From: Vibrio sp. CDRSL-10 TSBA | Lineage (GTDB): Bacteria > Pseudomonadota > Gammaproteobacteria > Enterobacterales > Vibrionaceae | DNA length: 64,000 bases | Direction: 5' to 3' | NCBI GenBank assembly: GCA_039696685.1 | Contig: CP155566.1 | Location: 1,612,001-1,676,000 of the forward strand | Part shown: positions 1 to 64,000 of the stretch, one piece after another | Layout of the letters: every line of letters starts with the position of its first letter | Numbering within the stretch: the first letter of the stretch is position 1 | Notes under the pieces: model-generated | Told to the model about the DNA's origin: nothing | Databases searched by the model: none | The model's input: the letters and a program-made list of their open reading frames with translations, nothing else | Position numbers and translations under genes: made by a program

Positions 1-754
1 AGTGATGCAGAATCTGCGCAAGGAATGCCTGTGTCCGGTCAGATTGCGGATTTTCGAAGAAATCTTTTGGATTGTTCTCTTCGATAATTTCGCCGGCATC
101 CATGAATATCACCCGGTCAGCCACTTCTTTGGCAAAGCCCATTTCGTGGGTCACACACAACATGGTCATGCCTTCTTCTGCTAACTCAACCATAACGTCC
201 AGCACTTCGCGCACCATTTCTGGGTCGAGTGCTGATGTCGGTTCATCGAACAGCATTACTTGCGGATTCATGCACAACGAGCGCGCAATGGCTACGCGTT
301 GTTGTTGACCACCGGAAAGCTGGCCCGGGTATTTGTCTGCCTGATCAGGGATTTTTACCCGTTTCAGGTATTTCATCGCAATCGCTTCGGCTTCATCTTT
401 CGGCATTTTCTTTACCCAGATAGGCGCAAGGGTGCAGTTTTCCAGTACCGTCAGATGCGGGAAGAGGTTGAAGTGCTGGAAACACATACCGACTTCACGA
501 CGTACCGCTTCGATGTTTTTCAAATCTTCAGTCAGTTCGTTGCCGGAGACAACGATCTGTCCTTTCTGGTGTTCTTCCAGGCGGTTGATACAGCGAATCA
601 TGGTCGATTTTCCTGAACCGGATGGACCACAAATAACGATACGTTCGCCTTTCTTAACTTCCAGGTTGATGTTTTTCAGTACGTGAAATTCGCCGTACCA
701 CTTGTTCATGTCTTTAATGGAGATCATGGTTTCATTTGAGTTTTGTGGCGTCAT
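1..754 (-). CDS. aapP: Amino-acid ABC transporter ATP-binding protein (AapP/GlnQ type), last base(s) cut
   Basis: This is the ATPase that powers import of polar amino acids through the AapQ/AapM channel on the cytoplasmic face. The reading frame starts at an ATG at 754-752 and stays open for 251 codons to the window edge. Walker A is GPSGSGKST, the signature is [15 protein letters not shown], and Walker B is [13 protein letters not shown] followed by the switch His in THEMGF. The last visible residues are FLAQILHH, the usual C-terminus of the family, so probably only the stop codon is missing. It is the last gene of a minus-strand aapJ-Q-M-P operon, about 20 bp after aapM. The exact amino-acid specificity cannot be read from the sequence. 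Confidence 0.93.
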
Positions 755-776
755 AATACGTTCCTTGAATCATTGC

Positions 777-1875
777 TTATCGTTTGTGGCCGGTGTGGAG
801 TTTACCTTCGAGCCAAATCGAATATCTCGACATGCCGAAACAGAACACCCAGAACACTAACGCGACAAATACATAACTTTCCGTAGCAAAACCTAACCAG
901 TCGGGATCGGTATTGGCGGCCTGGCCGATGCCCAACACATCGAACATCCCAATGATCAGCACCAGACTGGTGTCTTTGAACAGACCAATGAAAGTGTTCA
1001 CAATCGACGGAATGGTGATTTTTAATGCCTGAGGCATGATAATCAGGCCGATTTTCTTCCAGTAGCTCAGACCCAGAGCATCAGCCGCTTCGTACTGACC
1101 TTTCGGTATCGCCTGCAAACCACCGCGGATAACCTCGGCCATGTAGGCGGAGCTGAACATCACCACACCAATCAGAGCACGCAGCAGTTTATCTGTCTCT
1201 GAACCCTCAGACAGGAAACAGCGGCAACATGACCGATGCCATGAACAGCACGGTAATAAGCGGTACACCGCGCCAGGCTTCGATATAAACCGTGCTCAGG
1301 CTGCGAATAACCGGCATGTCTGAACGACGGCCGAGTGCCAGCACGATACCGATTGGTAAAGAGGCAATAATACCGACCAAGGCGATGATGAGCGTGACCA
1401 GCAGACCCCCCCAGTTGTGGGTGTCAACCACTGGTAGTCCCATGACGCCACCGTACAGTAATGTGGCCATGATGAACGGGTAGACGAAGATAAAGAACAG
1501 CCATAACCAGCTACGCTTTGGCGTTTTTTCGTACGCAAGTAATGCGACGAAGATAGCCAGCGTGGCGAAGAACAGGCGAGGGCGCCATAATTCTTCCGTC
1601 GGGTAGAAGCCGTACATAAACTGATCCCAGCGCACGCTGATGAAAACCCAGCACGCGCCATCCCGGCTACAAGCATCACGTGTCGTACCGATCCAGTCAG
1701 CCTTGATGATTGCCCAGTCCAGTACGGACCAGATTCCTGAGATGGCAACGTAAGCCAGAATCAGGGTGACAACCGAATTGACCGGACCATTGAACAGATT
1801 TTTCTTCAGCCAGCCGACCAGACCTGTGGTATTTGCTGGTGGCGGCAAGCTAGGTTGAAACTGATGTGTTTTCAT
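777..1875 (-). CDS. aapM: Amino-acid ABC transporter permease AapM (one +1 frameshift)
   Basis: Inner-membrane permease of the amino-acid transporter, about 365 residues once repaired. The start ATG (1875-1873) lies one base after the stop of aapQ, which argues for translational coupling. Several hydrophobic segments precede the permease loop [22 protein letters not shown]. The second half carries the EAA-type loop [27 protein letters not shown]. The two halves are in different frames: removing one base from the A run at 1216-1218 restores [15 protein letters not shown]. The join falls inside a conserved segment and both sides are well preserved, so an artefact is more likely than a true pseudogene. 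Confidence 0.88.
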
Positions 1876-1876
1876 C

Positions 1877-3085
1877 TTATCTCTCCACCAAAGCAACTTT
1901 ACGGTTATACAGGTTCATCAGCGCTGATGTGATAAGGCTAAGTGCCAAATATACACCCATGGTCATGGCGATGATCTCAATAGCCTGACCTGTCTGGTTC
2001 AGTGTGGTACCGGCGAACACAGACACCAAATCCGGATAACCAATCGCCATCGCCAGGGATGAGTTTTTGGTCAGGTTAAGATATTGGCTGGTGAGTGGCG
2101 GTATGATGATGCGCAGTGCCTGTGGAATGACGACCAGTTTCAAGGTTTTAGCGCGTGGTAAGCCAAGAGACATGGCCGCTTCGGTCTGACCATGGCTGAC
2201 TGCGTTGATACCGGAACGGACAATTTCTGCGATAAAGGCGGCGGTATAAACGCTTAAAGCAACCAATAAAGCAGCCAGTTCAGGAATGATGCTGATACCA
2301 CCACGGAAGTTAAAACCCTTTAACTCTGGATATTGCGCAGAAATTGGCATACCCATAATAAAGTAGGCAATCACTGGCAGGCCGATACACAGCAGCAGCG
2401 CGATGCGCCCCATCGGCGTTTGCTGACCGGTCAGTTTCTGTTTGTTTTTAGCCCAAACCCCGATAGCGAATGTGGCAATAATGCCCAAAACAAACGCAAT
2501 CACCACTACATTGGATCCGGGTTCAAAAACCGGTGCCGGGAAGTACAGCCCCCGAACGTTCAGAAAAATCGCTTCACCCAGACTCATACTCTGACGCGGT
2601 GACGGCAGAGCCTGTAACACAGCGAAGTACCAGAAGAAGATCTGAAGCAGAAGAGGAATATTACGAAACGTCTCAATGTATACCGCTGCCAGTCGGCTGA
2701 CCAGCCAGTTGGATGACAAACGGGCGATACCCAGAATGAATCCGATGACAGTAGCGAAAATAATACCCAGAATCGACACTAACGCGGTGTTGAGCAGGCC
2801 CACAACGAATGTACGCCCGTAGGAGTATGTTTCGTCATAGTCGATCAGACTGAGGCCAATCCCGAAGCCAGCCGGTTGATCAAGGAACGCGAAACCGGTC
2901 GCGATACCGCGTGATTCCAGGTTGTGTAAGGTATTACTGATAATGGTGTAGAAAAAAAGGACCAGCACGGACACAGCAAGAATCTGAAACACGACCGAGC
3001 GGAAAGTGGGATTGTAGAGTAAGCTTGTGCTCTTAGCCGCAGCAGGGGCCGCTGACTTCGGCACAGAAGTATTCGTAGGTTTCAT
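1877..3085 (-). CDS. aapQ: Amino-acid ABC transporter permease AapQ
   Basis: First permease subunit of the transporter, 402 residues and intact. It has an N-terminal membrane segment around residues 33-50 and a long insert with further membrane helices. It also has the family motif YIETFRNIPLLLQIFFWYF near residue 145 and the EAA loop AEIVRSGINAVSHGQTEAAMSLGL near residue 285. It pairs with AapM to form the channel. The gene follows aapJ after an 88-bp gap that holds a strong stem-loop, so it is probably expressed at a lower level than the binding protein. Confidence 0.93.
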   Translation of the reverse strand: MKPTNTSVPKSAAPAAAKSTSLLYNPTFRSVVFQILAVSVLVLFFYTIISNTLHNLESRGIATGFAFLDQPAGFGIGLSLIDYDETYSYGRTFVVGLLNTALVSILGIIFATVIGFILGIARLSSNWLVSRLAAVYIETFRNIPLLLQIFFWYFAVLQALPSPRQSMSLGEAIFLNVRGLYFPAPVFEPGSNVVVIAFVLGIIATFAIGVWAKNKQKLTGQQTPMGRIALLLCIGLPVIAYFIMGMPISAQYPELKGFNFRGGISIIPELAALLVALSVYTAAFIAEIVRSGINAVSHGQTEAAMSLGLPRAKTLKLVVIPQALRIIIPPLTSQYLNLTKNSSLAMAIGYPDLVSVFAGTTLNQTGQAIEIIAMTMGVYLALSLITSALMNLYNRKVALVER

Positions 3086-3116
3086 ACAGCGATAACCTCA
3101 TATCCATTTTTGACTG

Positions 3117-3139
3117 AGGGCGGCGCTTTACACCGCCCA
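3117..3139 (-). terminator. Intercistronic stem-loop between aapJ and aapQ
   Basis: GGGCGG (3118-3123) pairs with CCGCCC (3133-3138) around a 9-base loop and has no long U-run. Stem-loops here are common in binding-protein operons, where they stabilise the upstream mRNA or attenuate downstream transcription. The pairing is seen in the sequence; the role is inferred. Confidence 0.5.
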
Positions 3140-3173
3140 TAGGTTGTCAATGTCTATTTACGGACACTCTGTA

Positions 3174-4203
3174 TTAACGGATAGGTGGCGCGTACATAAA
3201 GCCGCCAGCATTCCACAGTGCGTTGACACCACGGGAGATCTGCAGAGGCGAACCTTTACCTACTGTGCGCTCAAAGCTTTCACCGTAGTTACCGACTTGT
3301 TTAACGATCTGGTAGCCCCAGTCGTCACGAATACCCAGGCCTGAACCTTTTGGACCATCTACACCCAGAATACGTTTGATTTCAGGGTTATCTGATTTCA
3401 GCATTGCATCAGCGTTTTGCGAAGTGATGCCGTATTCTTCTGCGTTAACCATAGCAAACAGTGTCCACTTGGCTACGTTGAACCATTTGTCATCGTCCTG
3501 ACGCACAACCGGACCCAGAGGTTCTTTAGAGATGATCTCTGGCAGTACCATGGCTGCATCTGGAGATTGCAGGTTCAGACGTAGTGCGTACAGACCGGAT
3601 TGGTCGGTGGTCAGCACGTCACAGCGACCGGCATCGAAACCTTTCGATGTTTGCGCTGCAGTATCAAATACCACTGGCTTGTAGCTCATACCCTGGTTAC
3701 GGAAGTAGTCAGCCAGGTTTCAGCTCAGTAGTCGTGCCTGACTGAACACAAACTGATGCACCGTCGAGTTCCTTAGCACTGCTGATGCCCAGCTCTTTCT
3801 TAACCATAAAACCTTGGCCGTCGTAGTAGTTGACGCCAACAAAGTTAAGACCCAAGGCGCTGTCGCGATGCAGAGTCCAGGTCGTATTGCGGGACAGCAC
3901 GTCGATTTCGCCTGACTGCAGAGCAGTGAAGCGTTCTTTTGCGGTCAGAGGTACGTATTTAACTTTAGTTTTGTCACCTAGCACAGCAGCGGCCAAAGCC
4001 TGACAATATTCAACATCGATCCCTTCCCATTCACCTTTGGAGTTAGGGTTTGAGAAGCCCGGTAGACCAGTACTTACACCACAAGTCAGGACGCCTTGCT
4101 CTAAGACCTTATCCAGGGTGCTTTCAGCAGCTGATGCGGTGTTCGCCATCATGGCAGTAGATGCCGCTACGACGGAAGCGAGAAGTGTTAGTTTATTTGC
4201 CAT
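3174..4203 (-). CDS. aapJ: Amino-acid ABC transporter periplasmic binding protein AapJ (one +1 frameshift)
   Basis: Periplasmic substrate-binding protein, about 342 residues after repair. It starts at MANKLTLL (4203-4201) with a signal peptide that should end near TASA|AES. The mature part begins LDKVLEQGVLTCGVSTGLPGF, typical of the polar amino-acid family, and carries the AapJ-type segment IDVLSRNTTWTLHRD. The frame breaks at the T run 3718-3720; removing one base restores TTELNLADYF and joins it to RNQGMSYKPVVFD. It is the first gene of the operon; its promoter should lie in the AT-rich gap 4204-4664. The gene is confidently recognised, but the exact ligand is not. Confidence 0.9.
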
Positions 4204-4664
4204 TTGTATCCTTCCTGTATGATCCATATTTGACCAAGTGAGCCCGCAAGTTGGGTTCACAAAATGTAGTGTTTTTTATTAGATTTCGGTTGTATTCTGG
4301 CGATGATCGCCTGTTTAAAAATCAACCGTTTATAAGCGTAGGTAAGGAATTGAATTTTCTCAAATGTATAATTTAGAAAAGAATTTGGTTTGAGAGTGCT
4401 TACCGAGCTGTAGTTAGAATGGCTAAATGTTGCACGGTTGTAAATAGTGCAACCGAGCACACTGATAGTGCATCAGGATGGTTATATGTTATTGACTGTT
4501 AACTTAATATTAACACACATAAATGGTAGGTTAATTTGGAGTTAAACACTGGTTTTGTTAGAAAATTTGGTTATAAATTTTTTCATCTCCTGATGGTAGT
4601 GATTTTTTTGCACCGTTTTTGGTAGCATAAAACGAATAGTTATTTAGATTGTGGTCAAAATAAA
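4204..4664. other. AT-rich gap between divergent genes
   Basis: About 460 bp with no convincing gene. A 67-codon minus-strand frame here has no family resemblance and no ribosome site. The region must hold the divergent promoters of aapJ and the siroheme gene. It includes an AT-rich palindromic patch, GTTAACTTAATATTAAC, at 4499-4515. I cannot assign a specific operator. Confidence 0.5.
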
Positions 4665-5606
4665 ATGCGATATTTTCCTCTTTTTCTGGACTTAGCAAAT
4701 AAACCGGTACTTGTGGTGGGCGGAGGGGAAGTTGCGTGCCGCAAGATTGATGCCCTGGTACGTGCCGGAGCCAAAGTGACCATTGTATCCCCGCAAATTG
4801 CCCCGACTCTGCAGTCCTTAGTCGATGAGGGGAAATGCCAATGGATTCAAAACTTCTATACCTCGAAAATACTCACTCAAGAGTACATTCAGGTATGGGC
4901 AACGACCGATAATCCTGACCTTAACCATCAAGTGCATAAAGATGCCAAATCGATCGGTGTTTTAGTCAACGTTGTTGACGATCAGCCATATTGCGATTTC
5001 ATCACGCCATCGATGATTGAGAGAGGGCGAATTCAACTGGCCATTTCCAGTGGTGGTGCCTCGCCGGTGCTGATTCGCAACGTGCGTGAAACATTGGAAG
5101 CCGTACTGCCGCAAAATCTGAGCCTGCTGGCAGACTTCGGTGCCTCTAAACGCAACTCGATCAAAAGTGCGTTACCGACGGTTGATGAACGACGCAAGTT
5201 CTGGGAGCAATTTTTTGCGCTGCCAGAGGTAAAAAATGCCAAGAGTCGTGAAGCTCTGGAAAGTGCCTATACCCAACTGATCAGACAGCCAATGCCACAG
5301 CAAGGCGAAGTGACCTGGATTGAATGCGGGTCTGATGTAGAACTATTGCCGCTGAAAGCTTTACGTTATATGCAACAAGCTGAATTGGTACTGCATACGC
5401 CAAGCTGTGCTTTTGAGTTCATCGATTTGTGTCGTCGTGATGCGGAGAGGGAAGCATTTGCCAGTGCGGCGCAACTCGGAGAGCGTCTGCAACAAGCACA
5501 TCAGCAACAGCTACGGGTCTGTGTACTGATTCCTAAGGGGACGCAGCAATACTCTTTACTGCAAGGGCAGCAGCGCGTCCTTGGTGAAGGTAGCGAGAAA
5601 AGTTAA
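4665..5606 (+). CDS. Met8-type precorrin-2 dehydrogenase / sirohydrochlorin ferrochelatase with degenerate SUMT-like tail
   Basis: Converts precorrin-2 to siroheme: NAD-dependent oxidation followed by iron insertion. Residues 1-210 match the N-terminal (CysG-B/Met8) half of siroheme synthase: MRYFPLFLDLANKPVLVVGGG with the nucleotide-binding GGGEVACRK, then ATTDNPDLN, and the ferrochelatase part with ISSGGASPVLIRNVRE. Residues from about 225 onwards (GEVTWIECGSDVELLPLKALRYMQQAELVL, then CRRDAERE) resemble the first 90 residues of the uroporphyrinogen methyltransferase domain, but the glycine-rich GAGPGDP loop is changed and the rest of the domain is missing. The tail cannot be a working methyltransferase. 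It is not a window artefact, since the frame closes normally and a terminator follows. Confidence 0.87.
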   Translation: MRYFPLFLDLANKPVLVVGGGEVACRKIDALVRAGAKVTIVSPQIAPTLQSLVDEGKCQWIQNFYTSKILTQEYIQVWATTDNPDLNHQVHKDAKSIGVLVNVVDDQPYCDFITPSMIERGRIQLAISSGGASPVLIRNVRETLEAVLPQNLSLLADFGASKRNSIKSALPTVDERRKFWEQFFALPEVKNAKSREALESAYTQLIRQPMPQQGEVTWIECGSDVELLPLKALRYMQQAELVLHTPSCAFEFIDLCRRDAEREAFASAAQLGERLQQAHQQQLRVCVLIPKGTQQYSLLQGQQRVLGEGSEKS

Positions 5607-5630
5607 CAGCACAGGCTGAAGGCCGAATAA

Positions 5631-5662
5631 AAAGGCGGGGAATCACCCCGCCTTAATTTTTC
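5631..5662. terminator. Bidirectional rho-independent terminator
   Basis: AAGGCGGGG (5632-5640) pairs with CCCCGCCTT (5646-5654) around AATCA, with T-rich sequence after it on the plus strand and A-rich sequence before it. It sits between the convergent siroheme gene and the yidA-like gene and can serve both. Confidence 0.85.
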
Positions 5663-5688
5663 TGGTTTTGAGACAGCCGTTGATAGCC

Positions 5689-6514
5689 TTATGCTTCGCA
5701 GACTTCTTTGTTAAGCGCAAACTTCTCAATCGCTGCTGCAACACCATCTTCATCGTTGCTCAGAGTGATATAGTCGGCGATTTTTTTGGTCTCTTCCATT
5801 GCGTTAGCCATCGCGATTCCCAGGCCGGCATATTTAAGCATATGGTGATCATTTTCTGCATCACCCATACAAATCACCTGTTCTGCAGGGATGCCAATAT
5901 GGTCGGCAATCGCTTTCACGCCCACGCCTTTGTTGCTGGCGGTGTTGAGGAAACTCCAGGAAGTAGGCTGCGCTCTGCACGACAGTATACTGCTCGCGCA
6001 TTTGCGGCGGCAGATTCGCAATGGTTTTGTTGAGCAGCTCAGGCTCAGCGACGATCATGGTTTTGATGATCGGGTGATCATCTTCCAGTAGTTCGAAATC
6101 CATCTCAGTGATAGTGACACCATTAATTTCGGCTTCCACTTCAGTGAATTTGCTGTTCTTCGGCGTAATAAGGCCATGTACCTTACTGAATGCATGCGTG
6201 TTTACGCCCATTTCTTTAGCCAGGCGAGCAACCGCTTTAGCGTCTTTTCCAGTCAGGATTTGCTGATAAATAACCTCACCAGTCGCCACGTTTTCAACGA
6301 TCGAGCCGTTATAATGCAGGACATAGTCGTCCTCGGAACGGATGTCCAGCTCTTCAAGTTTGCTACGGATACCATCAATTGGACGGCCTGACGCCAGCAC
6401 AACACGAATGCCTTGCTCACGAGCCTGAGTGATCACCTGTTTGGTACGTGGGGAAATTTGCTTCTGGCTGTTAAGAAGGGTGCCATCCATATCGAGCGCA
6501 ATCAGTTTATACAT
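5689..6514 (-). CDS. yidA: Cof/YidA-type HAD sugar-phosphate phosphatase (one +1 frameshift)
   Basis: Cytoplasmic HAD-superfamily phosphatase, about 274 residues after repair (E. coli YidA is 270). It begins MYKLIALDMDGTLLNS with the nucleophile Asp in DMDGT. Motif II is in VLASGRP and motif IV is GDAENDHHMLKYAGLGIAM. The frame breaks at the A run 5951-5953; removing one base restores YFLEFLNTASNKGVGVKAI across the cap-to-core return. Family members dephosphorylate a broad range of sugar phosphates; the physiological substrate here is unknown. Confidence 0.88.
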
Positions 6515-6769
6515 GTCTTACCTAAATTCTTTACCTGTCCAAACGCCAGATTATACCTAAAATATGACATAATGCGCGTTTTGAATGAAAATGAACCGCG
6601 AAACTCAGTCTGTTTTTTGAACCCTTGATATGGATTGCTGAGCATAAACCACTCCAGTTAATCCCATGATTTTTGTGATCGCAGCAGTGTTTTGAATTGA
6701 CCTTCATCGACGCATACTTTAAGGTCAGCGACCTGCAATTTTTAGTTAGCAAGTTTAGGCAAAATTACC

Positions 6770-7439
6770 TTGTATAAAGTGAATGAAATGTTTGAGACGA
6801 TCCAGGGCGAAGGTGTATTCACCGGCGTTCCTGCAGTATTTGTTCGTCTGCAAGAATGTCCTGTGGGTTGTGCTTGGTGTGATACCAAACAGACTTGGGA
6901 TGCAACGCCTGTCGAAGAGCGTTCCTTTGATGAAATTTTGGTAAAAACCGAAGACAATCCTACCTGGTGCAGCGCATCAGCTCAGCAGATCATCGAGCGT
7001 TATCGTTCACAGGGGTACTCGGCTAAACATATCGTTATCACCGGCGGCGAGCCTTGCATTTACGATCTGGTGCCTTTAACACAGGCGTTTGAGCAGATTG
7101 GTTGTCGTTGCCAGATTGAAACCAGCGGTACGTTTGAAGTCCAAGCTAGTGCTGATACCTGGGTGACAGTGTCACCTAAAGTAGCGATGAAAGGTAAACT
7201 TCCGGTCGTGGATTCGGCGCTGCTGCGTGCCAATGAAATTAAGCATCCGGTGGCGACTGAAAAAGACATCACCAATCTCGAAGAGCTGCTTGCACGTGCT
7301 GACGTTTCCGTCATCAACAGTGATTGCACTGCAGCCGATCAGCCAGAAACCACGCGCAACCCAACTGTGTATCGACGCCTGTATTGCGCGGAACTGGCGG
7401 TTATCTGTTCAAACTCACAAATATCTCAGCATTGCATAA
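6770..7439 (+). CDS. queE: 7-carboxy-7-deazaguanine synthase QueE (TTG start, one +1 frameshift)
   Basis: Radical-SAM enzyme that converts 6-carboxytetrahydropterin to 7-carboxy-7-deazaguanine in queuosine biosynthesis. About 222 residues after repair. The cluster motif CPVGCAWC (CxxxCxxC) is at residues 30-37, followed by the glycine-rich TGGEPC. The start codon is TTG at 6770: the protein opens [15 protein letters not shown] exactly as QueE does, and no in-frame ATG fits. The frame breaks at the T run 7305-7307. Removing one base gives [27 protein letters not shown] and the normal C-terminus [12 protein letters not shown]. It is followed after 10 bp by queC, so the two form an operon. Confidence 0.92.
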
Positions 7440-7449
7440 GGTGAATTTC

Positions 7450-8142
7450 ATGAAAAAAGCAGTTGTCGTCTTTAGTGGTGGTCAGGATTCAACGACTTGT
7501 CTGGTCCAGGCACTTAAGGAATTCGATGAAGTCCATGCGATTACCTTTGATTATGGTCAGCGCCATAAGCTGGAGATTGAAGTTGCTCAGGCACTGGCAA
7601 AGAAACTGGGTGTCGCCGCACATAAAGTCATGGATGTGGGTTTGCTCAATGAACTGGCGATCAGCTCCCTGACCCGCGATGATATTCCGGTGTCCCATGA
7701 ATTGCAGGAAAATGGTCTGCCAAACTCGTTTGTGCCAGGTCGCAACATCCTGTTTCTCACTTTAGCGGGCATCTATGCTTATCAAATCGGCGCACAAACC
7801 GTGATCACCGGCGTGTGTGAGACTGATTTTTCTGGTTACCCTGATTGCCGTAACGATTTCGTTAAAGCGATGAACAGCGCATTAGTGCAGGGCATGGATC
7901 GTGAGCTGGAGATCCGCACGCCTCTGATGTGGCTAAATAAGGCGGAAACCTGGGCGATGGCCGACCAGAATGACGCGCTGGAACTGGTACGCAATGAAAC
8001 ACTGACGTGCTACAACGGTATTATCGGTGACGGCTGTGGTGATTGCCCGTCTTGTCATCTGCGTAAAGCGGGACTGAATGATTACCTTGAAAATCGTAAC
8101 GCGGTCATGGCGGCTCTGGTCAGTAAACAGAAGACTAAGTAA
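7450..8142 (+). CDS. queC: 7-cyano-7-deazaguanine synthase QueC
   Basis: ATP-dependent ligase making preQ0 from 7-carboxy-7-deazaguanine and ammonia; it works directly after QueE. It is 230 residues and intact. The start is ATG 7450 in [18 protein letters not shown], where SGGQDS is the PP-loop. The zinc site is [23 protein letters not shown] near the C-terminus, with four cysteines. A longer open frame extends upstream to 7324 but overlaps queE and has no family support. The 3' end lies in a 29-bp near-duplicate (8120-8177) described separately. Confidence 0.96.
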
Positions 8143-8177
8143 ACAGGATCAGTAAGCAGAAGCAGCAGGTAAACTGC
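8120..8177 (+). repeat. Imperfect tandem duplication (about 29 bp x2) across the queC stop codon
   Basis: Unit 1 (8120-8148) begins TCAGTAAACAGAAG and unit 2 (8149-8177) begins TCAGTAAGCAGAAG. Both then carry GTAAAC after a 5- or 6-base variable stretch. The queC stop codon (8140-8142) lies in unit 1. Confidence 0.6.
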
Positions 8178-8209
8178 GTCGGCAAGTCGCAAGACAATTT
8201 AAACACAGT

Positions 8210-8253
8210 AACGGGCTGATATCTTTGCAGGCAAGGTATCGGCCCGTTGTTTT
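8210..8253 (+). terminator. Rho-independent terminator after queC
   Basis: AACGGGCTGATA pairs with TATCGGCCCGTT with one G-T wobble, around TCTTTGCAGGCAAGG, and is followed by GTTTTTGG. It closes the queE-queC unit. Confidence 0.8.
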
Positions 8254-8359
8254 TGGTTTGAATTTTTTGCATGGTTTGTTGATAGAAGATGTGACTTTGT
8301 TTCCAATATGAGAATGTGAAAGAGTTGGCAAAATTAGCATCATTCAGCACAGCATTCGT

Positions 8360-10374
8360 ATGAGTTTTACAGGTTTCTACACTACTATAGATAAAAGTAA
8401 CAATAAGTGGCTAAGTAGGAACCTTGCTGTGAAAGGAACAATAACGCTGCTGTTCACTTGGACGGGAGATTTGCTGAGTTTTTCTCCCAACGAATTTGGC
8501 TCATGCGGGCCTTTGTCCCAACTCAATCTCACTGCCACTGGTAGTGAAGAGCCGTTGGCTATTGAAGAGATACAGGCTTATTTTCCTTCTGTTGAACCCT
8601 TGCAGGTGACATCAGTGATTGATGGCATTTTCTATACCGGGATCATTTCAACTCTTAAAAGCACAGAGTTTCAAAGTCATCCTCAATTTCTGCTTCAGTT
8701 TCGAAGATACGGCACACCCCTCTGTTTTGCGTATCCAGCGCATGAAACACGTGCTGGATTGTGCCCAGATAGCCAGTTGGGAGTGGAATGTACAAACCGG
8801 TGAGACCCGGTTTAATGACCGCTGGGCGGAAATTGTTGGTTATCACCTTCCTGAGCTTGAACCGACAGATATCGATACCTGGACCAAACTGGCTCACTCT
8901 GATGACCTTAAATTGTCTCAACAGGCACTTGAGGCGCATTTTAACGGCGAGATTCCTTTTTATGAATGCGAAGTCCGCATGCGTCACAAAGACGGTCACT
9001 GGGTCTGGGTACGCGATTACGGGCGAATCGTTTCTTTCACGACGCAAGGTGAACCTGAATGGATACTTGGCGCACACATAGATATCACCGGTTATAAATT
9101 GATTCAGACTCAGAATGAACTGCTCAGTCATGATCTCAACATGATCATGGACTTGTGTCCGGCAGTTATTTACAAGATGTCTGCAGATGATGATGAACAG
9201 GTTCAGTTCATCACCCAGGGCGTCGAGGGGTTACTGAACTACCGCCATGAGGAGATTATGAACCGGGCGTATTGGTGGCGTAATCATATTCACCCTGAAG
9301 ATGTTTCTGACTATAATCAAAGAGTTGCAGAATGGCGTTCCCGGGGTGATGATTCGATTCTGGAATGTGAGTATCGTTTCCGTTGTGCTGATGGTCGCTA
9401 CATCTGGCTTGCCGATCGCGCGCGAATCATGAACTCTCATTATAGTCGCGGTCCGTCCGTATTGGGGTCAATCATTGATATCACGGACTTTGTATCATTA
9501 AACAACCATCTTCAGTCGTTAGCGAAAGTATCACCTGCTGTCTTATACCAATTTGAATACTTGCCGGATGGAAACCAGTCGTTTTCCATATGCCAGCCAG
9601 AAATTGAAGGATATGTTTGGCGTTACTCCAGAGGAAGCTGCGGTTGATTCTACCGCTGTTTTTGATGCTATTTATCCGGAAGATGTAGAGAGGGTGCGTG
9701 CCAGTGCTTTGCAATCTAAAGAGACTCTGGAAGATTGGAAATGCGAATTCAGGGTAGAGATTGACGGTAAATTGCATTGGTTGTATGGCCATTCTATTCC
9801 GACACCCTCCAGTGAAGGTAAAGTGATTTGGTCTGGCCAAATTATCGATATTTCTGAGAAAAAGGAGCTCGAGCTACAGCTTAAAAAAGAATCGACGACT
9901 GATGCATTGACCGGGGCGTACAATCGGCGTTATTTCATTCAAGAATTACATGATGAACTGCAACGTAGTGTGCGCGAGAAGCAACCTGTTTCGATTTTGG
10001 CTGTCGACTTTGATTTCTTTAAACAGGTTAATGATAAATATGGTCATGATGCCGGGGATGCTGTGTTGCAACAGGTCACTGGGCACCTGAGACAGCACAT
10101 TCGCCCTTATGACACTCTGGCCAGAATGGGTGGGGAAGAGTTCAATATTATGTTGCCTAACACTGATTATGCGTCTGCGCTGTCGATAGCCAACAAGTTA
10201 AGGAAGCTGGTGCAAGGCTTTACGGTACGTTATCACGGGCAAGAAATTAAAATTACCATCACACTGGGTGTCGCGACCAGTAGCAGCGGCGTTCAGGATT
10301 CGTTTGAGTTGTTGAAAGAGGCGGATCGTGCGCTGTATCGTGGCAAAGCCAGCGGTCGTAATTGTGTTCATTAG
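8360..10374 (+). CDS. Multi-PAS diguanylate cyclase (two +1 frameshifts)
   Basis: Cytoplasmic signalling protein of about 670 residues after repair. There is an unrecognised N-terminal region of about 120 residues. Three PAS/PAC repeats follow: the first contains ASWEWNVQTGETRFNDRWAE and ends LGAHIDITGYK, the second has VEGLLNYRHEEIMNRAYWW, and the third ends SGQIIDISEKKELE. A GGDEF domain ends the protein, with LTGAYNRRYF, DFDFFKQVNDKYGHDAGD and active-site RMGGEEF. An RxxD inhibitory-site motif (RPYD) sits upstream of GGEEF, so product inhibition by c-di-GMP is expected. Frame breaks are at the T run 8699-8701 (repair gives FLLQFEDTAHPSVL) and the A run 9572-9574 (repair gives LPDGTSRFPYAS). 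No clear ribosome site marks the start, so the N-terminus is uncertain. The signal sensed is unknown. Confidence 0.85.
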
Positions 10375-10427
10375 GCAATTATGTTTATTAGGTAATTATG
10401 TCCACTAGATAAATGTGCACAGTAGGT
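10360..10427 (+). repeat. 17-bp tandem repeat x4 across the stop codon of the PAS-GGDEF gene
   Basis: Units: AATTGTGTTCATTAGGC (10360-10376), AATTATGTTTATTAGGT (10377-10393), AATTATGTCCACTAGAT (10394-10410), AAATGTGCACAGTAGGT (10411-10427). A weak fifth unit may follow. The gene's TAG lies in unit 1, and every unit carries TAG at the same place. Confidence 0.8.
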
Positions 10428-10527
10428 TATGGTGTGAGTAGATAGTTAGTCGAGTCTGTGCTGTCTTCAATTTTTGCGAAAATTTACAGTTTTTGTCTTT
10501 TGTATTGAAAACCTTACAGCTGCATCA

Positions 10528-10543
10528 CTGTTTAAATGAACAG
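10528..10543 (+). promoter_or_regulatory. LexA-type operator 1 (SOS box)
   Basis: CTGTTTAAATGAACAG matches the CTGT-N8-ACAG consensus of gammaproteobacterial LexA boxes, and the surrounding inverted repeat extends to CACTGTT/AACAGTG. It lies 81 bp before the start of the 74-residue gene and just upstream of a TTGACT hexamer (10550-10555). Confidence 0.72.
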
Positions 10544-10575
10544 TGCTTCTTGACTTCCCATACTGCTTTACTAGT

Positions 10576-10591
10576 CTGTATGTATACACAG
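10576..10591 (+). promoter_or_regulatory. LexA-type operator 2 (SOS box)
   Basis: CTGTATGTATACACAG is a full CTGT-N8-ACAG match, centred 48 bp downstream of the first box. It falls where the -10 region and start of transcription would be for the TTGACT hexamer at 10550. The ribosome site of the small gene follows directly. Confidence 0.78.
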
Positions 10592-10608
10592 TGGTAAAGG
10601 AGGTGTTT

Positions 10609-10833
10609 ATGTTTTGGGATACACTCGAACGCGTCAACCGCCTGCGCCAAAAGGCGATGTCCGATCCTGAATTTATTGAGTCAGCAAAAGAGCATGAACA
10701 AACGCTCAAACAGGTTGAACAGGAGTTTGAGCCGCAACGACGTCGTAAACATGTCTCATCAAGCTCGAAAACGTTCGCAGATATTTATCAACAGGTTGAA
10801 TTTGGTAATCACTCAAATGACGTACAGCATTAA
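10609..10833 (+). CDS. Small unknown protein, probable SOS (LexA) regulon member
   Basis: 74 residues, starting MFWDTLERVNRLRQKAM. The start is fixed by a strong AAAGGAGG ribosome site six bases upstream. I do not recognise the family. The protein is highly charged, mostly predicted helix in residues 1-45 (many Glu, Lys, Gln), then a basic RRRKH patch around residues 44-48, a serine run (SSSSK), and a short tail ending FGNHSNDVQH. It has no signal peptide or membrane segment. Two LexA-type boxes lie in its promoter and a good terminator follows, so it is a monocistronic unit expected to be tightly repressed and induced by DNA damage. It does not resemble YebG, DinI or SulA. Confidence 0.75.
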   Translation: MFWDTLERVNRLRQKAMSDPEFIESAKEHEQTLKQVEQEFEPQRRRKHVSSSSKTFADIYQQVEFGNHSNDVQH

Positions 10834-10917
10834 TGATTGATACCTGTATGATGAAGTATTTTGTTAATTTGATAAATAAATCATCTATTTAAGATGATGA
10901 AAATTAAAGATATATAG

Positions 10918-10948
10918 AGCGCCATACTATAAGTGGCGCTTTTTTTTA
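10918..10948 (+). terminator. Rho-independent terminator
   Basis: AGCGCCA pairs with TGGCGCT around TACTATAAG, followed by eight Ts. It ends the small SOS-like gene. Confidence 0.88.
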
Positions 10949-11111
10949 TCTATTTTTCAATAACCTGAATAAACATTATTGACGTTATATTAATGCGACA
11001 AAAAACTGCAAATGTTTGTGAAGATTATTGCTCACAGTTCACAAATAACCAGCTACACTGCTACTTAGGGCCAACATAACTAAAAACAAAATTTGTCAGA
11101 GGCAGGGTTGG

Positions 11112-12132
11112 ATGAGTAGTAAATTTTCAGGCTTAAAGTCGCTTATTTTAGTCTGCACATGCGCGTCGTTTATCATCGTTGGGTTTGCCTATTTCTTTTG
11201 GCGTGATGGCAAAGTCTCGTCATCTGCTCAGATGCCGACTATAACCATTGCGGTTTCTCAAACACCTCTGTCTGCACCATTTTTTATCGCCGACCAGTTG
11301 AACTTATTTGAGCAACAGGGGCTGAATGTTGTGCTGGTACCCTGCAGTGGCGGCGTGCAATGTGCTGAGGCACTGTTTTCCGGAGCAGTCGATTATGCGA
11401 CAGCATCAGAATCGGTTGCTATGTTCAAAAGCTTTGAACGCAGTGACTTTGTTTTGCTGGCCAGTTTCGTCAGCTCCGATAACGATTTAAAGTTGCTGAC
11501 GGTTCCCAACCGTGGAGTGTCCAAGCTCAGTGATTTAGCCGGTAAAAGGGTTGGTTTGGTAAAGGCCAGCGCGAGCGAGTTTTATTTTGACTCCATCCTG
11601 ATTGCTAATAATCTTAAAGAAATGCCGCTGGAAAAAGTGTATTTGAGCCCCGATCAACTGAATCAGGCTCTGTTTGGTTTTAATGTCGATGCCATCTCGG
11701 TTTGGGAAACCGTGGGGTTATCGCACAGAAATGACCTCTGCTTCTGACTTAATAAATTTAGGTGTTGTAGGAATTTATAACCTTTCTTTTAACCTGATGG
11801 CGATGAAGGAGAGTGCTCAACACTCAGCGGCGCATTCAGTCGCTTTGCTGCAAGCGCTTAAACAAGCGATAGCCTGGATACATGACAATCCAGCCGAATC
11901 AAGGCAGTGGGTGGCTAAAGATTTGAATGTGCCCATTCACCAGCTTGAATGGTCATGGCAGGATTATGCGTTCCGACTTTCTTTAGGGAACGCGCTATTG
12001 TCTAATATTCAGCTTCAGGCTCGATGGGCGATTGAAAATAAGCTGGTCAAAGGGACCCTTCCCGATTACCGGAAATATTTTTCATCTGAACCACTTGAGC
12101 GGGTGTTGCAGACAGAGGTGTCTTTTAAATGA
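11112..12132 (+). CDS. Membrane-anchored NMT1/ThiY-like substrate-binding protein (one +1 frameshift)
   Basis: About 339 residues after repair. An N-terminal hydrophobic segment (residues 9-27) works as signal or anchor. Then comes a periplasmic-binding fold of the nitrate/sulfonate/taurine/thiamine-precursor type, with ITIAVSQTPLSAPFFIADQLNLFEQQGL, CSGGVQCAEALFSGAVDYATASES, and LAGKRVGLVKASASEFYFDSIL. The frame breaks at the A run 11707-11709; removing one base restores ISVWEPWGYRTEMTSASD. The gene overlaps the next GGDEF gene by four bases (ATGA), and no transporter permease or ATPase is present. I infer that it delivers ligand to the neighbouring sensor rather than to a transporter. Confidence 0.8.
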
Positions 12133-13472
12133 TTAATTCTGTCTCGCGTAAACTGACTTTATTATTTTGTGCCACGGCCATGCTGGTGGTTTTAATTGCA
12201 GTTTCACTCGACAATCTGCATCAGGAGCAAGATAACACCCATGAAGAACTGAAACAGATAATGCGGATCCAACGCAGCGTAGACATGCTTCGCAGCCAGT
12301 TATGGATATTTCTGCAGTACGATGACGCAAACAGTCTGGAGCAAGTTTACATTGCTCAGCAAAATCTGGCGCAAAAATTAGCCAGTCAGTCCGGGCTCTC
12401 CACTAACATCAATAATCTGACGCGCATGAATGACAGCCTGGCGGCGTTACTGGAGAAAGAACGCGCTCTGGGCCTGGGTCTTAGTGAACAGCACAGGAGT
12501 AGTGCATCTTTTATTGGTTCCAGTGAGCTTCTTCATTCCAGGTACAACATGTTGGTGCAGGATATGACGGAAGAGCTGCTTTACTTGCAAAAGGTCGTGC
12601 TTACTCAAAGTGCCGATAATCAACATTCATCATTAATGCTCAGTGCGATTCATTTATTGGTGTTTGGCATCGTGGTCTGTGTCGTTGCATTTTTAATTCT
12701 CAAACGGGTGAAAGCGGGTTTTGCAGCGTTTAAAGAGGGCATTACTGAGCTGGCGCAAGGGGATTTGTCCAGTCAACTGGTGTTAAAACAGCAAGATTCT
12801 GAGTTTGTTGCCCTGGCGCATTTCTTTAACAGAATGAAAGAATCTTTGCGAAATTCGATTGTCACGCGTGAGGAGTTGCAGCAAGAGGTCGCCAGACAGA
12901 CAGCTAAGCTTGAACAACAAAAAGAGCAGCTGCGATTCCTTTCGGAAAAAGATCCGCTGACCGGTATGTTGAACCGCAGAGCGTTCAAGGAGCATCTGCA
13001 CGAGGCCATCGTGCATGCCCAGCGTACACAAGTTAAACTGGCGGTGCTGTTTATCGATCTGGATAAATTTAAAGAGATTAATGACAGCAAAGGGCATGAT
13101 GTCGGTGACGAAGTACTGACGCAAATCGCGACCAGGTTGGAAGCGAATATTCGTGAGTCTGATTTTAGTGGCAGACTGGGCGGTGATGAATTCGTGGTTT
13201 GTCTGAATTTAATCAAAGACTTTGAGGGTGTTGCGGAAAAAACACAACGGCTGATTAAGCAGTTGAGTGCGCCTATGGATATCGGCGGAGAAAGCCTATC
13301 GGTTGGTGTGAGTATCGGTATCAGCCTCTATCCTGACCAAAGCCAGGATATCGCTGACCTGTTACGTTTAGCCGATGAAGCTATGTATCAGGCGAAATTA
13401 ACCAGCGGAAGCCATTTTTTTTGTCCGCAACTGAAGTGCGACCGTAATTTCGATGGCTCTCAACTCGGATGA
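12129..13472 (+). CDS. Transmembrane diguanylate cyclase with periplasmic sensor and HAMP-like linker
   Basis: 447 residues as read. Membrane segments lie at residues 8-25 and about 175-195. The periplasmic part between them is helical, and a HAMP-like and coiled-coil linker follows to about residue 265. The GGDEF domain contains DPLTGMLNRRAFKEHL, FIDLDKFKEINDSKGHDVGD and active-site RLGGDEFVV, with an RESD inhibitory-site motif. It makes c-di-GMP at the inner membrane. Coupled translation with the upstream binding protein suggests a two-protein receptor, as in NspS-MbaA of V. cholerae. The C-terminus is doubtful: after GSHFF a run of eight Ts (13415-13422) precedes an atypical tail. One base fewer would end the protein at 13430s with VRN. 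Confidence 0.86.
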   Translation: MINSVSRKLTLLFCATAMLVVLIAVSLDNLHQEQDNTHEELKQIMRIQRSVDMLRSQLWIFLQYDDANSLEQVYIAQQNLAQKLASQSGLSTNINNLTRMNDSLAALLEKERALGLGLSEQHRSSASFIGSSELLHSRYNMLVQDMTEELLYLQKVVLTQSADNQHSSLMLSAIHLLVFGIVVCVVAFLILKRVKAGFAAFKEGITELAQGDLSSQLVLKQQDSEFVALAHFFNRMKESLRNSIVTREELQQEVARQTAKLEQQKEQLRFLSEKDPLTGMLNRRAFKEHLHEAIVHAQRTQVKLAVLFIDLDKFKEINDSKGHDVGDEVLTQIATRLEANIRESDFSGRLGGDEFVVCLNLIKDFEGVAEKTQRLIKQLSAPMDIGGESLSVGVSIGISLYPDQSQDIADLLRLADEAMYQAKLTSGSHFFCPQLKCDRNFDGSQLG

Positions 13473-14022
13473 TCAAAAATCTGCTTTAACAACATAATAA
13501 GGATTAGAGAATTTTTTCTCCGGTCCGAGCTCAGATATCACCAACCGATTCCACAAGTTACGGTCAAATTCTCCCTTCGGCAAAGAGGGGTAGAGTGTTT
13601 CCACTTCCTCGCGTGCAAATTGGAGAAATTCTTTCTTTTTAATCTGGTTGTATTTTTTCAAAACACGATTGTATTTGTGCATCCATTCCAGCTTAAATGC
13701 ACGCAGTGCAGGTTCAGCTTGTTCAAGTGGCATACGTGATAAATAGACTCGCTTATAGGCCACTTTTCGATCCAGCATAGTCAATATGGTGGTTTGAATA
13801 TAACTACCGTGATGGGTAATTGAAATGTCGTCTTCAGAAAACGGAGACAAACACCATCCCCGGGGCAGAAAGCCCGGTTTTTGATACTGCTTATTACGCT
13901 CAATCAGCGCATGATGCAGAAACGATGTCTGATGTTCCTCTAAACGTCGCTTGCCACTTGGCAATCCGGATTTGCAACGATCCGGGCAGACGATAGATAT
14001 GAGTAAATTTATCTTGATTCAT
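13473..14022 (-). CDS. Unknown conserved-looking protein (possible frameshift near the N-terminus)
   Basis: I do not recognise this protein. The clear part is residues LPSGKRRLEEHQ to the C-terminus (163 residues, 13964-13473). It is basic and soluble, with a lysine-rich helical stretch NRVLKKYNQIKKKEF and a C-terminal ELGPEKKFSNPYYVVKADF. That frame has only a TTG near its upstream end. In another frame an ATG at 14022 gives MNQDKFTHIYRLPGSLQIR, and one base less near 13966-13969 would join the two. This break does not fit the GAAAC pattern, so I am less sure of it. Its stop abuts the stop of the convergent GGDEF gene with no gap. Confidence 0.55.
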
Positions 14023-14497
14023 TGACTGTACAATAATCTAACGAGTGAAGAGATAACTGTGGCATATCTGCCGCGGTTGTGACGTCAGATAACATCACAC
14101 CGTATTTCTGATAGGCCATAATTTAAATTAAAACGTTTTCAGCTCGGGTAACTTGAGCCAGGACAAAGCCTTGATTATTTTTCCTGCCAAGACGAAATAA
14201 CTGTTATACCGCTTCATATACTGTATGTAAATCGTCGACTTTTTGTACTGTGTGATGAAGCGAGGGCGCATATTCTACAACGCTTTGTACCAGGATTGCG
14301 AGGCTTAATTGCACAAAAAACAGACTTGTTGAATAAAATATTACTATCAATACATATTAAATGGGTTAATATTAGCGGGCAATCTTAACGTCGGTACTTT
14401 GTTACCAAAGTCAGCTTTTGTGCGGTTCCAACGATTAAAACAACGCTAAAACTGATGACTGCGAGCCTGGTCTCGTAAAAAATGGAAGTGAATAACT
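14023..14497. other. 475-bp gap, no recognisable gene
   Basis: AT-rich sequence between divergent genes. I see no ORF with a ribosome site and no strong terminator hairpin. It must contain the promoters of both flanking genes and could hide a small RNA, but nothing in the sequence proves one. Confidence 0.4.
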
Positions 14498-15641
14498 TTG
14501 CTCGATATTGACGTGCTAAAACTGGCGAGCATTTTAAATAATACCATTTGCAGTGTTATTGCTTGTCTGTTTCTTTTGTTATCAAGACGAAAGCTCAATA
14601 ATCATAAAGTGTCGACGGCAGGGTGGTTTGCCGCCTATTTTTTATGTTTTTCAATTGCTTTCGGTACCACCATAATGCGAGGCTGGGTCTCGATTGAACT
14701 GGTTGTATTAAGCAACAACTTTCTTTACCAGGCCGTCACTTATATGCTGCTGTTTGGTGTAATGAGTTGGTTTAAGTACCCGGCTAACCGCAAATGGTTT
14801 GTATTTGCCGCGTTGCATACTTTCGTGTACACCGCATTTCAGTTCTGGCTGCTGAAGAATTTCCCGCAACATTTTGAGTGGCGGGTCAATCTTGCAGCTG
14901 CCAGTTATTCTGTGGTCCATCTCTACAGTGCCTGGTTTGCATTTCGCCATATGAACAAAAAGAGTGGTGGTGAAAAGCTGCTGACTTTTTGTTTGGTTCT
15001 TTCCAGTTTATTTGTCTTTTTGCCGGCGACACTGTATCAACTGTTTGATTCGACAATTCATTTTCTAAGTGGTGTTCTGGTCGGCCAAAATTTGCTGACC
15101 ATTGTCAGCCTCGGTTCTATTTTATCTCTTTTCTTTTATGACGAAATTGAGTGGCACCATTATCGCGCAGTGCATGATGAGCTTACCGGTTTGTATAACC
15201 GGCGCTATTTCATGGAGCAGGCGACCAGTGAGCTGGATAATTGTACAAGTAACCTGGACTATCGCCCTGGTTGATGTCGATCACTTTAAACAAGTTAATG
15301 ACAGCTATGGTCATGATGCCGGTGACCTGGCCCTGAGCCACATTGCCGACATTCTGTCGCGCGAGTTTAAAGGTGATTTAGTCGCACGCTATGGCGGCGA
15401 GGAATTCATTATTATGTTGTCGGGTCGTCAGGCAACCAATCAGTTTCGGCTGGAGCATTTCCACCGAGAAGTGAGCTGGAATCATCTGATTGCGGGTGAT
15501 CTGGATATCGCGATGACGGTCAGTATCGGGATTGCGGAAGTCAGCCGTTCGAGTGAGTTACAACGTGCATTGAAGATGGCGGATATTGCGCTGTATGATG
15601 CTAAAGAAACCGGACGTAACCGATTGGTTTCTTTGGTTTAG
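14498..15641 (+). CDS. Polytopic membrane diguanylate cyclase (one +1 frameshift)
   Basis: About 380 residues after repair. Residues 1-220 hold roughly six or seven hydrophobic helices, starting with LASILNNTICSVIACLFLLL. The GGDEF domain follows: DELTGLYNRRYFMEQ, ALVDVDHFKQVNDSYGHDAGD and active-site RYGGEEFIIML. The inhibitory RxxD is absent (FKGD at that position). The frame breaks at 15250-15260. Removing one G from CTGGAC gives SNLTIALVDVDHF; this is one of two breaks that do not fit the GAAAC rule. The start is TTG 14498 with GGAAG upstream. An ATG at 14482 is in another frame unless one T of 14496-14498 is also extra. Confidence 0.8.
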
Positions 15642-15689
15642 TGCTTAAAACTCGCATTGCCCGGATGAGATAGATAACTCCTGGGGATC

Positions 15690-15727
15690 AATAAAGCCGG
15701 AACGGGTTATACCGCTCCGGCTTTATT
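15690..15727. terminator. Bidirectional rho-independent terminator
   Basis: AATAAAGCCGGA pairs with TCCGGCTTTATT around ACGGGTTATACCGC. It lies between the convergent GGDEF gene and the Hsp70-DUF3731 gene. Confidence 0.85.
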
Positions 15728-15773
15728 GTATTTGCACCGGTGTTTAACCGTTGCAGATTCTACCTGTTGCTGG

Positions 15774-18588
15774 TCAGTGCGGCAGCAGGGTCAGACCGCT
15801 TGGCAGCGCATCGCCAAAGACCCGTTTGGATTCATTTTCATCCAACTCGGTCACTTCCTCTACCAGATGTATCCAGGAGTCTGGCACTTTGCTTTGCTTG
15901 AGTTTATCCAGTACCTGATGACGTAAATCATCGGCAATATCCAGTGTCCGGTCTCCGGTCTTGCGGCACATCATCACCGCGGCAAACGCTATCATCGGTT
16001 CTTTCAGCCAGTTTTCAGCCAGAAGTTTTGGCAACCATTGCTGGGCCTGCTCACGGGAAACAACGTTATGCGCACTGCCGTACAACAAAGTACGCGCAGC
16101 AAGACGACCCACGGCCCACCAGTGGGCAGAGACAAACTGGGTCTGATTCAGCGCTTTGTTGATAAACCAGGTACACAACAGCACCTTGTCCTCAACATCC
16201 AGATGTTCCAGTGACGCAGCCAGACGCACCATGGCTTCATAGCCTTTATCCTGTGCTTCTTTTGCGGATTTCGGATTGCGGGCTGCACCAGGATGGAGGT
16301 ATTTGGCGATATCCGCCAATATTGTTTCCTGTTGTTCTTGATTGAGCCCGCCGGCGATACGGCGCCAGAATACCCACCAGTCGGTCCAACCCTGGTGGTT
16401 GGCGAACTGAATACCTTGTTGGTACAGGTTCCAGATTTGATCAACGCGCCAGCTGTCGGTCACGTCACCAAATCCCGGGCGCAGCGTATATCCGGCCAGG
16501 CGCAGCCAGTTTTTCTCATGTTGCTCTGAACGGCGGCGACGTTTACGGCCCTGTGCCAGGGTATCAAACACACTGCGCAGTGTGTAAAAATCCCACTCAT
16601 CACGTTTGCCGAGCAACTTATCGAGATCTTTGCTCAGGGTTTTAATCGCGTTGCCATCGGCACTGCTCTTATTACCGCTGTAGGTCTTTGTGATCAACTG
16701 CTGTGCCTGCTCGAGGCGTGGGTTAGTTTTCGGTGTATTATCGTCGCCGTCATGGTTACTGTGGCGAACTTCAAACTCCATCAGCCAGCGCTGCTGTTCG
16801 TCTTCGACCGAAACACATTCTATTTTCAGTGTCCCGACCTCTGTCAGCTGACAGGCTAACTGAACTTCCACCCGCTGTTTCTGGTTCGCGTGCAATTGAA
16901 TGCTTTCGTCACCCTGTAACGTAGTAATGTACGGGGGCAGTGGCTGGAATTTATCCGGATTCACTGCCACCAAAACCCCGTTCTGTACCGCCACGCTGTC
17001 CGTCAGCGCATCATGGGTTGAGGTCAGCAGATTAAAACGCACCGGTTTCTCCCAGTGTGAGGGAAAAACGGCGGCTGGTCAGGCGGATTTCCTGACCTTC
17101 TTCCGTCCCTTTGGCAAGCAGACAAAGTGCTTTACCCATGTTGTTCTTTTCTTGCAAGTGCAGGAAATAGGAGCGGGCAGAACCGCCGCCGATCTTAAGC
17201 TGGGCTCCGCGTCGCGCCTTACCGAAGGCAACGGCTCCCAGCGCGACAGACCAGTCGGGGTGCGGGTTATCCAGTTGAGTTACGACTTCACCACGCCAGT
17301 GCTCCAACAGCTGCAACATACGCCCGGTAATCAGCTCGCTGTTAAACACACCACCGTTAAGCAGCACGCCAACCGGGATTGCGGGTGAATGGGTATCGGC
17401 CTCACCCAGAGCAGCATAAGAGACGGCCTGATGCTGAGTCAGGAATTCCGCGACATGTTTGCTTATCGCCGGATCGGAAACGTAAGGTAGTCCGAACTCG
17501 ACTACCGCGCTGCGGCGCTTATCCGGCAACTCGGCAAAATCGGAAATCGGAAAAAATCCGTCCAGAGCAATCTGATGCACTTCTTGCTTGCTTAACGCAA
17601 TGCTTTTCGTGCCGCCGAGCAGTTTAGAGCCACTGCCCAGCATTGTGATTTTAACTGTTTCCGGTGCGCGGGAGGACAGCAGGTTTTCTTTGGCCTGGCG
17701 GGTCTGCTGAATCAATTTAGTCAGTGCAGAAGCCGTCAGTTTTTTGCCCTGATTAAAGCGTGATTCTGCCAGATGGGCCAAAGCCAGATCGAGGTTGTCA
17801 CCACCAAGCATCAGGTGCTCACCAACACCGATACGATTGAGTGCTAGCTCGCCCTCGACAAATTTGGCTTCAATCAGGCTGAGATCGGTGGTCCCCCCAC
17901 CGACATCGCATACCAGGATCAGCGGCAGATTGGCCAGCTGCTGTGCGGCAGTTGCTTTGTGGCGCGCGTACCAGTCGTAACAGACCGCCTGAGGCTCCTC
18001 AAGCAGGACGATATTATGCAGGCCGGCGAGTTTTGCTGCTTGCAGAGTCAGGTTACGCGCGGTTTCATCAAACGAGGCCGGTACGGTCACGACGACGTCC
18101 TGATGCTCGAGGCGGTTACTGGGGTGACGATAATTCCAGGCTTGGCGAATATGATTAAGATAGCTGGCACTGGCAACGACAGGCGATACCTTATCGACAT
18201 CGCTGGCACCAGCCCATGGCAGGATCTCCTGCTCACGGTCGACAGCCTGATGTGACAGCCAGCTTTTGGCACTGGAAACCTGACGGCCTTCGACTTTAGC
18301 ACCCAGATCGCGTGCCCATTCGCCGACAATCACGTTGTTGAAATCACCGGCGACCGGTTCGTGTTCCCATGGCAGAGTTTGATCGCTGCCGGCTACCTGG
18401 CCCGGTGCCGGATGATAGCGGAAAGAGGGTAACAGCGGTTTACGAACGACTTCACCCGGGCCGATCAGCTGATCAATCGGAAACAGTTCGACTGGCGCAT
18501 TTTCGAGATCGTCGCTAAGTTCACAAAAAGCCACGACCGTATTGGTGGTGCCTAAATCGATCCCGACAAGAAAACTTGGAGTTGTCAT
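15774..18588 (-). CDS. Atypical Hsp70 with C-terminal DUF3731 domain (one +1 frameshift)
   Basis: About 937 residues after repair. Residues 1-420 form an Hsp70/actin-type ATPase. Motifs: phosphate-1 FLVGIDLGTTNTVVAF, VVTVPASFDETARNL, LLEEPQAVCYDWY, phosphate-2 LVCDVGGGTTDLSLIE, adenosine motif VLLNGGVFNSE. A beta-rich segment follows to about residue 620. The tryptophan-rich alpha-helical C-terminus (GWTDWWVFWRRIAGGL, HWWAVGRLAARTLL) corresponds to DUF3731. The DnaK substrate-binding linker and EEVD-like tail are absent. The frame breaks at the T run 17046-17048; repair gives LTLGEPVRFNLLTSTHDALTD. It is the last gene of a three-gene minus-strand operon with another Hsp70 and a DUF2760 protein. 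Its client is unknown. Confidence 0.86.
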
Positions 18589-18693
18589 GATTAACCTCGT
18601 GTAGACCCGGCACGGTGAAGGCGGACACTCAAGGCAGCCGGCGGGAATACGCTTAACGGCTGACCACTTTCAAGGGCGGGTATGAGATAGATG

Positions 18694-18717
18694 AACGGCA
18701 CCCGCAAAGGTGCCGTT
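18694..18717 (-). terminator. Intercistronic stem-loop between the two Hsp70 genes
   Basis: AACGGCACC pairs with GGTGCCGTT around CGCAAA. On the minus strand it has no U-run, so it is more likely an mRNA-stabilising or attenuating hairpin than a full terminator. Confidence 0.5.
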
Positions 18718-18722
18718 TGTCA

Positions 18723-20655
18723 TTATTGCTGCTGAGCGTCGCTACTCTGCGCGTTGCTCTCTTGCGCGTCGTTTCCTTCACGCACATCAAATTCAACGTG
18801 CCATTTCTGACCATTGTCAGAGGCGATGGCTTCCAGATACAAGGTACCCAGTTCGGTGACGCGTGATGCCAGAGTTACCGGCACAACTTCGCCTTCGCGG
18901 CGTCCTTCGGAAACTGGCAGAGTGACCTGAATTTCAGGCAGCTCTTCAAGCTCTTCCGGTGCCCAGTAATCGAGGTGAGTCCCGGCCACATCTTCGCGAC
19001 GAGTGGTGGAACCAAAGAACTGGAAGTGGACCGGCTGACCGATCACCAGTCCAAATTCCTGACCTGGTACAGCGGCGCCGGACCCTTCTTCCATCCCGAA
19101 CGGTGCCACACACAGTGCTTCCATCGGAGGCGCCATGCCCGGAATCGCCGGCATCGCGCTTTCAATACCTACGTAATAAGCCGAGGCAATACCGCCGCGG
19201 ATACGTACGCCCTGGCCACGACGCACTGCGCCGTAGTACGCCGCGCCACTGGCAACCGCCAAATCAAGGTCCAGACCGGTCAGGCGTTTAGCGTCTGCAG
19301 TGCCCGCATCGGCCAGCCATTGGTTGATGGTGCCGAGCAGACGTTGTGCCAGCAGGTCAGATTTCAATACCCCGCCGTTGAACAGAATGGCAGTCGGTTT
19401 GATAAACTCGACACTGGCACTGGCTGCCGGCATACCCGGAATACCTGCCATGTTAAACGGTGCGGCTTCTGAATTTGCCTGACCTTGCGCATTGGCTTGT
19501 TTGGCCAGGAAACGCGGCGATGTGACGGGTAATACCGGCATCTTGCGCGTACGGCAGACCCATCTGGGTCAGAGCGCCGCGAGAGCGTTGTACCGGATGG
19601 TCGGCAACGCTGACCTGAGGGAAGAAGCCGTCAACCAGAGTCTGCTGCACTTCTTGTTTAGTCAGTTCCGTTTTCAGGGTCGACCCCATCAGTTTTGAGC
19701 CACGGCTAGGTACCACAATCGGTACAGCCTGCAATTCAGCATCGTTGAGCAGAGCTTCTTTGGCATCACGACACGCGTGTGTCATTGCCTGCACCTGCCA
19801 CGGTTGCAGCTCTTTGCCTTCCTGAGCCAGTTTCATCTTCAGACGATAGGCCAGCGCCAGATCCATGTTGTCACCGCCAAGCAGGATGTGCTCACCGACC
19901 GCGATACGGTTCAGGGTCAGGTTGCCTTCGTCTTCTGTGACTTCGACCAGCGAAAGGTCAGTGGTACCGCCGCCGATATCGACCACCAGTACGACGTCGC
20001 CGACATTGACTTGATCACGCCATTTGTCCTGGCTGTTATCAATCCAACTGTACAGCGCCGCTTGCGGCTCTTCCAGCAGGGTCAGATGGGCGAGGCCGAT
20101 ATTGCGTGCTGCCTCAGCAGTTAAATCTCGCGCCGCCGGGTCAAAAGAGGCCGGTACGGTGATGGTGACGTCCTGGTCAGACAGGTCATGTTGCGGATGC
20201 AGGTGATTCCACGCATCTTTCAGATGGGCAAGATACAGCTCTGTTGCGCGTAGCGGCGAAACCTTGGCCACATCTTCCGGGCTCCCCTGTGGCAGGAATG
20301 CGTCACGGCGGTTTACTCCGCCATGGCACAACCAGGATTTTGCGCTGGAAACCAGGCGAATCGGTGTTTTGGCACCCAGGTTGCGGGCAATCGCACCGAC
20401 CAGAGCTTTTGGCTCTTCTGTCCACGGCAGACGGCGGGCATTAGGCGCCATTTCATGCTCATGCGGCTGGTACAAAAATGAACCGAGCTGCATGCGGTTT
20501 TCTACTGTGCCTGGTGCGGTCATTTGCGGAATCGCCATCACTTCAACGCGGGCGTCTTCGTTTTGGGTATCGACATAAGACAACACGCAGTGCGTGGTCC
20601 CCAGGTCAATACCAACACTGTATTTTGGTGCTTGTGAGGCTTGATTATGTTCCAT
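18723..20655 (-). CDS. Atypical Hsp70-family protein (one +1 frameshift)
   Basis: About 643 residues after repair. ATPase motifs: KYSVGIDLGTTHCVLSYVD, VTITVPASFDPAARDLT, LLEEPQAALYSWID, VVLVVDIGGGTTDLSLVE, ILFNGGVLKSDLLAQRL. The C-terminal 130 residues are beta-rich and end in a low-complexity SNAQSSDAQQQ tail, instead of a DnaK-type lid. The frame breaks at the A run 19510-19512; repair gives ITRHIAAFLAKQANAQGQ. Its ATG shares one base with the stop of the DUF2760 gene (TAATG), so translation is coupled. It is a paralogue of the downstream Hsp70-DUF3731, but the two are clearly diverged. Confidence 0.87.
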
Positions 20656-21287
20656 TACAGCTCCACCTCTGCCGGTGCAATGATTGAAGCATCGTAGTTT
20701 TGCGCCAGTTTTGGCAGGCTCATCGCGTCGGCTTTCCAGCCTTTGTGAACCAGAGTACCGGTAAATGGTGCATTGCCGGTAACATTGCCGGTCAGACGAA
20801 CTTCTTGTGGGTTGAAGCCTTCAGCGATAGTTATGCGTGACTCTTCTTCTTCACTACGAACAGGTGACAAGGTCACGTATTCTTTCAGTACTTTTTGGCC
20901 GCCAGAGTGGATCACGCGAGCTGCAGCGCCCACTTCTTCATCAGAGAAGCTGGTAACGTCTTCTTGAAGGAAATCGATCAGGCGAGCTTCCTGCTGGAAC
21001 AGAGAGAGCAGCTGCATGGCCGAATCGGTAGACGCAGTAGCCAGTTTGGACTCGACCTCAACCACTTTCTCAACCACTTTTTCAACTTCAACCACTTTCT
21101 CTACTTCGACAATCTTTTCGACTGGTTTCTCGACTTCAACGATCTTCTCAACCGGTTTTTCAACCACTTTTTCAATCACTTTAGACTTGCGTGCTACCGC
21201 CACAATTAACAGCAAAACGCTTGTGGCAGTTAAACCAGCATGAAGCATATCGAAGGTCGTTGGAATCATATTTAAATCGAAGTTCAT
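20655..21287 (-). CDS. DUF2760 membrane protein with VEK-type repeat stalk
   Basis: 210 residues from ATG 21287 (MNFDLNMIPTTFDMLHAG). Layout: one membrane helix around residues 17-33, a stalk of repeating VEKPVEKIVE/VEKVVE motifs at residues 38-79, then a globular DUF2760 domain with LLSLFQQEARLIDFLQEDVTSFSDEEVGAAAR and GTLVHKGWKADAMSLPKL. No signal-peptidase site is evident. The positive flank after the helix (ARKSK) places the stalk and domain in the cytoplasm. The gene heads the operon of two Hsp70 proteins, and I infer that it anchors or feeds them at the inner membrane. A TTG-started extension to 21317 is possible but lacks support. Confidence 0.84.
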   Translation of the reverse strand: MNFDLNMIPTTFDMLHAGLTATSVLLLIVAVARKSKVIEKVVEKPVEKIVEVEKPVEKIVEVEKVVEVEKVVEKVVEVESKLATASTDSAMQLLSLFQQEARLIDFLQEDVTSFSDEEVGAAARVIHSGGQKVLKEYVTLSPVRSEEEESRITIAEGFNPQEVRLTGNVTGNAPFTGTLVHKGWKADAMSLPKLAQNYDASIIAPAEVEL

Positions 21288-21610
21288 GATGAAATCTCTG
21301 TAGATGTGTATAGGCAATGAACGATTGCAATATTCATTGCACAGAATAGTCAGAATTTAGTAAAAAATAAGGGCGGATATTACCATATTCAAGGGATAAG
21401 GCTTGCACAAAAGCCGGAATCTCCGTTTCCTCCCGGTTTGATGGCTTAAATTTTAACCAAAACTTATGCTCAAAGCGATGCTAATTGCGACACGCTAAGG
21501 CTTGGATGTTCCTCCATAGCTTTAACGCAACGTTGTGATGACCCATTTTAGGTCACTGTGCGGGAGCGTATCGACCGGAAAGATGATCTATTGGCCACCA
21601 AGTTGGTATA

Positions 21611-21678
21611 AAAACTCGCCATGAGCGGCTGCCGGGCTCTCAATTGCAGATTAAATTGCCGATTGAGCGTCGAGTTTT
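21611..21678. repeat. Nested inverted repeat upstream of the exonuclease gene
   Basis: AAAACTCG (21611-21618) pairs with CGAGTTTT (21671-21678), and CTCAAT (21639-21644) pairs with ATTGAG (21662-21667) inside it. No U-run follows. It sits in a 440-bp gap (21288-21731) that has no other visible feature and must carry the divergent promoters. Confidence 0.4.
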
Positions 21679-21731
21679 ACCTCAGACTTGGGTAACATAG
21701 CGCGCTTTGAATTTTCGACTGGGGACTAGAT

Positions 21732-22268
21732 GTGGCAATGAACTATAACCGTGTAGTGTGCTTCGATTTGGAAATGTGCTGTTGGAATGAAAACGGAGTC
21801 GGTACAACGGGTGAGATCATTGAAGTCGGTTTGGCTGAAATCGATTTGACTGCCGGTGAAATTGTGAAACGCGCGCAGTATTACGTCAAACCTGAGCACG
21901 ACGAAGTGTCGTTATTTTGTGTCGAACTGACCGGAATTACCCCGCGTAAAATTGAAAAGCAGGGACGTCCTCTGGCGGCTGTAATCCAGTCGATGGTGAA
22001 AAATTTCGGCGGCACCAACAAGATCTATGCTTCCTGGGGCCGGGATGATCAGATTTTGATCAACGAGTGCCGTGCAAAAGGCATTGAAGTTCCGTTTAAG
22101 GAATTTGTCAATCTGGCAACCTTGTACCGGATGCAGAATCGTCTTAAAGACAAACGCATTGGTCACCGCGCTGCGCAGGAAGCGAAAGGCATTGAATGGG
22201 AAGGGCGCCAGCACTCCGGTTACGTTGATGCTTATAATCTGGCCAAGCTGGCCTTAGTCATGCTGTAA
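21732..22268 (+). CDS. DEDDh 3'-5' exonuclease family protein (KapD-like)
   Basis: 178 residues, intact. Exonuclease motifs: I VVCFDLEMCCW (D and E of DEDD), II in KIYASWGRDDQ, III in HSGYVDAYNLA with the late His-Asp. The EXOIII-like fold of this group is found in small stand-alone exonucleases such as KapD and ERI1-type enzymes. The start is GTG 21732 with GGGGA upstream; ATG 21738 two codons later is equally possible (MNYNRV). It is likely a DNA or RNA exonuclease, substrate unknown, and monocistronic with a strong terminator downstream. Confidence 0.82.
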   Translation: MAMNYNRVVCFDLEMCCWNENGVGTTGEIIEVGLAEIDLTAGEIVKRAQYYVKPEHDEVSLFCVELTGITPRKIEKQGRPLAAVIQSMVKNFGGTNKIYASWGRDDQILINECRAKGIEVPFKEFVNLATLYRMQNRLKDKRIGHRAAQEAKGIEWEGRQHSGYVDAYNLAKLALVML

Positions 22269-22423
22269 CCCGTTTCTTGGCCATGCTTGTTCCTGTGTAA
22301 CCAGGCTTTCATGCATTTGTCATTGCATTGTCATAGCTGGCCGCTAAGGTGATTACAGTTAGTTCAGGCTGACAACGTTATTTGGTTTGATGGGCATCAA
22401 CCGATACACAAAATAGAAAGCTC

Positions 22424-22456
22424 AAAAGCGCAGTGCTTCGGCACTGCGCTTTTTTA
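22424..22456. terminator. Bidirectional rho-independent terminator with TTCG loop
   Basis: AAAAGCGCAGTGC pairs with GCACTGCGCTTTT around the stable TTCG tetraloop, with a T run on each strand. It serves the exonuclease gene and the convergent TerB-like gene. Confidence 0.93.
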
Positions 22457-22475
22457 TCAGGGCTGAGTCATCCGC

Positions 22476-22919
22476 TTACTCGCCGGTTACTATCAGCTTG
22501 GCTCGAATAAACTGGCTGTGATCAACGTACAGCAGTTCAGCCGCTTTGCGAATGACCGCATCTTCTAACGGGTCGATTTCTCCATCGGCATGCGCCACTT
22601 CCCACATCGCTTTGATCAATTCAAAACGCGTATCCTGAGTCAGTTCACGTAATTGAGAGGTAAAGTCATACAGCGATGCCGAGTGGCTAATCTGCTCGTC
22701 CGCACGGGTCAAAAGTTGCTGTGCTTCTTCCTGATCTAAATCGAGTAAACGTTTTAACAACGTCAGTTTGGCTTGCTGCTCTTGTTCGTCAATTTGATGA
22801 TCGGCACCGGCCACTTCACTCAGCAGGCAGGCAATCGCCAGATTCGGGCTGGTTTTCTGCTGGCTGAGATCCTGCCCTTCGAGCAGTTGTTTGAACATGG
22901 ATGTGATCGCATTAAACAT
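22476..22919 (-). CDS. TerB-like (COG4103-type) acidic helical protein
   Basis: 147 residues from ATG 22919 (MFNAITSMFKQLLEG), preceded by AAAAGGC. It is all-helical and acidic, with the TerB pattern of paired acidic helices: CLLSEVAGADHQIDEQE and, in the second half, MWEVAHADGEIDPLEDAVIRKAAELL. These D/E-rich loops bind metal in TerB relatives. A longer frame to 23030 adds an unrelated N-terminus and crosses repeats, so I reject it. The function of the stand-alone family is not established; a tellurite role should not be assumed. Confidence 0.8.
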   Translation of the reverse strand: MFNAITSMFKQLLEGQDLSQQKTSPNLAIACLLSEVAGADHQIDEQEQQAKLTLLKRLLDLDQEEAQQLLTRADEQISHSASLYDFTSQLRELTQDTRFELIKAMWEVAHADGEIDPLEDAVIRKAAELLYVDHSQFIRAKLIVTGE

Positions 22920-23022
22920 AGTGAAGCCTTTTATCTTGCTGTGATTTGATGATGGTGGTTCGAGTCTGACTATCTGAGTCTTGATGATTTGACCATAAAA
23001 CACCTGATTTTCTTTCTCAACC

Positions 23023-23105
23023 TTCAACATTGAGTACGTACTTCAACATTGGGTTCGTACATTTTTTGTCCGTAAACCTTTCTCCATAAACTTTTGTACG
23101 TAAAC
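23023..23105. repeat. Compound tandem repeats: 19 bp x2 and 14 bp x3
   Basis: TTCAACATTGAGTACGTAC (23023-23041) and TTCAACATTGGGTTCGTAC (23042-23060) differ at two bases. Then follow TTTTGTCCGTAAAC (23064-23077), CTTTCTCCATAAAC (23078-23091) and TTTTGTACGTAAAC (23092-23105). They fill the gap between the PhoD-like gene and the TerB-like gene. Confidence 0.85.
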
Positions 23106-23140
23106 CGTCGTGCCTGGAGATGGGTTGATGAGCACATAAG

Positions 23141-25079
23141 TTATTTTTGACGGCCTTTGGTCGGTACAAACTCAATTGATTCGCCGCTGCTGGTCAGGAT
23201 AGAGACCAAACTCGGTTTGCCACTTTCATCTAGTTTGAGTTCCCCGAGGGCTGCTGAGTTCACTAATCGTTTGATTTTTTCTGTACTTGGCGCTCGCTTC
23301 CTGATTTTGAGACGTTTACGTTTGGTGAGCCAGTTCAGCGGTGAGCGCGGACTGTACAGTACGCGGTCCATCGTGTCACAAAACGACAGTAAGGGTTCCG
23401 GGAATTGGTTTTTAATACCGCTGCAGGTGATTTGGAAAATATTCGGGCTCGATTTGCGTGAGCGCAGCTGGATATCATACGCAAACGAATAGTGCACATC
23501 ACCGGACAAAATGACGTAATTGGATGGTGTTTTGGTGTGGGTAAAAATACTCACCAGTGTATTGGCACTGCCCGGGTGCGCCATCCAGTTTTCGGCGTCA
23601 ATCACCAATGGTTTACCCAGCCAGGTCATCAGCCTTTGCAGCGCCTCGATGAATTTCACCCCGAACATGGGGGCGGCGGAGACAATAATCACTTTTTCTT
23701 CATCGAGCAGCGCCTGCTGAAATTCCATCATGGCTTCCCAGTCCATTAGGCCGGAAGGCTTGTTCATGCGCGACTCCGAGCGCCAGCGACGGGTGCGGGT
23801 ATCCAGCACCACCATTTTGGGTGTGGTGTCGGTGGTGTAGTGCCATTTTTCGAACGGATAGAGATGATCAATCCACTCATCCTGATGCCGGCTGTCCGGC
23901 TGGGCACAATACTTCTGTGCCAGTTGACGGAATTCGTCATTAAAATTATCCGGTTCGTTGCCCCAGCCCTGGAACAGCCAGTAACTGATCAGCGCGTTAC
24001 CGATAATGCGTTTGGAAAACGCATTGCTGTAGGCCGCTTGCTCCCAGCCGACGGTCAGATTCCAGTCATCCGTGACATCATGATCATCAAAGATCATGTA
24101 GGTTGGAATGTGTGCCAGCAATCGCCTGGTATGTGTCAGTCCAGCATAGAAAACCCGGATATTTTTCAGTTCGTATTGCCATTCCTGTTGTTTGTCGGCC
24201 GGAATCTGATGCTCCGTCTCGGCCAGTTGCAGCCGTGAGCCCTCATCAAAATCGATGTCCTGCCATAACACCGGTGACCAGGTCAGCAGATACATGGCAA
24301 AGAACTCGGCCAGGCTAATCAGGTGATTATCGTTATCGGTAGAGCTGAAAATTGGGGTGGGCTTACGTGGCAGCACCCGGTCAAAAAAGCGCTGTTCGCC
24401 GATCGAATGGGGCAGCAGCTTATCGCGCTGGTAGAAACAGTGTGGATGCTGATAAAGCTCATGACTGTCTTTAACGGGTGCGTTACCATCTTTAACCGAT
24501 GACGGCTCAAAGCTCTCGTGATAAAGACCCAGCCGCTCAATGACGCTGTGCACCGCGAAAAGGGTCGGTCCGGCGACGTGATCGGCGTAGATTTGATCGC
24601 CGCTCATCATCAGTAAATGAGGACGCTCCTCAGGTAACTGCGCGGCAACTTTTTCATCGGCGACAATCAGGGCGTCTTTGGCGAAGTGATGCGGGTTGCG
24701 GCATGAGCCGTGCAGCACATAATCAGCCTGACCACTCAGCCACAAAGTAAAGCGGGTTTCATCGTCATAAAGCAGCTCGGCACACAGTTTCGCTGAGCTG
24801 ACCGTCCGGCGTGGTGATGTCGTACTGGTATTTGGCCGGTACGTTAAAATCGTGTCGGATGTGGAGAAGAGTGACCCATGCATGAGCGCCGATTTGATAA
24901 CTGTCGCCGGAAGTCAGCGAGTGGGAGAGTACAGAGCTCGCGCGCTCATCGTAAAGTTGCAGTTCGCCCTCGGGCGCCTGACTGGTGGCAAGCCAGATAA
25001 CCAGCTCTTTTGCAGTCGCTTTTCTGACGATGGGGCCTGCCAGGACAAAGGGTAAGCGGCGATGATGGTATCGGGTCAA
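23141..25079 (-). CDS. PhoD-like metallophosphatase (TTG start, one +1 frameshift)
   Basis: About 645 residues after repair. It has PhoD-type signatures: VLHGSCRNPHH, LMMSGDQIYADHVAGP, MIFDDHDVTDDWNLT and VILSGDVHYSFAYDI, which supply the metal-binding Asp, His and Asn. There is no twin-arginine or Sec signal, so unlike classical PhoD it should be cytoplasmic. The start is TTG 25079 with AGGAG six bases upstream and no good ATG. The frame breaks at the T run 24788-24790; repair gives DGQLSELCAELLYDDE. It follows the 122-residue gene by nine bases and forms an operon with it. The natural substrate (phosphodiester or other) is unknown. Confidence 0.85.
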
Positions 25080-25088
25080 ATCCGGCTC

Positions 25089-25457
25089 CTAAAGCTCTTT
25101 TTGCAACTGTTCCTCTTGCAATGTCCCCAGCATTTCGATGAATTCCGAGCTAGTACGTTCATGCGCGACCAGAAGCAAGCCTAACATTGCCTCTATTCTA
25201 TCGTGCTGTGAACTATCTTCCTGTAAAAGCTGTGTAATTTGTTCGCGGATCAAGTCGATTTCATGCTCGACAAATCCGCGTCCTTCCTCGTCACCCTGAC
25301 CTTCTTCCGGCGCATTATCAAACTCCAGAAACAGCAGCTTTTGATCCAGCTGTGCCGCCACTAATTGTTCAGGCAGCCAAACTTCTCCCATCACGATATC
25401 GGGGTCGCAGTCTGCGGGTAAGGCGTCTAACAGGGCTTTGAATTCAGATACTTTCAC
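25089..25457 (-). CDS. Unknown acidic protein in operon with the PhoD-like gene
   Basis: 122 residues (MKVSEFKALLDALPADCDPDIVMGEVWLPEQL). It is acidic and soluble. The N-terminal half has an alpha/beta look. An acidic loop, APEEGQGDEEGRG, is followed by a long helix (FVEHEIDLIREQITQLLQEDSSQHDRIEAML) and a second helix to the end. I do not recognise a family. The stop lies nine bases before the TTG of the PhoD-like gene, so the two are co-transcribed and probably act together. Confidence 0.72.
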   Translation of the reverse strand: MKVSEFKALLDALPADCDPDIVMGEVWLPEQLVAAQLDQKLLFLEFDNAPEEGQGDEEGRGFVEHEIDLIREQITQLLQEDSSQHDRIEAMLGLLLVAHERTSSEFIEMLGTLQEEQLQKEL

Positions 25458-25647
25458 AGTGTTGTCAGTTGAAAAATGTGTTTAGGTACTATTTTAGCGG
25501 CCAATTTGCTTGAAAACTAAGAGTTATTTTCATCAGTTGTACAATAACTGAGTGATTGAGCGTAAATAGTGAGAAAAAGCAGAGTGAATCGGCAGCATTA
25601 ACCCGGTTTGTCCGGAGGCAGAATTCGAAAGCTGGAAACGGAGAAAT

Positions 25648-25679
25648 AAAAAGGCAGCGTATGACTACGCTGCCTTTTA
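25648..25679. terminator. Rho-independent terminator (bidirectional)
   Basis: AAAAGGCAGCGTA pairs with TACGCTGCCTTTT around TGAC. It lies in the 365-bp gap (25458-25822) between two minus-strand units and probably ends the azoR transcript. Confidence 0.82.
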
Positions 25680-25787
25680 GTCGGTCAAGTGAATAGTTTC
25701 TTGGGCTTCACTTTTCCTTATGCGCCTGAATGCGAGGTATTCTACCTGAAGTATTCAGGCGCCGGTGCTCGGCCAAATGGCCGGGCA

Positions 25788-25834
25788 AAAATTACAGAGC
25801 CTTAAAATTACAGGTCCTAAAATTACAGAGCAAT
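25788..25834 (-). repeat. 15-16 bp tandem repeat x3 across the azoR stop codon
   Basis: Plus-strand units: AAAATTACAGAGCCTT (25788-25803), AAAATTACAGGTCCT (25804-25818) and AAAATTACAGAGCAAT (25819-25834). The azoR stop (TAA on the minus strand, 25825-25823) is in the last of these. Each unit keeps the TAA. Confidence 0.8.
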
Positions 25835-26410
25835 GGCGTCCAGTTGAGATTTCGCTGATTCGATGCCTTTTGCTGCCGGCTCTTCACCCATGTTCAGCGC
25901 TTCTGCGTACACGAATTCAACTTCGCTGATACCAACAAAACCCAGAACTGTTTTCAGGTAAGGTGTTACTACGTCAGTCGCTGAATCTTTATGGATGCCG
26001 CCACGAGTGGTGATAACCACTGCTTTTTTGTTTTCGAACAGACCAACGACACCTGATTCAGTGTATTTGAATGTTACGCCGGCACGAGCAATCAGGTCGA
26101 TCCAGTTCTTCAGCTGAGTCGGGATAGTGAAGTTATACATTGGCGCGGCAATAACCAGAGTGTCCGCTGCGTTCACTTCTGCGATTAACGCATTAGAAAG
26201 AGCAACGATAGCTTGTTGATCGTCAGACAGATCTTCTGTAGAGCGCAGAGCGGTTGCTACTGAGAAGTCCAGTACAGGCAGAGGTTCAGCAGCCAGGTCA
26301 CGGACAGTCAGTTCGTTTTGGTCAAACTTGGTCAGGTAAGCATCAAGCAGTTTGCTTGATTGAGAATATTCGCCAAGGATGCTGGATTTGAGTGCAAGTA
26401 CACGAGACAT
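25823..26410 (-). CDS. azoR: FMN-dependent NADH-azoreductase AzoR
   Basis: 195 residues. Quinone/azo-compound reductase with a flavodoxin-like fold: start [19 protein letters not shown] (phosphate loop of FMN), [18 protein letters not shown], and TRGG. It reduces quinones and azo bonds using NADH in the cytoplasm. The start is ATG 26410; a longer frame to 26473 runs into the promoter region shared with hrpA. The gene is divergent from hrpA and monocistronic. Confidence 0.93.
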
Positions 26411-26593
26411 AAGAAGTTCCTTAATTGGAGGTAACACATCAGAGACGCCATAGTAATGAGAAGCCCGCCACATCTTAAGTAGGTGGTTTTGCTGAAGTCA
26501 TTCGAAAAATTTGAACGAGTGCAAATGCCTGCGTCGGCAAAACTCTGTGATACAATCCGCGCAGTTTTAAGTGAAAAATGAATAGGACCTGCT

Positions 26594-29500
26594 TTGACTC
26601 AGTCACAGCCCAATACAGAAAAGAACGCGGTTGCGAAGTCTAATAATGCGCAATCGCTGAAAAAGGCATTGAATCAGTGCCTTATTAAAGACCGTTTTCG
26701 CTTCAATAAACGTATTTCCGGTGCCAGTAAGATTAAAAATGAACAGGCACGAGATGCGGTCTTTGACGAAATTGCCCTGGATATTGCCCAGTCGATGATG
26801 GTGGTGCAGCAGCGCAGCGCATATAAAGTAAAAATCGACTATCCCGAAATTCTGCCGGTCAGCCAGAAACGTGAAGATATCGCCAAAGCGATTGAACAGC
26901 ACCAGGTGGTGATTGTCGCCGGTGAAACCGGTTCAGGTAAAACCACTCAGCTGCCGAAAATTTGTGCTGAGCTGGGGCGCGGTAAATTTGGCCTGATCGG
27001 CCACACCCAGCCACGACGTCTGGCTGCTCGCTCGGTGGCGAATCGTATCGCCGAAGAGATGGAAACCGAGCTGGGTGGCTTTGTCGGTTATAAGGTGCGA
27101 TTTAACGACCAGATCTCTGATGATACGCAAATCAAACTGATGACGGACGGTATTCTGCTGGCGGAAATCCAGCACGACCGTTTTCTCAATCAGTATGACA
27201 CCATCATTATCGATGAGGCGCACGAAACGCAGCCTCAATATCGATTTTATTTTGGGTTACCTCAAAGAGCTTCTGCCGCGTCGCCCTGATCTGAAAGTTA
27301 TTATTACCTCGGCGACCATCGATCCTGAGCGTTTTTCTAACCACTTCAGTGGTGCGCCTATCATCGAAGTCTCCGGCCGGACCTATCCGGTGGAAACCCG
27401 TTACCGCCCGCTGGCCGGCGAAGATGAAAGCGATCGTGACCAGCTGCAAGGCATTTTCGAGGCGGTGGATGAACTGTGCGATGAAGGCCTGGGCGATATC
27501 CTGATCTTCATGAACGGTGAACGAGAAATTCGCGATACTGCTGATGCACTGAGCAAACGTAAGCTGCGCGACACCGAAATTGTCCCGCTGTATGCCCGTT
27601 TATCCGCGGGTGAACAGAACAAGATTTTCCAGCCCCACGCCGGACGTCGTATTGTGCTGGCGACCAACGTGGCGGAAACGTCACTGACGGTACCGGGCAT
27701 CAAATACGTGATTGACCCGGGGACGGCAAGAATCAGCCGCTACAGTTACCGCACTAAGGTACAGCGCTTGCCGATCGAGCCGATCTCCCAAGCCAGCGCC
27801 AACCAGCGTAAAGGTCGTTGTGGCCGTGTCGAAGAGGGGATCTGTATTCGCCTCTATTCGGAGGACGATTTCCTGTCCCGTCCGGAGTTTACCGATCCGG
27901 AAATTCTGCGCACCAACCTGGCGTCCGTCATTCTGCAGATGACCGCATTGGGTCTGGGTGACATTGAAGCGTTCCCGTTTGTGGAAGCGCCGGATAAACG
28001 TAACATCCAGGATGGTGTACGTCTGCTTGAAGAGCTGGGCGCGATTAATGATAAAGCCCAGGATCCGAAAAAACGTCTGACTGAGATCGGTCGTAAACTG
28101 GCTCGTCTGCCGATTGACCCGCGCCTGGCCCGTATGGTGATTGAAGCGCCGCGTTTTGGCTGTCTGAAAGAAGTGATGGTGATTGCATCCGGTTTGTCGA
28201 TTCAGGATCCGCGTGAGCGTCCTAGTGACAAACAGCAATCGGCCGATGACAAGCATCGCCGTTTCTTCCACGAAGAATCGGATTTTCTGACTCTGGTTAA
28301 TCTGTGGGAACACATTAAGAAAGAGCAGAAAGCACACAGCAGCAATCAGTTCCGTCGTCAGTGTAAGCAGGATTACCTCAATTATCTGCGTATTCGTGAA
28401 TGGCAGGATGTTTATTTCCAGCTTCATCAGTCGATGCGCGAGATGGACTTCAAACTGAATGATGAACCGGCCAGCTATCAGGGCGTACACAGTGCGATTC
28501 TGGTGGGCTTGCTGTCTCACATCGGTATGAAAGATCAGGAGAAAAACGAATATCAGGGCGCGCGTAACGCTCGCTTTAATATTTTCCCGGCCTCCGGTCT
28601 GTTTAAGAAGCAGCCGAAGTGGGTTATGTCGGCCGAACTGGTGGAAACGTCCAAGCTGTGGGCACGCATGGTGGCCAAGATCCAACCAGAATGGATTGAG
28701 CCGCTGGCTAAGCACCTGATTAAACGCAGCTACAGCGAGCCGCACTGGTCGAAGAAGCGCGCAGCGGTGATGGCGTACGAAAAAGTGATGTTGTACGGAA
28801 TTCCGATCGTGCCTAAGCGTCTGGTGAACTACGGTAACATTGATGCGCCGCTGAGCCGCGAGATCTTTATTCGCAGTGCGCTGGTGGAGGGGGAATGGGA
28901 AACCAAACATGCCTTCTTTAAGCAAAACCGCGCCTTGTTACAGGAAGTGGAAGAGCTGGAGCATAAATCACGTCGTCGCGATATTCTGGTTGATGATGAA
29001 GAGCTGTTTCAGTTCTACGACCAACGGGTCGATACCGAAGTTGTGTCAGGACGTCATTTTGACACCTGGTGGAAACAGGCAGGCAAAGCAAAACCGGATC
29101 TGCTCAACTTTGAAAAAGAGATGCTGTTTAAAGGCGATGCCAGCCACATTACTGAGCTGGATTATCCTAATTTCTGGCATCAGAAACGGCATCAAGCTCA
29201 AGCTGAGTTATCAGTTTGAGCCGGGCGAAAATAGTGACGGTGTCACGGTACATATTCCGTTGCCGATCCTGAATCAGATTGAACCGGAAGGGTTCGACTG
29301 GCAGATCCCGGGGCTGCGTCATGAACTGGTCATGAGCCTTATTAAGTCATTGCCGAAATCACTGCGCAAAAACTTTGTGCCGGCGCCTAACTATGCCGAC
29401 GCCTTTTTGGCGCGGGCTAAAGCGATGGAAGGGCCGTTATTGGGCGCTCTGGAACGCGAACTGCGTCGTATGACTGGTGTGGAAGTACTGCGTGAAGACT

Positions 29501-30520
29501 GGAACTGGGAGCAAGTGCCGCAACACCTGCGCATGACGTTCCGTGCTGTTGACCATCGCAACCGTAAACTGAAAGAGCACCAGGATCTGCATGAGCTGAA
29601 AGAGAGCCTGAAAGAGAAGGTGCAGGAAACGCTGTCGCAAGTGGCCGACGACGATATTGAGCAGAAAGATCTGCACACTTGGTCGTTCGGTGAACTGCCA
29701 CGCGTCTATCAGCAAAAACGTGGCGGCTTTGAAGTGAAAGCTTACCCGGCGCTGGTCGACAACAAAGACAGTGTCGAGATCAAGCTGTTTGAAACGGAGC
29801 AGGAGCAGCACAATGCGATGCGTGAAGGTCAGCGCCGCCTGATCCTTCTCAACGTGCCGTCACCGATTAAGTATCTGCATGCGAACTTACCGAACAAGTC
29901 CAAGCTTGGCTTGTACTTTAACCCGTACGGTAAGGTGATGGACCTGATCGATGACTGTATTGCCTGTGGTATTGATAAGCTGATTGAGCAGCGTGGTGGT
30001 ATGGCGTGGCAGCCGGAAGAGTTTGAAGCGCTGAAAGAGTTTCGTCCGTGCCGAGCTGGGCGATACCGTTGTCGATATTGCGCAGCAGGTCGAGACCATC
30101 CTTACCACGGCGTACAACATCAATAAGCGTCTGAAAGGCAAAATTGACTTTACCATGGCGTTTGCGCTGTCTGACATCAAAGCGCAAATTGAAGGGCTTA
30201 TCTTTAAAGGGTTCGCCACTGAATGTGGCTGGCAACGTCTGCCGGATATTCTGCGTTACATGAAAGCCATTGAACGCCGGATGGAGAAACTGCCGATTGA
30301 TCCGAATAAAGACCGCCTGCATATGCTGAAGATTGAATCGGTGACTCAGGATTACAAAGAGCTGCTCAATAAGATTCCAAAAGGTGTGGCGATTCCGGAT
30401 AACGTGAAGGAAATTCGCTGGATGCTGGAAGAGCTGCGGGTCAGTTTCTTTGCTCAACAATTAGGCACGCCGTATCCGGTTTCTGATAAACGGGTCAAAA
30501 ATGCCATTGATGCTTGCTAA
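26594..30520 (+). CDS. hrpA: ATP-dependent RNA helicase HrpA (TTG start, three +1 frameshifts)
   Basis: DEAH-box helicase of about 1307 residues after repair (E. coli HrpA is 1300). Walker A is VVIVAGETGSGKTTQLPK, the DEAH box is IIIDEAHERS, and motif III is SAT. Motif VI is QRKGRCGRVEEG, followed by the OB-fold/HrpA C-terminal region. The start is TTG 26594 with AGGA upstream. Extra bases sit in the A run 27225-27227 (right behind the DEAH box), the A run 29184-29186 (repair NFWHQNGIKLKLSYQFEPG) and the T run 30040-30042 (repair LKEFVRAELGDTVVDIAQQ). Three breaks in one well-conserved gene, all at GAAAC/GTTTC, point to a data artefact. It acts in rescue of stalled ribosomes and mRNA metabolism. 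Confidence 0.92.
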
Positions 30521-30638
30521 AAGTTGTTGAAAGCCGGGCATATTATTTGCATAGATTATCAGTATCACTATAATTTGGCGCAACGTGGCAATGAATCACC
30601 GCAGGGAGCATTGCCTAATAACAATGAGAAGGTTAATC

Positions 30639-31115
30639 ATGAAAAAGACTTTACTGGCACTTGCTTTACTGGGTGCATCTTCAACAGCGCTGGCTGACTC
30701 TTGGATCTACGGCGGTGCTTCTGTGGGTCAGGCCGAATATAAAGGCGATGAAAGTACGTCTTACAACATCCACGTTGGTACCGGCATCCTGCCAATCGTT
30801 GGTCTGGAAGCGGGTTACACCGATTTTGGCGACTTCGATGTTGACGGCAACAGCTTTGATGCCTCAACGGTGTATGTTGCTCTGAAACCAAGCATCGATT
30901 TCGGCCCTCTGCACGTTTATGCGCGTGGCGGTCTGCATCGTTGGGAAACAGAAGTGAATGGCAACAAAGATGACGATATCGATATCATGTACGGTGTTGG
31001 CGCTGAATATTTCCTTATGGGGCCAGTTTCAGTCGGTGCCAGCTACCACAAATATGATGTGGATAACGGCAGCATCGACACGTTCAGCCTGAACGCCACC
31101 TTCCACTTCCTGTAA
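30639..31115 (+). CDS. Small outer-membrane beta-barrel protein
   Basis: 158 residues from ATG 30639, with signal peptide MKKTLLALALLGASSTALA and cleavage before DSW. The mature part alternates polar and hydrophobic residues (WIYGGASVGQAEYKG, VGLEAGYTDFG, VYVALKPSIDFGPLHVYARGG) and ends in NATFHFL, a terminal aromatic pattern for BamA-dependent insertion. An eight-stranded barrel of the OmpA/OmpX-like or AcfA-like class fits. The function is not known. A good ribosome site (GAGAAGG) precedes it and a terminator follows. Confidence 0.8.
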   Translation: MKKTLLALALLGASSTALADSWIYGGASVGQAEYKGDESTSYNIHVGTGILPIVGLEAGYTDFGDFDVDGNSFDASTVYVALKPSIDFGPLHVYARGGLHRWETEVNGNKDDDIDIMYGVGAEYFLMGPVSVGASYHKYDVDNGSIDTFSLNATFHFL

Positions 31116-31129
31116 GAAGTACTGCTTTG

Positions 31130-31160
31130 AAAAACCAGCCTGTGATGGCTGGTTTTTTTA
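31130..31160 (+). terminator. Rho-independent terminator
   Basis: AAAACCAGCC pairs with GGCTGGTTTT around TGTGAT, followed by a T run. It ends the barrel gene. Confidence 0.9.
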
Positions 31161-31331
31161 TAGCTGAATATTGGGCGATATGAGGTGAAACGGTACTTTG
31201 AGTAAAACTGGTAATTTTACCCCGAGTTCTGAATCGCTTAAAATGCGGCCTTTGTATAAAAGGCTCGCTTTCAGTCTGCGCTGCTATTTGTCACGCGGCG
31301 TTGTGAAGCGAGAAGGACAAGCCAAATCTTT

Positions 31332-31661
31332 ATGAAAAAAACCGATAAGAAGCTAGACAACGCACTGCGTATTGCCCTGACTGATGCTTGTGAAAGCCTC
31401 AAACAAAGCCATCAAGGCTTTGAGTGGTTGACTCACTTAGTCAACTACGCTGATTTTCCGCGTTCACTGACAATTATCTGCGTATTCGATACCAATCAGC
31501 ACTTAAATGACGCTGACAAAGCCAGTCTGTTGCAGGTGCTGAAAAGTGAGTTAGCCGCCATCAAGGTTCAAGTCAAAGATATTGCCAAACAAGTACGGTT
31601 CGACAGCGAAGAGAATTGCCGCCTTCAACACGGCGGTAAGTGGAATAAGCGGTTGGGGTGA
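31332..31661 (+). CDS. Unknown small cytoplasmic protein
   Basis: 109 residues (MKKTDKKLDNALRIALTDACESLKQ). It is an alpha/beta protein with a helical start, a central IICVFDTN strand, and a C-terminal RFDSEENCRLQHGGKWNKRLG. There are no membrane segments. A homologous family seems likely in Vibrio, sometimes labelled as a regulator, but I see no helix-turn-helix to support that. It ends at a strong bidirectional terminator opposite the M32 carboxypeptidase gene. Confidence 0.7.
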   Translation: MKKTDKKLDNALRIALTDACESLKQSHQGFEWLTHLVNYADFPRSLTIICVFDTNQHLNDADKASLLQVLKSELAAIKVQVKDIAKQVRFDSEENCRLQHGGKWNKRLG

Positions 31662-31694
31662 TTCAGCCGACGTATGCTCTGACGAAAAATACAT

Positions 31695-31727
31695 GACTCG
31701 GGTAACCGATATCGAGTTACCCGAGTC
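31695..31727. terminator. Perfect 12-bp inverted repeat, probable bidirectional terminator
   Basis: GACTCGGGTAAC pairs with GTTACCCGAGTC around CGATATCGA, between two convergent genes. The U-run is weak on both strands. Confidence 0.65.
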
Positions 31728-31735
31728 GCTTGGCT

Positions 31736-33221
31736 TTAGCCCAGATAACGCTGGGTCAGGTGAGTGCGGAAATGCTCGGCATTCAGGGTCTCACCGGTTG
31801 CTTGCTTCACCAGTTCATCGGTAGTCAGTGTGCTGCCCTTGCTCCAGATATTATCAGACAGCCAGGAAAAGACTGGAGTCAGATCGCCGCTATGAATCGT
31901 AGCATCAACGTCCACGGCTTGTTTCATTGCGGCCATAAACTGCGCCGCGTACATCGCGCCCAGGGTATAACTCGGGAAGTAACCAAATGCGCCGTCTGTC
32001 CAGTGGATGTCCTGCATACAGCCGTTTTTGTAGTTGCCCTTGGTACTCAGGCCAAGCGAGGCACGCATCTTTTCATCCCATAGCTCCGGCACATCGGTGT
32101 GTTGGATATTGCCGTTCATCAGATCACGCTCTATTTCGTAGCGTAAAATGACATGCGCCGGGTAGGTGAGTTCATCGGCGTCAACGCGGATAAAGTCTTT
32201 CTTCACCCGGGTATACAGTTTTTGAATATTCGCAACCTGGAATACGCGGTCATTGTGAGCTGCAAAATGCTCGGCAGACAAGTTGGCCAGATGATCAATA
32301 AAGGCTGGCGTACGGCCCAGCTGCATTTCAAAAAACAGCGACTGGGATTCATGGATCCCCATTGAGCGTGCTTCACCGGCTGGCGTTCCCGCTAAGTGAC
32401 GCGGTAACCCTTGTTCATAACGTGCGTGGCCGGTTTCATGGACGATCCCCATCAGTGACTGAATGAATTCATCCTGACTGTAACGGGTAGTAATGCGTAC
32501 ATCCGAAGGGACGCCGCCACAAAACGGATGGACACTTTCATCGAGGCGGCCATGGTTAAAATCAAACTGAAGTAGTTTCATCACATCCAGCCCCAGCGCT
32601 TTCTGACGCTCAGTCGGGTAGAACCCGTTTGGTTCCAGAACCAGATCGCCGCGCTGCTTTTCAATCGCATCATCGATCATGCCCGGTAACCAGGTTTTTA
32701 CGTCAGCAAATACGCGATCCAGCGACTCACTGGTGGTTTCCCGGCTCATAAATATCCAACATGGCATCATAAGGTGTTGTACCAGTGGATTCGGCACGAA
32801 TCTGCGCTTCCTCCTGCGAGAGTTTGACCACTTCGGCCCAGTTTTTCTCAAAACCTTGCCAGTCATTTTCTTTACGTTGTGTACGCCAGGCGTGCTCACA
32901 TTTAGAACCGGCAAGTGATTTAGCTTCGACTAATGCTTCTGGCAACACATTGGCTTGTTGCCACTGGCGTTTCATCTCACGCAGCGTGGCATGTTGTTCC
33001 TGATTAAGCGACTCGGTTTCAGCTTCAGCAAACCAATCTTCCAGTTGAGGTTGAGTCATCAGACCGTGAATGTGTACAGACAGTTCAGCCATTGCTTCAG
33101 AACGGGCTTTTGCACCCCCGGTCGGCATTACCGCAGCTTGATCCCAGCCGCAAATCGCGGACAGATGATTAAAATGAGAAACCTTTTTGGAATGCTTTAC
33201 TAACTTATTGAATGCGCTCAT
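31736..33221 (-). CDS. M32 family metallocarboxypeptidase (one +1 frameshift)
   Basis: About 494 residues after repair, the normal length for the thermostable (Taq-type) carboxypeptidases. The zinc site is GIVHETGHARYEQG (HExxH), with the third ligand region in GIHESQSLFFE. It starts MSAFNKLVKHSKKVSHFNHLSAICGWDQAAVMP, as in the family. The frame breaks at the T run 32737-32739; repair gives LDIYEPGTTSESLDRVF. It removes C-terminal residues from peptides in the cytoplasm. It lies next to hcp-vgrG, an order I recall for V. cholerae (VC1414-VC1416). Confidence 0.9.
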
Positions 33222-33412
33222 AGAAATGGCCTTGTGAGACGAAAATGTGAAGGAAGTGTATCAACGTGCAACAGATTAACAAGTGATTCAGGTCGGTGTT
33301 TGACACAGACAAAATTTACCCGCTGAGCAAGAAGTTGCTTAGTTAGGGGCAGTTTATTGCTCTATTGTTATTGGGTTCATTATAACATGCTGATTTTTAA
33401 AGGACTCAATTC

Positions 33413-33428
33413 TGGCATCGACCTTGCT
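33413..33428 (+). promoter_or_regulatory. Sigma-54 (RpoN) type promoter of hcp
   Basis: TGGCATCGACCTTGCT has GG at 33414-33415 and GC at 33426-33427 with the required 10-base spacing. It lies about 200 bp upstream of hcp, leaving a long leader. In V. cholerae, hcp genes are known to need RpoN and its activator VasH. The motif is seen; the regulation is inferred from that knowledge. Confidence 0.72.
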
Positions 33429-33576
33429 CTTTATTCCTTGAATCGGCACCGCGAGCAGCAATGTGCGGCAGCGAAACCATATTCATGTTCCTGAAAAGAT
33501 AAGACATGTCTATGAAACTATTATGCTTGTTTATGAATAAGTACTGGCTTTGCACCATCACTTGCTCATGAGCAAT

Positions 33577-33614
33577 AGCTTTTAAACATACCGTAAGCTT
33601 TTAAACATATCGTA
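33577..33614 (+). repeat. 19-bp tandem duplication in the hcp leader
   Basis: AGCTTTTAAACATACCGTA (33577-33595) is followed directly by AGCTTTTAAACATATCGTA (33596-33614), with one mismatch, just before the hcp ribosome site AAGGA. Confidence 0.88.
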
Positions 33615-33629
33615 AGAAAGGAATGAGCA

Positions 33630-34149
33630 ATGCCAACTCCATGTTATATCTCAATTGAAGGTCAAACCCAGGGTCTTATTACTGCAGGCGCATGTACTGC
33701 AGATTCAATCGGCGATTCGTTCGTTGAAGGTCATGAAGATGAAATGCTGGTTCAGTACTTCGACCATAACGTAACAGTACCAACTGATCCACAATCTGGC
33801 CAACCTTCAGGCCAGCGTGTCCACAAACCATTTACTTTCACCGTGTCGCTCAATAAAGCCGTTCCTCTGCTTTACAACGCACTGGCATCAGGTGAGAAGA
33901 TGACGACGGTTGAGCTGAAATGGTACCGCACTTCCATCGAAGGTAAGCAAGAGAAATTCTTCACGACGAAACTGGAGAAACGCTTCTATCGTCGATATCC
34001 ATTGTGAAATGCCTCACTGTCAGGATGCGGCAAAATCAGATTTCACTCAGAATCTGACTGTAGCAATGTCTTACCGCAAGATTACCTGGGATCACGTCAA
34101 TGCAGGTACTTCTGGTTCTGATGACTGGCGTAAGCCAATCGAAGCGTAA
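33630..34149 (+). CDS. hcp: Type VI secretion tube protein Hcp (one +1 frameshift)
   Basis: 172 residues after repair, the standard Hcp length. It forms hexameric rings of the T6SS inner tube. It begins MPTPCYISIEGQTQGLITAG and contains DSFVEGHEDEMLVQYFDHNVTVPTD, SGQPSGQRVHKPFTF and, after the break, MPHCQDAAKSDFTQNLTVAMSYRKI and WRKPIEA, matching V. cholerae Hcp closely. The frame breaks at the A run 33978-33980; repair gives TTKLENASIVDIHCEMPHC. It is driven by a sigma-54 type promoter and followed by a hairpin and then vgrG. Confidence 0.94.
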
Positions 34150-34180
34150 GCTGCGCTCGAATTAAGTGATGACTGAAGAA

Positions 34181-34207
34181 AGTTGCCCTCACTTGCGGGC
34201 AACTTTT
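34181..34207 (+). terminator. Hairpin between hcp and vgrG (attenuator or terminator)
   Basis: GTTGCCC pairs with GGGCAAC around TCACTTGC, followed by TTTT. It would let Hcp be made in excess over VgrG. Confidence 0.65.
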
Positions 34208-34327
34208 GAGCCTTAAGCACAAAGCACACACCCCGAACTGCGCTGTAAATATAGCCGTCGGGTGTTTTGCGTTTAGGGTTTGTAGAATTTTCTCGATGGT
34301 TTTTACCCGGTATCAAGGAATGGCAGA

Positions 34328-36283
34328 ATGGCAACATTAAAGTATCAGATTCATATAGAGGGGCTGGAAGAAGACACACTGGTTGTGCGTGCTTTTGACG
34401 GACAGGAAACCTTATCGAGTGAGCTGATTAATGGTGAGAGTTGCCATGGTTTTCGTTTTAATCTCGAACTGGCCAGCCGACAATCGAATCTGACCGCGGA
34501 GATGATTGTTGACCAGAATGCCGAGCTGCGAATGTATCGGGACGGAGAGTTGGTGCAGCGGGTCAATGGTATTGTGCGTGATTTCACCCAGGGCGATACC
34601 GGACATCATCATAGTTTTTATGGATTGACCCTGGTTCCGGCACTGGAACGGCTTTCTTTACGCCATAACAGTCGTATTTTCCAGCTGCAGACCGTGCCTG
34701 AGATCTTGTCAGTATTATTACAGGAAATGGGCATCAATGATTATGCCTTCGCTTTGACCCGCGAATGCAGCCAGCGCGAGTTCTGTGTTCAGTATCGAGA
34801 ATCAGACCTCGACTTTTTACTGCGCCTCGCTGCTGAAGAGGGGCTGGTTTACAGCTTCATTCATGAAGAGGGCAAACACACGTTGTTGTTTAGTGACGCA
34901 ACGGAGAGTCTGGCCAAACTCAATGAGGCGGTTCCGTACAATACTCTGGCTGGTGGCGTGATGGACAGCCCGTATATTTCCGGCTTGAATCAGCACACGC
35001 AAAGTGAAGTCAGCCAAGTGATGATGCAGGATTACAGCTTTAAAAAGCCGGCTTATTCGTTTGCGCAAAATGCCAGTGGTACGGAGATGGAATATCAGCA
35101 GGCGGGGTATGAGCATTTTGATGCGCCTGGACGCTTCAAAGACGACTCCAACGGTAAAGCATTCAGTCAAATTCGTCTCGAGTACCTGCGCCGCGATGCT
35201 CGTGTGGTCAGTGGCAATAGCAATCAACCATTGCTGCGTGCCGGATACCGGTTTGAGCTCGAGGACCATCCGGATGATGCAATGAACCGGGATTGGCTGG
35301 TGGTCAGTGTGTGTCATCAGGGAACTCAGCCTCAGGCGCTGGAAGAAGCCTCGGGCTCCGGCGCGACCACGTACACCAACCAGTTTACTCTGATCCCGGG
35401 TCATATTACCTGGCGCGCGCGACCAGAGCCTAAACCTCAGGTGGACGGTCCGATGATGGCGATGGTCGTGGGGCCGGAAGGGGAAGAGATCTTCTGTGAT
35501 GAACACGGCCGGGTAAAATTACATTTCCCGTGGGATCGCTACTCGAATGGCGATGAACACAGTTCATGTTGGGTTCGCGTATCTCAAGGATGGGCAGGCA
35601 GCCAATACGGTATGGTGGCGATACCGCGTATCGGCCACGAAGTTATTGTCTCGTTTCTCAATGGTGACCCGGATCAGCCGATTGTGACCGGGCGGACTTA
35701 CCATGCGACTAATACCGCCCCTTACTTGTTACCGGATCATAAGACTAAAACTATCCTGCGTAGTGAAACGCACCAGGGTGAAGGCTATAACGAACTCAGT
35801 TTCGAAGACCAGGCGGGCAGTGAGCAGATTTATCTGCATGCCCAGAAAGATTTTGACGCGATAGTGGAAAACGACAGTACCACTGTGGTGAAGCACGATC
35901 AGCATCTGACGGTGGAAAACGATAGCTTCAGCCAGGTCAAAAATAATCAACACTTGACCGTTGGCAATGAACAGCGCGAAGCAGTAACCGGCAACCGAAC
36001 TTTGATCATCGATGGTTCTTTACACATTAAGGCTGGCAGTGTCTGGGTTAATGATTCAGGCAGTGAAGTTCATATTAAAGCTGGTCAAAAAGTGGTGATT
36101 GAAGCGGGCAGTGAAATCACAGTTAAAGCGGGCGGCAGTTTTGTCAAAGTCGATCCGGCAGGTGTTCATCTCTCCGGCGCAGGCGTTAACCTCAACTCAG
36201 GCGGCAGCGCTGGCAGTGGCAGCGGATTTAGCGGCGAGGCGGCCACTCTGCCGGTAACGTTAGCTGATGTTGCTGACGGTTAA
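34328..36283 (+). CDS. vgrG: Type VI secretion spike protein VgrG (no effector extension)
   Basis: 651 residues, intact. The gp27-like part contains YRESDLDFLLRLAAEEGLVYSFIHEEG. The gp5-like OB fold has DEHGRVKLHFPWDRYSNGDEHSSCWVRVSQGWAGSQYGM. The DUF2345-type beta-needle (VENDSTTVVKHDQHLTVENDS, GSEVHIKAGQKVVIEAGSEITVKAGGSFV) runs to a short Gly/Ser tail ending TLADVADG. There is no C-terminal effector domain. No adaptor (Tap/DUF4123), PAAR, effector or immunity gene follows; the next gene is a LysE exporter. It therefore looks like a stripped auxiliary cluster or a spike serving effectors encoded elsewhere. Confidence 0.94.
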   Translation: MATLKYQIHIEGLEEDTLVVRAFDGQETLSSELINGESCHGFRFNLELASRQSNLTAEMIVDQNAELRMYRDGELVQRVNGIVRDFTQGDTGHHHSFYGLTLVPALERLSLRHNSRIFQLQTVPEILSVLLQEMGINDYAFALTRECSQREFCVQYRESDLDFLLRLAAEEGLVYSFIHEEGKHTLLFSDATESLAKLNEAVPYNTLAGGVMDSPYISGLNQHTQSEVSQVMMQDYSFKKPAYSFAQNASGTEMEYQQAGYEHFDAPGRFKDDSNGKAFSQIRLEYLRRDARVVSGNSNQPLLRAGYRFELEDHPDDAMNRDWLVVSVCHQGTQPQALEEASGSGATTYTNQFTLIPGHITWRARPEPKPQVDGPMMAMVVGPEGEEIFCDEHGRVKLHFPWDRYSNGDEHSSCWVRVSQGWAGSQYGMVAIPRIGHEVIVSFLNGDPDQPIVTGRTYHATNTAPYLLPDHKTKTILRSETHQGEGYNELSFEDQAGSEQIYLHAQKDFDAIVENDSTTVVKHDQHLTVENDSFSQVKNNQHLTVGNEQREAVTGNRTLIIDGSLHIKAGSVWVNDSGSEVHIKAGQKVVIEAGSEITVKAGGSFVKVDPAGVHLSGAGVNLNSGGSAGSGSGFSGEAATLPVTLADVADG

Positions 36284-36343
36284 ATCTCTTTGGAGCAAAC
36301 CCCAGGGAGATAGTGTTTCGTCAGATTTATCAAAAGTGTATTG

Positions 36344-36372
36344 ACGCCCGGTCTTGCAGCCGGGTGTTTTCT
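36344..36372 (+). terminator. Rho-independent terminator after vgrG
   Basis: CGCCCGG pairs with CCGGGTG around TCTTGCAG, followed by TTTTCTT. Confidence 0.72.
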
Positions 36373-36451
36373 TACTGAGCGGTAATCTGTTGCAGACATA
36401 CATCACGCTTTCCGGTATAAGGTTCTTTCTTGTGACTTTTCAGGGATTGAT

Positions 36452-37090
36452 ATGTACATCCAGAACATTGAAGCGTTTCTTATCGCAATAACTATTCTTA
36501 CTTTAACTCCGGGCCTGGATACGGCATTGGTGATTCGTAATACCTCTCGCGCCGGTATGGTCGACGGATGTGTCACCAGCCTGGGGATTTGTGCCGGCTT
36601 GTTCGTGCATGCGACGTTTTCCGCGATCGGAATTTCCGCGATTCTGGCTCAGTCCGCTGAACTGTTTCACATTATGAAAATGATTGGTGCCGCTTATTTA
36701 ATCTGGCTGGGTATTTCCAGCCTGCGATCACTGATCAAAACCGGGCAGGGCATGAACGTTGCGACGTTGTCACACACCGAACTGAGTGTAAAACGCTCGC
36801 TGCGTGAGGGCTTTCTGTCAAATGTACTGAATCCGAAAACTGCGGTGTTCTATCTTGCGTTTCTGCCGCAGTTTATCAATCCGGAACATTCGCCTTTACT
36901 GCAGTCTCTGTTGATGGCGGCAATTCACTTTGTGATTGCGATGGTGTGGCAATGCGGTTTGGCGGGCGCGTTAAGTTCAGCCAAGAACCTGCTTAAAAAT
37001 GCCTCTTTTATGCGCTGGATGGAAGGCACGACCGGTTTGGTTTTGGTAGCACTTGGCGTGAAATTACTGCTGGAAAAAGATGCAGCATAA
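36452..37090 (+). CDS. LysE/RhtB family amino-acid exporter
   Basis: 212 residues, intact, with about six membrane helices. It opens MYIQNIEAFLIAITILTLTPGLDTALVIRNTSRAGMVDGCVTSLGI, which is the LysE/RhtB signature (TPG, then G-rich helix 2), and has FLSNVLNPKTAVFYLAFLPQFI in the middle. It exports an amino acid or homoserine-like compound; the substrate is unknown. It lies next to the glycine-controlled AGCS symporter but on the other strand. A strong terminator follows. Confidence 0.9.
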   Translation: MYIQNIEAFLIAITILTLTPGLDTALVIRNTSRAGMVDGCVTSLGICAGLFVHATFSAIGISAILAQSAELFHIMKMIGAAYLIWLGISSLRSLIKTGQGMNVATLSHTELSVKRSLREGFLSNVLNPKTAVFYLAFLPQFINPEHSPLLQSLLMAAIHFVIAMVWQCGLAGALSSAKNLLKNASFMRWMEGTTGLVLVALGVKLLLEKDAA

Positions 37091-37111
37091 TTTAGCTCTG
37101 AGTCAGATATG

Positions 37112-37138
37112 AAAAAGCGCCCGAACGGGCGCTTTTTT
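37112..37138. terminator. Bidirectional rho-independent terminator
   Basis: AAAAAGCGCCC pairs with GGGCGCTTTTT around GAAC, with T runs on both strands. It separates the convergent LysE and AGCS genes. Confidence 0.93.
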
Positions 37139-37178
37139 GATCGTTTGCAATCGCATCTTTTACGATGCCGCAGCAGGA

Positions 37179-38562
37179 TTATGATTGCTGTGAGGCGAGT
37201 GAAGTTTGCTCTGCGCGGGCATGTCGGGCAAAGAATACCTTGGTTTCTTCAACCACGACGTGACGCAGTGCAATCAGACCGATCAGGTTTGGAATCGCCA
37301 TCAGCCCGTTTACGATATCGGCAATTACCCAGATCATATCCAGTTTCAGGAACGCGCCTGATGCGACCAGAGCGATAAACACCACTTTGTATGGCAGTAC
37401 CGCTTTGGTGCCAAAGAGGAAGACGACACAACGCTCACCATAGTAGTTCCAGCCAAGAATGGTCGTGAAAGCAAAAAACATCAGACCAACCGAAACCAGC
37501 ATCGGGCCGATGGCTTCTGAGTTGAGGCCGACGGCAAACGCATGAGTGGTCATGGCTGCACCGGAGAACTCGCTTTGCCACGCTCCGGTCAGGATCAGAG
37601 CCAGGCCGGTCATGGTACAGATAATGATGGTATCGAAGAAGGTACCGGTCATCGAGATCAGCCCCTGTTTTACACAAGAGTCGGTTTTGGCTGCTGCTGC
37701 GGCCATTGGGGCACTGCCAAGGCCAGATTCGTTGGAGAAGACTCCACGCGCAATACCGGACTGAATGGCCAGCATGATGCTTGCGCCCAGGAAGCCGCCA
37801 GTTGCTGCAGATGAACTGAATGCTGACGTCAGTACCAGTTGCAGAGCGTTTAACAGCTGGTCGGCGTTGGTGACAATCACACTCAGACAGGCGATGACAT
37901 AAAACACTGCCATAGCTGGTACGACTTTGCCGGCAACGCGGGAAATCGATTTAATACCGCCAATGGTCACAAATGCGACCAGCAGGGTCAGAAACGATAG
38001 CGGAGGCCTCGCGGGAGGCGCCAAATGAAATCTCAGTGGCATCGAGAATCGCGTTAACCTGCGGGAAAGTACCGATACCAAAGCACGCCACACCGAGGGC
38101 AAACACAGCAAACAGCACCGCCAGTACTTTTGAGCCTACACCGTATTGCAGATAGTACATCGGGCCACCGATCATCTGACCGTTGGCATCGGTTTTGCGG
38201 TATTTTACCGCCAGAAGGCATTCTGCGTATTTGGTTGCCATACCGAACAAAGCAGCCAGCCACATCCAGAATAGTGCGCCCGGGCCACCGAGTTTGATTG
38301 CCGTTGCGACACCAACGATATTACCGGTGCCGATAGTCGCTGATAAAGCGGTACACAATGCTGCGAAGCTGGACACGTCGCCCTGTGCGGACTGGTTTTT
38401 ATCACGGCTGAACACCATTTTCAGTGCAGTCGGAAGGTGGCGGAATTGCAACAGGCCCAAACGAAAAGTGAAATAAACGCCGGTACCAACCAGCAGAATA
38501 AGTAGAGGCGGGCCCCATACGAAGCTATCAATAGTTTGTAATAATGAAAGAAGGTTGGTCAT
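37179..38562 (-). CDS. AGCS family sodium:alanine/glycine symporter (one +1 frameshift)
   Basis: About 460 residues after repair, with about 11 membrane helices. AGCS signatures: FAALCTALSATIGTGNIVGVATAIKLGGPGALFWMW, GGPMYYLQYG, GIARGVFSNESGLGSAPMAAAAAKTD and GWNYYGERC. It imports alanine or glycine with sodium. The frame breaks at the A run 37992-37994; repair gives REASAIVLTLLVAFVTIGGIKS. The start is ATG 38562 with AAGGGG five bases upstream. The long leader holds a tandem glycine riboswitch, as for the V. cholerae homologue VC1422. Confidence 0.92.
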
Positions 38563-38659
38563 GTTTTCCCCTTAATAAACAACATCTAAGGAGAAGAGAG
38601 AAAGGGCGGATCCCATCGATCAAAATGCAAATAGCCAGTAACAGTACAACTGTCCCGGA

Positions 38660-38895
38660 TAACCTTTCACTCCTCTGTCCTTTTGCCTGAGAGTTTCACT
38701 CTGCTTAGTGGATAAGCAGAACTTGCTCCTTCGGCGACCGATTAAACGGTTCTCTCCAGAGGTTCCTCCAACTACAGTCCTCGCTATTCTTCTTTGGGGA
38801 AGAATAAAGCACCTGAAAGATTTACTTCTTCGGCGGGTATGTCTGACCTATTTGTTATAAATAGGTTAACAACCTCTCTCCTGCAGTCTTCATTG
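38660..38895 (-). promoter_or_regulatory. Tandem glycine riboswitch controlling the AGCS symporter
   Basis: Reading the minus strand, aptamer I (about 38893-38780) has GGAGAGAGG, GCCGAAGAAGTAAA and CTTTCAGGTG. Aptamer II (about 38775-38665) has GGAGGAACCTCTGGAGAG, GCCGAAGGAGCAAG, and CTCTCAGGCAAAAGGACAGA. These are the conserved cores of the two-aptamer glycine riboswitch. The linker and the expression platform before 38562 carry no obvious U-run terminator, so control of translation or a non-canonical switch is possible. Confidence 0.93.
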
Positions 38896-39074
38896 GAACA
38901 ATTATCTATATGATTAGATAATTTGCCCGAGAATATTAGCCAAAACAAAGTGTGATGTCATCTACAAATTCAATCGAATGCGTCATTCTTGGTCAAGATG
39001 TGCCGGAATAAACTTTTCTCTGACCTTTGATACGCTATAAGTGGTATAAAGAGAAGTGGATAAGGGGGTGAGTT

Positions 39075-39233
39075 ATGATCAGACTGATCACTATCGGAGT
39101 ATTGATTGCCTTGGCTTTTTTTCTGATTCGCTACGGCACCAGCGAAAAAGCACAGAAAGGAATTGTCGTGACACTGGTCGCTGCTTTGGTAATTTATACG
39201 ATCTCGGTTGTGGTGACTGAACTCATTCGCTGA
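39075..39233 (+). CDS. Small 52-residue membrane protein
   Basis: 52 residues (MIRLITIGVLIALAFFLIRY), below common annotation cut-offs. It has two hydrophobic segments, residues 2-18 and about 29-47, joined by the polar turn RYGTSEKAQKG. The ribosome site AAGGGGGTG lies just upstream. The stop is 20 bp before the TTG start of the coiled-coil membrane protein, so the two are probably one operon. I recognise no function. Confidence 0.7.
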   Translation: MIRLITIGVLIALAFFLIRYGTSEKAQKGIVVTLVAALVIYTISVVVTELIR

Positions 39234-39253
39234 TGGGGATTTAGGAGTAAAAC

Positions 39254-39985
39254 TTGAACCAAAAACATTCAGACGATAACGACGATGTGGTCGTGATTGA
39301 AGAGCGCGACAAACGCAGTTATCTCTATATCGGCATTGCCGCAGTACTGGGCTTGGCTCTGGGCGGATTGGTCGGCTCGTCGCTGACGGCTTCAAAATGG
39401 GAAGCCACGTATCAGGCGCTGGAAGCTCAGTACAAACAGGCACAGCAGGACGGCGCAGATCAGAAAGTCCAGGTCGAAGACAACACAGAAAAACTCAACC
39501 AGGACTGGCAGGAGAAGTTGCAGGCCGCGCTGGACGAGCAGAGTGAACAAAACAAAGCAGAGCTGAGCAAGTTGCAGAAAGAAGTGACTGAGCTGGAAAA
39601 AGTCAATGCTTCGTTGGAAGCGGAGTTGTCTAACCGCAAGCAGGCTCTGGTTAAAGCGGACGAAAAGAACGACAAGTTAAATCGCCAGGCAGATATGCAG
39701 GCCACGATGTTTGAACGTTCGCGCGAATTGTTCCAGAAAGAGTTGAAAATTAAACAGGAACTGGAATCTCTGCAAAAAGAGCGTGATGATTTAGTGCCGA
39801 AAATCAAAACGCTTAAGAATGATTGTGATGCCTATCTTGAGGGAGCGTCCTGGGATGCGAAATCTGATTCGTGTGATAAGCAGGATGAAGCGAATTCTCG
39901 CGTGAGCGAGATTGATCAAATGATTCGTGTACGCCGTATGGATCTGGAACAGATTAAAGCGCTGTCGGAAGAGATTGGCCTCTGA
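39254..39985 (+). CDS. Single-span membrane protein with long coiled coil (TTG start)
   Basis: 243 residues. It has an acidic N-terminus (HSDDNDDVVVIEERDKR), one membrane helix at about residues 24-44 (YIGIAAVLGLALGGLVGSSL), then an almost continuous coiled coil from about residue 55 to 200. The C-terminal part holds two cysteines (NDCDAYLEG, SDSCDKQD). The start is TTG 39254, supported by AGGAG at 39244-39248 and the absence of a nearby ATG. Vibrio homologues are sometimes labelled chromosome partitioning protein ParA; no ParA ATPase motif is present, so that name should not be used. Confidence 0.8.
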   Translation: MNQKHSDDNDDVVVIEERDKRSYLYIGIAAVLGLALGGLVGSSLTASKWEATYQALEAQYKQAQQDGADQKVQVEDNTEKLNQDWQEKLQAALDEQSEQNKAELSKLQKEVTELEKVNASLEAELSNRKQALVKADEKNDKLNRQADMQATMFERSRELFQKELKIKQELESLQKERDDLVPKIKTLKNDCDAYLEGASWDAKSDSCDKQDEANSRVSEIDQMIRVRRMDLEQIKALSEEIGL

Positions 39986-39990
39986 TTAAT

Positions 39991-40013
39991 GGCTTCCCTT
40001 AACTCAGGGAAGC
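39991..40013 (+). terminator. Stem-loop after the coiled-coil gene
   Basis: GCTTCCC pairs with GGGAAGC around TTAACTCA. There is no U-run, so it may be an mRNA-protecting hairpin or a weak terminator before msrB. Confidence 0.4.
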
Positions 40014-40038
40014 TGCTTACCAAGTGAAGGGGGATTCA

Positions 40039-40485
40039 ATGCTGAATTGGAAAGATGTAGTGGAGTTAGCCCAGCAGGGGAACCTTGCTCCTTCGCACCG
40101 GGTTGAGAAAACGCCACAGCAGTGGCGCGATGAACTGACGGAAGAGCAGTACTATGTAACCAGAGAACATGGTACCGAACGGCCGTTTTCTTCAGACATG
40201 TGTGTGCAGTTTGAGCCGGGTATCTATCATTGTGTTTGTTGTCAGACGCTATTGTTTGATTCGGAGACGAAATTTGATTCTCACACCGGCTGGCCATCAT
40301 TTTCACAGCCAGCGGTAAAGAATGCGATTTCGTATCATATCGACACTCAGCTTGCGACGCCAAGGGTAGAAGTGCGCTGCAACAGTTGTGATGCTCATCT
40401 AGGCCATGTATTTCCTGATGGTCCGCCGCCAAGTGGCCTGCGCTATTGCGTCAATGCCGTGGCGATAGAGAAGCAGTCTGATTAG
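40039..40485 (+). CDS. msrB: Peptide-methionine (R)-S-oxide reductase MsrB
   Basis: 148 residues from ATG 40039, with AAGGGGG upstream. It reduces methionine-R-sulfoxide in proteins. The zinc site is formed by CVCC and CNSC. The family core FDSHTGWPSF and the catalytic Cys in GLRYCVNAVAIEK are all present. The enzyme repairs oxidised proteins in the cytoplasm. A GTG further upstream (40024) would add five residues, but the ATG has better spacing. The 3' end lies in a degenerate repeat. Confidence 0.95.
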   Translation: MLNWKDVVELAQQGNLAPSHRVEKTPQQWRDELTEEQYYVTREHGTERPFSSDMCVQFEPGIYHCVCCQTLLFDSETKFDSHTGWPSFSQPAVKNAISYHIDTQLATPRVEVRCNSCDAHLGHVFPDGPPPSGLRYCVNAVAIEKQSD

Positions 40486-40537
40486 ATGCGCAGTGAATTG
40501 ATGCAGGGTTGATGTTTCATGCAGAGTCATGTGCCAT
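40473..40537 (+). repeat. Degenerate 15-18 bp repeats across the msrB stop codon
   Basis: GCAGTCTGATTAGAT (40473-40487, contains the msrB TAG), GCGCAGTGAATTGAT (40488-40502), GCAGGGTTGATGTTTCAT (40503-40520), then GCAGAGTCATGTGCCAT. The similarity is visible but weaker than in the other cases. Confidence 0.45.
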
Positions 40538-40567
40538 GCTTAGTTAGTGTAAAGCAACGCCAGCCAA

Positions 40568-40600
40568 TAAAAAATCCAGCTCTGAGGCTGGATTTTTTAT
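40568..40600. terminator. Bidirectional rho-independent terminator
   Basis: AAAAATCCAGC pairs with GCTGGATTTTT around TCTGAG. It lies between convergent msrB and yajQ. Confidence 0.9.
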
Positions 40601-40611
40601 TGGGCAGCGAG

Positions 40612-41095
40612 TTAGTCGCGGAAGTTGTTGAACTGGAAAGGATGGTCCAGATCACTACCACGCAGCAGCGCCATTACAGCTTGCAAATCATCACGCTTTT
40701 TCCCGGTGACACGAACTTTATCACCTTGAATTGAAGCTTGAACTTTCAGCTTGGCGTCTTTGATCAATTTGACTACTTTTTTCGCCAGGTCAGTCTCGAT
40801 GCCTTGCTTGAACAGGACATCTTTATACCAGTTTCTTACCAGAATGGACTGACTCTTTCACTTCCATTGAACGTGGATCCACACCGCGTTTAGCCAGGTT
40901 ACTACGCAGAATATCCATGAGCTGTTGCAGCTGGAAATCACCTTCAGCGGCCAGTTTTACTGTTTCATCTTTCATTTCAAAGCTGGCGTCAACGTTGCGA
41001 AAGTCAAAGCGGGTTGCAAGTTCACGATTTGAGTTATCGACCGCGTTACGCAGTTCAACAGTATCGATTTCCGAAACAATATCGAAAGAAGGCAT
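40612..41095 (-). CDS. yajQ: YajQ family nucleotide-binding protein (one +1 frameshift)
   Basis: 160 residues after repair. It begins [34 protein letters not shown], the family start, and ends with [41 protein letters not shown]. The frame breaks at the T run 40832-40834; repair gives [20 protein letters not shown]. YajQ-like proteins have been reported to bind c-di-GMP and act in signalling in other bacteria. That would suit a genome rich in diguanylate cyclases, but binding here is inference. Confidence 0.92.
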
Positions 41096-41132
41096 GTTAG
41101 TTTTTCCTTAATAAATTAACCGATGCGGCGGA

Positions 41133-42191
41133 TTAGCCGGCACGGCGCACTTTAATAGATTGAGCCAGCATATCAAGCATGTTTGTGGTGTCTTCCCAGC
41201 TCAGGCACGGATCGGTAATCGATTGACCATAGGTCAGGTTGTCAAGATCGTCCATTGGCTGGTTGCCTTCCACAATGAAGCTTTCCGCCATCACACCAGC
41301 GACCTTATGGCTGCCGGATTCAATTTGCTGACAGATATCTTTGGCTACATCAAGCTGCTTACGATGCTGTTTTTGACAGTTTGCGTGGCTGAAATCAACC
41401 ACCAGGCGTTGTGGCAGGTCAAATTTAGCCAGTGCTTCACACGCTTCGTCGACTGAATCCGCGTCATAGTTTGTGCCATTATCGCCACCGCGCAGAATCA
41501 CGTGTCCGTATGGGTTACCGCTGGTGCGGTAGACGGTCATACGACCATTTTTATCCGGCGAGTAGAAGTAATGTGAAGCCTGAGCTGCGCGAATCGCATC
41601 AATCGCAATTTTAACGTTACCATTAGTCCCGTTTTTAAAGCCAACCGGGCACGACAGTGCAGAGGCCATTTCACGGTGGATCTGGGATTCTGTGGTGCGG
41701 GCACCGATAGCGCCCCAGGTGATAAGATCAGCAATGTACTGGCCGGTAATCATATCCAGAAACTCAGTGGCGGTTGCCAGACCCAGTTTATTGATGTTCA
41801 GCAGCAGTTGACGTGCTTTATTTAAGCCGGTTTCCAGTGCGTAGGAGCCGTCCAGGTTTGGATCGGTAATCAGGCCTTTCCAGCCGACAACCGTACGAGG
41901 TTTCTCGAAATAGGTGCGCATAACGATAAACAGTTCGTCAGCGTATTGATCCTGAATGGCACTCAGACGTCGCGCATAATCCATCGCCGCTTCGGTGTCG
42001 TGTACAGAGCAAGGTCCGACAATCACCATCAGGCGATCATCTTCACCGGAAAGAATGCGTTCAATTTGGCCACGGGAGTTGGCGATACGCTCTGCAACCT
42101 CATCCGTAATCGGGTGGGCTTGGCTAAGTTCTGCCGGAGTTGGCATTGGGCCCAGTGCTTGGGTTCTTAATTCATCAGTTTGTAATGGCAT
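41133..42191 (-). CDS. aroG: 3-deoxy-7-phosphoheptulonate synthase (type I DAHP synthase)
   Basis: 352 residues, intact. It catalyses PEP plus erythrose-4-phosphate to DAHP, the first step of the shikimate pathway. Motifs: MVIVGPCSVHDTEAAMDYA, FEKPRTVVGWKGLITDPNLDGS, and GARTTESQIHREMASALSCPVGFKNGT. The length and N-terminus fit the feedback-regulated AroF/G/H class. The AroG (Phe-sensitive) assignment is the best guess from overall resemblance. Confidence 0.93.
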   Translation of the reverse strand: MPLQTDELRTQALGPMPTPAELSQAHPITDEVAERIANSRGQIERILSGEDDRLMVIVGPCSVHDTEAAMDYARRLSAIQDQYADELFIVMRTYFEKPRTVVGWKGLITDPNLDGSYALETGLNKARQLLLNINKLGLATATEFLDMITGQYIADLITWGAIGARTTESQIHREMASALSCPVGFKNGTNGNVKIAIDAIRAAQASHYFYSPDKNGRMTVYRTSGNPYGHVILRGGDNGTNYDADSVDEACEALAKFDLPQRLVVDFSHANCQKQHRKQLDVAKDICQQIESGSHKVAGVMAESFIVEGNQPMDDLDNLTYGQSITDPCLSWEDTTNMLDMLAQSIKVRRAG

Positions 42192-42396
42192 AGGATAGCC
42201 TGTCCTGTTAGTGCGAGGTAGTAAAGATAACGAATTTAGGGGCCATAATAAACTGTTAAGCGAGATGTGGCGCGGTATTTCCTGTAAAGTGAAAATTTAT
42301 GCAAAAATAATCAATAAATATTGAGTTTCGGACTTGTTTTTCTGTGGCTCTCTAGGTATTTTCGACATGTACAACATAATGATAAACGGAGCAGTA

Positions 42397-43285
42397 ATGA
42401 GTTTAGAACACAACGTAACCATCCATGAGCAGTTGGCTCTGGGAAACACATTGCCAAAGGCAACCGAAACAGGCACCAAGCTCTTATCTGTTTGTCTCTT
42501 TATCTGAGCTCATTGCCGAGAGCGTTTTTTATCATCCGGCTCTGGTCACGGGCACTGATAGTTTGTCTGAACTGGAAAAAAGTTCACTCGAAGCCATGCT
42601 GGGCGGTAAAAGTATTGCTGAACATTTTGTCGATACTCTGGTGGAAAAAATCAGCGCGGCTATCCAGCCTCATCATCAGTCGCTGCGTGTGTGTCTGAGT
42701 TCAGCAGATAGTCATGGCTATCAGGCGCTGCTGGGCGGCAGCCTGGAAACCGACGAAGTGAATCCGGCAATGGGTGTGCGCGGTGTTTCCCGTTACGCAT
42801 CTCAAGCGTATGCACCGGCGTTTGCACTGGAATGCCAGGTGATCAAGCAGCTGCGCAGCCAGGGGCTGGATATTGAAATTGTCGTGCCTTTTGTGCGCAC
42901 GCTGAGCGATGCAGCGACTATTATTGACCGTCTGGCGGAGCAGGGCCTGCCGCGCGGCCTGAATGGTCTGAAAGTGCTTTACAGCTGCAGTGTGCCATCC
43001 AGTGTGATGGTGGCTGAACGTCTGCTGCAATATTTCGATGGTGTGGTGATTGACTGGGAATCGCTGACTCAGTTTACTCTGGGCCTGGATAAGGACAATG
43101 CGGCACTGGCGTACCTGTACAATCCGGACAGCGAATCGGTAACCCTGCTGGCTGATATTGTGTTTAAAGCGGCTCTGCAGGCTAAAAAACCGGTACTGAT
43201 TGTCACGACAGCACTGGAAACTCACCTCAAGCTACAAAATTACCTGGTTGAAAATAGCCAGGCGGAAGCGATTTTTAACTTCTGA
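42397..43285 (+). CDS. Stand-alone PEP-synthase C-terminal-like protein, probably catalytically dead (one +1 frameshift)
   Basis: About 295 residues after repair. From residue 120 it matches the PEP/pyruvate-binding barrel of PEP synthase: NPAMGVRGVSRYASQAYAPAFALECQVIK, IVVPFVRTLSDAATIIDRLAEQGLPRG, YSCSVPSSVMVAERLLQYFDG and LTQFTLGLDKDN. The Mg-ligand segment that reads I-G-S/T-N-D-L-T-Q in active enzymes is IDWESLTQ here. The late catalytic cysteine motif (GICG in PEP synthase) is LIVTT. The ATP-grasp and phosphohistidine domains are absent. The start is ATG 42397, and the frame breaks at the A run 42444-42446 (repair gives EQLALGTHCQRQPK). A regulatory or binding role is more likely than catalysis. 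Confidence 0.8.
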
Positions 43286-43368
43286 TACGCGACCTGAGAA
43301 GGTTGCTTAACAAGGGCGGTAAGTAAAGACAGCCGCAATTCAATCAGATGTTCAGTTCGCGCTTGAAT

Positions 43369-43403
43369 GAAGCCAGCCAAATACGGCTGGCTTCTTGTTT
43401 TTT
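43369..43403 (+). terminator. Rho-independent terminator
   Basis: GAAGCCAGCC pairs with GGCTGGCTTC around AAATAC, followed by TTGTTTTTT. Confidence 0.9.
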
Positions 43404-43499
43404 AACCGTACAGATTGACAATATTGCGACGCTAAAGTGAACTGGTCTGACAACTAAAGTTATAACGACAAATATAACCACAACGATAAGGTCAGTCCT

Positions 43500-43964
43500 A
43501 TGCTTTCTGCTCTCACCAAAGCGAATCTTTATCTTAACTATTTCGGCTTTATGAAAGTGCCGCTCATCTGGTATTGCCGGCCGAAACTGCTCACGCTTGA
43601 CGATCACTCAGTCATAGTCCGCATCCCGCTTAAACGGCGTAATCGCAATCATCTCAACAGCATGTATTTTGGCGTGCTGGCGGTAGGTGCAGATGTGGCG
43701 GGGGGCTTTCTTGCTATGTACAAAGCGCAGCAACGTAAAGTGACAGTGTCACTGGCTTTTAAGGAGGTTGAGGCGAAATTTCTCAAAAGGCCCGAAGCCG
43801 ATGTCTGCTTTCGCTGCGACGATGGTCCGTTGATTGATGCTATGCTGGACGAAACGCTGGCCAATGGCCAGCGAGTGAATCAGGCGGTAAAAATTACCGC
43901 CACTTGTCCATCGCTGCATGGTGATGAAGCGATGGCGGAGTTTCTGGCTGACGTTATCCCTTAA
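43500..43964 (+). CDS. DUF4442 hotdog-fold thioesterase-like protein
   Basis: 154 residues (MLSALTKANLYLNYFGFMKVPLIWYCRPKLLTLDD). It has the DUF4442 pattern IPLKRRNRNHLNSMYFGVLAVGADVAGGFLAM, with the N-H-x-N-S-M-Y-F-G core that forms the hotdog active-site helix. It is likely a CoA-thioester hydrolase or acyl-binding protein; the substrate is unknown. It is monocistronic between a terminator and a convergent gene. Confidence 0.85.
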   Translation: MLSALTKANLYLNYFGFMKVPLIWYCRPKLLTLDDHSVIVRIPLKRRNRNHLNSMYFGVLAVGADVAGGFLAMYKAQQRKVTVSLAFKEVEAKFLKRPEADVCFRCDDGPLIDAMLDETLANGQRVNQAVKITATCPSLHGDEAMAEFLADVIP

Positions 43965-44064
43965 AGCCGTGAAGAGCGGATAACTTTGCTGGCCTCAGGC
44001 GAGTAACTATGCTTGTCTCTCTTGCCCGTTAAACCGCGTGCACTGAGCGGGTATGCTGGTGATG

Positions 44065-45414
44065 CTAACTGAGCTCGATGGTTTCAATATCGACGATTTT
44101 GCTTCGGTTTAACACGATTTTCCAGCGATAATAGCGCGGCTTATCTTTGTAGTTACGCTCTTTGACGATCAGATTGATGAGATGACGTTTTTCAACCGAC
44201 TCACGGCTCACCTGACCGTTGTTTAGCTGATAGATACGGTTGGAGCCTTTATCCATCAAGCGGGTCAAGGTACGCAAGTCGATTAGGATGCTTTCACGTG
44301 TGGCTTCATAACCGCTCATAAAATGGGAGGTCGACATCTCGGTCTGCGAGCGGTAGTGGAGGATCTGCTCTTCGCGTTGCACGACCCGCTTTTTGCGAAT
44401 GTTCTGTATGCTGTCCGGCAATTGTGCCAAGCTTTTGTAGTCGAGCCATTCGTCTTTCTGGCCCACTTCTTTACCTGTGGTCGGGTCGAAATAGCGACGG
44501 CGCCATTTAGGTTTTCCTTTACGAATAACGCGCCATAAGATGTCACGTAAATCGTCTTTAAAAATTTCACGTAAAGCATAAATAAACGACATGGCGATGA
44601 TGAATGAGGCCGTGATTTCACCCCAGTAATCTCGTGCCGTGATTGCCGTAATGGTCACCACAACCATAACCAAACCCGTGGCGATGCCTTTCACCGCACG
44701 TTTCATGTTTTTACCCAGCGAGCTGACTTTTTCACGCAGAATAATCGGGTGCTCAATCAGGCGTCGCAGCAGACGCATTTTGTTGCTGAGGCGGGTAATG
44801 TCGGTGTCGGCTTTTTCCGAGTTGTAGTGATTAAGTGCCCGGTGAGCCTGTTCTTTTTCCACCAGAGTGATCAGGCGATCTTTAATCGTCTTGTATTCAG
44901 AATTGCGACTGAGTTTGGCCACCATAGAGAGAAACTTCTGCTCGGTATACCAGGACAGATAGTTATCAATGTTGGCGTAATAGCGTTTGATGGTTTCTTC
45001 GTAAGGAATATTACGGCGTAAACGTTTGAGAATATCGAGCGATAATTCAATTACCGTATCCACTTCATCAGAAGTGACATTGTCACTTGATTCATTGAGC
45101 TGGTTGACCGCTTTATCCAGTGCAATCACATACTGATAGGCGAACAAGCTCAGACTGACCCGGTACTGGGTAGAAGAGAGACGGCCGCGTTGTGCCAGAC
45201 GGCTGTGCACCAGCGGCAACAGAATTTTATTACTGTAGTAGGACCGTTTTTGATGGATGGAACTGTAGAAAAACTCTCCCTCGGACATCACCTCCGGCGT
45301 TAAACCTAATTCGCCGGGAATAAACAGATACATATCCAGATCGAGCTTCTTGCTGTCCGACATCTCAGAGGAGATTTTAAGGGTAACGGCATCTTGTTTA
45401 TCGACAGTGATCAA
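44065..45414 (-). CDS. Unknown large membrane-associated protein
   Basis: 449 residues, intact, not recognised. It has a soluble beta-rich N-terminus (residues 1-60), a long helical region with many charged residues (60-240), and two adjacent membrane helices at about residues 245-285 (GIATGLVMVVVTITAITARDYW, ASFIIAMSFIYAL). A very basic C-terminal cytoplasmic domain follows (RKGKPKWRRRYFDPTTGKEVGQKDEW), ending YYRWKIVLNRSKIVDIETIELS. The length and conserved look argue for a real, stable protein. It is divergent from the CvfB-like gene. Confidence 0.78.
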   Translation of the reverse strand: MITVDKQDAVTLKISSEMSDSKKLDLDMYLFIPGELGLTPEVMSEGEFFYSSIHQKRSYYSNKILLPLVHSRLAQRGRLSSTQYRVSLSLFAYQYVIALDKAVNQLNESSDNVTSDEVDTVIELSLDILKRLRRNIPYEETIKRYYANIDNYLSWYTEQKFLSMVAKLSRNSEYKTIKDRLITLVEKEQAHRALNHYNSEKADTDITRLSNKMRLLRRLIEHPIILREKVSSLGKNMKRAVKGIATGLVMVVVTITAITARDYWGEITASFIIAMSFIYALREIFKDDLRDILWRVIRKGKPKWRRRYFDPTTGKEVGQKDEWLDYKSLAQLPDSIQNIRKKRVVQREEQILHYRSQTEMSTSHFMSGYEATRESILIDLRTLTRLMDKGSNRIYQLNNGQVSRESVEKRHLINLIVKERNYKDKPRYYRWKIVLNRSKIVDIETIELS

Positions 45415-45516
45415 TGAAAACTCCTGAAAAAATTGCTTAATTTTCTCTGTTCAATGGGGGAAAGCATATCAGAGATCACGTATAATCTCTGCAAATTTGA
45501 TGTGAGACAGTTTTAA

Positions 45517-46354
45517 ATGATTAACGTTGGTCAGACTAATAGTCTAGAAGTTGTAAAAATTGCCGATTTTGGTGTCTTTCTTGATGCTGGTGAATTTGGT
45601 ACGACTTTATTGCCAAACCGCTTTGCTCCGGAAGGTGTAGAGGTGGGTCACTTTGTTGATGTGTTCCTTTACTTCGATTCCGAGAAACCAGCTGGCTGCG
45701 ACGACAGAAACACCAATTGCCCAGGTGGGTGAATGGGGCCTGATGAAAATTGAAGGTGTGAACAGCACCGGTGCGTTTGCGGACTGGGGAATTAAAGACA
45801 AAGGTCTGCTGATTCCATTCAGTGAGCAGCGCAAACGCTTTACTGCCGGGCAAAACGTTCTGGTGTATGTCTACACAGATAAAGCCTCTGGCCGCATTGT
45901 TGGTACGACCAAATTTAACAAGTGGCTGGATAAAACACCGGTGAACTATCAGCGCAACGAGCAGGTTGATCTGATCATCGCTGAGCGTTCAGAACTGGGT
46001 TACAAAGCGATTGTCAACGGCGCACATTGGGGTATGGTTTTCCCGTCAGATGTGTTCGGAAAGCTGTTTATCGGTAAGCGCCTGAAAGGTTACATCAAGA
46101 ATATCCGTGAAGATGGCAAGATTGATCTGGCACTGCAGAAAGTCGGTGTCGCTAAAATGGATGACCTGAGCAGCAAAATTCTTGAAACGCTGGAAAAGAA
46201 AGGCGGCTTCCTGCCACTGAGTGATAAATCGACTCCGGAAGCGATTTTCGCGACCTTCCGCACCAGTAAAGGCACTTTCAAGAAAACCATCGGCGGCCTG
46301 TTCAAGCAGGGCAAGATCGTGATTGAGAAAGACGGAATTCGTCTGGCTGACTAG
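45517..46354 (+). CDS. CvfB/YitL-type S1-like RNA-binding protein (one +1 frameshift)
   Basis: 278 residues after repair. Tandem S1/OB-like domains: INVGQTNSLEVVKIADFGVFLDAG, then WGLMKIEGVNSTGAFADWGIKDKGLLIPFSEQ and GKRLKGYIKNIREDGKIDLALQKVG. A C-terminal winged-helix segment follows (ILETLEKKGGFLPLSDKSTPEAIFATF ... KKTIGGLFKQGKIVI). The frame breaks at the A run 45685-45687; repair gives FLYFDSENQLAATTETPIAQ. The family (CvfB in Staphylococcus) binds RNA and affects virulence-gene expression; its role in Vibrio is unknown. Confidence 0.88.
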
Positions 46355-46402
46355 ACTAATAGTTCCGGCCAAAGTGAATGGCCTGGGATGTCAAAACGCA
46401 TT

Positions 46403-46433
46403 AACGGCTGCCTGTATGGCGGCCGTTTTTTAT
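46403..46433 (+). terminator. Rho-independent terminator after the CvfB-like gene
   Basis: AACGGCTGCC pairs with GGCGGCCGTT (one mismatch) around TGTAT, followed by TTTTTATT. Confidence 0.82.
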
Positions 46434-46543
46434 TGCATCACTGGTTTGTTTTGATGAGCCGGCTCGCATAATTTGTTGGGCAGTTTAATCAGCTGCCTGG
46501 TTTAAATCAGTTGGCCAGTACACGCAGCCGATCAACTCAATCA

Positions 46544-46580
46544 GAAAAAAAGAGGCCCGAAACGTAAGGCGTTTGGGCCC
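46544..46580 (-). terminator. Rho-independent terminator on the minus strand
   Basis: On the minus strand GGGCCCAAACG pairs with CGTTTCGGGCC with a small bulge, followed by TCTTTTTTT. It would end the rsmF transcript about 140 bp after the stop codon. Confidence 0.75.
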
Positions 46581-46615
46581 AGGGGAATGGCTCCGCAGAG
46601 CCTGCGCTAGTTATC

Positions 46616-46681
46616 GAGTCTGAAACTGCTGAACAAACGTCAGGACTACTTTACGTTAAGTGTAGTACAGACTCAGTTTTT
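46616..46681 (+). other. Long stem-loop with T run, possible small RNA 3' end
   Basis: GAGTCTG (46616-46622) pairs with CAGACTC (46668-46674). Inside, ACTAC (46646-46650) pairs with GTAGT. It is followed by AGTTTTT on the plus strand, where no protein gene ends nearby. It may be the terminator of a small RNA starting in 46440-46600, or a leftover structure. Confidence 0.3.
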
Positions 46682-46720
46682 CGCGCTAATACCGCAGAAT
46701 ATTGTGCTGATGTTTACCGG

Positions 46721-48146
46721 TCAGAATAAGTTTTTATCTCTGACCAGCTCCCGTGGCAGACCATTTTTGACCCGGTTACCGACCCATTTTCCTAAGCCAA
46801 TCACATCGTTACCGTAACAGACAATGACTTCACCCTGACCACTTTGATTCTCAGGGCGAACATCACGGCCCATATACCATTCACGGGCCTCTGCAGTGGT
46901 CAGTTGGACAGACTGGGTTTCATTGCCTGTCGCCAGCGTGGTGGCAACCTGATGCTGCCAGCGATAGCCCTTTTTATGGGCTTCGGCGATTTTAATGCCC
47001 ATACGGGAAAATCTCAGTTCGCCCAGCATCGGCTCCAGTGCATCCGGGAATAACCACACATCGTTATCGCGCAGCCAGACACTGTTTGCTGTCGGCAGGG
47101 TGATACCCAGTGCATCTTGTAGTTGACGGGTGATGTCGGCGCTGACTTTGTTACTTGCTTTCTCAAACGGGAATTTACCCAGGCGTTTTTTAACCGCCGG
47201 TGCTTCAACCGCGGCCAGTTTTCTGATCCGAGCCACAAAGAAGCCTTCACAGTCATACACCTGCGGGAAGATATGCAAGAAACCTTCAGCAGTGATGGCT
47301 TTGTCGGCGTCGCTGAACAGTTTATCAAGACGCTCAAACTGAACGGCATCACCATAAGTGTTTTTGAGATGCCAGCATACCTGTTGGTTCTCTTCTGTGC
47401 TCAGGGTACAGGTGGAATAAACTAGCACACCGCCCGGTTTCAGGGCCTGAAACGCACTCTCTATCAGATCTTTTTGTGTCTCTGCGATCGACAACACCGA
47501 GGCTTTGCTCCAGTTTTTCATCGCATCGGCATCTTTACGTATGGTGCCTTCACCTGAACACGGGGCATCAATTAATACGGCACCAAACTGCTCCGGCAGC
47601 CAACCCCCAAATACGCGGCCGTCGAAGTTACTTAACGCGGCGTTGCGAATACCACAGCGCTCGATATTAGCGTGCAGTACCTTAACCCGGCTGGCGGAAA
47701 ATTCATTGGCAACCAATATGCCCTGATTATTCATCAGTGCGGCAATCTGTGTTGTTTTGGAACCTGGTGCTGCAGCCATATCCAGCACTGCATTAAACTC
47801 GTCCTGTGCGTCGGTGAACAGCGCTGAAACCGGCATCATAGAGCTGGCTTCCTGAATATAGAACAAGCCGGCCATGTGCTCTGCCGTATTACCGAGCGGA
47901 ACCACGCTTTCATCGGCTTCAATCCAGAACCCGGTATCACACCAGGGAAACCGGCTCCAGTGACCAGCCTTTTTCCTGTGCACGTTGCACAAAGGAATCC
48001 ACACTGATTTTCAGCGTGTTCACCCGGATACTTTTGCGCAGCGGGCGTTGACAGGCCGCAACGAAATCCTCCATGTTCAGGGACGGTGGCAGGATCTCGG
48101 CGATAGTGGAGAGAAATTCTTCAGGTAATGCGATATTCGAGTGCAA
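46721..48146 (-). CDS. rsmF: 16S rRNA m5C1407 methyltransferase RsmF (TTG start, one +1 frameshift)
   Basis: About 474 residues after repair (E. coli RsmF is 479). SAM motif LDMAAAPGSKTTQIAAL, motif IV LIDAPCSGEGTIRKD and the catalytic Cys in YSTCTLSTEENQ are present, as is the C-terminal RNA-binding part (LRDNDVWLFP, GREWYMGRDV-like region). It begins MHSNIALPEEFLSTIAEILPP from TTG 48146. The frame breaks at the A run 47948-47950; repair gives WSLEPVPWCDTGFWIEADE. Gene order letA-letB-rsmF is as in E. coli yebS-yebT-yebU, though a terminator separates it from letB here. Confidence 0.9.
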
Positions 48147-48248
48147 AACAGGGTCTCAGTCTGGAATTTGGAGCCGAATTATATACCTAAGGTGATGCCT
48201 GATGCGAGCGTCTGTGAAGATTGCGCTACGCATAAGGACCAGGCGAAG

Positions 48249-48274
48249 AAAAAGGCAGCGTAATGCTGCCTTTT
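48249..48274. terminator. Terminator between letB and rsmF
   Basis: AAAAGGCAGC pairs with GCTGCCTTTT around GTAAT. It lies 57 bp after the letB stop on the minus strand. Confidence 0.78.
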
Positions 48275-48330
48275 CGGATTACAAAATGACTTAGCGAATT
48301 TTGTCGCAAAATGGTTGAACGAATCGAACC

Positions 48331-50968
48331 CTAAGGTTTCGGAATGGCGGGGCGCCAGCTGGTCCACTCTTTTTGTGCCTGCGGATAGAGATAGAATGTC
48401 TGTCCTTTGCCCGCGGCAGGAGCCAGTTGTTTCTGCTCCGGCGTGGAGAAGGTAATACCACCACGTAACAGGCTGTCCACGGTGCCTGCTTTAATGTCGG
48501 CACCCGTCAGACCGATGGAGACATCCAGGCCGGAGGTGTTCCAGAATACGCTGTTTTCCCGTACCAGATAGGCATACTGGGCATCAATTTCAATGGTTGA
48601 GATAACCCGATCGGCAAGGTTGCCTAATTTAACTTCGGTTACCCGGCCAACTTCCATTTCCCGGTACAACACCGGCGTACCGACATCAACTGAACCGCGG
48701 CTTTCACTCTGCAGCGTAAAGATACGGCCCGGTGGCTGGTAAGGAATTGCGGCCAGCGCAAAGCGTTTGCTTGCCGCTCCCTGACCAGGCTTAACCTCGA
48801 TCGATTTAGTCAGCAGGTTTTGCAGATTAGATACACCTTTGAGGCCGACTTTGGCCTGTGCAACCCAGAATACTGAGCCGCTGCGGGCAATGTAAGGCGC
48901 ATAGTCTGGCTGAATACGCGCTTTAAGCACAATATCATCTGAGGCAAAATCCGGAATCACCTGGGTGATTTCACCCACTTGGACGCCGTTGTATTTCAGT
49001 GCTGTGCCAACGGAAATACCTGTGTCTCCGCTCGCGGTCAGTTCAATCTTTTCGCCATATTTTTGTGCCTGCTGGTAATCAGGATAGAGCTTCCACAATT
49101 TGCCTACTTTATTCTCTATGCCCTTAATATTATCGAAGGCAATGCCGCCTTTTAGCAGGGTCTGCAGAGGCGCGGCTTTAACTTTAATACCGGACAGAGA
49201 GGCGTCCATCTCAACACCGGAGCGGTTCCAGAAGACAGTTTGGGAAGTCAGCAGGTGTTTGTACTGATTTTCTATCGTTGCTTCGATCTGCACTCCGTCC
49301 CGGGTCAGTTTAAAGTCAGAGACCGCACCGACCTTCATATTGCGGTACAGCAGCGGGCTGCCGGCGCTGACGGGCGGTAGTTCCTGCGCAAACAGCGTCA
49401 GTTTTTGCGAACCGGACTGGTTATATTTGGCGATTTCAGCCAGAGAAACGACTTTGATACAGACGATAGCTGTCCTCAATTTTCTCACTGCCTTCGCTGA
49501 CGAAGCTGATTGAGCCGGTCAGCAGTTGTTTGGCAGGTGGAATTGAGACACTCAGACCGGATTCGGTCAGCTCGGCATTGGCCGAACCGGTGACGTAAAA
49601 GCGGCTGCGCGAGCGAATCAGATGTGCATACTGTTCGTCGATCAGCAGAGTGAATTGCACTTTATCTTCGGTTAGCTCAACATCCGTAACCGTTCCCACA
49701 GGTACGCCGCGATAGAGTATCTGGGTATTGGTATCAAGGCCAAATGAGCTGTCGGCATACAGGGAAACAGAAATTGATTTTGACTGCTGCTGGTCAAATT
49801 CCACCTGATGGATAGCGGTAAACTTACGTGCTCTGGTGCCTTCACCCGGTACCAGAGTCAGGTAGTTGCCTTTGACCAGGTTGGCGAGGTTTTTGACACC
49901 GGACAGCGATACTTTTGCCTCTTCCAGGATAAAGTGACTGCCGCTGGTCAGCAGATCGCTGAAGGCTGGCTGAATCGCGGCGGATGCGACAATGTGCTCA
50001 TCTTTAAGCTGCAGGTTGGTGATCTGGCCAATTTCAATTCCGCGGTACATGATTGGTGAACCGGACGGGTTGATGTTGTTGTTGTCAGGCAGATTGATGG
50101 TCACCGGGATCCCGCGGCCGGCCGTCTGCAGATCTTTATAGAGTCTGAACTGGGTATTTTGCTCAACGGGCTCACCGCCGTCCGGTGAATCAACCGCGAT
50201 AGAGCCGCCAATTAAGGCACTCAGGCTTTCCAGATGGACATCAACGCCATTGAAACCAATTTTGGCTCCGACACCACTGACGTTCCAGAATCGGCTTTCA
50301 GAGGTGATGATGTGACGATATTGTTCCTGGATAGACGCCTGGATAATGACGGACTTCGACTGGTCGTCCAACTGGTAGCTGTACACTTCACCAATCGGGA
50401 TCTTTTTGTAGACGATCTGCGAGCCTACCGAAATGCCGCCTAAATCTGCTGCCCGGAGTGAAACGGTCAGGCCGCTATCGGCGAGTAAATCGGACGGGGC
50501 AGAGTCCAGCGCGCGGTACTCATTCGGATGGTCGCCATCGCCCTCGACGTCATTGCCGGGTTGAATGGCGATATAGTTACCGGAAACCAGCGCATCGAGC
50601 CCGGAGACACCGGATAAACTCGCGGTTGGTTTCACCAGCCAGAAACGGGTTTCAGAAGAGAGCAGGCGGGTTGCTTCCGGATAAATATCGGCTTCGACGT
50701 AGATGTTGGATAAATCTGCCGAAAGCTTGATGTCACGCACCATACCGACTTCCAGACCCTGATAACGAATCGTGGTTCGTCCGGATACCAGCCCCTGGGC
50801 ATCGGCGAAGTAAATCTGTATTTGGTCTCCGGCATCATGAATGGCTTTCACCACCAGCCAGCCTGCCAAAATCATGGTCAGTATGGGCAGAATCCATAAC
50901 GGTGATATTCCTTTATTACGACGAATATCTGGTGAGTATGAGGGTTGGGTCGACTGTTCTTTACTCAT
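48331..50968 (-). CDS. letB: Lipid-transport tunnel protein LetB (YebT), seven MCE domains (one +1 frameshift)
   Basis: About 878 residues after repair (E. coli LetB is 877). An N-terminal membrane helix (SPLWILPILTMILAGWLVV) is followed by seven MCE repeats, each with a motif of the type V-R-Y-x-G-x-x-V-G-x-V-x-x-I (for example TIRYQGLEVGMVRDIKL, PIMYRGIEIGQITNLQL, QILYRGVPVGTVTDVEL, ALKYNGVQVGEITQVI, PVLYREMEVGRVTEVKL). It forms a periplasm-spanning tube for phospholipids. The frame breaks at the A run 49446-49448; repair gives YRLYQSRSLAEIAKYNQSG. The start ATG 50968 overlaps the letA stop; ATG 50980 is also in frame. Confidence 0.92.
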
Positions 50969-52275
50969 CTTTAGACTCATTGTTTGAAACTGCGTTTGGG
51001 TTATTATCCCAAATTAAGCGCGGATCCAGGCTCTCTGCGGCCAGCATGGTCAGTACCACAACCATACCAAACGCCACAGCGCCGTAACCGGGGGTAAAAT
51101 TCAACAGCTGTCCGCGATCCACCAGGGTCAGCATAATTGAAATCACAAACAGGTCCATCACGGACCATTTACCTATCCATTTGATAGCGTAGTAGATGGT
51201 CATACGCTGGCGGTGAAACACCTGGCGCTTAAAACGGATGGCCAGCAGCAGATAAATCAATCCGACAATTTTTGCCACCGGTACCACGATACTGGCAACG
51301 AAAATGATCACCGCAATGCCGATCATGCCGCTGTTAATCAGCGAAGCGACGCCGGAAAATATCGTGTCTTCCAGGCGCTGACCATTGGTCAGCAATATCG
51401 AAATCGGAATGATATTGGCCGGAATAATCGCGACCGCTGCCGCAATAACATACGCCCAGGTACGCTCAATGGAACGCGGGCGACGATGGTGCAGGGCATG
51501 GTGACAGCGTACACAGTGACTCGATTCACACTGGGACAGATGGCAGTTATGGCAGTGTATCTGTTTATTATGCAGCGGGTATTCAATTTCCGGCTGCCAG
51601 GCTTCCCAATAACGACGCACACTGATGCGGCTGATCAGCAATACTGTAAACAGTTGCAGTAATACCAGGCTATATAAAGCCGGGCCGACGAAGATGTCAG
51701 AAAAGTCTTTCAGCTTGAAGCAGGAGACTGCGATGCTAATCAGGAAAACATCAATCATAGACCATGATTTCAGATGGTGAATCATCGCCAGCGAATAGCG
51801 CAGCAGTTGAAACCAGCGCTTGCGCAGGGCGAGATGAGCCGTGACCACAGAAACCACAAACCAGTAGCGGCGCCAGAGTGCTGCAAAACAGTACCAGCAC
51901 AGCTAATACACCATAACCTTCTTCAAACATGGCGACGATGCCCGCCGGCAATGAAGCCGGAATCATTACGCCGACCAGGCGGATGCTGATAAAGTCAAAC
52001 AACTGGGACGGAATAAACAGCAGTAAACAGGTGATGGCAATCGCCAGATTGCCTGATAAAGACGGACTGCCGCCACGATAAAGTTGAGTACCACAGCGCG
52101 GACAATAGGCACTGCGGCCATGTTGGATATCCACCACGTCAACTGGTAACTCACAGCCCTGACACAGCCGGATGGTCCGGCTGTCGGTATTATGCTGGGT
52201 CAGTGACTTGATTTTCATCGGTCGGTTCCCGACCGTGTGCATCGCTCTGAGTGAACGATGGTGACGGCGTAACAT
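50961..52275 (-). CDS. letA: Inner-membrane lipid-transport partner LetA (YebS) (one +1 frameshift)
   Basis: About 437 residues from ATG 52275, or 418 if MKIKSLTQ at 52218 is the true start. It has two tandem modules, each with a zinc ribbon: CQGCELPVDVVDIQHGRSAYCPRC near the start and CHNCHLSQCESSHCVRC in the middle. Each is followed by four membrane helices. The second module carries the family motif WSMIDVFLISIAV and KWSVMDLFVISIMLTL. The frame breaks at the A run 51851-51853; repair gives LLVCGSVVTAHLALRKRW. It is thought to load lipids into LetB, with which it overlaps by a few bases. Confidence 0.91.
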
Positions 52276-52285
52276 GTTGTAATGC

Positions 52286-52316
52286 CTTGCAAGTCAGTCT
52301 GTTGCTGACCTGCAAG
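52286..52316 (-). terminator. Stem-loop between the ABC exporter gene and letA
   Basis: CTTGCAAGTCAG pairs with CTGACCTGCAAG (one mismatch). There is no U-run, so a weak terminator or attenuator is possible. Confidence 0.4.
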
Positions 52317-52329
52317 AACGCCGTTTTGA

Positions 52330-54126
52330 CTAAGCTTGTGATTGAATAGAACCATATAGCGTCTGATACAAACCTTCTTGTTCAACCAGTTCTCCATGGG
52401 TGCCGGACTGAGTGACATGCCCGTCCTCCAGAACGTAGATAAGATCCGCTTGCTTAACCGCTGACAGGCGATGAGCGACAATCAGGGTTGTCCGGCCTTT
52501 CAAAAACTCGGTTAAAGCTTTATGCAGAGCCGCTTCGGTTGCGGTGTCCAGGGCAGAGGTGGCTTCATCAAGAATGACGAATTTCGGATTACTCAGAACC
52601 ATACGCGCTATTGCGAGACGCTGACGCTGGCCGCCAGAGAGTCGAATACCGTTACGGCCAATCTGAGTATCGAGACCGTGATTGAGTTTGCTGATCACGT
52701 CCTGCATCTGGGCGATATCCAGTGCGCGCCACAGCGATAACTCATCATAATCGCTGCCCAGGGTCAGATTATGCCTCAAAGTATCATTAAAAAGTACAGG
52801 TTGTTGAATCACGACCGCAATTTGTTCCCGAATAACATCAAAGCTGATGTCATCACAGGTTTCGCCGTTATAACGAATTTCGCCCGAATTTTGCCGGTAG
52901 ACGCCGATCAGCAGCTGAATCAGAGTCGATTTACCACCGCCGCTGGCACCCACCAGGGCGACTTTTTTACCGGCAGGGATGGTCAGGGTTAAATCGTCGA
53001 GCACTTTGTGCTCACCATCATAGGTAAAGTCGACGTGCGAGACAGTCACGTCAACTTCACGCTCTTCGTTGAACGGGTTGACCTTGCTTGGCGGGCGATG
53101 TTCTTCTTCGAGTTCAAGCAAATCGTTGATGCGTTTTAAGGCTGCTTTCGCGCTGTACCAGGAAAACTGCACGCCGAGCAGTTCCTGAACCGGGCCGAGC
53201 ATAAACCACAGATAGCCAAACACCGCAAATATCTGGCCTATTGTCAGGTCGCTGAATACGACCATCAGCATCGCGACCGCACGGAACAGTTCAAAGCCAA
53301 GGAGAAACAGCAGGAAGGAGAGGCGACCGGCCGCTTCTGACTGCCAGGCATATTTGTCGGCATGGCGGCGAACGTCATCGGCCTGTTTGGTGAGTTGGGC
53401 GAGAAATTCCCGCTCTTTATTGGCCGCTCGAAGCTGGTAAATACCATCCAGGGTTTCAACTAAACGGTTTTGAAAGCGCTCAAACGCCTGGTTCTCGCGT
53501 CGTTTAAGGTGTTTTACCTTATTGCCCAGCATACGGGAGAAGTAAATGACGATCGGGTTAACCAGCAGAATAAACAGGCCCAGACGCCATTCGAGCCATA
53601 AAAGCACAATAGCAGTACCCAGCACTGTGAGCAGGCTGATCAGGAATTTACTCAGCGTAGTGCCGATAAATTGGTCGATCGTTTCAATATCGGTGATTAA
53701 ATGTGCGTTTATACCGCCGCTGCCCTTGGTTTCATATTGTTTTATGCTAATCCGCCCCAATTTATCGATCATCTTGCTGCGCATGTGGAACGTGATGGTC
53801 TTGGAAACCAGAGTAAACTGGCGGTTTTGCAGTATATTGAGCAGTTGACTGGCCGCGCGCATCAGCACCACCAGCAGCAGGGTAAACATGATGTATCCGG
53901 TGGCGGTCTGCCAACCGTCTGGTAAGAATTGGTTCATCAGCTCAATACCGGTCGATGGCTGGTTAAGCAGAACTTCATCCACCATTAAGGGCATAAGCAA
54001 AGGAATGGGTACGCTGATTAAAGTTGCGACAATCGCAATCGCATTTGCGTACAACAACTTAGACTTATGTCTTTTCACTTGAGTTATGAGCCAAGAACGG
54101 CTAATAGTGTCACTGGTATACGTCAT
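52330..54126 (-). CDS. ABC exporter half-transporter (membrane-ATPase fusion)
   Basis: 598 residues, intact. There are six membrane helices in the first 330 residues, then the ATPase: Walker A VALVGASGGGKSTLIQ, signature RLSGGQRQRLAIARM, Walker B FVILDEATSALD and H-loop IVAHRLSAV. Half-transporters of this MsbA/MdlB-like group work as dimers and export lipids, peptides or drugs. The gene lies 54 bp upstream of letA on the same strand, so a role in envelope lipid handling is tempting, but the substrate cannot be read from the sequence. Confidence 0.88.
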   Translation of the reverse strand: MTYTSDTISRSWLITQVKRHKSKLLYANAIAIVATLISVPIPLLMPLMVDEVLLNQPSTGIELMNQFLPDGWQTATGYIMFTLLLVVLMRAASQLLNILQNRQFTLVSKTITFHMRSKMIDKLGRISIKQYETKGSGGINAHLITDIETIDQFIGTTLSKFLISLLTVLGTAIVLLWLEWRLGLFILLVNPIVIYFSRMLGNKVKHLKRRENQAFERFQNRLVETLDGIYQLRAANKEREFLAQLTKQADDVRRHADKYAWQSEAAGRLSFLLFLLGFELFRAVAMLMVVFSDLTIGQIFAVFGYLWFMLGPVQELLGVQFSWYSAKAALKRINDLLELEEEHRPPSKVNPFNEEREVDVTVSHVDFTYDGEHKVLDDLTLTIPAGKKVALVGASGGGKSTLIQLLIGVYRQNSGEIRYNGETCDDISFDVIREQIAVVIQQPVLFNDTLRHNLTLGSDYDELSLWRALDIAQMQDVISKLNHGLDTQIGRNGIRLSGGQRQRLAIARMVLSNPKFVILDEATSALDTATEAALHKALTEFLKGRTTLIVAHRLSAVKQADLIYVLEDGHVTQSGTHGELVEQEGLYQTLYGSIQSQA

Positions 54127-54212
54127 TGTAGTGAGAATGCATCCTATTTATCTGTGGTGTGATTCTACGTAGAACCTTAAATGAAGTCTTTATTTTTCCA
54201 CCGGAAGTTATT

Positions 54213-54686
54213 ATGAAAATAGAACATTACCACCGCTTAACCAAGCAAGCTGTTGCGTTACTGGAGTCAGAACCAGACCTTATCGCCAACTTGTCGAATT
54301 TAAGCGCTTTGCTAAACATGGAACTGGAAGACCTTAACTGGGTAGGCTTCTATATCATGCGTGGCGACGAACTGGTACTTGGTCCGTTCCAGGGCAAGCC
54401 AGCTTGTGTTCGTATTCCTGTTGGCCGTGGTGTGTGCGGAACTGCCGTTGAAACTAACACTGTACAACGTGTTTACGATGTTCACGCCTTTGAAGGTCAC
54501 ATTGCTTGTGACGCGGCGAGCAACTCAGAGATTGTAATTCCATTCTCTATTGATGGTAAAGTCGCCGGCGTGCTTGATATTGATAGCCCAAGTATTGGTC
54601 GTTTTTCTGAAACTGATGAAGAAGGACTCACGTTTTTGATGACTGAAGTAGAAAAGCTGCTTAATTCACACGCGAACAAGGCATAA
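54213..54686 (+). CDS. Free methionine-(R)-sulfoxide reductase (GAF domain, YebR)
   Basis: 157 residues from ATG 54213 (MKIEHYHRLTKQAVALLESEPDLIANLSN). It is a GAF-fold enzyme reducing free Met-R-sulfoxide. The three functional cysteines are in ACVRIPVGRGVCGTAV and HIACDAASNSEIV. It precedes proQ-prc, the same order as E. coli yebR-proQ-prc. A longer frame to 54159 adds an unrelated N-terminus and is rejected. Confidence 0.92.
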   Translation: MKIEHYHRLTKQAVALLESEPDLIANLSNLSALLNMELEDLNWVGFYIMRGDELVLGPFQGKPACVRIPVGRGVCGTAVETNTVQRVYDVHAFEGHIACDAASNSEIVIPFSIDGKVAGVLDIDSPSIGRFSETDEEGLTFLMTEVEKLLNSHANKA

Positions 54687-54785
54687 TTTAGTTTTTGCCT
54701 GTGGTTTTTCGTATTCAGGTCACTATAATACCGAAATATTTGAATTTAATGCTTCGCGGACCAGCCGCAATAACCAGGAATCCTC

Positions 54786-55409
54786 ATGGAAAACACTGAA
54801 AAGTTAAAAAACAGCAAAGAAGTAATTGCGTACATTGCTGAATGTTTCCCTAAATGCTTTACTTTAGAAGGTGAGGCACAGCCTCTTAAAATTGGTATTT
54901 TTCAAGATCTTGCTGATCGTCTCAGCGATGACCCTAAAGTAAGCAAAACTCAACTTCGTGCAGCGTTAAGACAGTACACGTCATCTTGGCGTTACCTGCA
55001 CGGCGTTAAAGCTGGTGCGGTTCGTGTCGATCTCGATGGTAATGCATGTGGTGAACTAGAAGAGCAACATGTAGAACACGCGAAAGCCGCGTTAGCAGAG
55101 AGCAAGGCTCGTGTAGAAGCTCGTCGTAAAGAGCAGGCTAAACAGGCTCGTGATGATGCGAAAGCAAAACCTAAGGCGAAGAAGCCTCAGGCACGTCGCC
55201 CTCAGTCTAAAGCACCAAAAGCGGACAAAAAACCAGTAGAGACACGTGCTCTGAATGCTGATGAACTGAATGTCGGTAAAGAAGTGAACGTGAACATGGG
55301 TAAAGGCAACATGGCTGCGACCATTGTTGAAATCAATAAGGAAGATGTGCGTGTTCAACTCGGCAACGGCCTGCAAATGGTTGTGAAAGCGGAGCACCTG
55401 CGCGCATAA
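54786..55409 (+). CDS. proQ: RNA chaperone ProQ
   Basis: 207 residues. N-terminal FinO domain (residues 1-120) with [36 protein letters not shown] and [20 protein letters not shown] Lys/Ala-rich flexible linker follows ([22 protein letters not shown]), then a C-terminal SH3-like domain ([37 protein letters not shown]). It binds structured small RNAs and mRNA 3' ends. It lies 17 bp before prc, so the two are co-transcribed. Confidence 0.97.
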
Positions 55410-55426
55410 AGGAGAATCTCCTACGC

Positions 55427-57428
55427 ATGAAATGCCGTTCAAAATTAACTCTGATCGCTGCTGGCCTCTGGCTGGCAGCTTCTTCAGCTCAGGCTCTCGA
55501 AGCCAAACTCCATAAAGAAGACCTTCCTCTTCTTGCTCCAGAAGTTCAGCATGAAACGGCGAGCAAACGAGTCACATCCAGATTTACTCGTTCTCACTAC
55601 AAGCATTTCACTCTTGACGATCAGTTTCTCTAAAGCAATTTTTGAACGCTATCTTGAGATGTTGGACTACAACCGCAACTTGTTTACTCAAGCGGATATT
55701 GATTCGTTCAAAGACTGGTCAGTCGAACTTGATGACCAGCTGAAAGCGGGCGATAACCAGATCGCGTTTGACTTGTATAACTTATCGATGGAGAAACGCT
55801 TTGCGCGTTTTCAGTACGCACTGTCTCTGCTCGATAACGAAATCAAGTTTGATGGCGATGAGTCCATTGAGCTAGATCGCTCGAAAGAGGCGTGGCCGAA
55901 AGATCAGGCAGAAATCGACGATTTGTGGCGTAAGCGTGTCAAATACGATGCACTCAATCTGAAACTGGCAGGTAAGACCTGGCCTGAGATCAAAGAGACG
56001 CTGGAAAAACGTTATAACAACGCGATTAAACGTCTGACTCAGACCCACAGTGAAGACGTGTTTCAGTTGTACATGAATGCGTTTGCCCGTCAGGTTGATC
56101 CGCACACCAGTTATCTTTCACCACGCAATGCAGAGCAGTTCCAGTCAGAGATGAATCTTTCTCTGGAAGGCATAGGCGCTGTGCTGCAAATGACCGATGA
56201 CTACACAGTGATTCGTTCGCTGGTGGCTGGTGGCCCGGCTTCCAACAGTAAACAGTTGGGTGAAGGTGACCGCATTATCGGTGTCGGTCAGGACGGCGAA
56301 GAGATGGTTGACGTCATCGGTTGGCGTCTGGACGATGTGGTGGAGCTTATCAAAGGGCCGAAAGGCACTAAGGTGAAGCTGCAGATTTTGCCGGAAGGTA
56401 AAGAAGCAAAAAGTCACGTTGTCACAATTGTTCGAGATAAAATTCGTCTGGAAGACCGTGCGGTGAAATCGAAGATCATCGACAAAGACGGTGAGAAAAT
56501 CGGGGTGCTTGAAGTTCCGAGTTTCTACGTTGGTCTGTCTCAGGATACGGACAAGTTGATCGCTGAGCTGAAAGAGAAAAATGTGGACGGCATCATCGTC
56601 GATTTACGTAATAACGGCGGCGGCGCATTGACCGAAGCAACCGCATTGTCCGGGCTGTTTATCACCAGCGGGCCGGTTGTGCAGGTTCGTGATAGTTACG
56701 GCCGGGTCAACGTAAACAGCGATACCGACGGTAAAATCAGCTATAGCGGCCCGATGACGGTTCTGATTAACCGTTACAGCGCGTCCGCTTCTGAGATTTT
56801 TGCCGCGGCGATGCAGGATTACGGTCGTGCGATTATCCTGGGTGAAAACTCTTATGGTAAAGGCACGGTGCAACAGCATCGTTCGCTCAATCATATCTAT
56901 GATTTGTTCGATAAAGAGTTGGGCTACGTTCAGTACACTATTCAGAAGTTCTACCGTATTGATGGCGGTAGTACCCAGAACAAAGGTGTGATTCCGGACA
57001 TTGCGTTCCCGACCGCTATCGACGCTGCAGATACCGGTGAGAGTGTGGAAGATAACGCGCTGCCATGGGATAGCATTGATCAGGCAAAATACAGCCCGTT
57101 ACATGATTTCCATAAGCAGATTGAAGCGCTTAATGCACAGCACCAGAAGCGTATCGCGACCGATCGCGAGTTTGGTTTTATCCAACAAGATATCGCTAAG
57201 TACAAAGCTGAAAAAGACGATAACAGTTTGTCTTTGAATGAAAAAGTACGTAAGCAGGAGAGTGAACAAGCGGATCAGGAACGCCTTGACCGCATCAACA
57301 TTCGCCAGAAAGCGATGGGTAAAGCGGAATACAAGAAACTCGAAGATGTGCCAAAGGACTATGAAGCGCCGGATGCATATCTGGACGAATCTGTCTCCAT
57401 CATGGTAGACATGATTAAAAAGTCTTAA
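55427..57428 (+). CDS. prc: Tail-specific periplasmic protease Prc/Tsp (one +1 frameshift)
   Basis: About 666 residues after repair (E. coli 682). It begins with a signal peptide (MKCRSKLTLIAAGLWLAASSAQA|LEA). The PDZ domain has LSLEGIGAVLQMTDDYTVI and the protease core GIIVDLRNNGGGALTEA. The Ser-Lys dyad is in RYSASASEIFAAAMQDYG and NSYGKGTVQ. A long charged C-terminus follows. The frame breaks at the T run 55625-55627; repair gives HFTLDDQFSKAIFERYLEML. It degrades proteins with non-polar C-termini in the periplasm. Confidence 0.95.
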
Positions 57429-57447
57429 TCGACGGTGACAAGAAAAT

Positions 57448-57475
57448 GAAAAGCGGGCTTTCGAGTCCGCTTTTT
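57448..57475 (+). terminator. Rho-independent terminator after prc
   Basis: AAAAGCGG pairs with CCGCTTTTT around GCTTTCGAGT, followed by TTTTTC. Confidence 0.8.
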
Positions 57476-57600
57476 CTTTGTTGGATCTGCCTGGTTGAAC
57501 CTGTCTGGCTGAATCGGCCGCATTTGTCTGAGGCAGGCGCTTCTGTATATGCTGCAATCCGCTTTATCTTTTGGCCGTCATAACCTACACAGCCTAATCG

Positions 57601-58432
57601 TTAAATATTTAGCATTTGCTTTGCCAGCTCCACACCGCTGCCACGCGCTTTATCTATGTTCTGATAGAAAGTGCTGGGTGCGCCAAGCAGTTTGGCATCC
57701 GGATGAAGTGCGAGAAAACTCATTTTTTGGTCTTCGCTGCTGAAACCATCCCACTGCTGGTTGATTGCCCGGGCCAAATGAATCACGCCAGCGAGTTTTG
57801 GCGAGATCTCCGCATCTCTGGGTTGATCAAAGTTTTCGATTGCATCGACCATCTCTGGCGGAAACTTCCAGCTTTTTGCCAGCCTGGCGCCGAGAGTCGG
57901 AGAGCTGACATCGAGTAGTTCTTCCTGCACGCTGTAGATATCTTCGCCGGCAGCGACTCTCTGGTTAATCTGAGCAGCCAACTCCGGAACCAGAGTATGA
58001 ATCATCAGTTCGCCGATGTTGTGTAAAATACCGGTTGTAAAGGCGAGATTTGGGTCAACACCGACCTTAGAACTCAGTTTGTTGGCGATGACGGCAACTT
58101 CAAAAGTATCAAACCAGTACTCTTCAATATTTAATGTGGTGATATGAGGAAATGCACTGGAAAGAAACGGAAGCGATCACCAGTGTTTTGACCGGTTCGG
58201 ATCCGACTCTGATCACAGCATCATTGACGTTGGAAATGGTTTTATTACCACCAAAATAAGCAGAATTAGCCATGCGCAGCAAACGGGCACTGAGTACCTG
58301 ATCCATCGACATCTTGCGCGATAGTGTACTGAAATCGATATCGCTTTGATTCACCATATCGAGCAATTCATGCAACAAACTGTTAATGCGTGGTAATTCA
58401 TTCAGTCTGGAAATTAACGCAACTTGATTCAT
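57601..58432 (-). CDS. HDOD-domain signalling protein (one +1 frameshift)
   Basis: About 276 residues after repair, from ATG 58432 (MNQVALISRLNELPRINSLLHELLDMVNQSD). The HDOD core includes LSRKMSMDQVLSARLLRMANSAYFGGNKTISNVNDAVIRVG and, after repair, FTTGILHNIGELMIH. The HD metal ligands are altered (HN instead of HD), as usual in HDOD proteins, so it is not a phosphodiesterase. The frame breaks at the A run 58165-58167; repair gives VKTLVIASVLSSAFPHITTLN. HDOD proteins act in c-di-GMP, motility and stress signalling; the partner is unknown. Confidence 0.86.
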
Positions 58433-58639
58433 GGGCAACCGCTCCTTATACATAGGATTTCATGACTATAGTTGACGAATTGCCACAAAGACAAAATCAT
58501 ACGGGTTACCTAATGAATAAAACGGTCGGTAAAGTATTGAATCTGGCTGTTATTGTGATTGATATCAAATAATTTCGCGTTATTACTGTAGCGATCCTAA
58601 GCTTAAAGAAAAGTAAATTTTTAAGTGAGGGGAAGCGTG

Positions 58640-59314
58640 ATGAAATGGTTAGCGATAATGATCGCTTGTCTGAGCTTGTTGTTTTCTGGCTCAGCCTTTA
58701 GCGTGCGCGATTCAGACACCCGGGATTTAACTCAGTTTGACCAACCGTTTTTGCTCGGTGACTGGTACCTGATTAATCCTAATCCACAGGAATCAAAAGA
58801 GAACTACCTGGCCATTCGGCTCAATTTTGAATCTGACTACACTTTTTCGATTGATATCCAGAAGAAAGACTACAGTGTCGACCACTGGGAAGGTCTGTAT
58901 TCGGCCAGTAACGATACCATTATTCTCGGTCTTAACTCTGACGAACCGCAAGTTTACCAGTATAAAAGCAGTCATAATCTGCTTCATCTGAATGGGGTGC
59001 TGTTTACTAAAGCCTTGTCCAACTCTCTGGCCGGGATTTGGTCGAGTACTTCGTTATCCGGTAATGATTTGTCGGCCGGGGACCTGCAAAGTATTGATTT
59101 AATTCTCCAGCCAGATTTCGTATTTTTGTTTCGGGCCAGCGGCAGCAACGGGGGTGAAGCTCTCCATCAGGGCGTGTTTTATACGGAAGGTGATCATCTT
59201 GTGCTGATGTTTGAAGATGGTGAACACGATACCCAGTTTACCCTGAATCATGATCAACTGACGCTGGAAGTGGAAAATGGCTCTGTCTACGCTGTGCTGG
59301 ACAGGGTCAGATAA
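58640..59314 (+). CDS. Unknown secreted protein
   Basis: 224 residues from ATG 58640, with AGGGGAAG upstream. It has a signal peptide (MKWLAIMIACLSLLFSGSAFS) and a mature part rich in beta strands, with two similar halves. Each half has a pattern of strand-W-strand followed by an acidic loop (LLGDWYLINPNPQESKENYLAIRLNF; SLAGIWSSTSLSGNDLSAGDLQSIDLIL). That suggests a duplicated lipocalin-like or copper-resistance-like barrel. No conserved catalytic residues are apparent and I do not recognise the family. Confidence 0.72.
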   Translation: MKWLAIMIACLSLLFSGSAFSVRDSDTRDLTQFDQPFLLGDWYLINPNPQESKENYLAIRLNFESDYTFSIDIQKKDYSVDHWEGLYSASNDTIILGLNSDEPQVYQYKSSHNLLHLNGVLFTKALSNSLAGIWSSTSLSGNDLSAGDLQSIDLILQPDFVFLFRASGSNGGEALHQGVFYTEGDHLVLMFEDGEHDTQFTLNHDQLTLEVENGSVYAVLDRVR

Positions 59315-59363
59315 GGTAGCTCTGGAGATACTTTGCTTCGTAATGATGCGGTTAAGCGGACTA

Positions 59364-59391
59364 TACAGGGTTGACTGAACAGGGTTGACTA
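59364..59391 (+). repeat. 14-bp tandem duplication
   Basis: TACAGGGTTGACTG (59364-59377) is followed by AACAGGGTTGACTA (59378-59391), in the gap before the terminator. Confidence 0.75.
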
Positions 59392-59446
59392 AGCATAAAG
59401 CGAGTGACTAAAAATAAAGCATCCGGACAGCGATTGGCCTGAATAG

Positions 59447-59478
59447 AACGAGGTATTTGGTGAAAATACCTCGTTTTT
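59447..59478 (+). terminator. Rho-independent terminator
   Basis: AACGAGGTATTT pairs with AAATACCTCGTT around GGTGA, followed by TTTT. It ends the secreted-protein transcript and shields pepN. Confidence 0.88.
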
Positions 59479-59630
59479 GCATTGAGGGGGTTGTTATTGG
59501 CGCTGACAAGCCTAAGATCGATATCGTTACGGGCAGTTACACTTGTTTTCAGGGTTGATAGTGCATTGCTTAACCCGCGTTTCTTGCCCCTCAATTAGTC
59601 ACATCTTATTACGTCAAAAGGATTCCGACC

Positions 59631-62237
59631 ATGGCTCAAAATCCACAGGCCAAATATCGTACCGATTATAAAGAGCCTTCTCATACCATTACTGATATCG
59701 CATTGACGTTTGATCTGCATGATACCGCAACGACAGTGACCGCGGTGTCTCAAGTCAAACAAATGGGTCAGACAACGACACTGACACTGGATGGAGAAGG
59801 ACTGGAATTAAAAGCGCTACAAGTGAATGGCGCTGACTGGCAGGATTACACCTTGCTGGAAGCTGGTTTAGAAATTCGCTCGCTACCGGCGGAATGCGAA
59901 CTGACGATTGTTACGCTAATCAATCCTGAAGCGAACAGTGCACTGGAGGGTTTGTACAAATCCGGAGGTGCTTTCTGTACTCAGTGTGAAGCCGAAGGTT
60001 TCCGCCGTATTACGTATTATCTCGACCGTCCGGACGTGCTGGCTAAATACACCACCACAGTGATAGCAGACCAGGCGCAGTATCCGTTCCTGCTCAGCAA
60101 TGGTAATAAAATTGCTGAGGGCAGCAGTGACAACGGTCGTCATTGGGTTAAGTGGCAAGATCCGCATCCAAAACCCGCTTACCTGTTTGCGCTTGTGGCC
60201 GGTGATTTTGACGTGCTGCGTGACCAGTACACCACCCAGTCCGGTCGCAACGTAGCGCTGGAAATCTTTGTCGACAAAGGTAACCTGGATCGTGCTAATC
60301 ACGCGATGGTGTCACTCATCAACGCGATGAAATGGGATGAAGAGCGTTTCTGCCTTGAGTACGATCTGGATATCTACATGGTGGTCGCGGTTGACTTCTT
60401 TAACATGGGCGCGATGGAGAACAAAGGCCTGAACGTGTTTAACTCTAAATACGTACTGGCTAATGAGCAGACCGCAACCGATACCGATTATCTGGGTATT
60501 GAAGCGGTTATCGGCCATGAATATTTCCATAACTGGACTGGTAACCGCGTCACCTGTCGTGACTGGTTCCAGCTCAGCCTGAAAGAAGGTCTGACGGTGT
60601 TCCGCGATCAGGAGTTCTCGTCTGATCTTGGCTCACGGGCAGTAAACCGCATTAACAACGTACGTATTATTCGTGGCCCGCAGTTTGCGGAAGACGCCAG
60701 CCCGATGTCACATCCGATTCGTCCGGATCAAGTGATTGAAATGAACAACTTCTACACCCTGACTGTTTACGAAAAGGGCAGCGAAGTGATTCGCATGATG
60801 CACACCTTGCTGGGTGAGGAAGGCTTCCAGAAAGGGATGAAACTGTACTTTGAACGTCATGACGGTACCGCAGCCACCTGTGAAGATTTCGTCTCGGCGA
60901 TGGAAGATGCGTCTGGCGTGGACCTCAAGCAATTCCGTTTGTGGTATAGCCAGTCCGGTACACCGGAACTGACGGTCAGCAGTGAGTATGATGCCGCTGC
61001 GCAGACTTACACCCTGACGGTAGATCAGGTCACTGAGCCCACTCAGGATCAAAAAGAGAAGCAGCCGCTGCATATTCCATTCGATGTTGAATTGTATGCA
61101 CAAGATGGCCGTGTTATCCCGTTACAATGTAACGGAAAGCCGGTTGGTCATGTCCTGGATGTGAAACAGGCCAAACAGACCTTTGTGTTTGAAAATGTGC
61201 AAGAGCAGCCAATTCCGTCTTTGCTGCGTGAGTTTTCCGCCCCGGTTAAACTGAACTACCAATACAGTGATGACGAGCTGACCTTCCTGATGGTTCACGC
61301 CAGCAATGAGTTTGCCCGCTGGGATGCCGGCCAGATGCTGCTGGCGAAATACATTCGCGCTAACGTCGAGCGTGTCCAAAATGGTGACAACGTCACTCTG
61401 CCAGAGTCAGTTGTGGATGCGTTCCGTGGTGTTCTGCTCAGTGATGAGCTAGAGCCGGCGTTTGTGGCCGAAATGCTGTCTCTGCCTGGCCATAATGAAG
61501 TGTCGGGTTGGTACAAGCGCGTTGATGTTGATGCGATTGCGAACGTACTGAAAGCACTGAAAGTGATTCTGGCAACAGAAATGCAGGATGAGTTCAGCGC
61601 GACCTATCATGTACTCAAACAAACAGAGTACTCGATTGAGCATGCCGCGATTGGTCGCCGTGCACTGCGCAATACGTGTCTGGCGTATCTGGCCTTTACT
61701 GAGCAGGGTAATACGCTGGCTGAAGCGCAATATCAGCAAGCCAACAACATGACCGATACCATGGCTGCGATGGCCGCCGCCAACAGCGCCGGCCTGGCGT
61801 GTCGTGAAACCCTGATGGCGGATTACAGCGCCAAATGGAAACACGATGGTCTGGTGATGGATAAATGGTTTGCGCTGCAAGGTTGTAACCCGGCAGACAA
61901 CGCGCTTGAAGTGATCAAAGCCACCATGAGCCATGAAGCGTTCAGCATGAAGAACCCGAACCGGATCCGCAGCCTGATTGGCTCGTTCCTTAACATGAAC
62001 CCGGTGCGTTTCCATGCTAAGAGCGGCGAAGGCTACCGCTTTGCCGGTGAGATTCTGCGTGAAATGAACAGCAGCAATCCGCAGGTCGCTTCACGTCTTA
62101 TCGACCCGTTACTAAAATTCCGTCGTTATGATGAACAGCGTCAGGCATTAATCAAAGCTGAGCTGGAAGGGTTGAAAGCGATGGATAACCTGGCGCGTGA
62201 TCTGTACGAGAAGGTCACTAAAGCACTGGAACAGTAA
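59631..62237 (+). CDS. pepN: Aminopeptidase N (PepN)
   Basis: 868 residues, intact. M1 zinc aminopeptidase: substrate-anchor GAMENKG, zinc site VIGHEYFHNWTGNRVTCRDWFQLSLKEGLTVFRDQEF (HExxH-18-E), and the transition-state Tyr in YEKGSEVIRMMHTLLG. It begins MAQNPQAKYRTDYKEPSHTITDI as in E. coli PepN. It trims N-terminal residues from peptides in the cytoplasm. Its last five codons and stop are the first copy of a 20-bp tandem repeat. Confidence 0.97.
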   Translation: MAQNPQAKYRTDYKEPSHTITDIALTFDLHDTATTVTAVSQVKQMGQTTTLTLDGEGLELKALQVNGADWQDYTLLEAGLEIRSLPAECELTIVTLINPEANSALEGLYKSGGAFCTQCEAEGFRRITYYLDRPDVLAKYTTTVIADQAQYPFLLSNGNKIAEGSSDNGRHWVKWQDPHPKPAYLFALVAGDFDVLRDQYTTQSGRNVALEIFVDKGNLDRANHAMVSLINAMKWDEERFCLEYDLDIYMVVAVDFFNMGAMENKGLNVFNSKYVLANEQTATDTDYLGIEAVIGHEYFHNWTGNRVTCRDWFQLSLKEGLTVFRDQEFSSDLGSRAVNRINNVRIIRGPQFAEDASPMSHPIRPDQVIEMNNFYTLTVYEKGSEVIRMMHTLLGEEGFQKGMKLYFERHDGTAATCEDFVSAMEDASGVDLKQFRLWYSQSGTPELTVSSEYDAAAQTYTLTVDQVTEPTQDQKEKQPLHIPFDVELYAQDGRVIPLQCNGKPVGHVLDVKQAKQTFVFENVQEQPIPSLLREFSAPVKLNYQYSDDELTFLMVHASNEFARWDAGQMLLAKYIRANVERVQNGDNVTLPESVVDAFRGVLLSDELEPAFVAEMLSLPGHNEVSGWYKRVDVDAIANVLKALKVILATEMQDEFSATYHVLKQTEYSIEHAAIGRRALRNTCLAYLAFTEQGNTLAEAQYQQANNMTDTMAAMAAANSAGLACRETLMADYSAKWKHDGLVMDKWFALQGCNPADNALEVIKATMSHEAFSMKNPNRIRSLIGSFLNMNPVRFHAKSGEGYRFAGEILREMNSSNPQVASRLIDPLLKFRRYDEQRQALIKAELEGLKAMDNLARDLYEKVTKALEQ

Positions 62238-62298
62238 GTAAAGCGCTGGATCAGTCACTAACGCACTGGCTCAGTCATTAACGCACTGAACAGTCAGT
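62220..62298 (+). repeat. 20-bp tandem repeat x4 across the pepN stop codon
   Basis: AAAGCACTGGAACAGTAAGT (62220-62239, includes pepN TAA), AAAGCGCTGGATCAGTCACT (62240-62259), AACGCACTGGCTCAGTCATT (62260-62279), and a 19-base copy AACGCACTGAACAGTCAGT (62280-62298). Confidence 0.9.
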
Positions 62299-62527
62299 GC
62301 TATCGCTCAGTCTGGATTAGAAACCAGGCTGTAATGATCTGTGCTGGTTCAGACATGTGAGCTGTGAAAGAGTGGCGCTTCGGTGCCACTCGTTTTTCTA
62401 ACTTTGTATGTCGTTTTTCTAACTATTTCGTTTTACATACTATTTAGTTTTACTAACTGTGTATGGCATTAAACTGGTTTAGGGTAAACAGTTCCGCGCT
62501 AAGTTGTTTGCCGCCAGACTTTGTGGC

Positions 62528-62599
62528 TATTTATTTGTAATAACTTATTTATTTTTAATAACTTATTTATTGTTAATCACTTGTCTATTGGCAATAACT
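62528..62599 (+). repeat. 18-bp tandem repeat x4 before the DUF2835 gene
   Basis: TATTTATTTGTAATAACT (62528-62545), TATTTATTTTTAATAACT (62546-62563), TATTTATTGTTAATCACT (62564-62581), TGTCTATTGGCAATAACT (62582-62599). The length is a multiple of three, so an open frame through it reads as a repeated hydrophobic hexapeptide (LFLITY-like). Confidence 0.9.
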
Positions 62600-62635
62600 T
62601 ATCATTTATCCATTGGTATTCATCGGGCTCTTAAC

Positions 62636-62857
62636 GTGACACACTATTTTTTCTCGCTCAATATTTCCTATCAGGCATTTCTTTCCCACTATTCCGGTGC
62701 GGCCAGTCAGGTATTGGTGGTCACCGAACAGGGGCTGCGTCTGCAATTGCCTGCCAGTCGCTTCCGACCATTTCTGAGTCAGATTGGAGTAAAAGGTCGA
62801 TTTCGTCTGACAACTGACCACAATAACAAGTTCGTAAAGCTAGAAGTTCTGCCATAA
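62636..62857 (+). CDS. DUF2835 family small protein
   Basis: 73 residues from GTG 62636 (reading THYFFSLNISYQAFLSHYSGAASQVLVVTEQGLRLQLPASRFRPFL after the start). The DUF2835 family is a short protein of this size that ends in a basic, beta-rich segment (GVKGRFRLTTDHNNKFVKLEVLP). An open frame reaches back to 62504, but that part is only the translated 18-bp repeat and is unlikely to be protein. It lies between pepN and the NAD-glutamate dehydrogenase gene. Function unknown. Confidence 0.72.
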   Translation: MTHYFFSLNISYQAFLSHYSGAASQVLVVTEQGLRLQLPASRFRPFLSQIGVKGRFRLTTDHNNKFVKLEVLP

Positions 62858-63042
62858 AGGATTTTTGTAGTTATTTAAACAGGTACATCAGTCACATTCT
62901 CAAACATTTCACCGCGCTCCGGCCCCAAAACCATTAACGTTTTATCAATAAAACTTTTACAATGGTCCATGCATTACCAAGTGTAAGCACTATGCTTACT
63001 GCATACCCTACAAGCATATAATTCTAATATCTGGAGTCGCCT

Positions 63043-64000
63043 ATGACCGCGCGTGAAAGTTTAATGCCGGTTCTGCTTGAAAAAGTGTATCAACTGATTC
63101 AAGACAAACTTGAGCTTGCTCATCAACCCCTCGTCACCCAACTCGCCCAACATCTCTTCAGTAACGTCGCTCAGGATGACCTTATTGAACGTAACGAATC
63201 TGACCTGTATGGTGCTGTTGTCAGCCTGTGGCATCACATCAGTGAACAATCGCCTTCGCAGCGCTCGGTTCGGGTGTTTAACCCGACAGTCAGCAAGCAA
63301 GGCTGGCAGTCCACGCATACCATCGTTGAGATTGTGGTACCGGACAGCCCGTTTCTGGTGGATTCGATTAAGATGGCGTTAAGCCGGTTGGAACTGACGG
63401 CACACTTGATGCTCAATGGCCCGACTCAAATTGCCCGCAAAGCAGATGGTTCGATTGATAACATCAATCAGGGCGAAGGGCCACTGCAGTCGTTGTTCCA
63501 CATTGAAGTGGACCGGCTGAGCAGCAAGGAAGAAATGAATGCACTCAAGGATGAGATTCTGACCATTCTGAATGACACCGCTTTGGTGGTTCAGGACTGG
63601 AAACCCATGGCGACAAAACTGGAACAGGTGATCCATTCTCTCGAGCAGCAGAAAGATCGTATTCCGGTTGATGCTGACCGTTATGAAGAAACGCTCAAGT
63701 TTTTGCGCTGGTTGGGTAACCACAACTTTACCTTTATGGGATACAAAGAGTATGACCTGGTCAATGTAGAAGGTGATACCGAGCTGCGTCCGACTGAAGA
63801 AGCGGGCCTGGGCCTGTTTTCTCTGGCCAGTCGGGTGCGCTGCGTGAAGTTGTCCAATTTCCCGGACTCTGCACGTCTGGAAGCGAAAAAGCCGTTTCTT
63901 CTGATTCTGACCAAAGGCAACAAACAGTCACGTATTCACCGTCCGGCTTATACCGACTATATCGGCATTAAAAAGTTTGATGACAAAGGCAAGGTGATTG
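63043..64000 (+). CDS. NAD-specific glutamate dehydrogenase, large (about 180 kDa) class, N-terminal part
   Basis: The frame is open from ATG 63043 to the window end (319 codons of a protein normally about 1600 residues). The visible part is the N-terminal ACT-like regulatory region: VFNPTVSKQGWQSTHTIVEIVVPDSPFLVDSIKMALSRL, FLRWLGNHNFTFMGYKEYDL, and LILTKGNKQSRIHRPAYTDYIGIKKFD. These are characteristic of the large bacterial NAD-GDHs, which deaminate glutamate to 2-oxoglutarate. The catalytic domain is outside the window. Confidence 0.93.
   Translation, partial: MTARESLMPVLLEKVYQLIQDKLELAHQPLVTQLAQHLFSNVAQDDLIERNESDLYGAVVSLWHHISEQSPSQRSVRVFNPTVSKQGWQSTHTIVEIVVPDSPFLVDSIKMALSRLELTAHLMLNGPTQIARKADGSIDNINQGEGPLQSLFHIEVDRLSSKEEMNALKDEILTILNDTALVVQDWKPMATKLEQVIHSLEQQKDRIPVDADRYEETLKFLRWLGNHNFTFMGYKEYDLVNVEGDTELRPTEEAGLGLFSLASRVRCVKLSNFPDSARLEAKKPFLLILTKGNKQSRIHRPAYTDYIGIKKFDDKGKVI

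Follow-up and report, generated by a model that had tools for sequence, protein, structure and literature searches.

Which gene stands behind a pair of LexA-type operators in this Vibrio genome, and what might its small product do? Within the window, by which we mean the whole 64,000-base stretch of DNA analysed, the gene is very probably the orthologue of unfB (VC1368 in V. cholerae, VP1428 in V. parahaemolyticus), a member of the Vibrio SOS regulon that LexA represses through a double operator. The locus comprises the following features.

10528-10543, + strand: distal LexA box CTGTTTAAATGAACAG; exact match, matrix score 20.4, rank 1 in the window; position kept in homologues
10550-10555, + strand: -35 hexamer TTGACT, read from the sequence; TTGAC recurs there in most of the homologue promoters shown
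10572-10577, + strand: inferred -10 hexamer TAGTCT, aligning with TATACT/TATGCT of most homologues
10576-10591, + strand: proximal LexA box CTGTATGTATACACAG; exact match, matrix score 17.5, rank 2 in the window
10596-10604, + strand: ribosome-binding site AAAGGAGGT, read from the sequence
10609 (ATG)-10833 (end of stop), + strand: probable unfB orthologue, intact, 74 codons plus stop, from translation; 163 of 196 Vibrio genomes have a homologue
10916-10942, + strand: hairpin with T tail resembling an intrinsic terminator, after unfB, from a terminator scan
11112-12132, + strand: gene for an NMT1/THI5-like periplasmic component (VC1369 counterpart), split between two overlapping frames of the assembly
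12129-13472, + strand: GGDEF-domain gene (VC1370 counterpart)

The original prediction had described two CTGT-N8-ACAG boxes 48 bp apart, start to start, with TTGACT between them, followed by a ribosome site and a 74-residue gene, and each of these elements was verified in the sequence. The distal box lies upstream of the -35 hexamer with a gap of 6 bases, the -35 and -10 hexamers are separated by 16 bp, and the last two bases of TAGTCT are also the first two of the proximal box. A sigma-70 scan did not call the unfB promoter because this -10 hexamer is weak. Scanning both strands for terminators returned two, against a mean of 0.3 in shuffled sequence. According to the proposed mechanism, two LexA dimers, one upstream of and one across a sigma-70-type promoter, would keep unfB shut; following DNA damage, RecA-driven cleavage of LexA would free the promoter and UnfB would be made. 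Like the periplasmic component gene (11112-12132), an upstream PAS/GGDEF gene (8360-10374) is split over overlapping frames; assembly indels and real decay are both possible for these splits, and the assembly is 95.9% complete in two contigs.

The two unfB boxes are the only exact CTGT-N8-ACAG matches in the window, where 0.81 would be expected; however, two or more matches also arose in 20 of 100 window shuffles, which would fit boxes that are chance matches and makes the exact-match count weak when taken alone. Across the genome the exact pattern occurs at 69 places, compared with 41 in the control. The weight of the boxes comes not from their count but from matrix quality and conservation. 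A LexA matrix was built from ten sites that precede SOS genes elsewhere in this genome, with unfB excluded, and against it the unfB boxes scored highest and second highest of all positions in the window, the next position reaching 12.5. The matrix drew on 17 own-genome regions picked by eye for good-looking boxes, 11 of which were dropped; the remaining 6 precede SOS-type genes (recN, recA, uvrA, uvrB, uvrD and a SulA-like gene) and gave seven sites, while lexA contributed three, one of them (at -105) doubtful. Because its sites were hand-chosen, the matrix leans to the consensus. Together with the conservation of the boxes at fixed spacing across homologues, and with the binding of LexA to the V. 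parahaemolyticus unfB promoter described in the available part of PMC3323433, these ranks make a chance origin scarcely credible. Two looser searches were rejected as giving no discrimination: the pattern CTGTATATANNNACAG with 3 mismatches matched the window 24 times against 9.94 expected, and a degenerate 18-base pattern allowing 2 mismatches matched the genome 199/207 times against 167/162 in a reversed control.

Conservation was analysed in 187 Vibrio genomes (153 + 10 of the 163 with a homologue, plus 24 first met in the family-level sample), and at least one box preceded the unfB homologue in 142 of them. Among the first 177 loci, 133 carried at least one box with no more than one mismatch and 105 an exact box; a pair of boxes spaced 47-52 was found in 80, with both boxes exact in 44. 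By comparison, 1805 random stretches from the same loci yielded 43 with a box and none with a pair, using a spacing bracket of 45-66. In the last 10 genomes, two boxes were present in nine (spacing 27-28 in seven, 52 in two) and none in one. All 57 named loci, which were gathered with peptide patterns that do not pick up Splendidus-type proteins, were boxed, 38 of them with a pair. The arrangement is not uniform: a group with single boxes, bearing the names V. harveyi, V. owensii, V. jasicida and others, retains the proximal box but not the distal one. Outside Vibrio, a second genus, whose protein is in one case identical letter for letter to that of Enterovibrio coralii, has an exact box at 7 of 7 loci and a pair, spaced 61-62, at three, and a further genus has a box at 1 of 3 loci. 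Matrix rank in the source genome and box conservation among homologues thus bear out the earlier proposal of a double operator on a tightly LexA-controlled SOS gene, for which conserved paired boxes and scoring with a Vibrio LexA matrix had been suggested as checks. Boxed unfB is present, for example, in V. anguillarum, V. ordalii, V. coralliilyticus, V. proteolyticus and V. nereis, species not chiefly known as human pathogens. Given such cases, a remark made in 2012, in the accessible text of PMC3323433, that unfB with a LexA site is present only in human-pathogenic species fails.

The gene had been called unrecognised, a description that gave way once its neighbours were compared with those of relatives. 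In V. mimicus and V. metoecus, two close relatives of V. cholerae, and also in V. furnissii, the gene downstream of the homologue encodes a periplasmic component and the one after it a GGDEF protein, as in the window; identity to the window protein (P0001) is 64% for V. mimicus and 56% for V. metoecus. The order unfB - periplasmic component - GGDEF was found in the window and at 8 of the 57 named loci, the neighbours at the other 49 being different. Since the published order is VC1368 (unfB), VC1369, VC1370 (PMC5963079, as excerpted), this synteny marks the window gene as very probably unfB, with orthology to VC1368 itself resting on synteny in relatives and homology and being probable on those grounds. 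The name unfB, and the binding of V. parahaemolyticus LexA to the VP1428 promoter by EMSA, come from the available sections of PMC3323433. Those of PMC5963079 report that VC1368 was induced 16.0-fold by mitomycin C, the kind of transcriptome evidence the original prediction had asked for; that it is co-transcribed with VC1369-1370 by read-through; and that the unfB mutant is UV-sensitive, whereas with mitomycin C the tatABC mutant alone was significantly more sensitive. A search of the open-access literature for VP1428, unfB and VC1368 found nothing beyond these two papers. The SOS gene unfB itself is therefore already known, published with function unknown, and what is new here is its genus-wide spread, the fixed double operator and an apparent single loss of LexA control.

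Homologues were found in 163 of the 196 sampled Vibrio genomes, in 170 of 296 genomes (3 of 13 genera) of a family-level sample, and in 17 of 295 genomes of an order-level sample, where Vibrio was the only one of 99 genera represented. A profile search of a protein collection returned 113 proteins; the names seen included Vibrio, Enterovibrio and one Aliivibrio, and one match lay on a 1,063-base contig of a MAG labelled Alteromonas. With the exception of that MAG, the family looks confined to Vibrionaceae, judging by these sequence samples. A divergent paralogue type (MLKDRLE-N-ALRKQAMKS) occurs without LexA boxes at loci L195, L196 and L298, the first two being second unfB-type copies in two genomes. 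Automatic annotation called the family members P0086 and P0093 'membrane protein involved in colicin uptake' and 'FtsZ-interacting cell division protein YlmF'; both labels look unfounded.

The 45 unboxed genes among the 187 genomes comprise 44 of one type, here called the Splendidus type, and one of the paralogue type (L298). All 44 unboxed proteins of the first 177 loci start with MIW and contain FLDSA, a motif found in none of the 133 boxed ones. Among named proteins, the Splendidus type corresponds to those labelled V. gigantis, V. crassostreae and V. chagasii, species of the Splendidus clade. In a quick tree of 155 proteins, whose 74 columns resolve few forks, the 27 distinct MIW/FLDSA proteins formed one group (SH-aLRT 84). 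The recA gene keeps an exact CTGTATGAATCAACAG box in 9 of 9 sampled Splendidus-type genomes, and thus the loss concerns unfB and not LexA. The simplest reading is that LexA control of unfB was lost once, in the Splendidus type. At the place expected for the distal box, the Splendidus-type promoters of loci L160, L163 and L167 carry the inverted repeat TGAGATCGCTATCTCA, and those of L165 and L168 a copy one base off.

The product had been described as a small, charged, basic protein; it is small and charged, but with a net charge of -2 and a pI of 6.1 the window UnfB is not basic. Over 122 distinct family members the median charge is +1 (range -4 to +7, 76 positive), and none of these members has a hydrophobic stretch. 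Among 78 diverse members, residues N10, R13 and H29 are invariant and R8, V9, A16, F22, A26, Y60, F65 and H74 nearly so. AlphaFold2 placed helices at 2-18, 20-40 and 56-61 with an uncertain linker before the last (mean pLDDT 74.5, low pTM of 0.37), the hairpin being confident with block means of 81-91. The linker between hairpin and C-terminal helix is charged and variable, while the helix itself is short and conserved, with the consensus K-x-LADIY-x-Q-x-EF. UnfB is accordingly predicted, from the model, to be a small soluble protein made of a two-helix hairpin, a linker and a short C-terminal helix. Searching P0001 against Pfam and NCBIfam yielded nothing beyond DALR_1 (E 0.083) and PRK14986 (E 0.043), each well short of its cut-off, so the earlier view that the protein is not YebG, DinI or SulA agrees with the absence of any such family-model match in these collections. 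PHROGs gave no match for P0001 and weak, scattered ones for the family, with at most 4 of 78 members per PHROGs family and a best E of 0.0018. A PDB sequence search reached a best E of 0.55, and Foldseek of the model against the PDB gave no match at E <= 10.

Three roles were offered in the original prediction, and each is at odds with part of these data. A second SOS cell-division inhibitor beside SulA would suit a small SOS-only protein under tight double repression, and the 87 of 196 Vibrio genomes in which SulA matches weakly or not at all might seem to leave room for one, although such absence calls are unsafe because the SulA-like ORF of the source genome surfaced only via its LexA box. 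That ORF (L199:458-850, minus strand, 131 aa), with an exact LexA box ahead of it, matches PF03846 at E 2.8e-4 and 21.5 bits, just under the 23.1 cut-off; at E <= 0.001 the model matched in 109 of 196 Vibrio genomes, 96 of them over the cut-off, the source genome not being among them. Its presence weakens the proposed role, PF03846 is not among the Pfam matches of UnfB, and many genomes carry both an UnfB homologue and a SulA match, which leaves a division inhibitor quite improbable. The related idea of UnfB as a replacement for SulA was rejected, given the SulA-like ORF in its own genome and the unreliable PF03846 absences.

In E. coli, DinI and RecX modulate RecA or LexA cleavage, and SOS control of a small soluble protein predicted to be helical would be compatible with UnfB doing likewise. 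However, neither DinI nor RecX domains were found in P0001 with the Pfam and NCBIfam models, and DinI is an alpha/beta protein whereas UnfB is predicted to be all-helical; we consider this role unlikely. An SOS-induced toxin would account for tight repression and a strong ribosome site at so small a gene, but the family lacks the hydrophobic stretch noted above and has no constant partner gene: among ORFs of at least 110 codons, the commonest neighbour family is found at 20 of the 57 named loci, and no constant neighbour points to a partner for any role. Moreover, the unfB mutant is UV-sensitive (PMC5963079, in the part available), and the product therefore protects; a toxin is highly unlikely.

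Our best guess, a tentative one, is that UnfB acts as a non-enzymatic adaptor that would bind a repair or replication protein and aid survival of UV lesions, possibly through a binding motif at the C-terminus together with a polar patch that is conserved on the hairpin. A bolder and more doubtful possibility is that UnfB is the founding member of a class of SOS effectors in Vibrionaceae, small adaptors for the processing of UV lesions, and that the Splendidus type freed the gene from the LexA regulon yet kept it. If so, Splendidus-type unfB would now be made without damage or under another regulator, and this type would offer a natural experiment on the purpose of placing unfB under SOS control. 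The gene is among the few function-unknown SOS genes for which a phenotype has been published and whose operator is broad and well conserved; as one lineage apparently dropped LexA control of unfB while keeping it at recA, both the function and the reason for repression become testable.

Compared with known systems, UnfB is like SulA in being a small LexA-repressed SOS product, but there is no sequence match (PF03846 is absent from the P0001 Pfam results up to E 10) and the genome encodes a SulA-like protein elsewhere. In E. coli, DinI and YebG are small single-gene SOS products of LexA-controlled promoters, a likeness that UnfB shares, whereas it has no match in Pfam or NCBIfam and a predicted helical hairpin. 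The closest counterpart is unfB as published, a LexA-controlled small hypothetical gene with the same downstream genes in the V. cholerae group; the available portions of the unfB papers describe a LexA site, whereas here a double operator surrounds the promoter.
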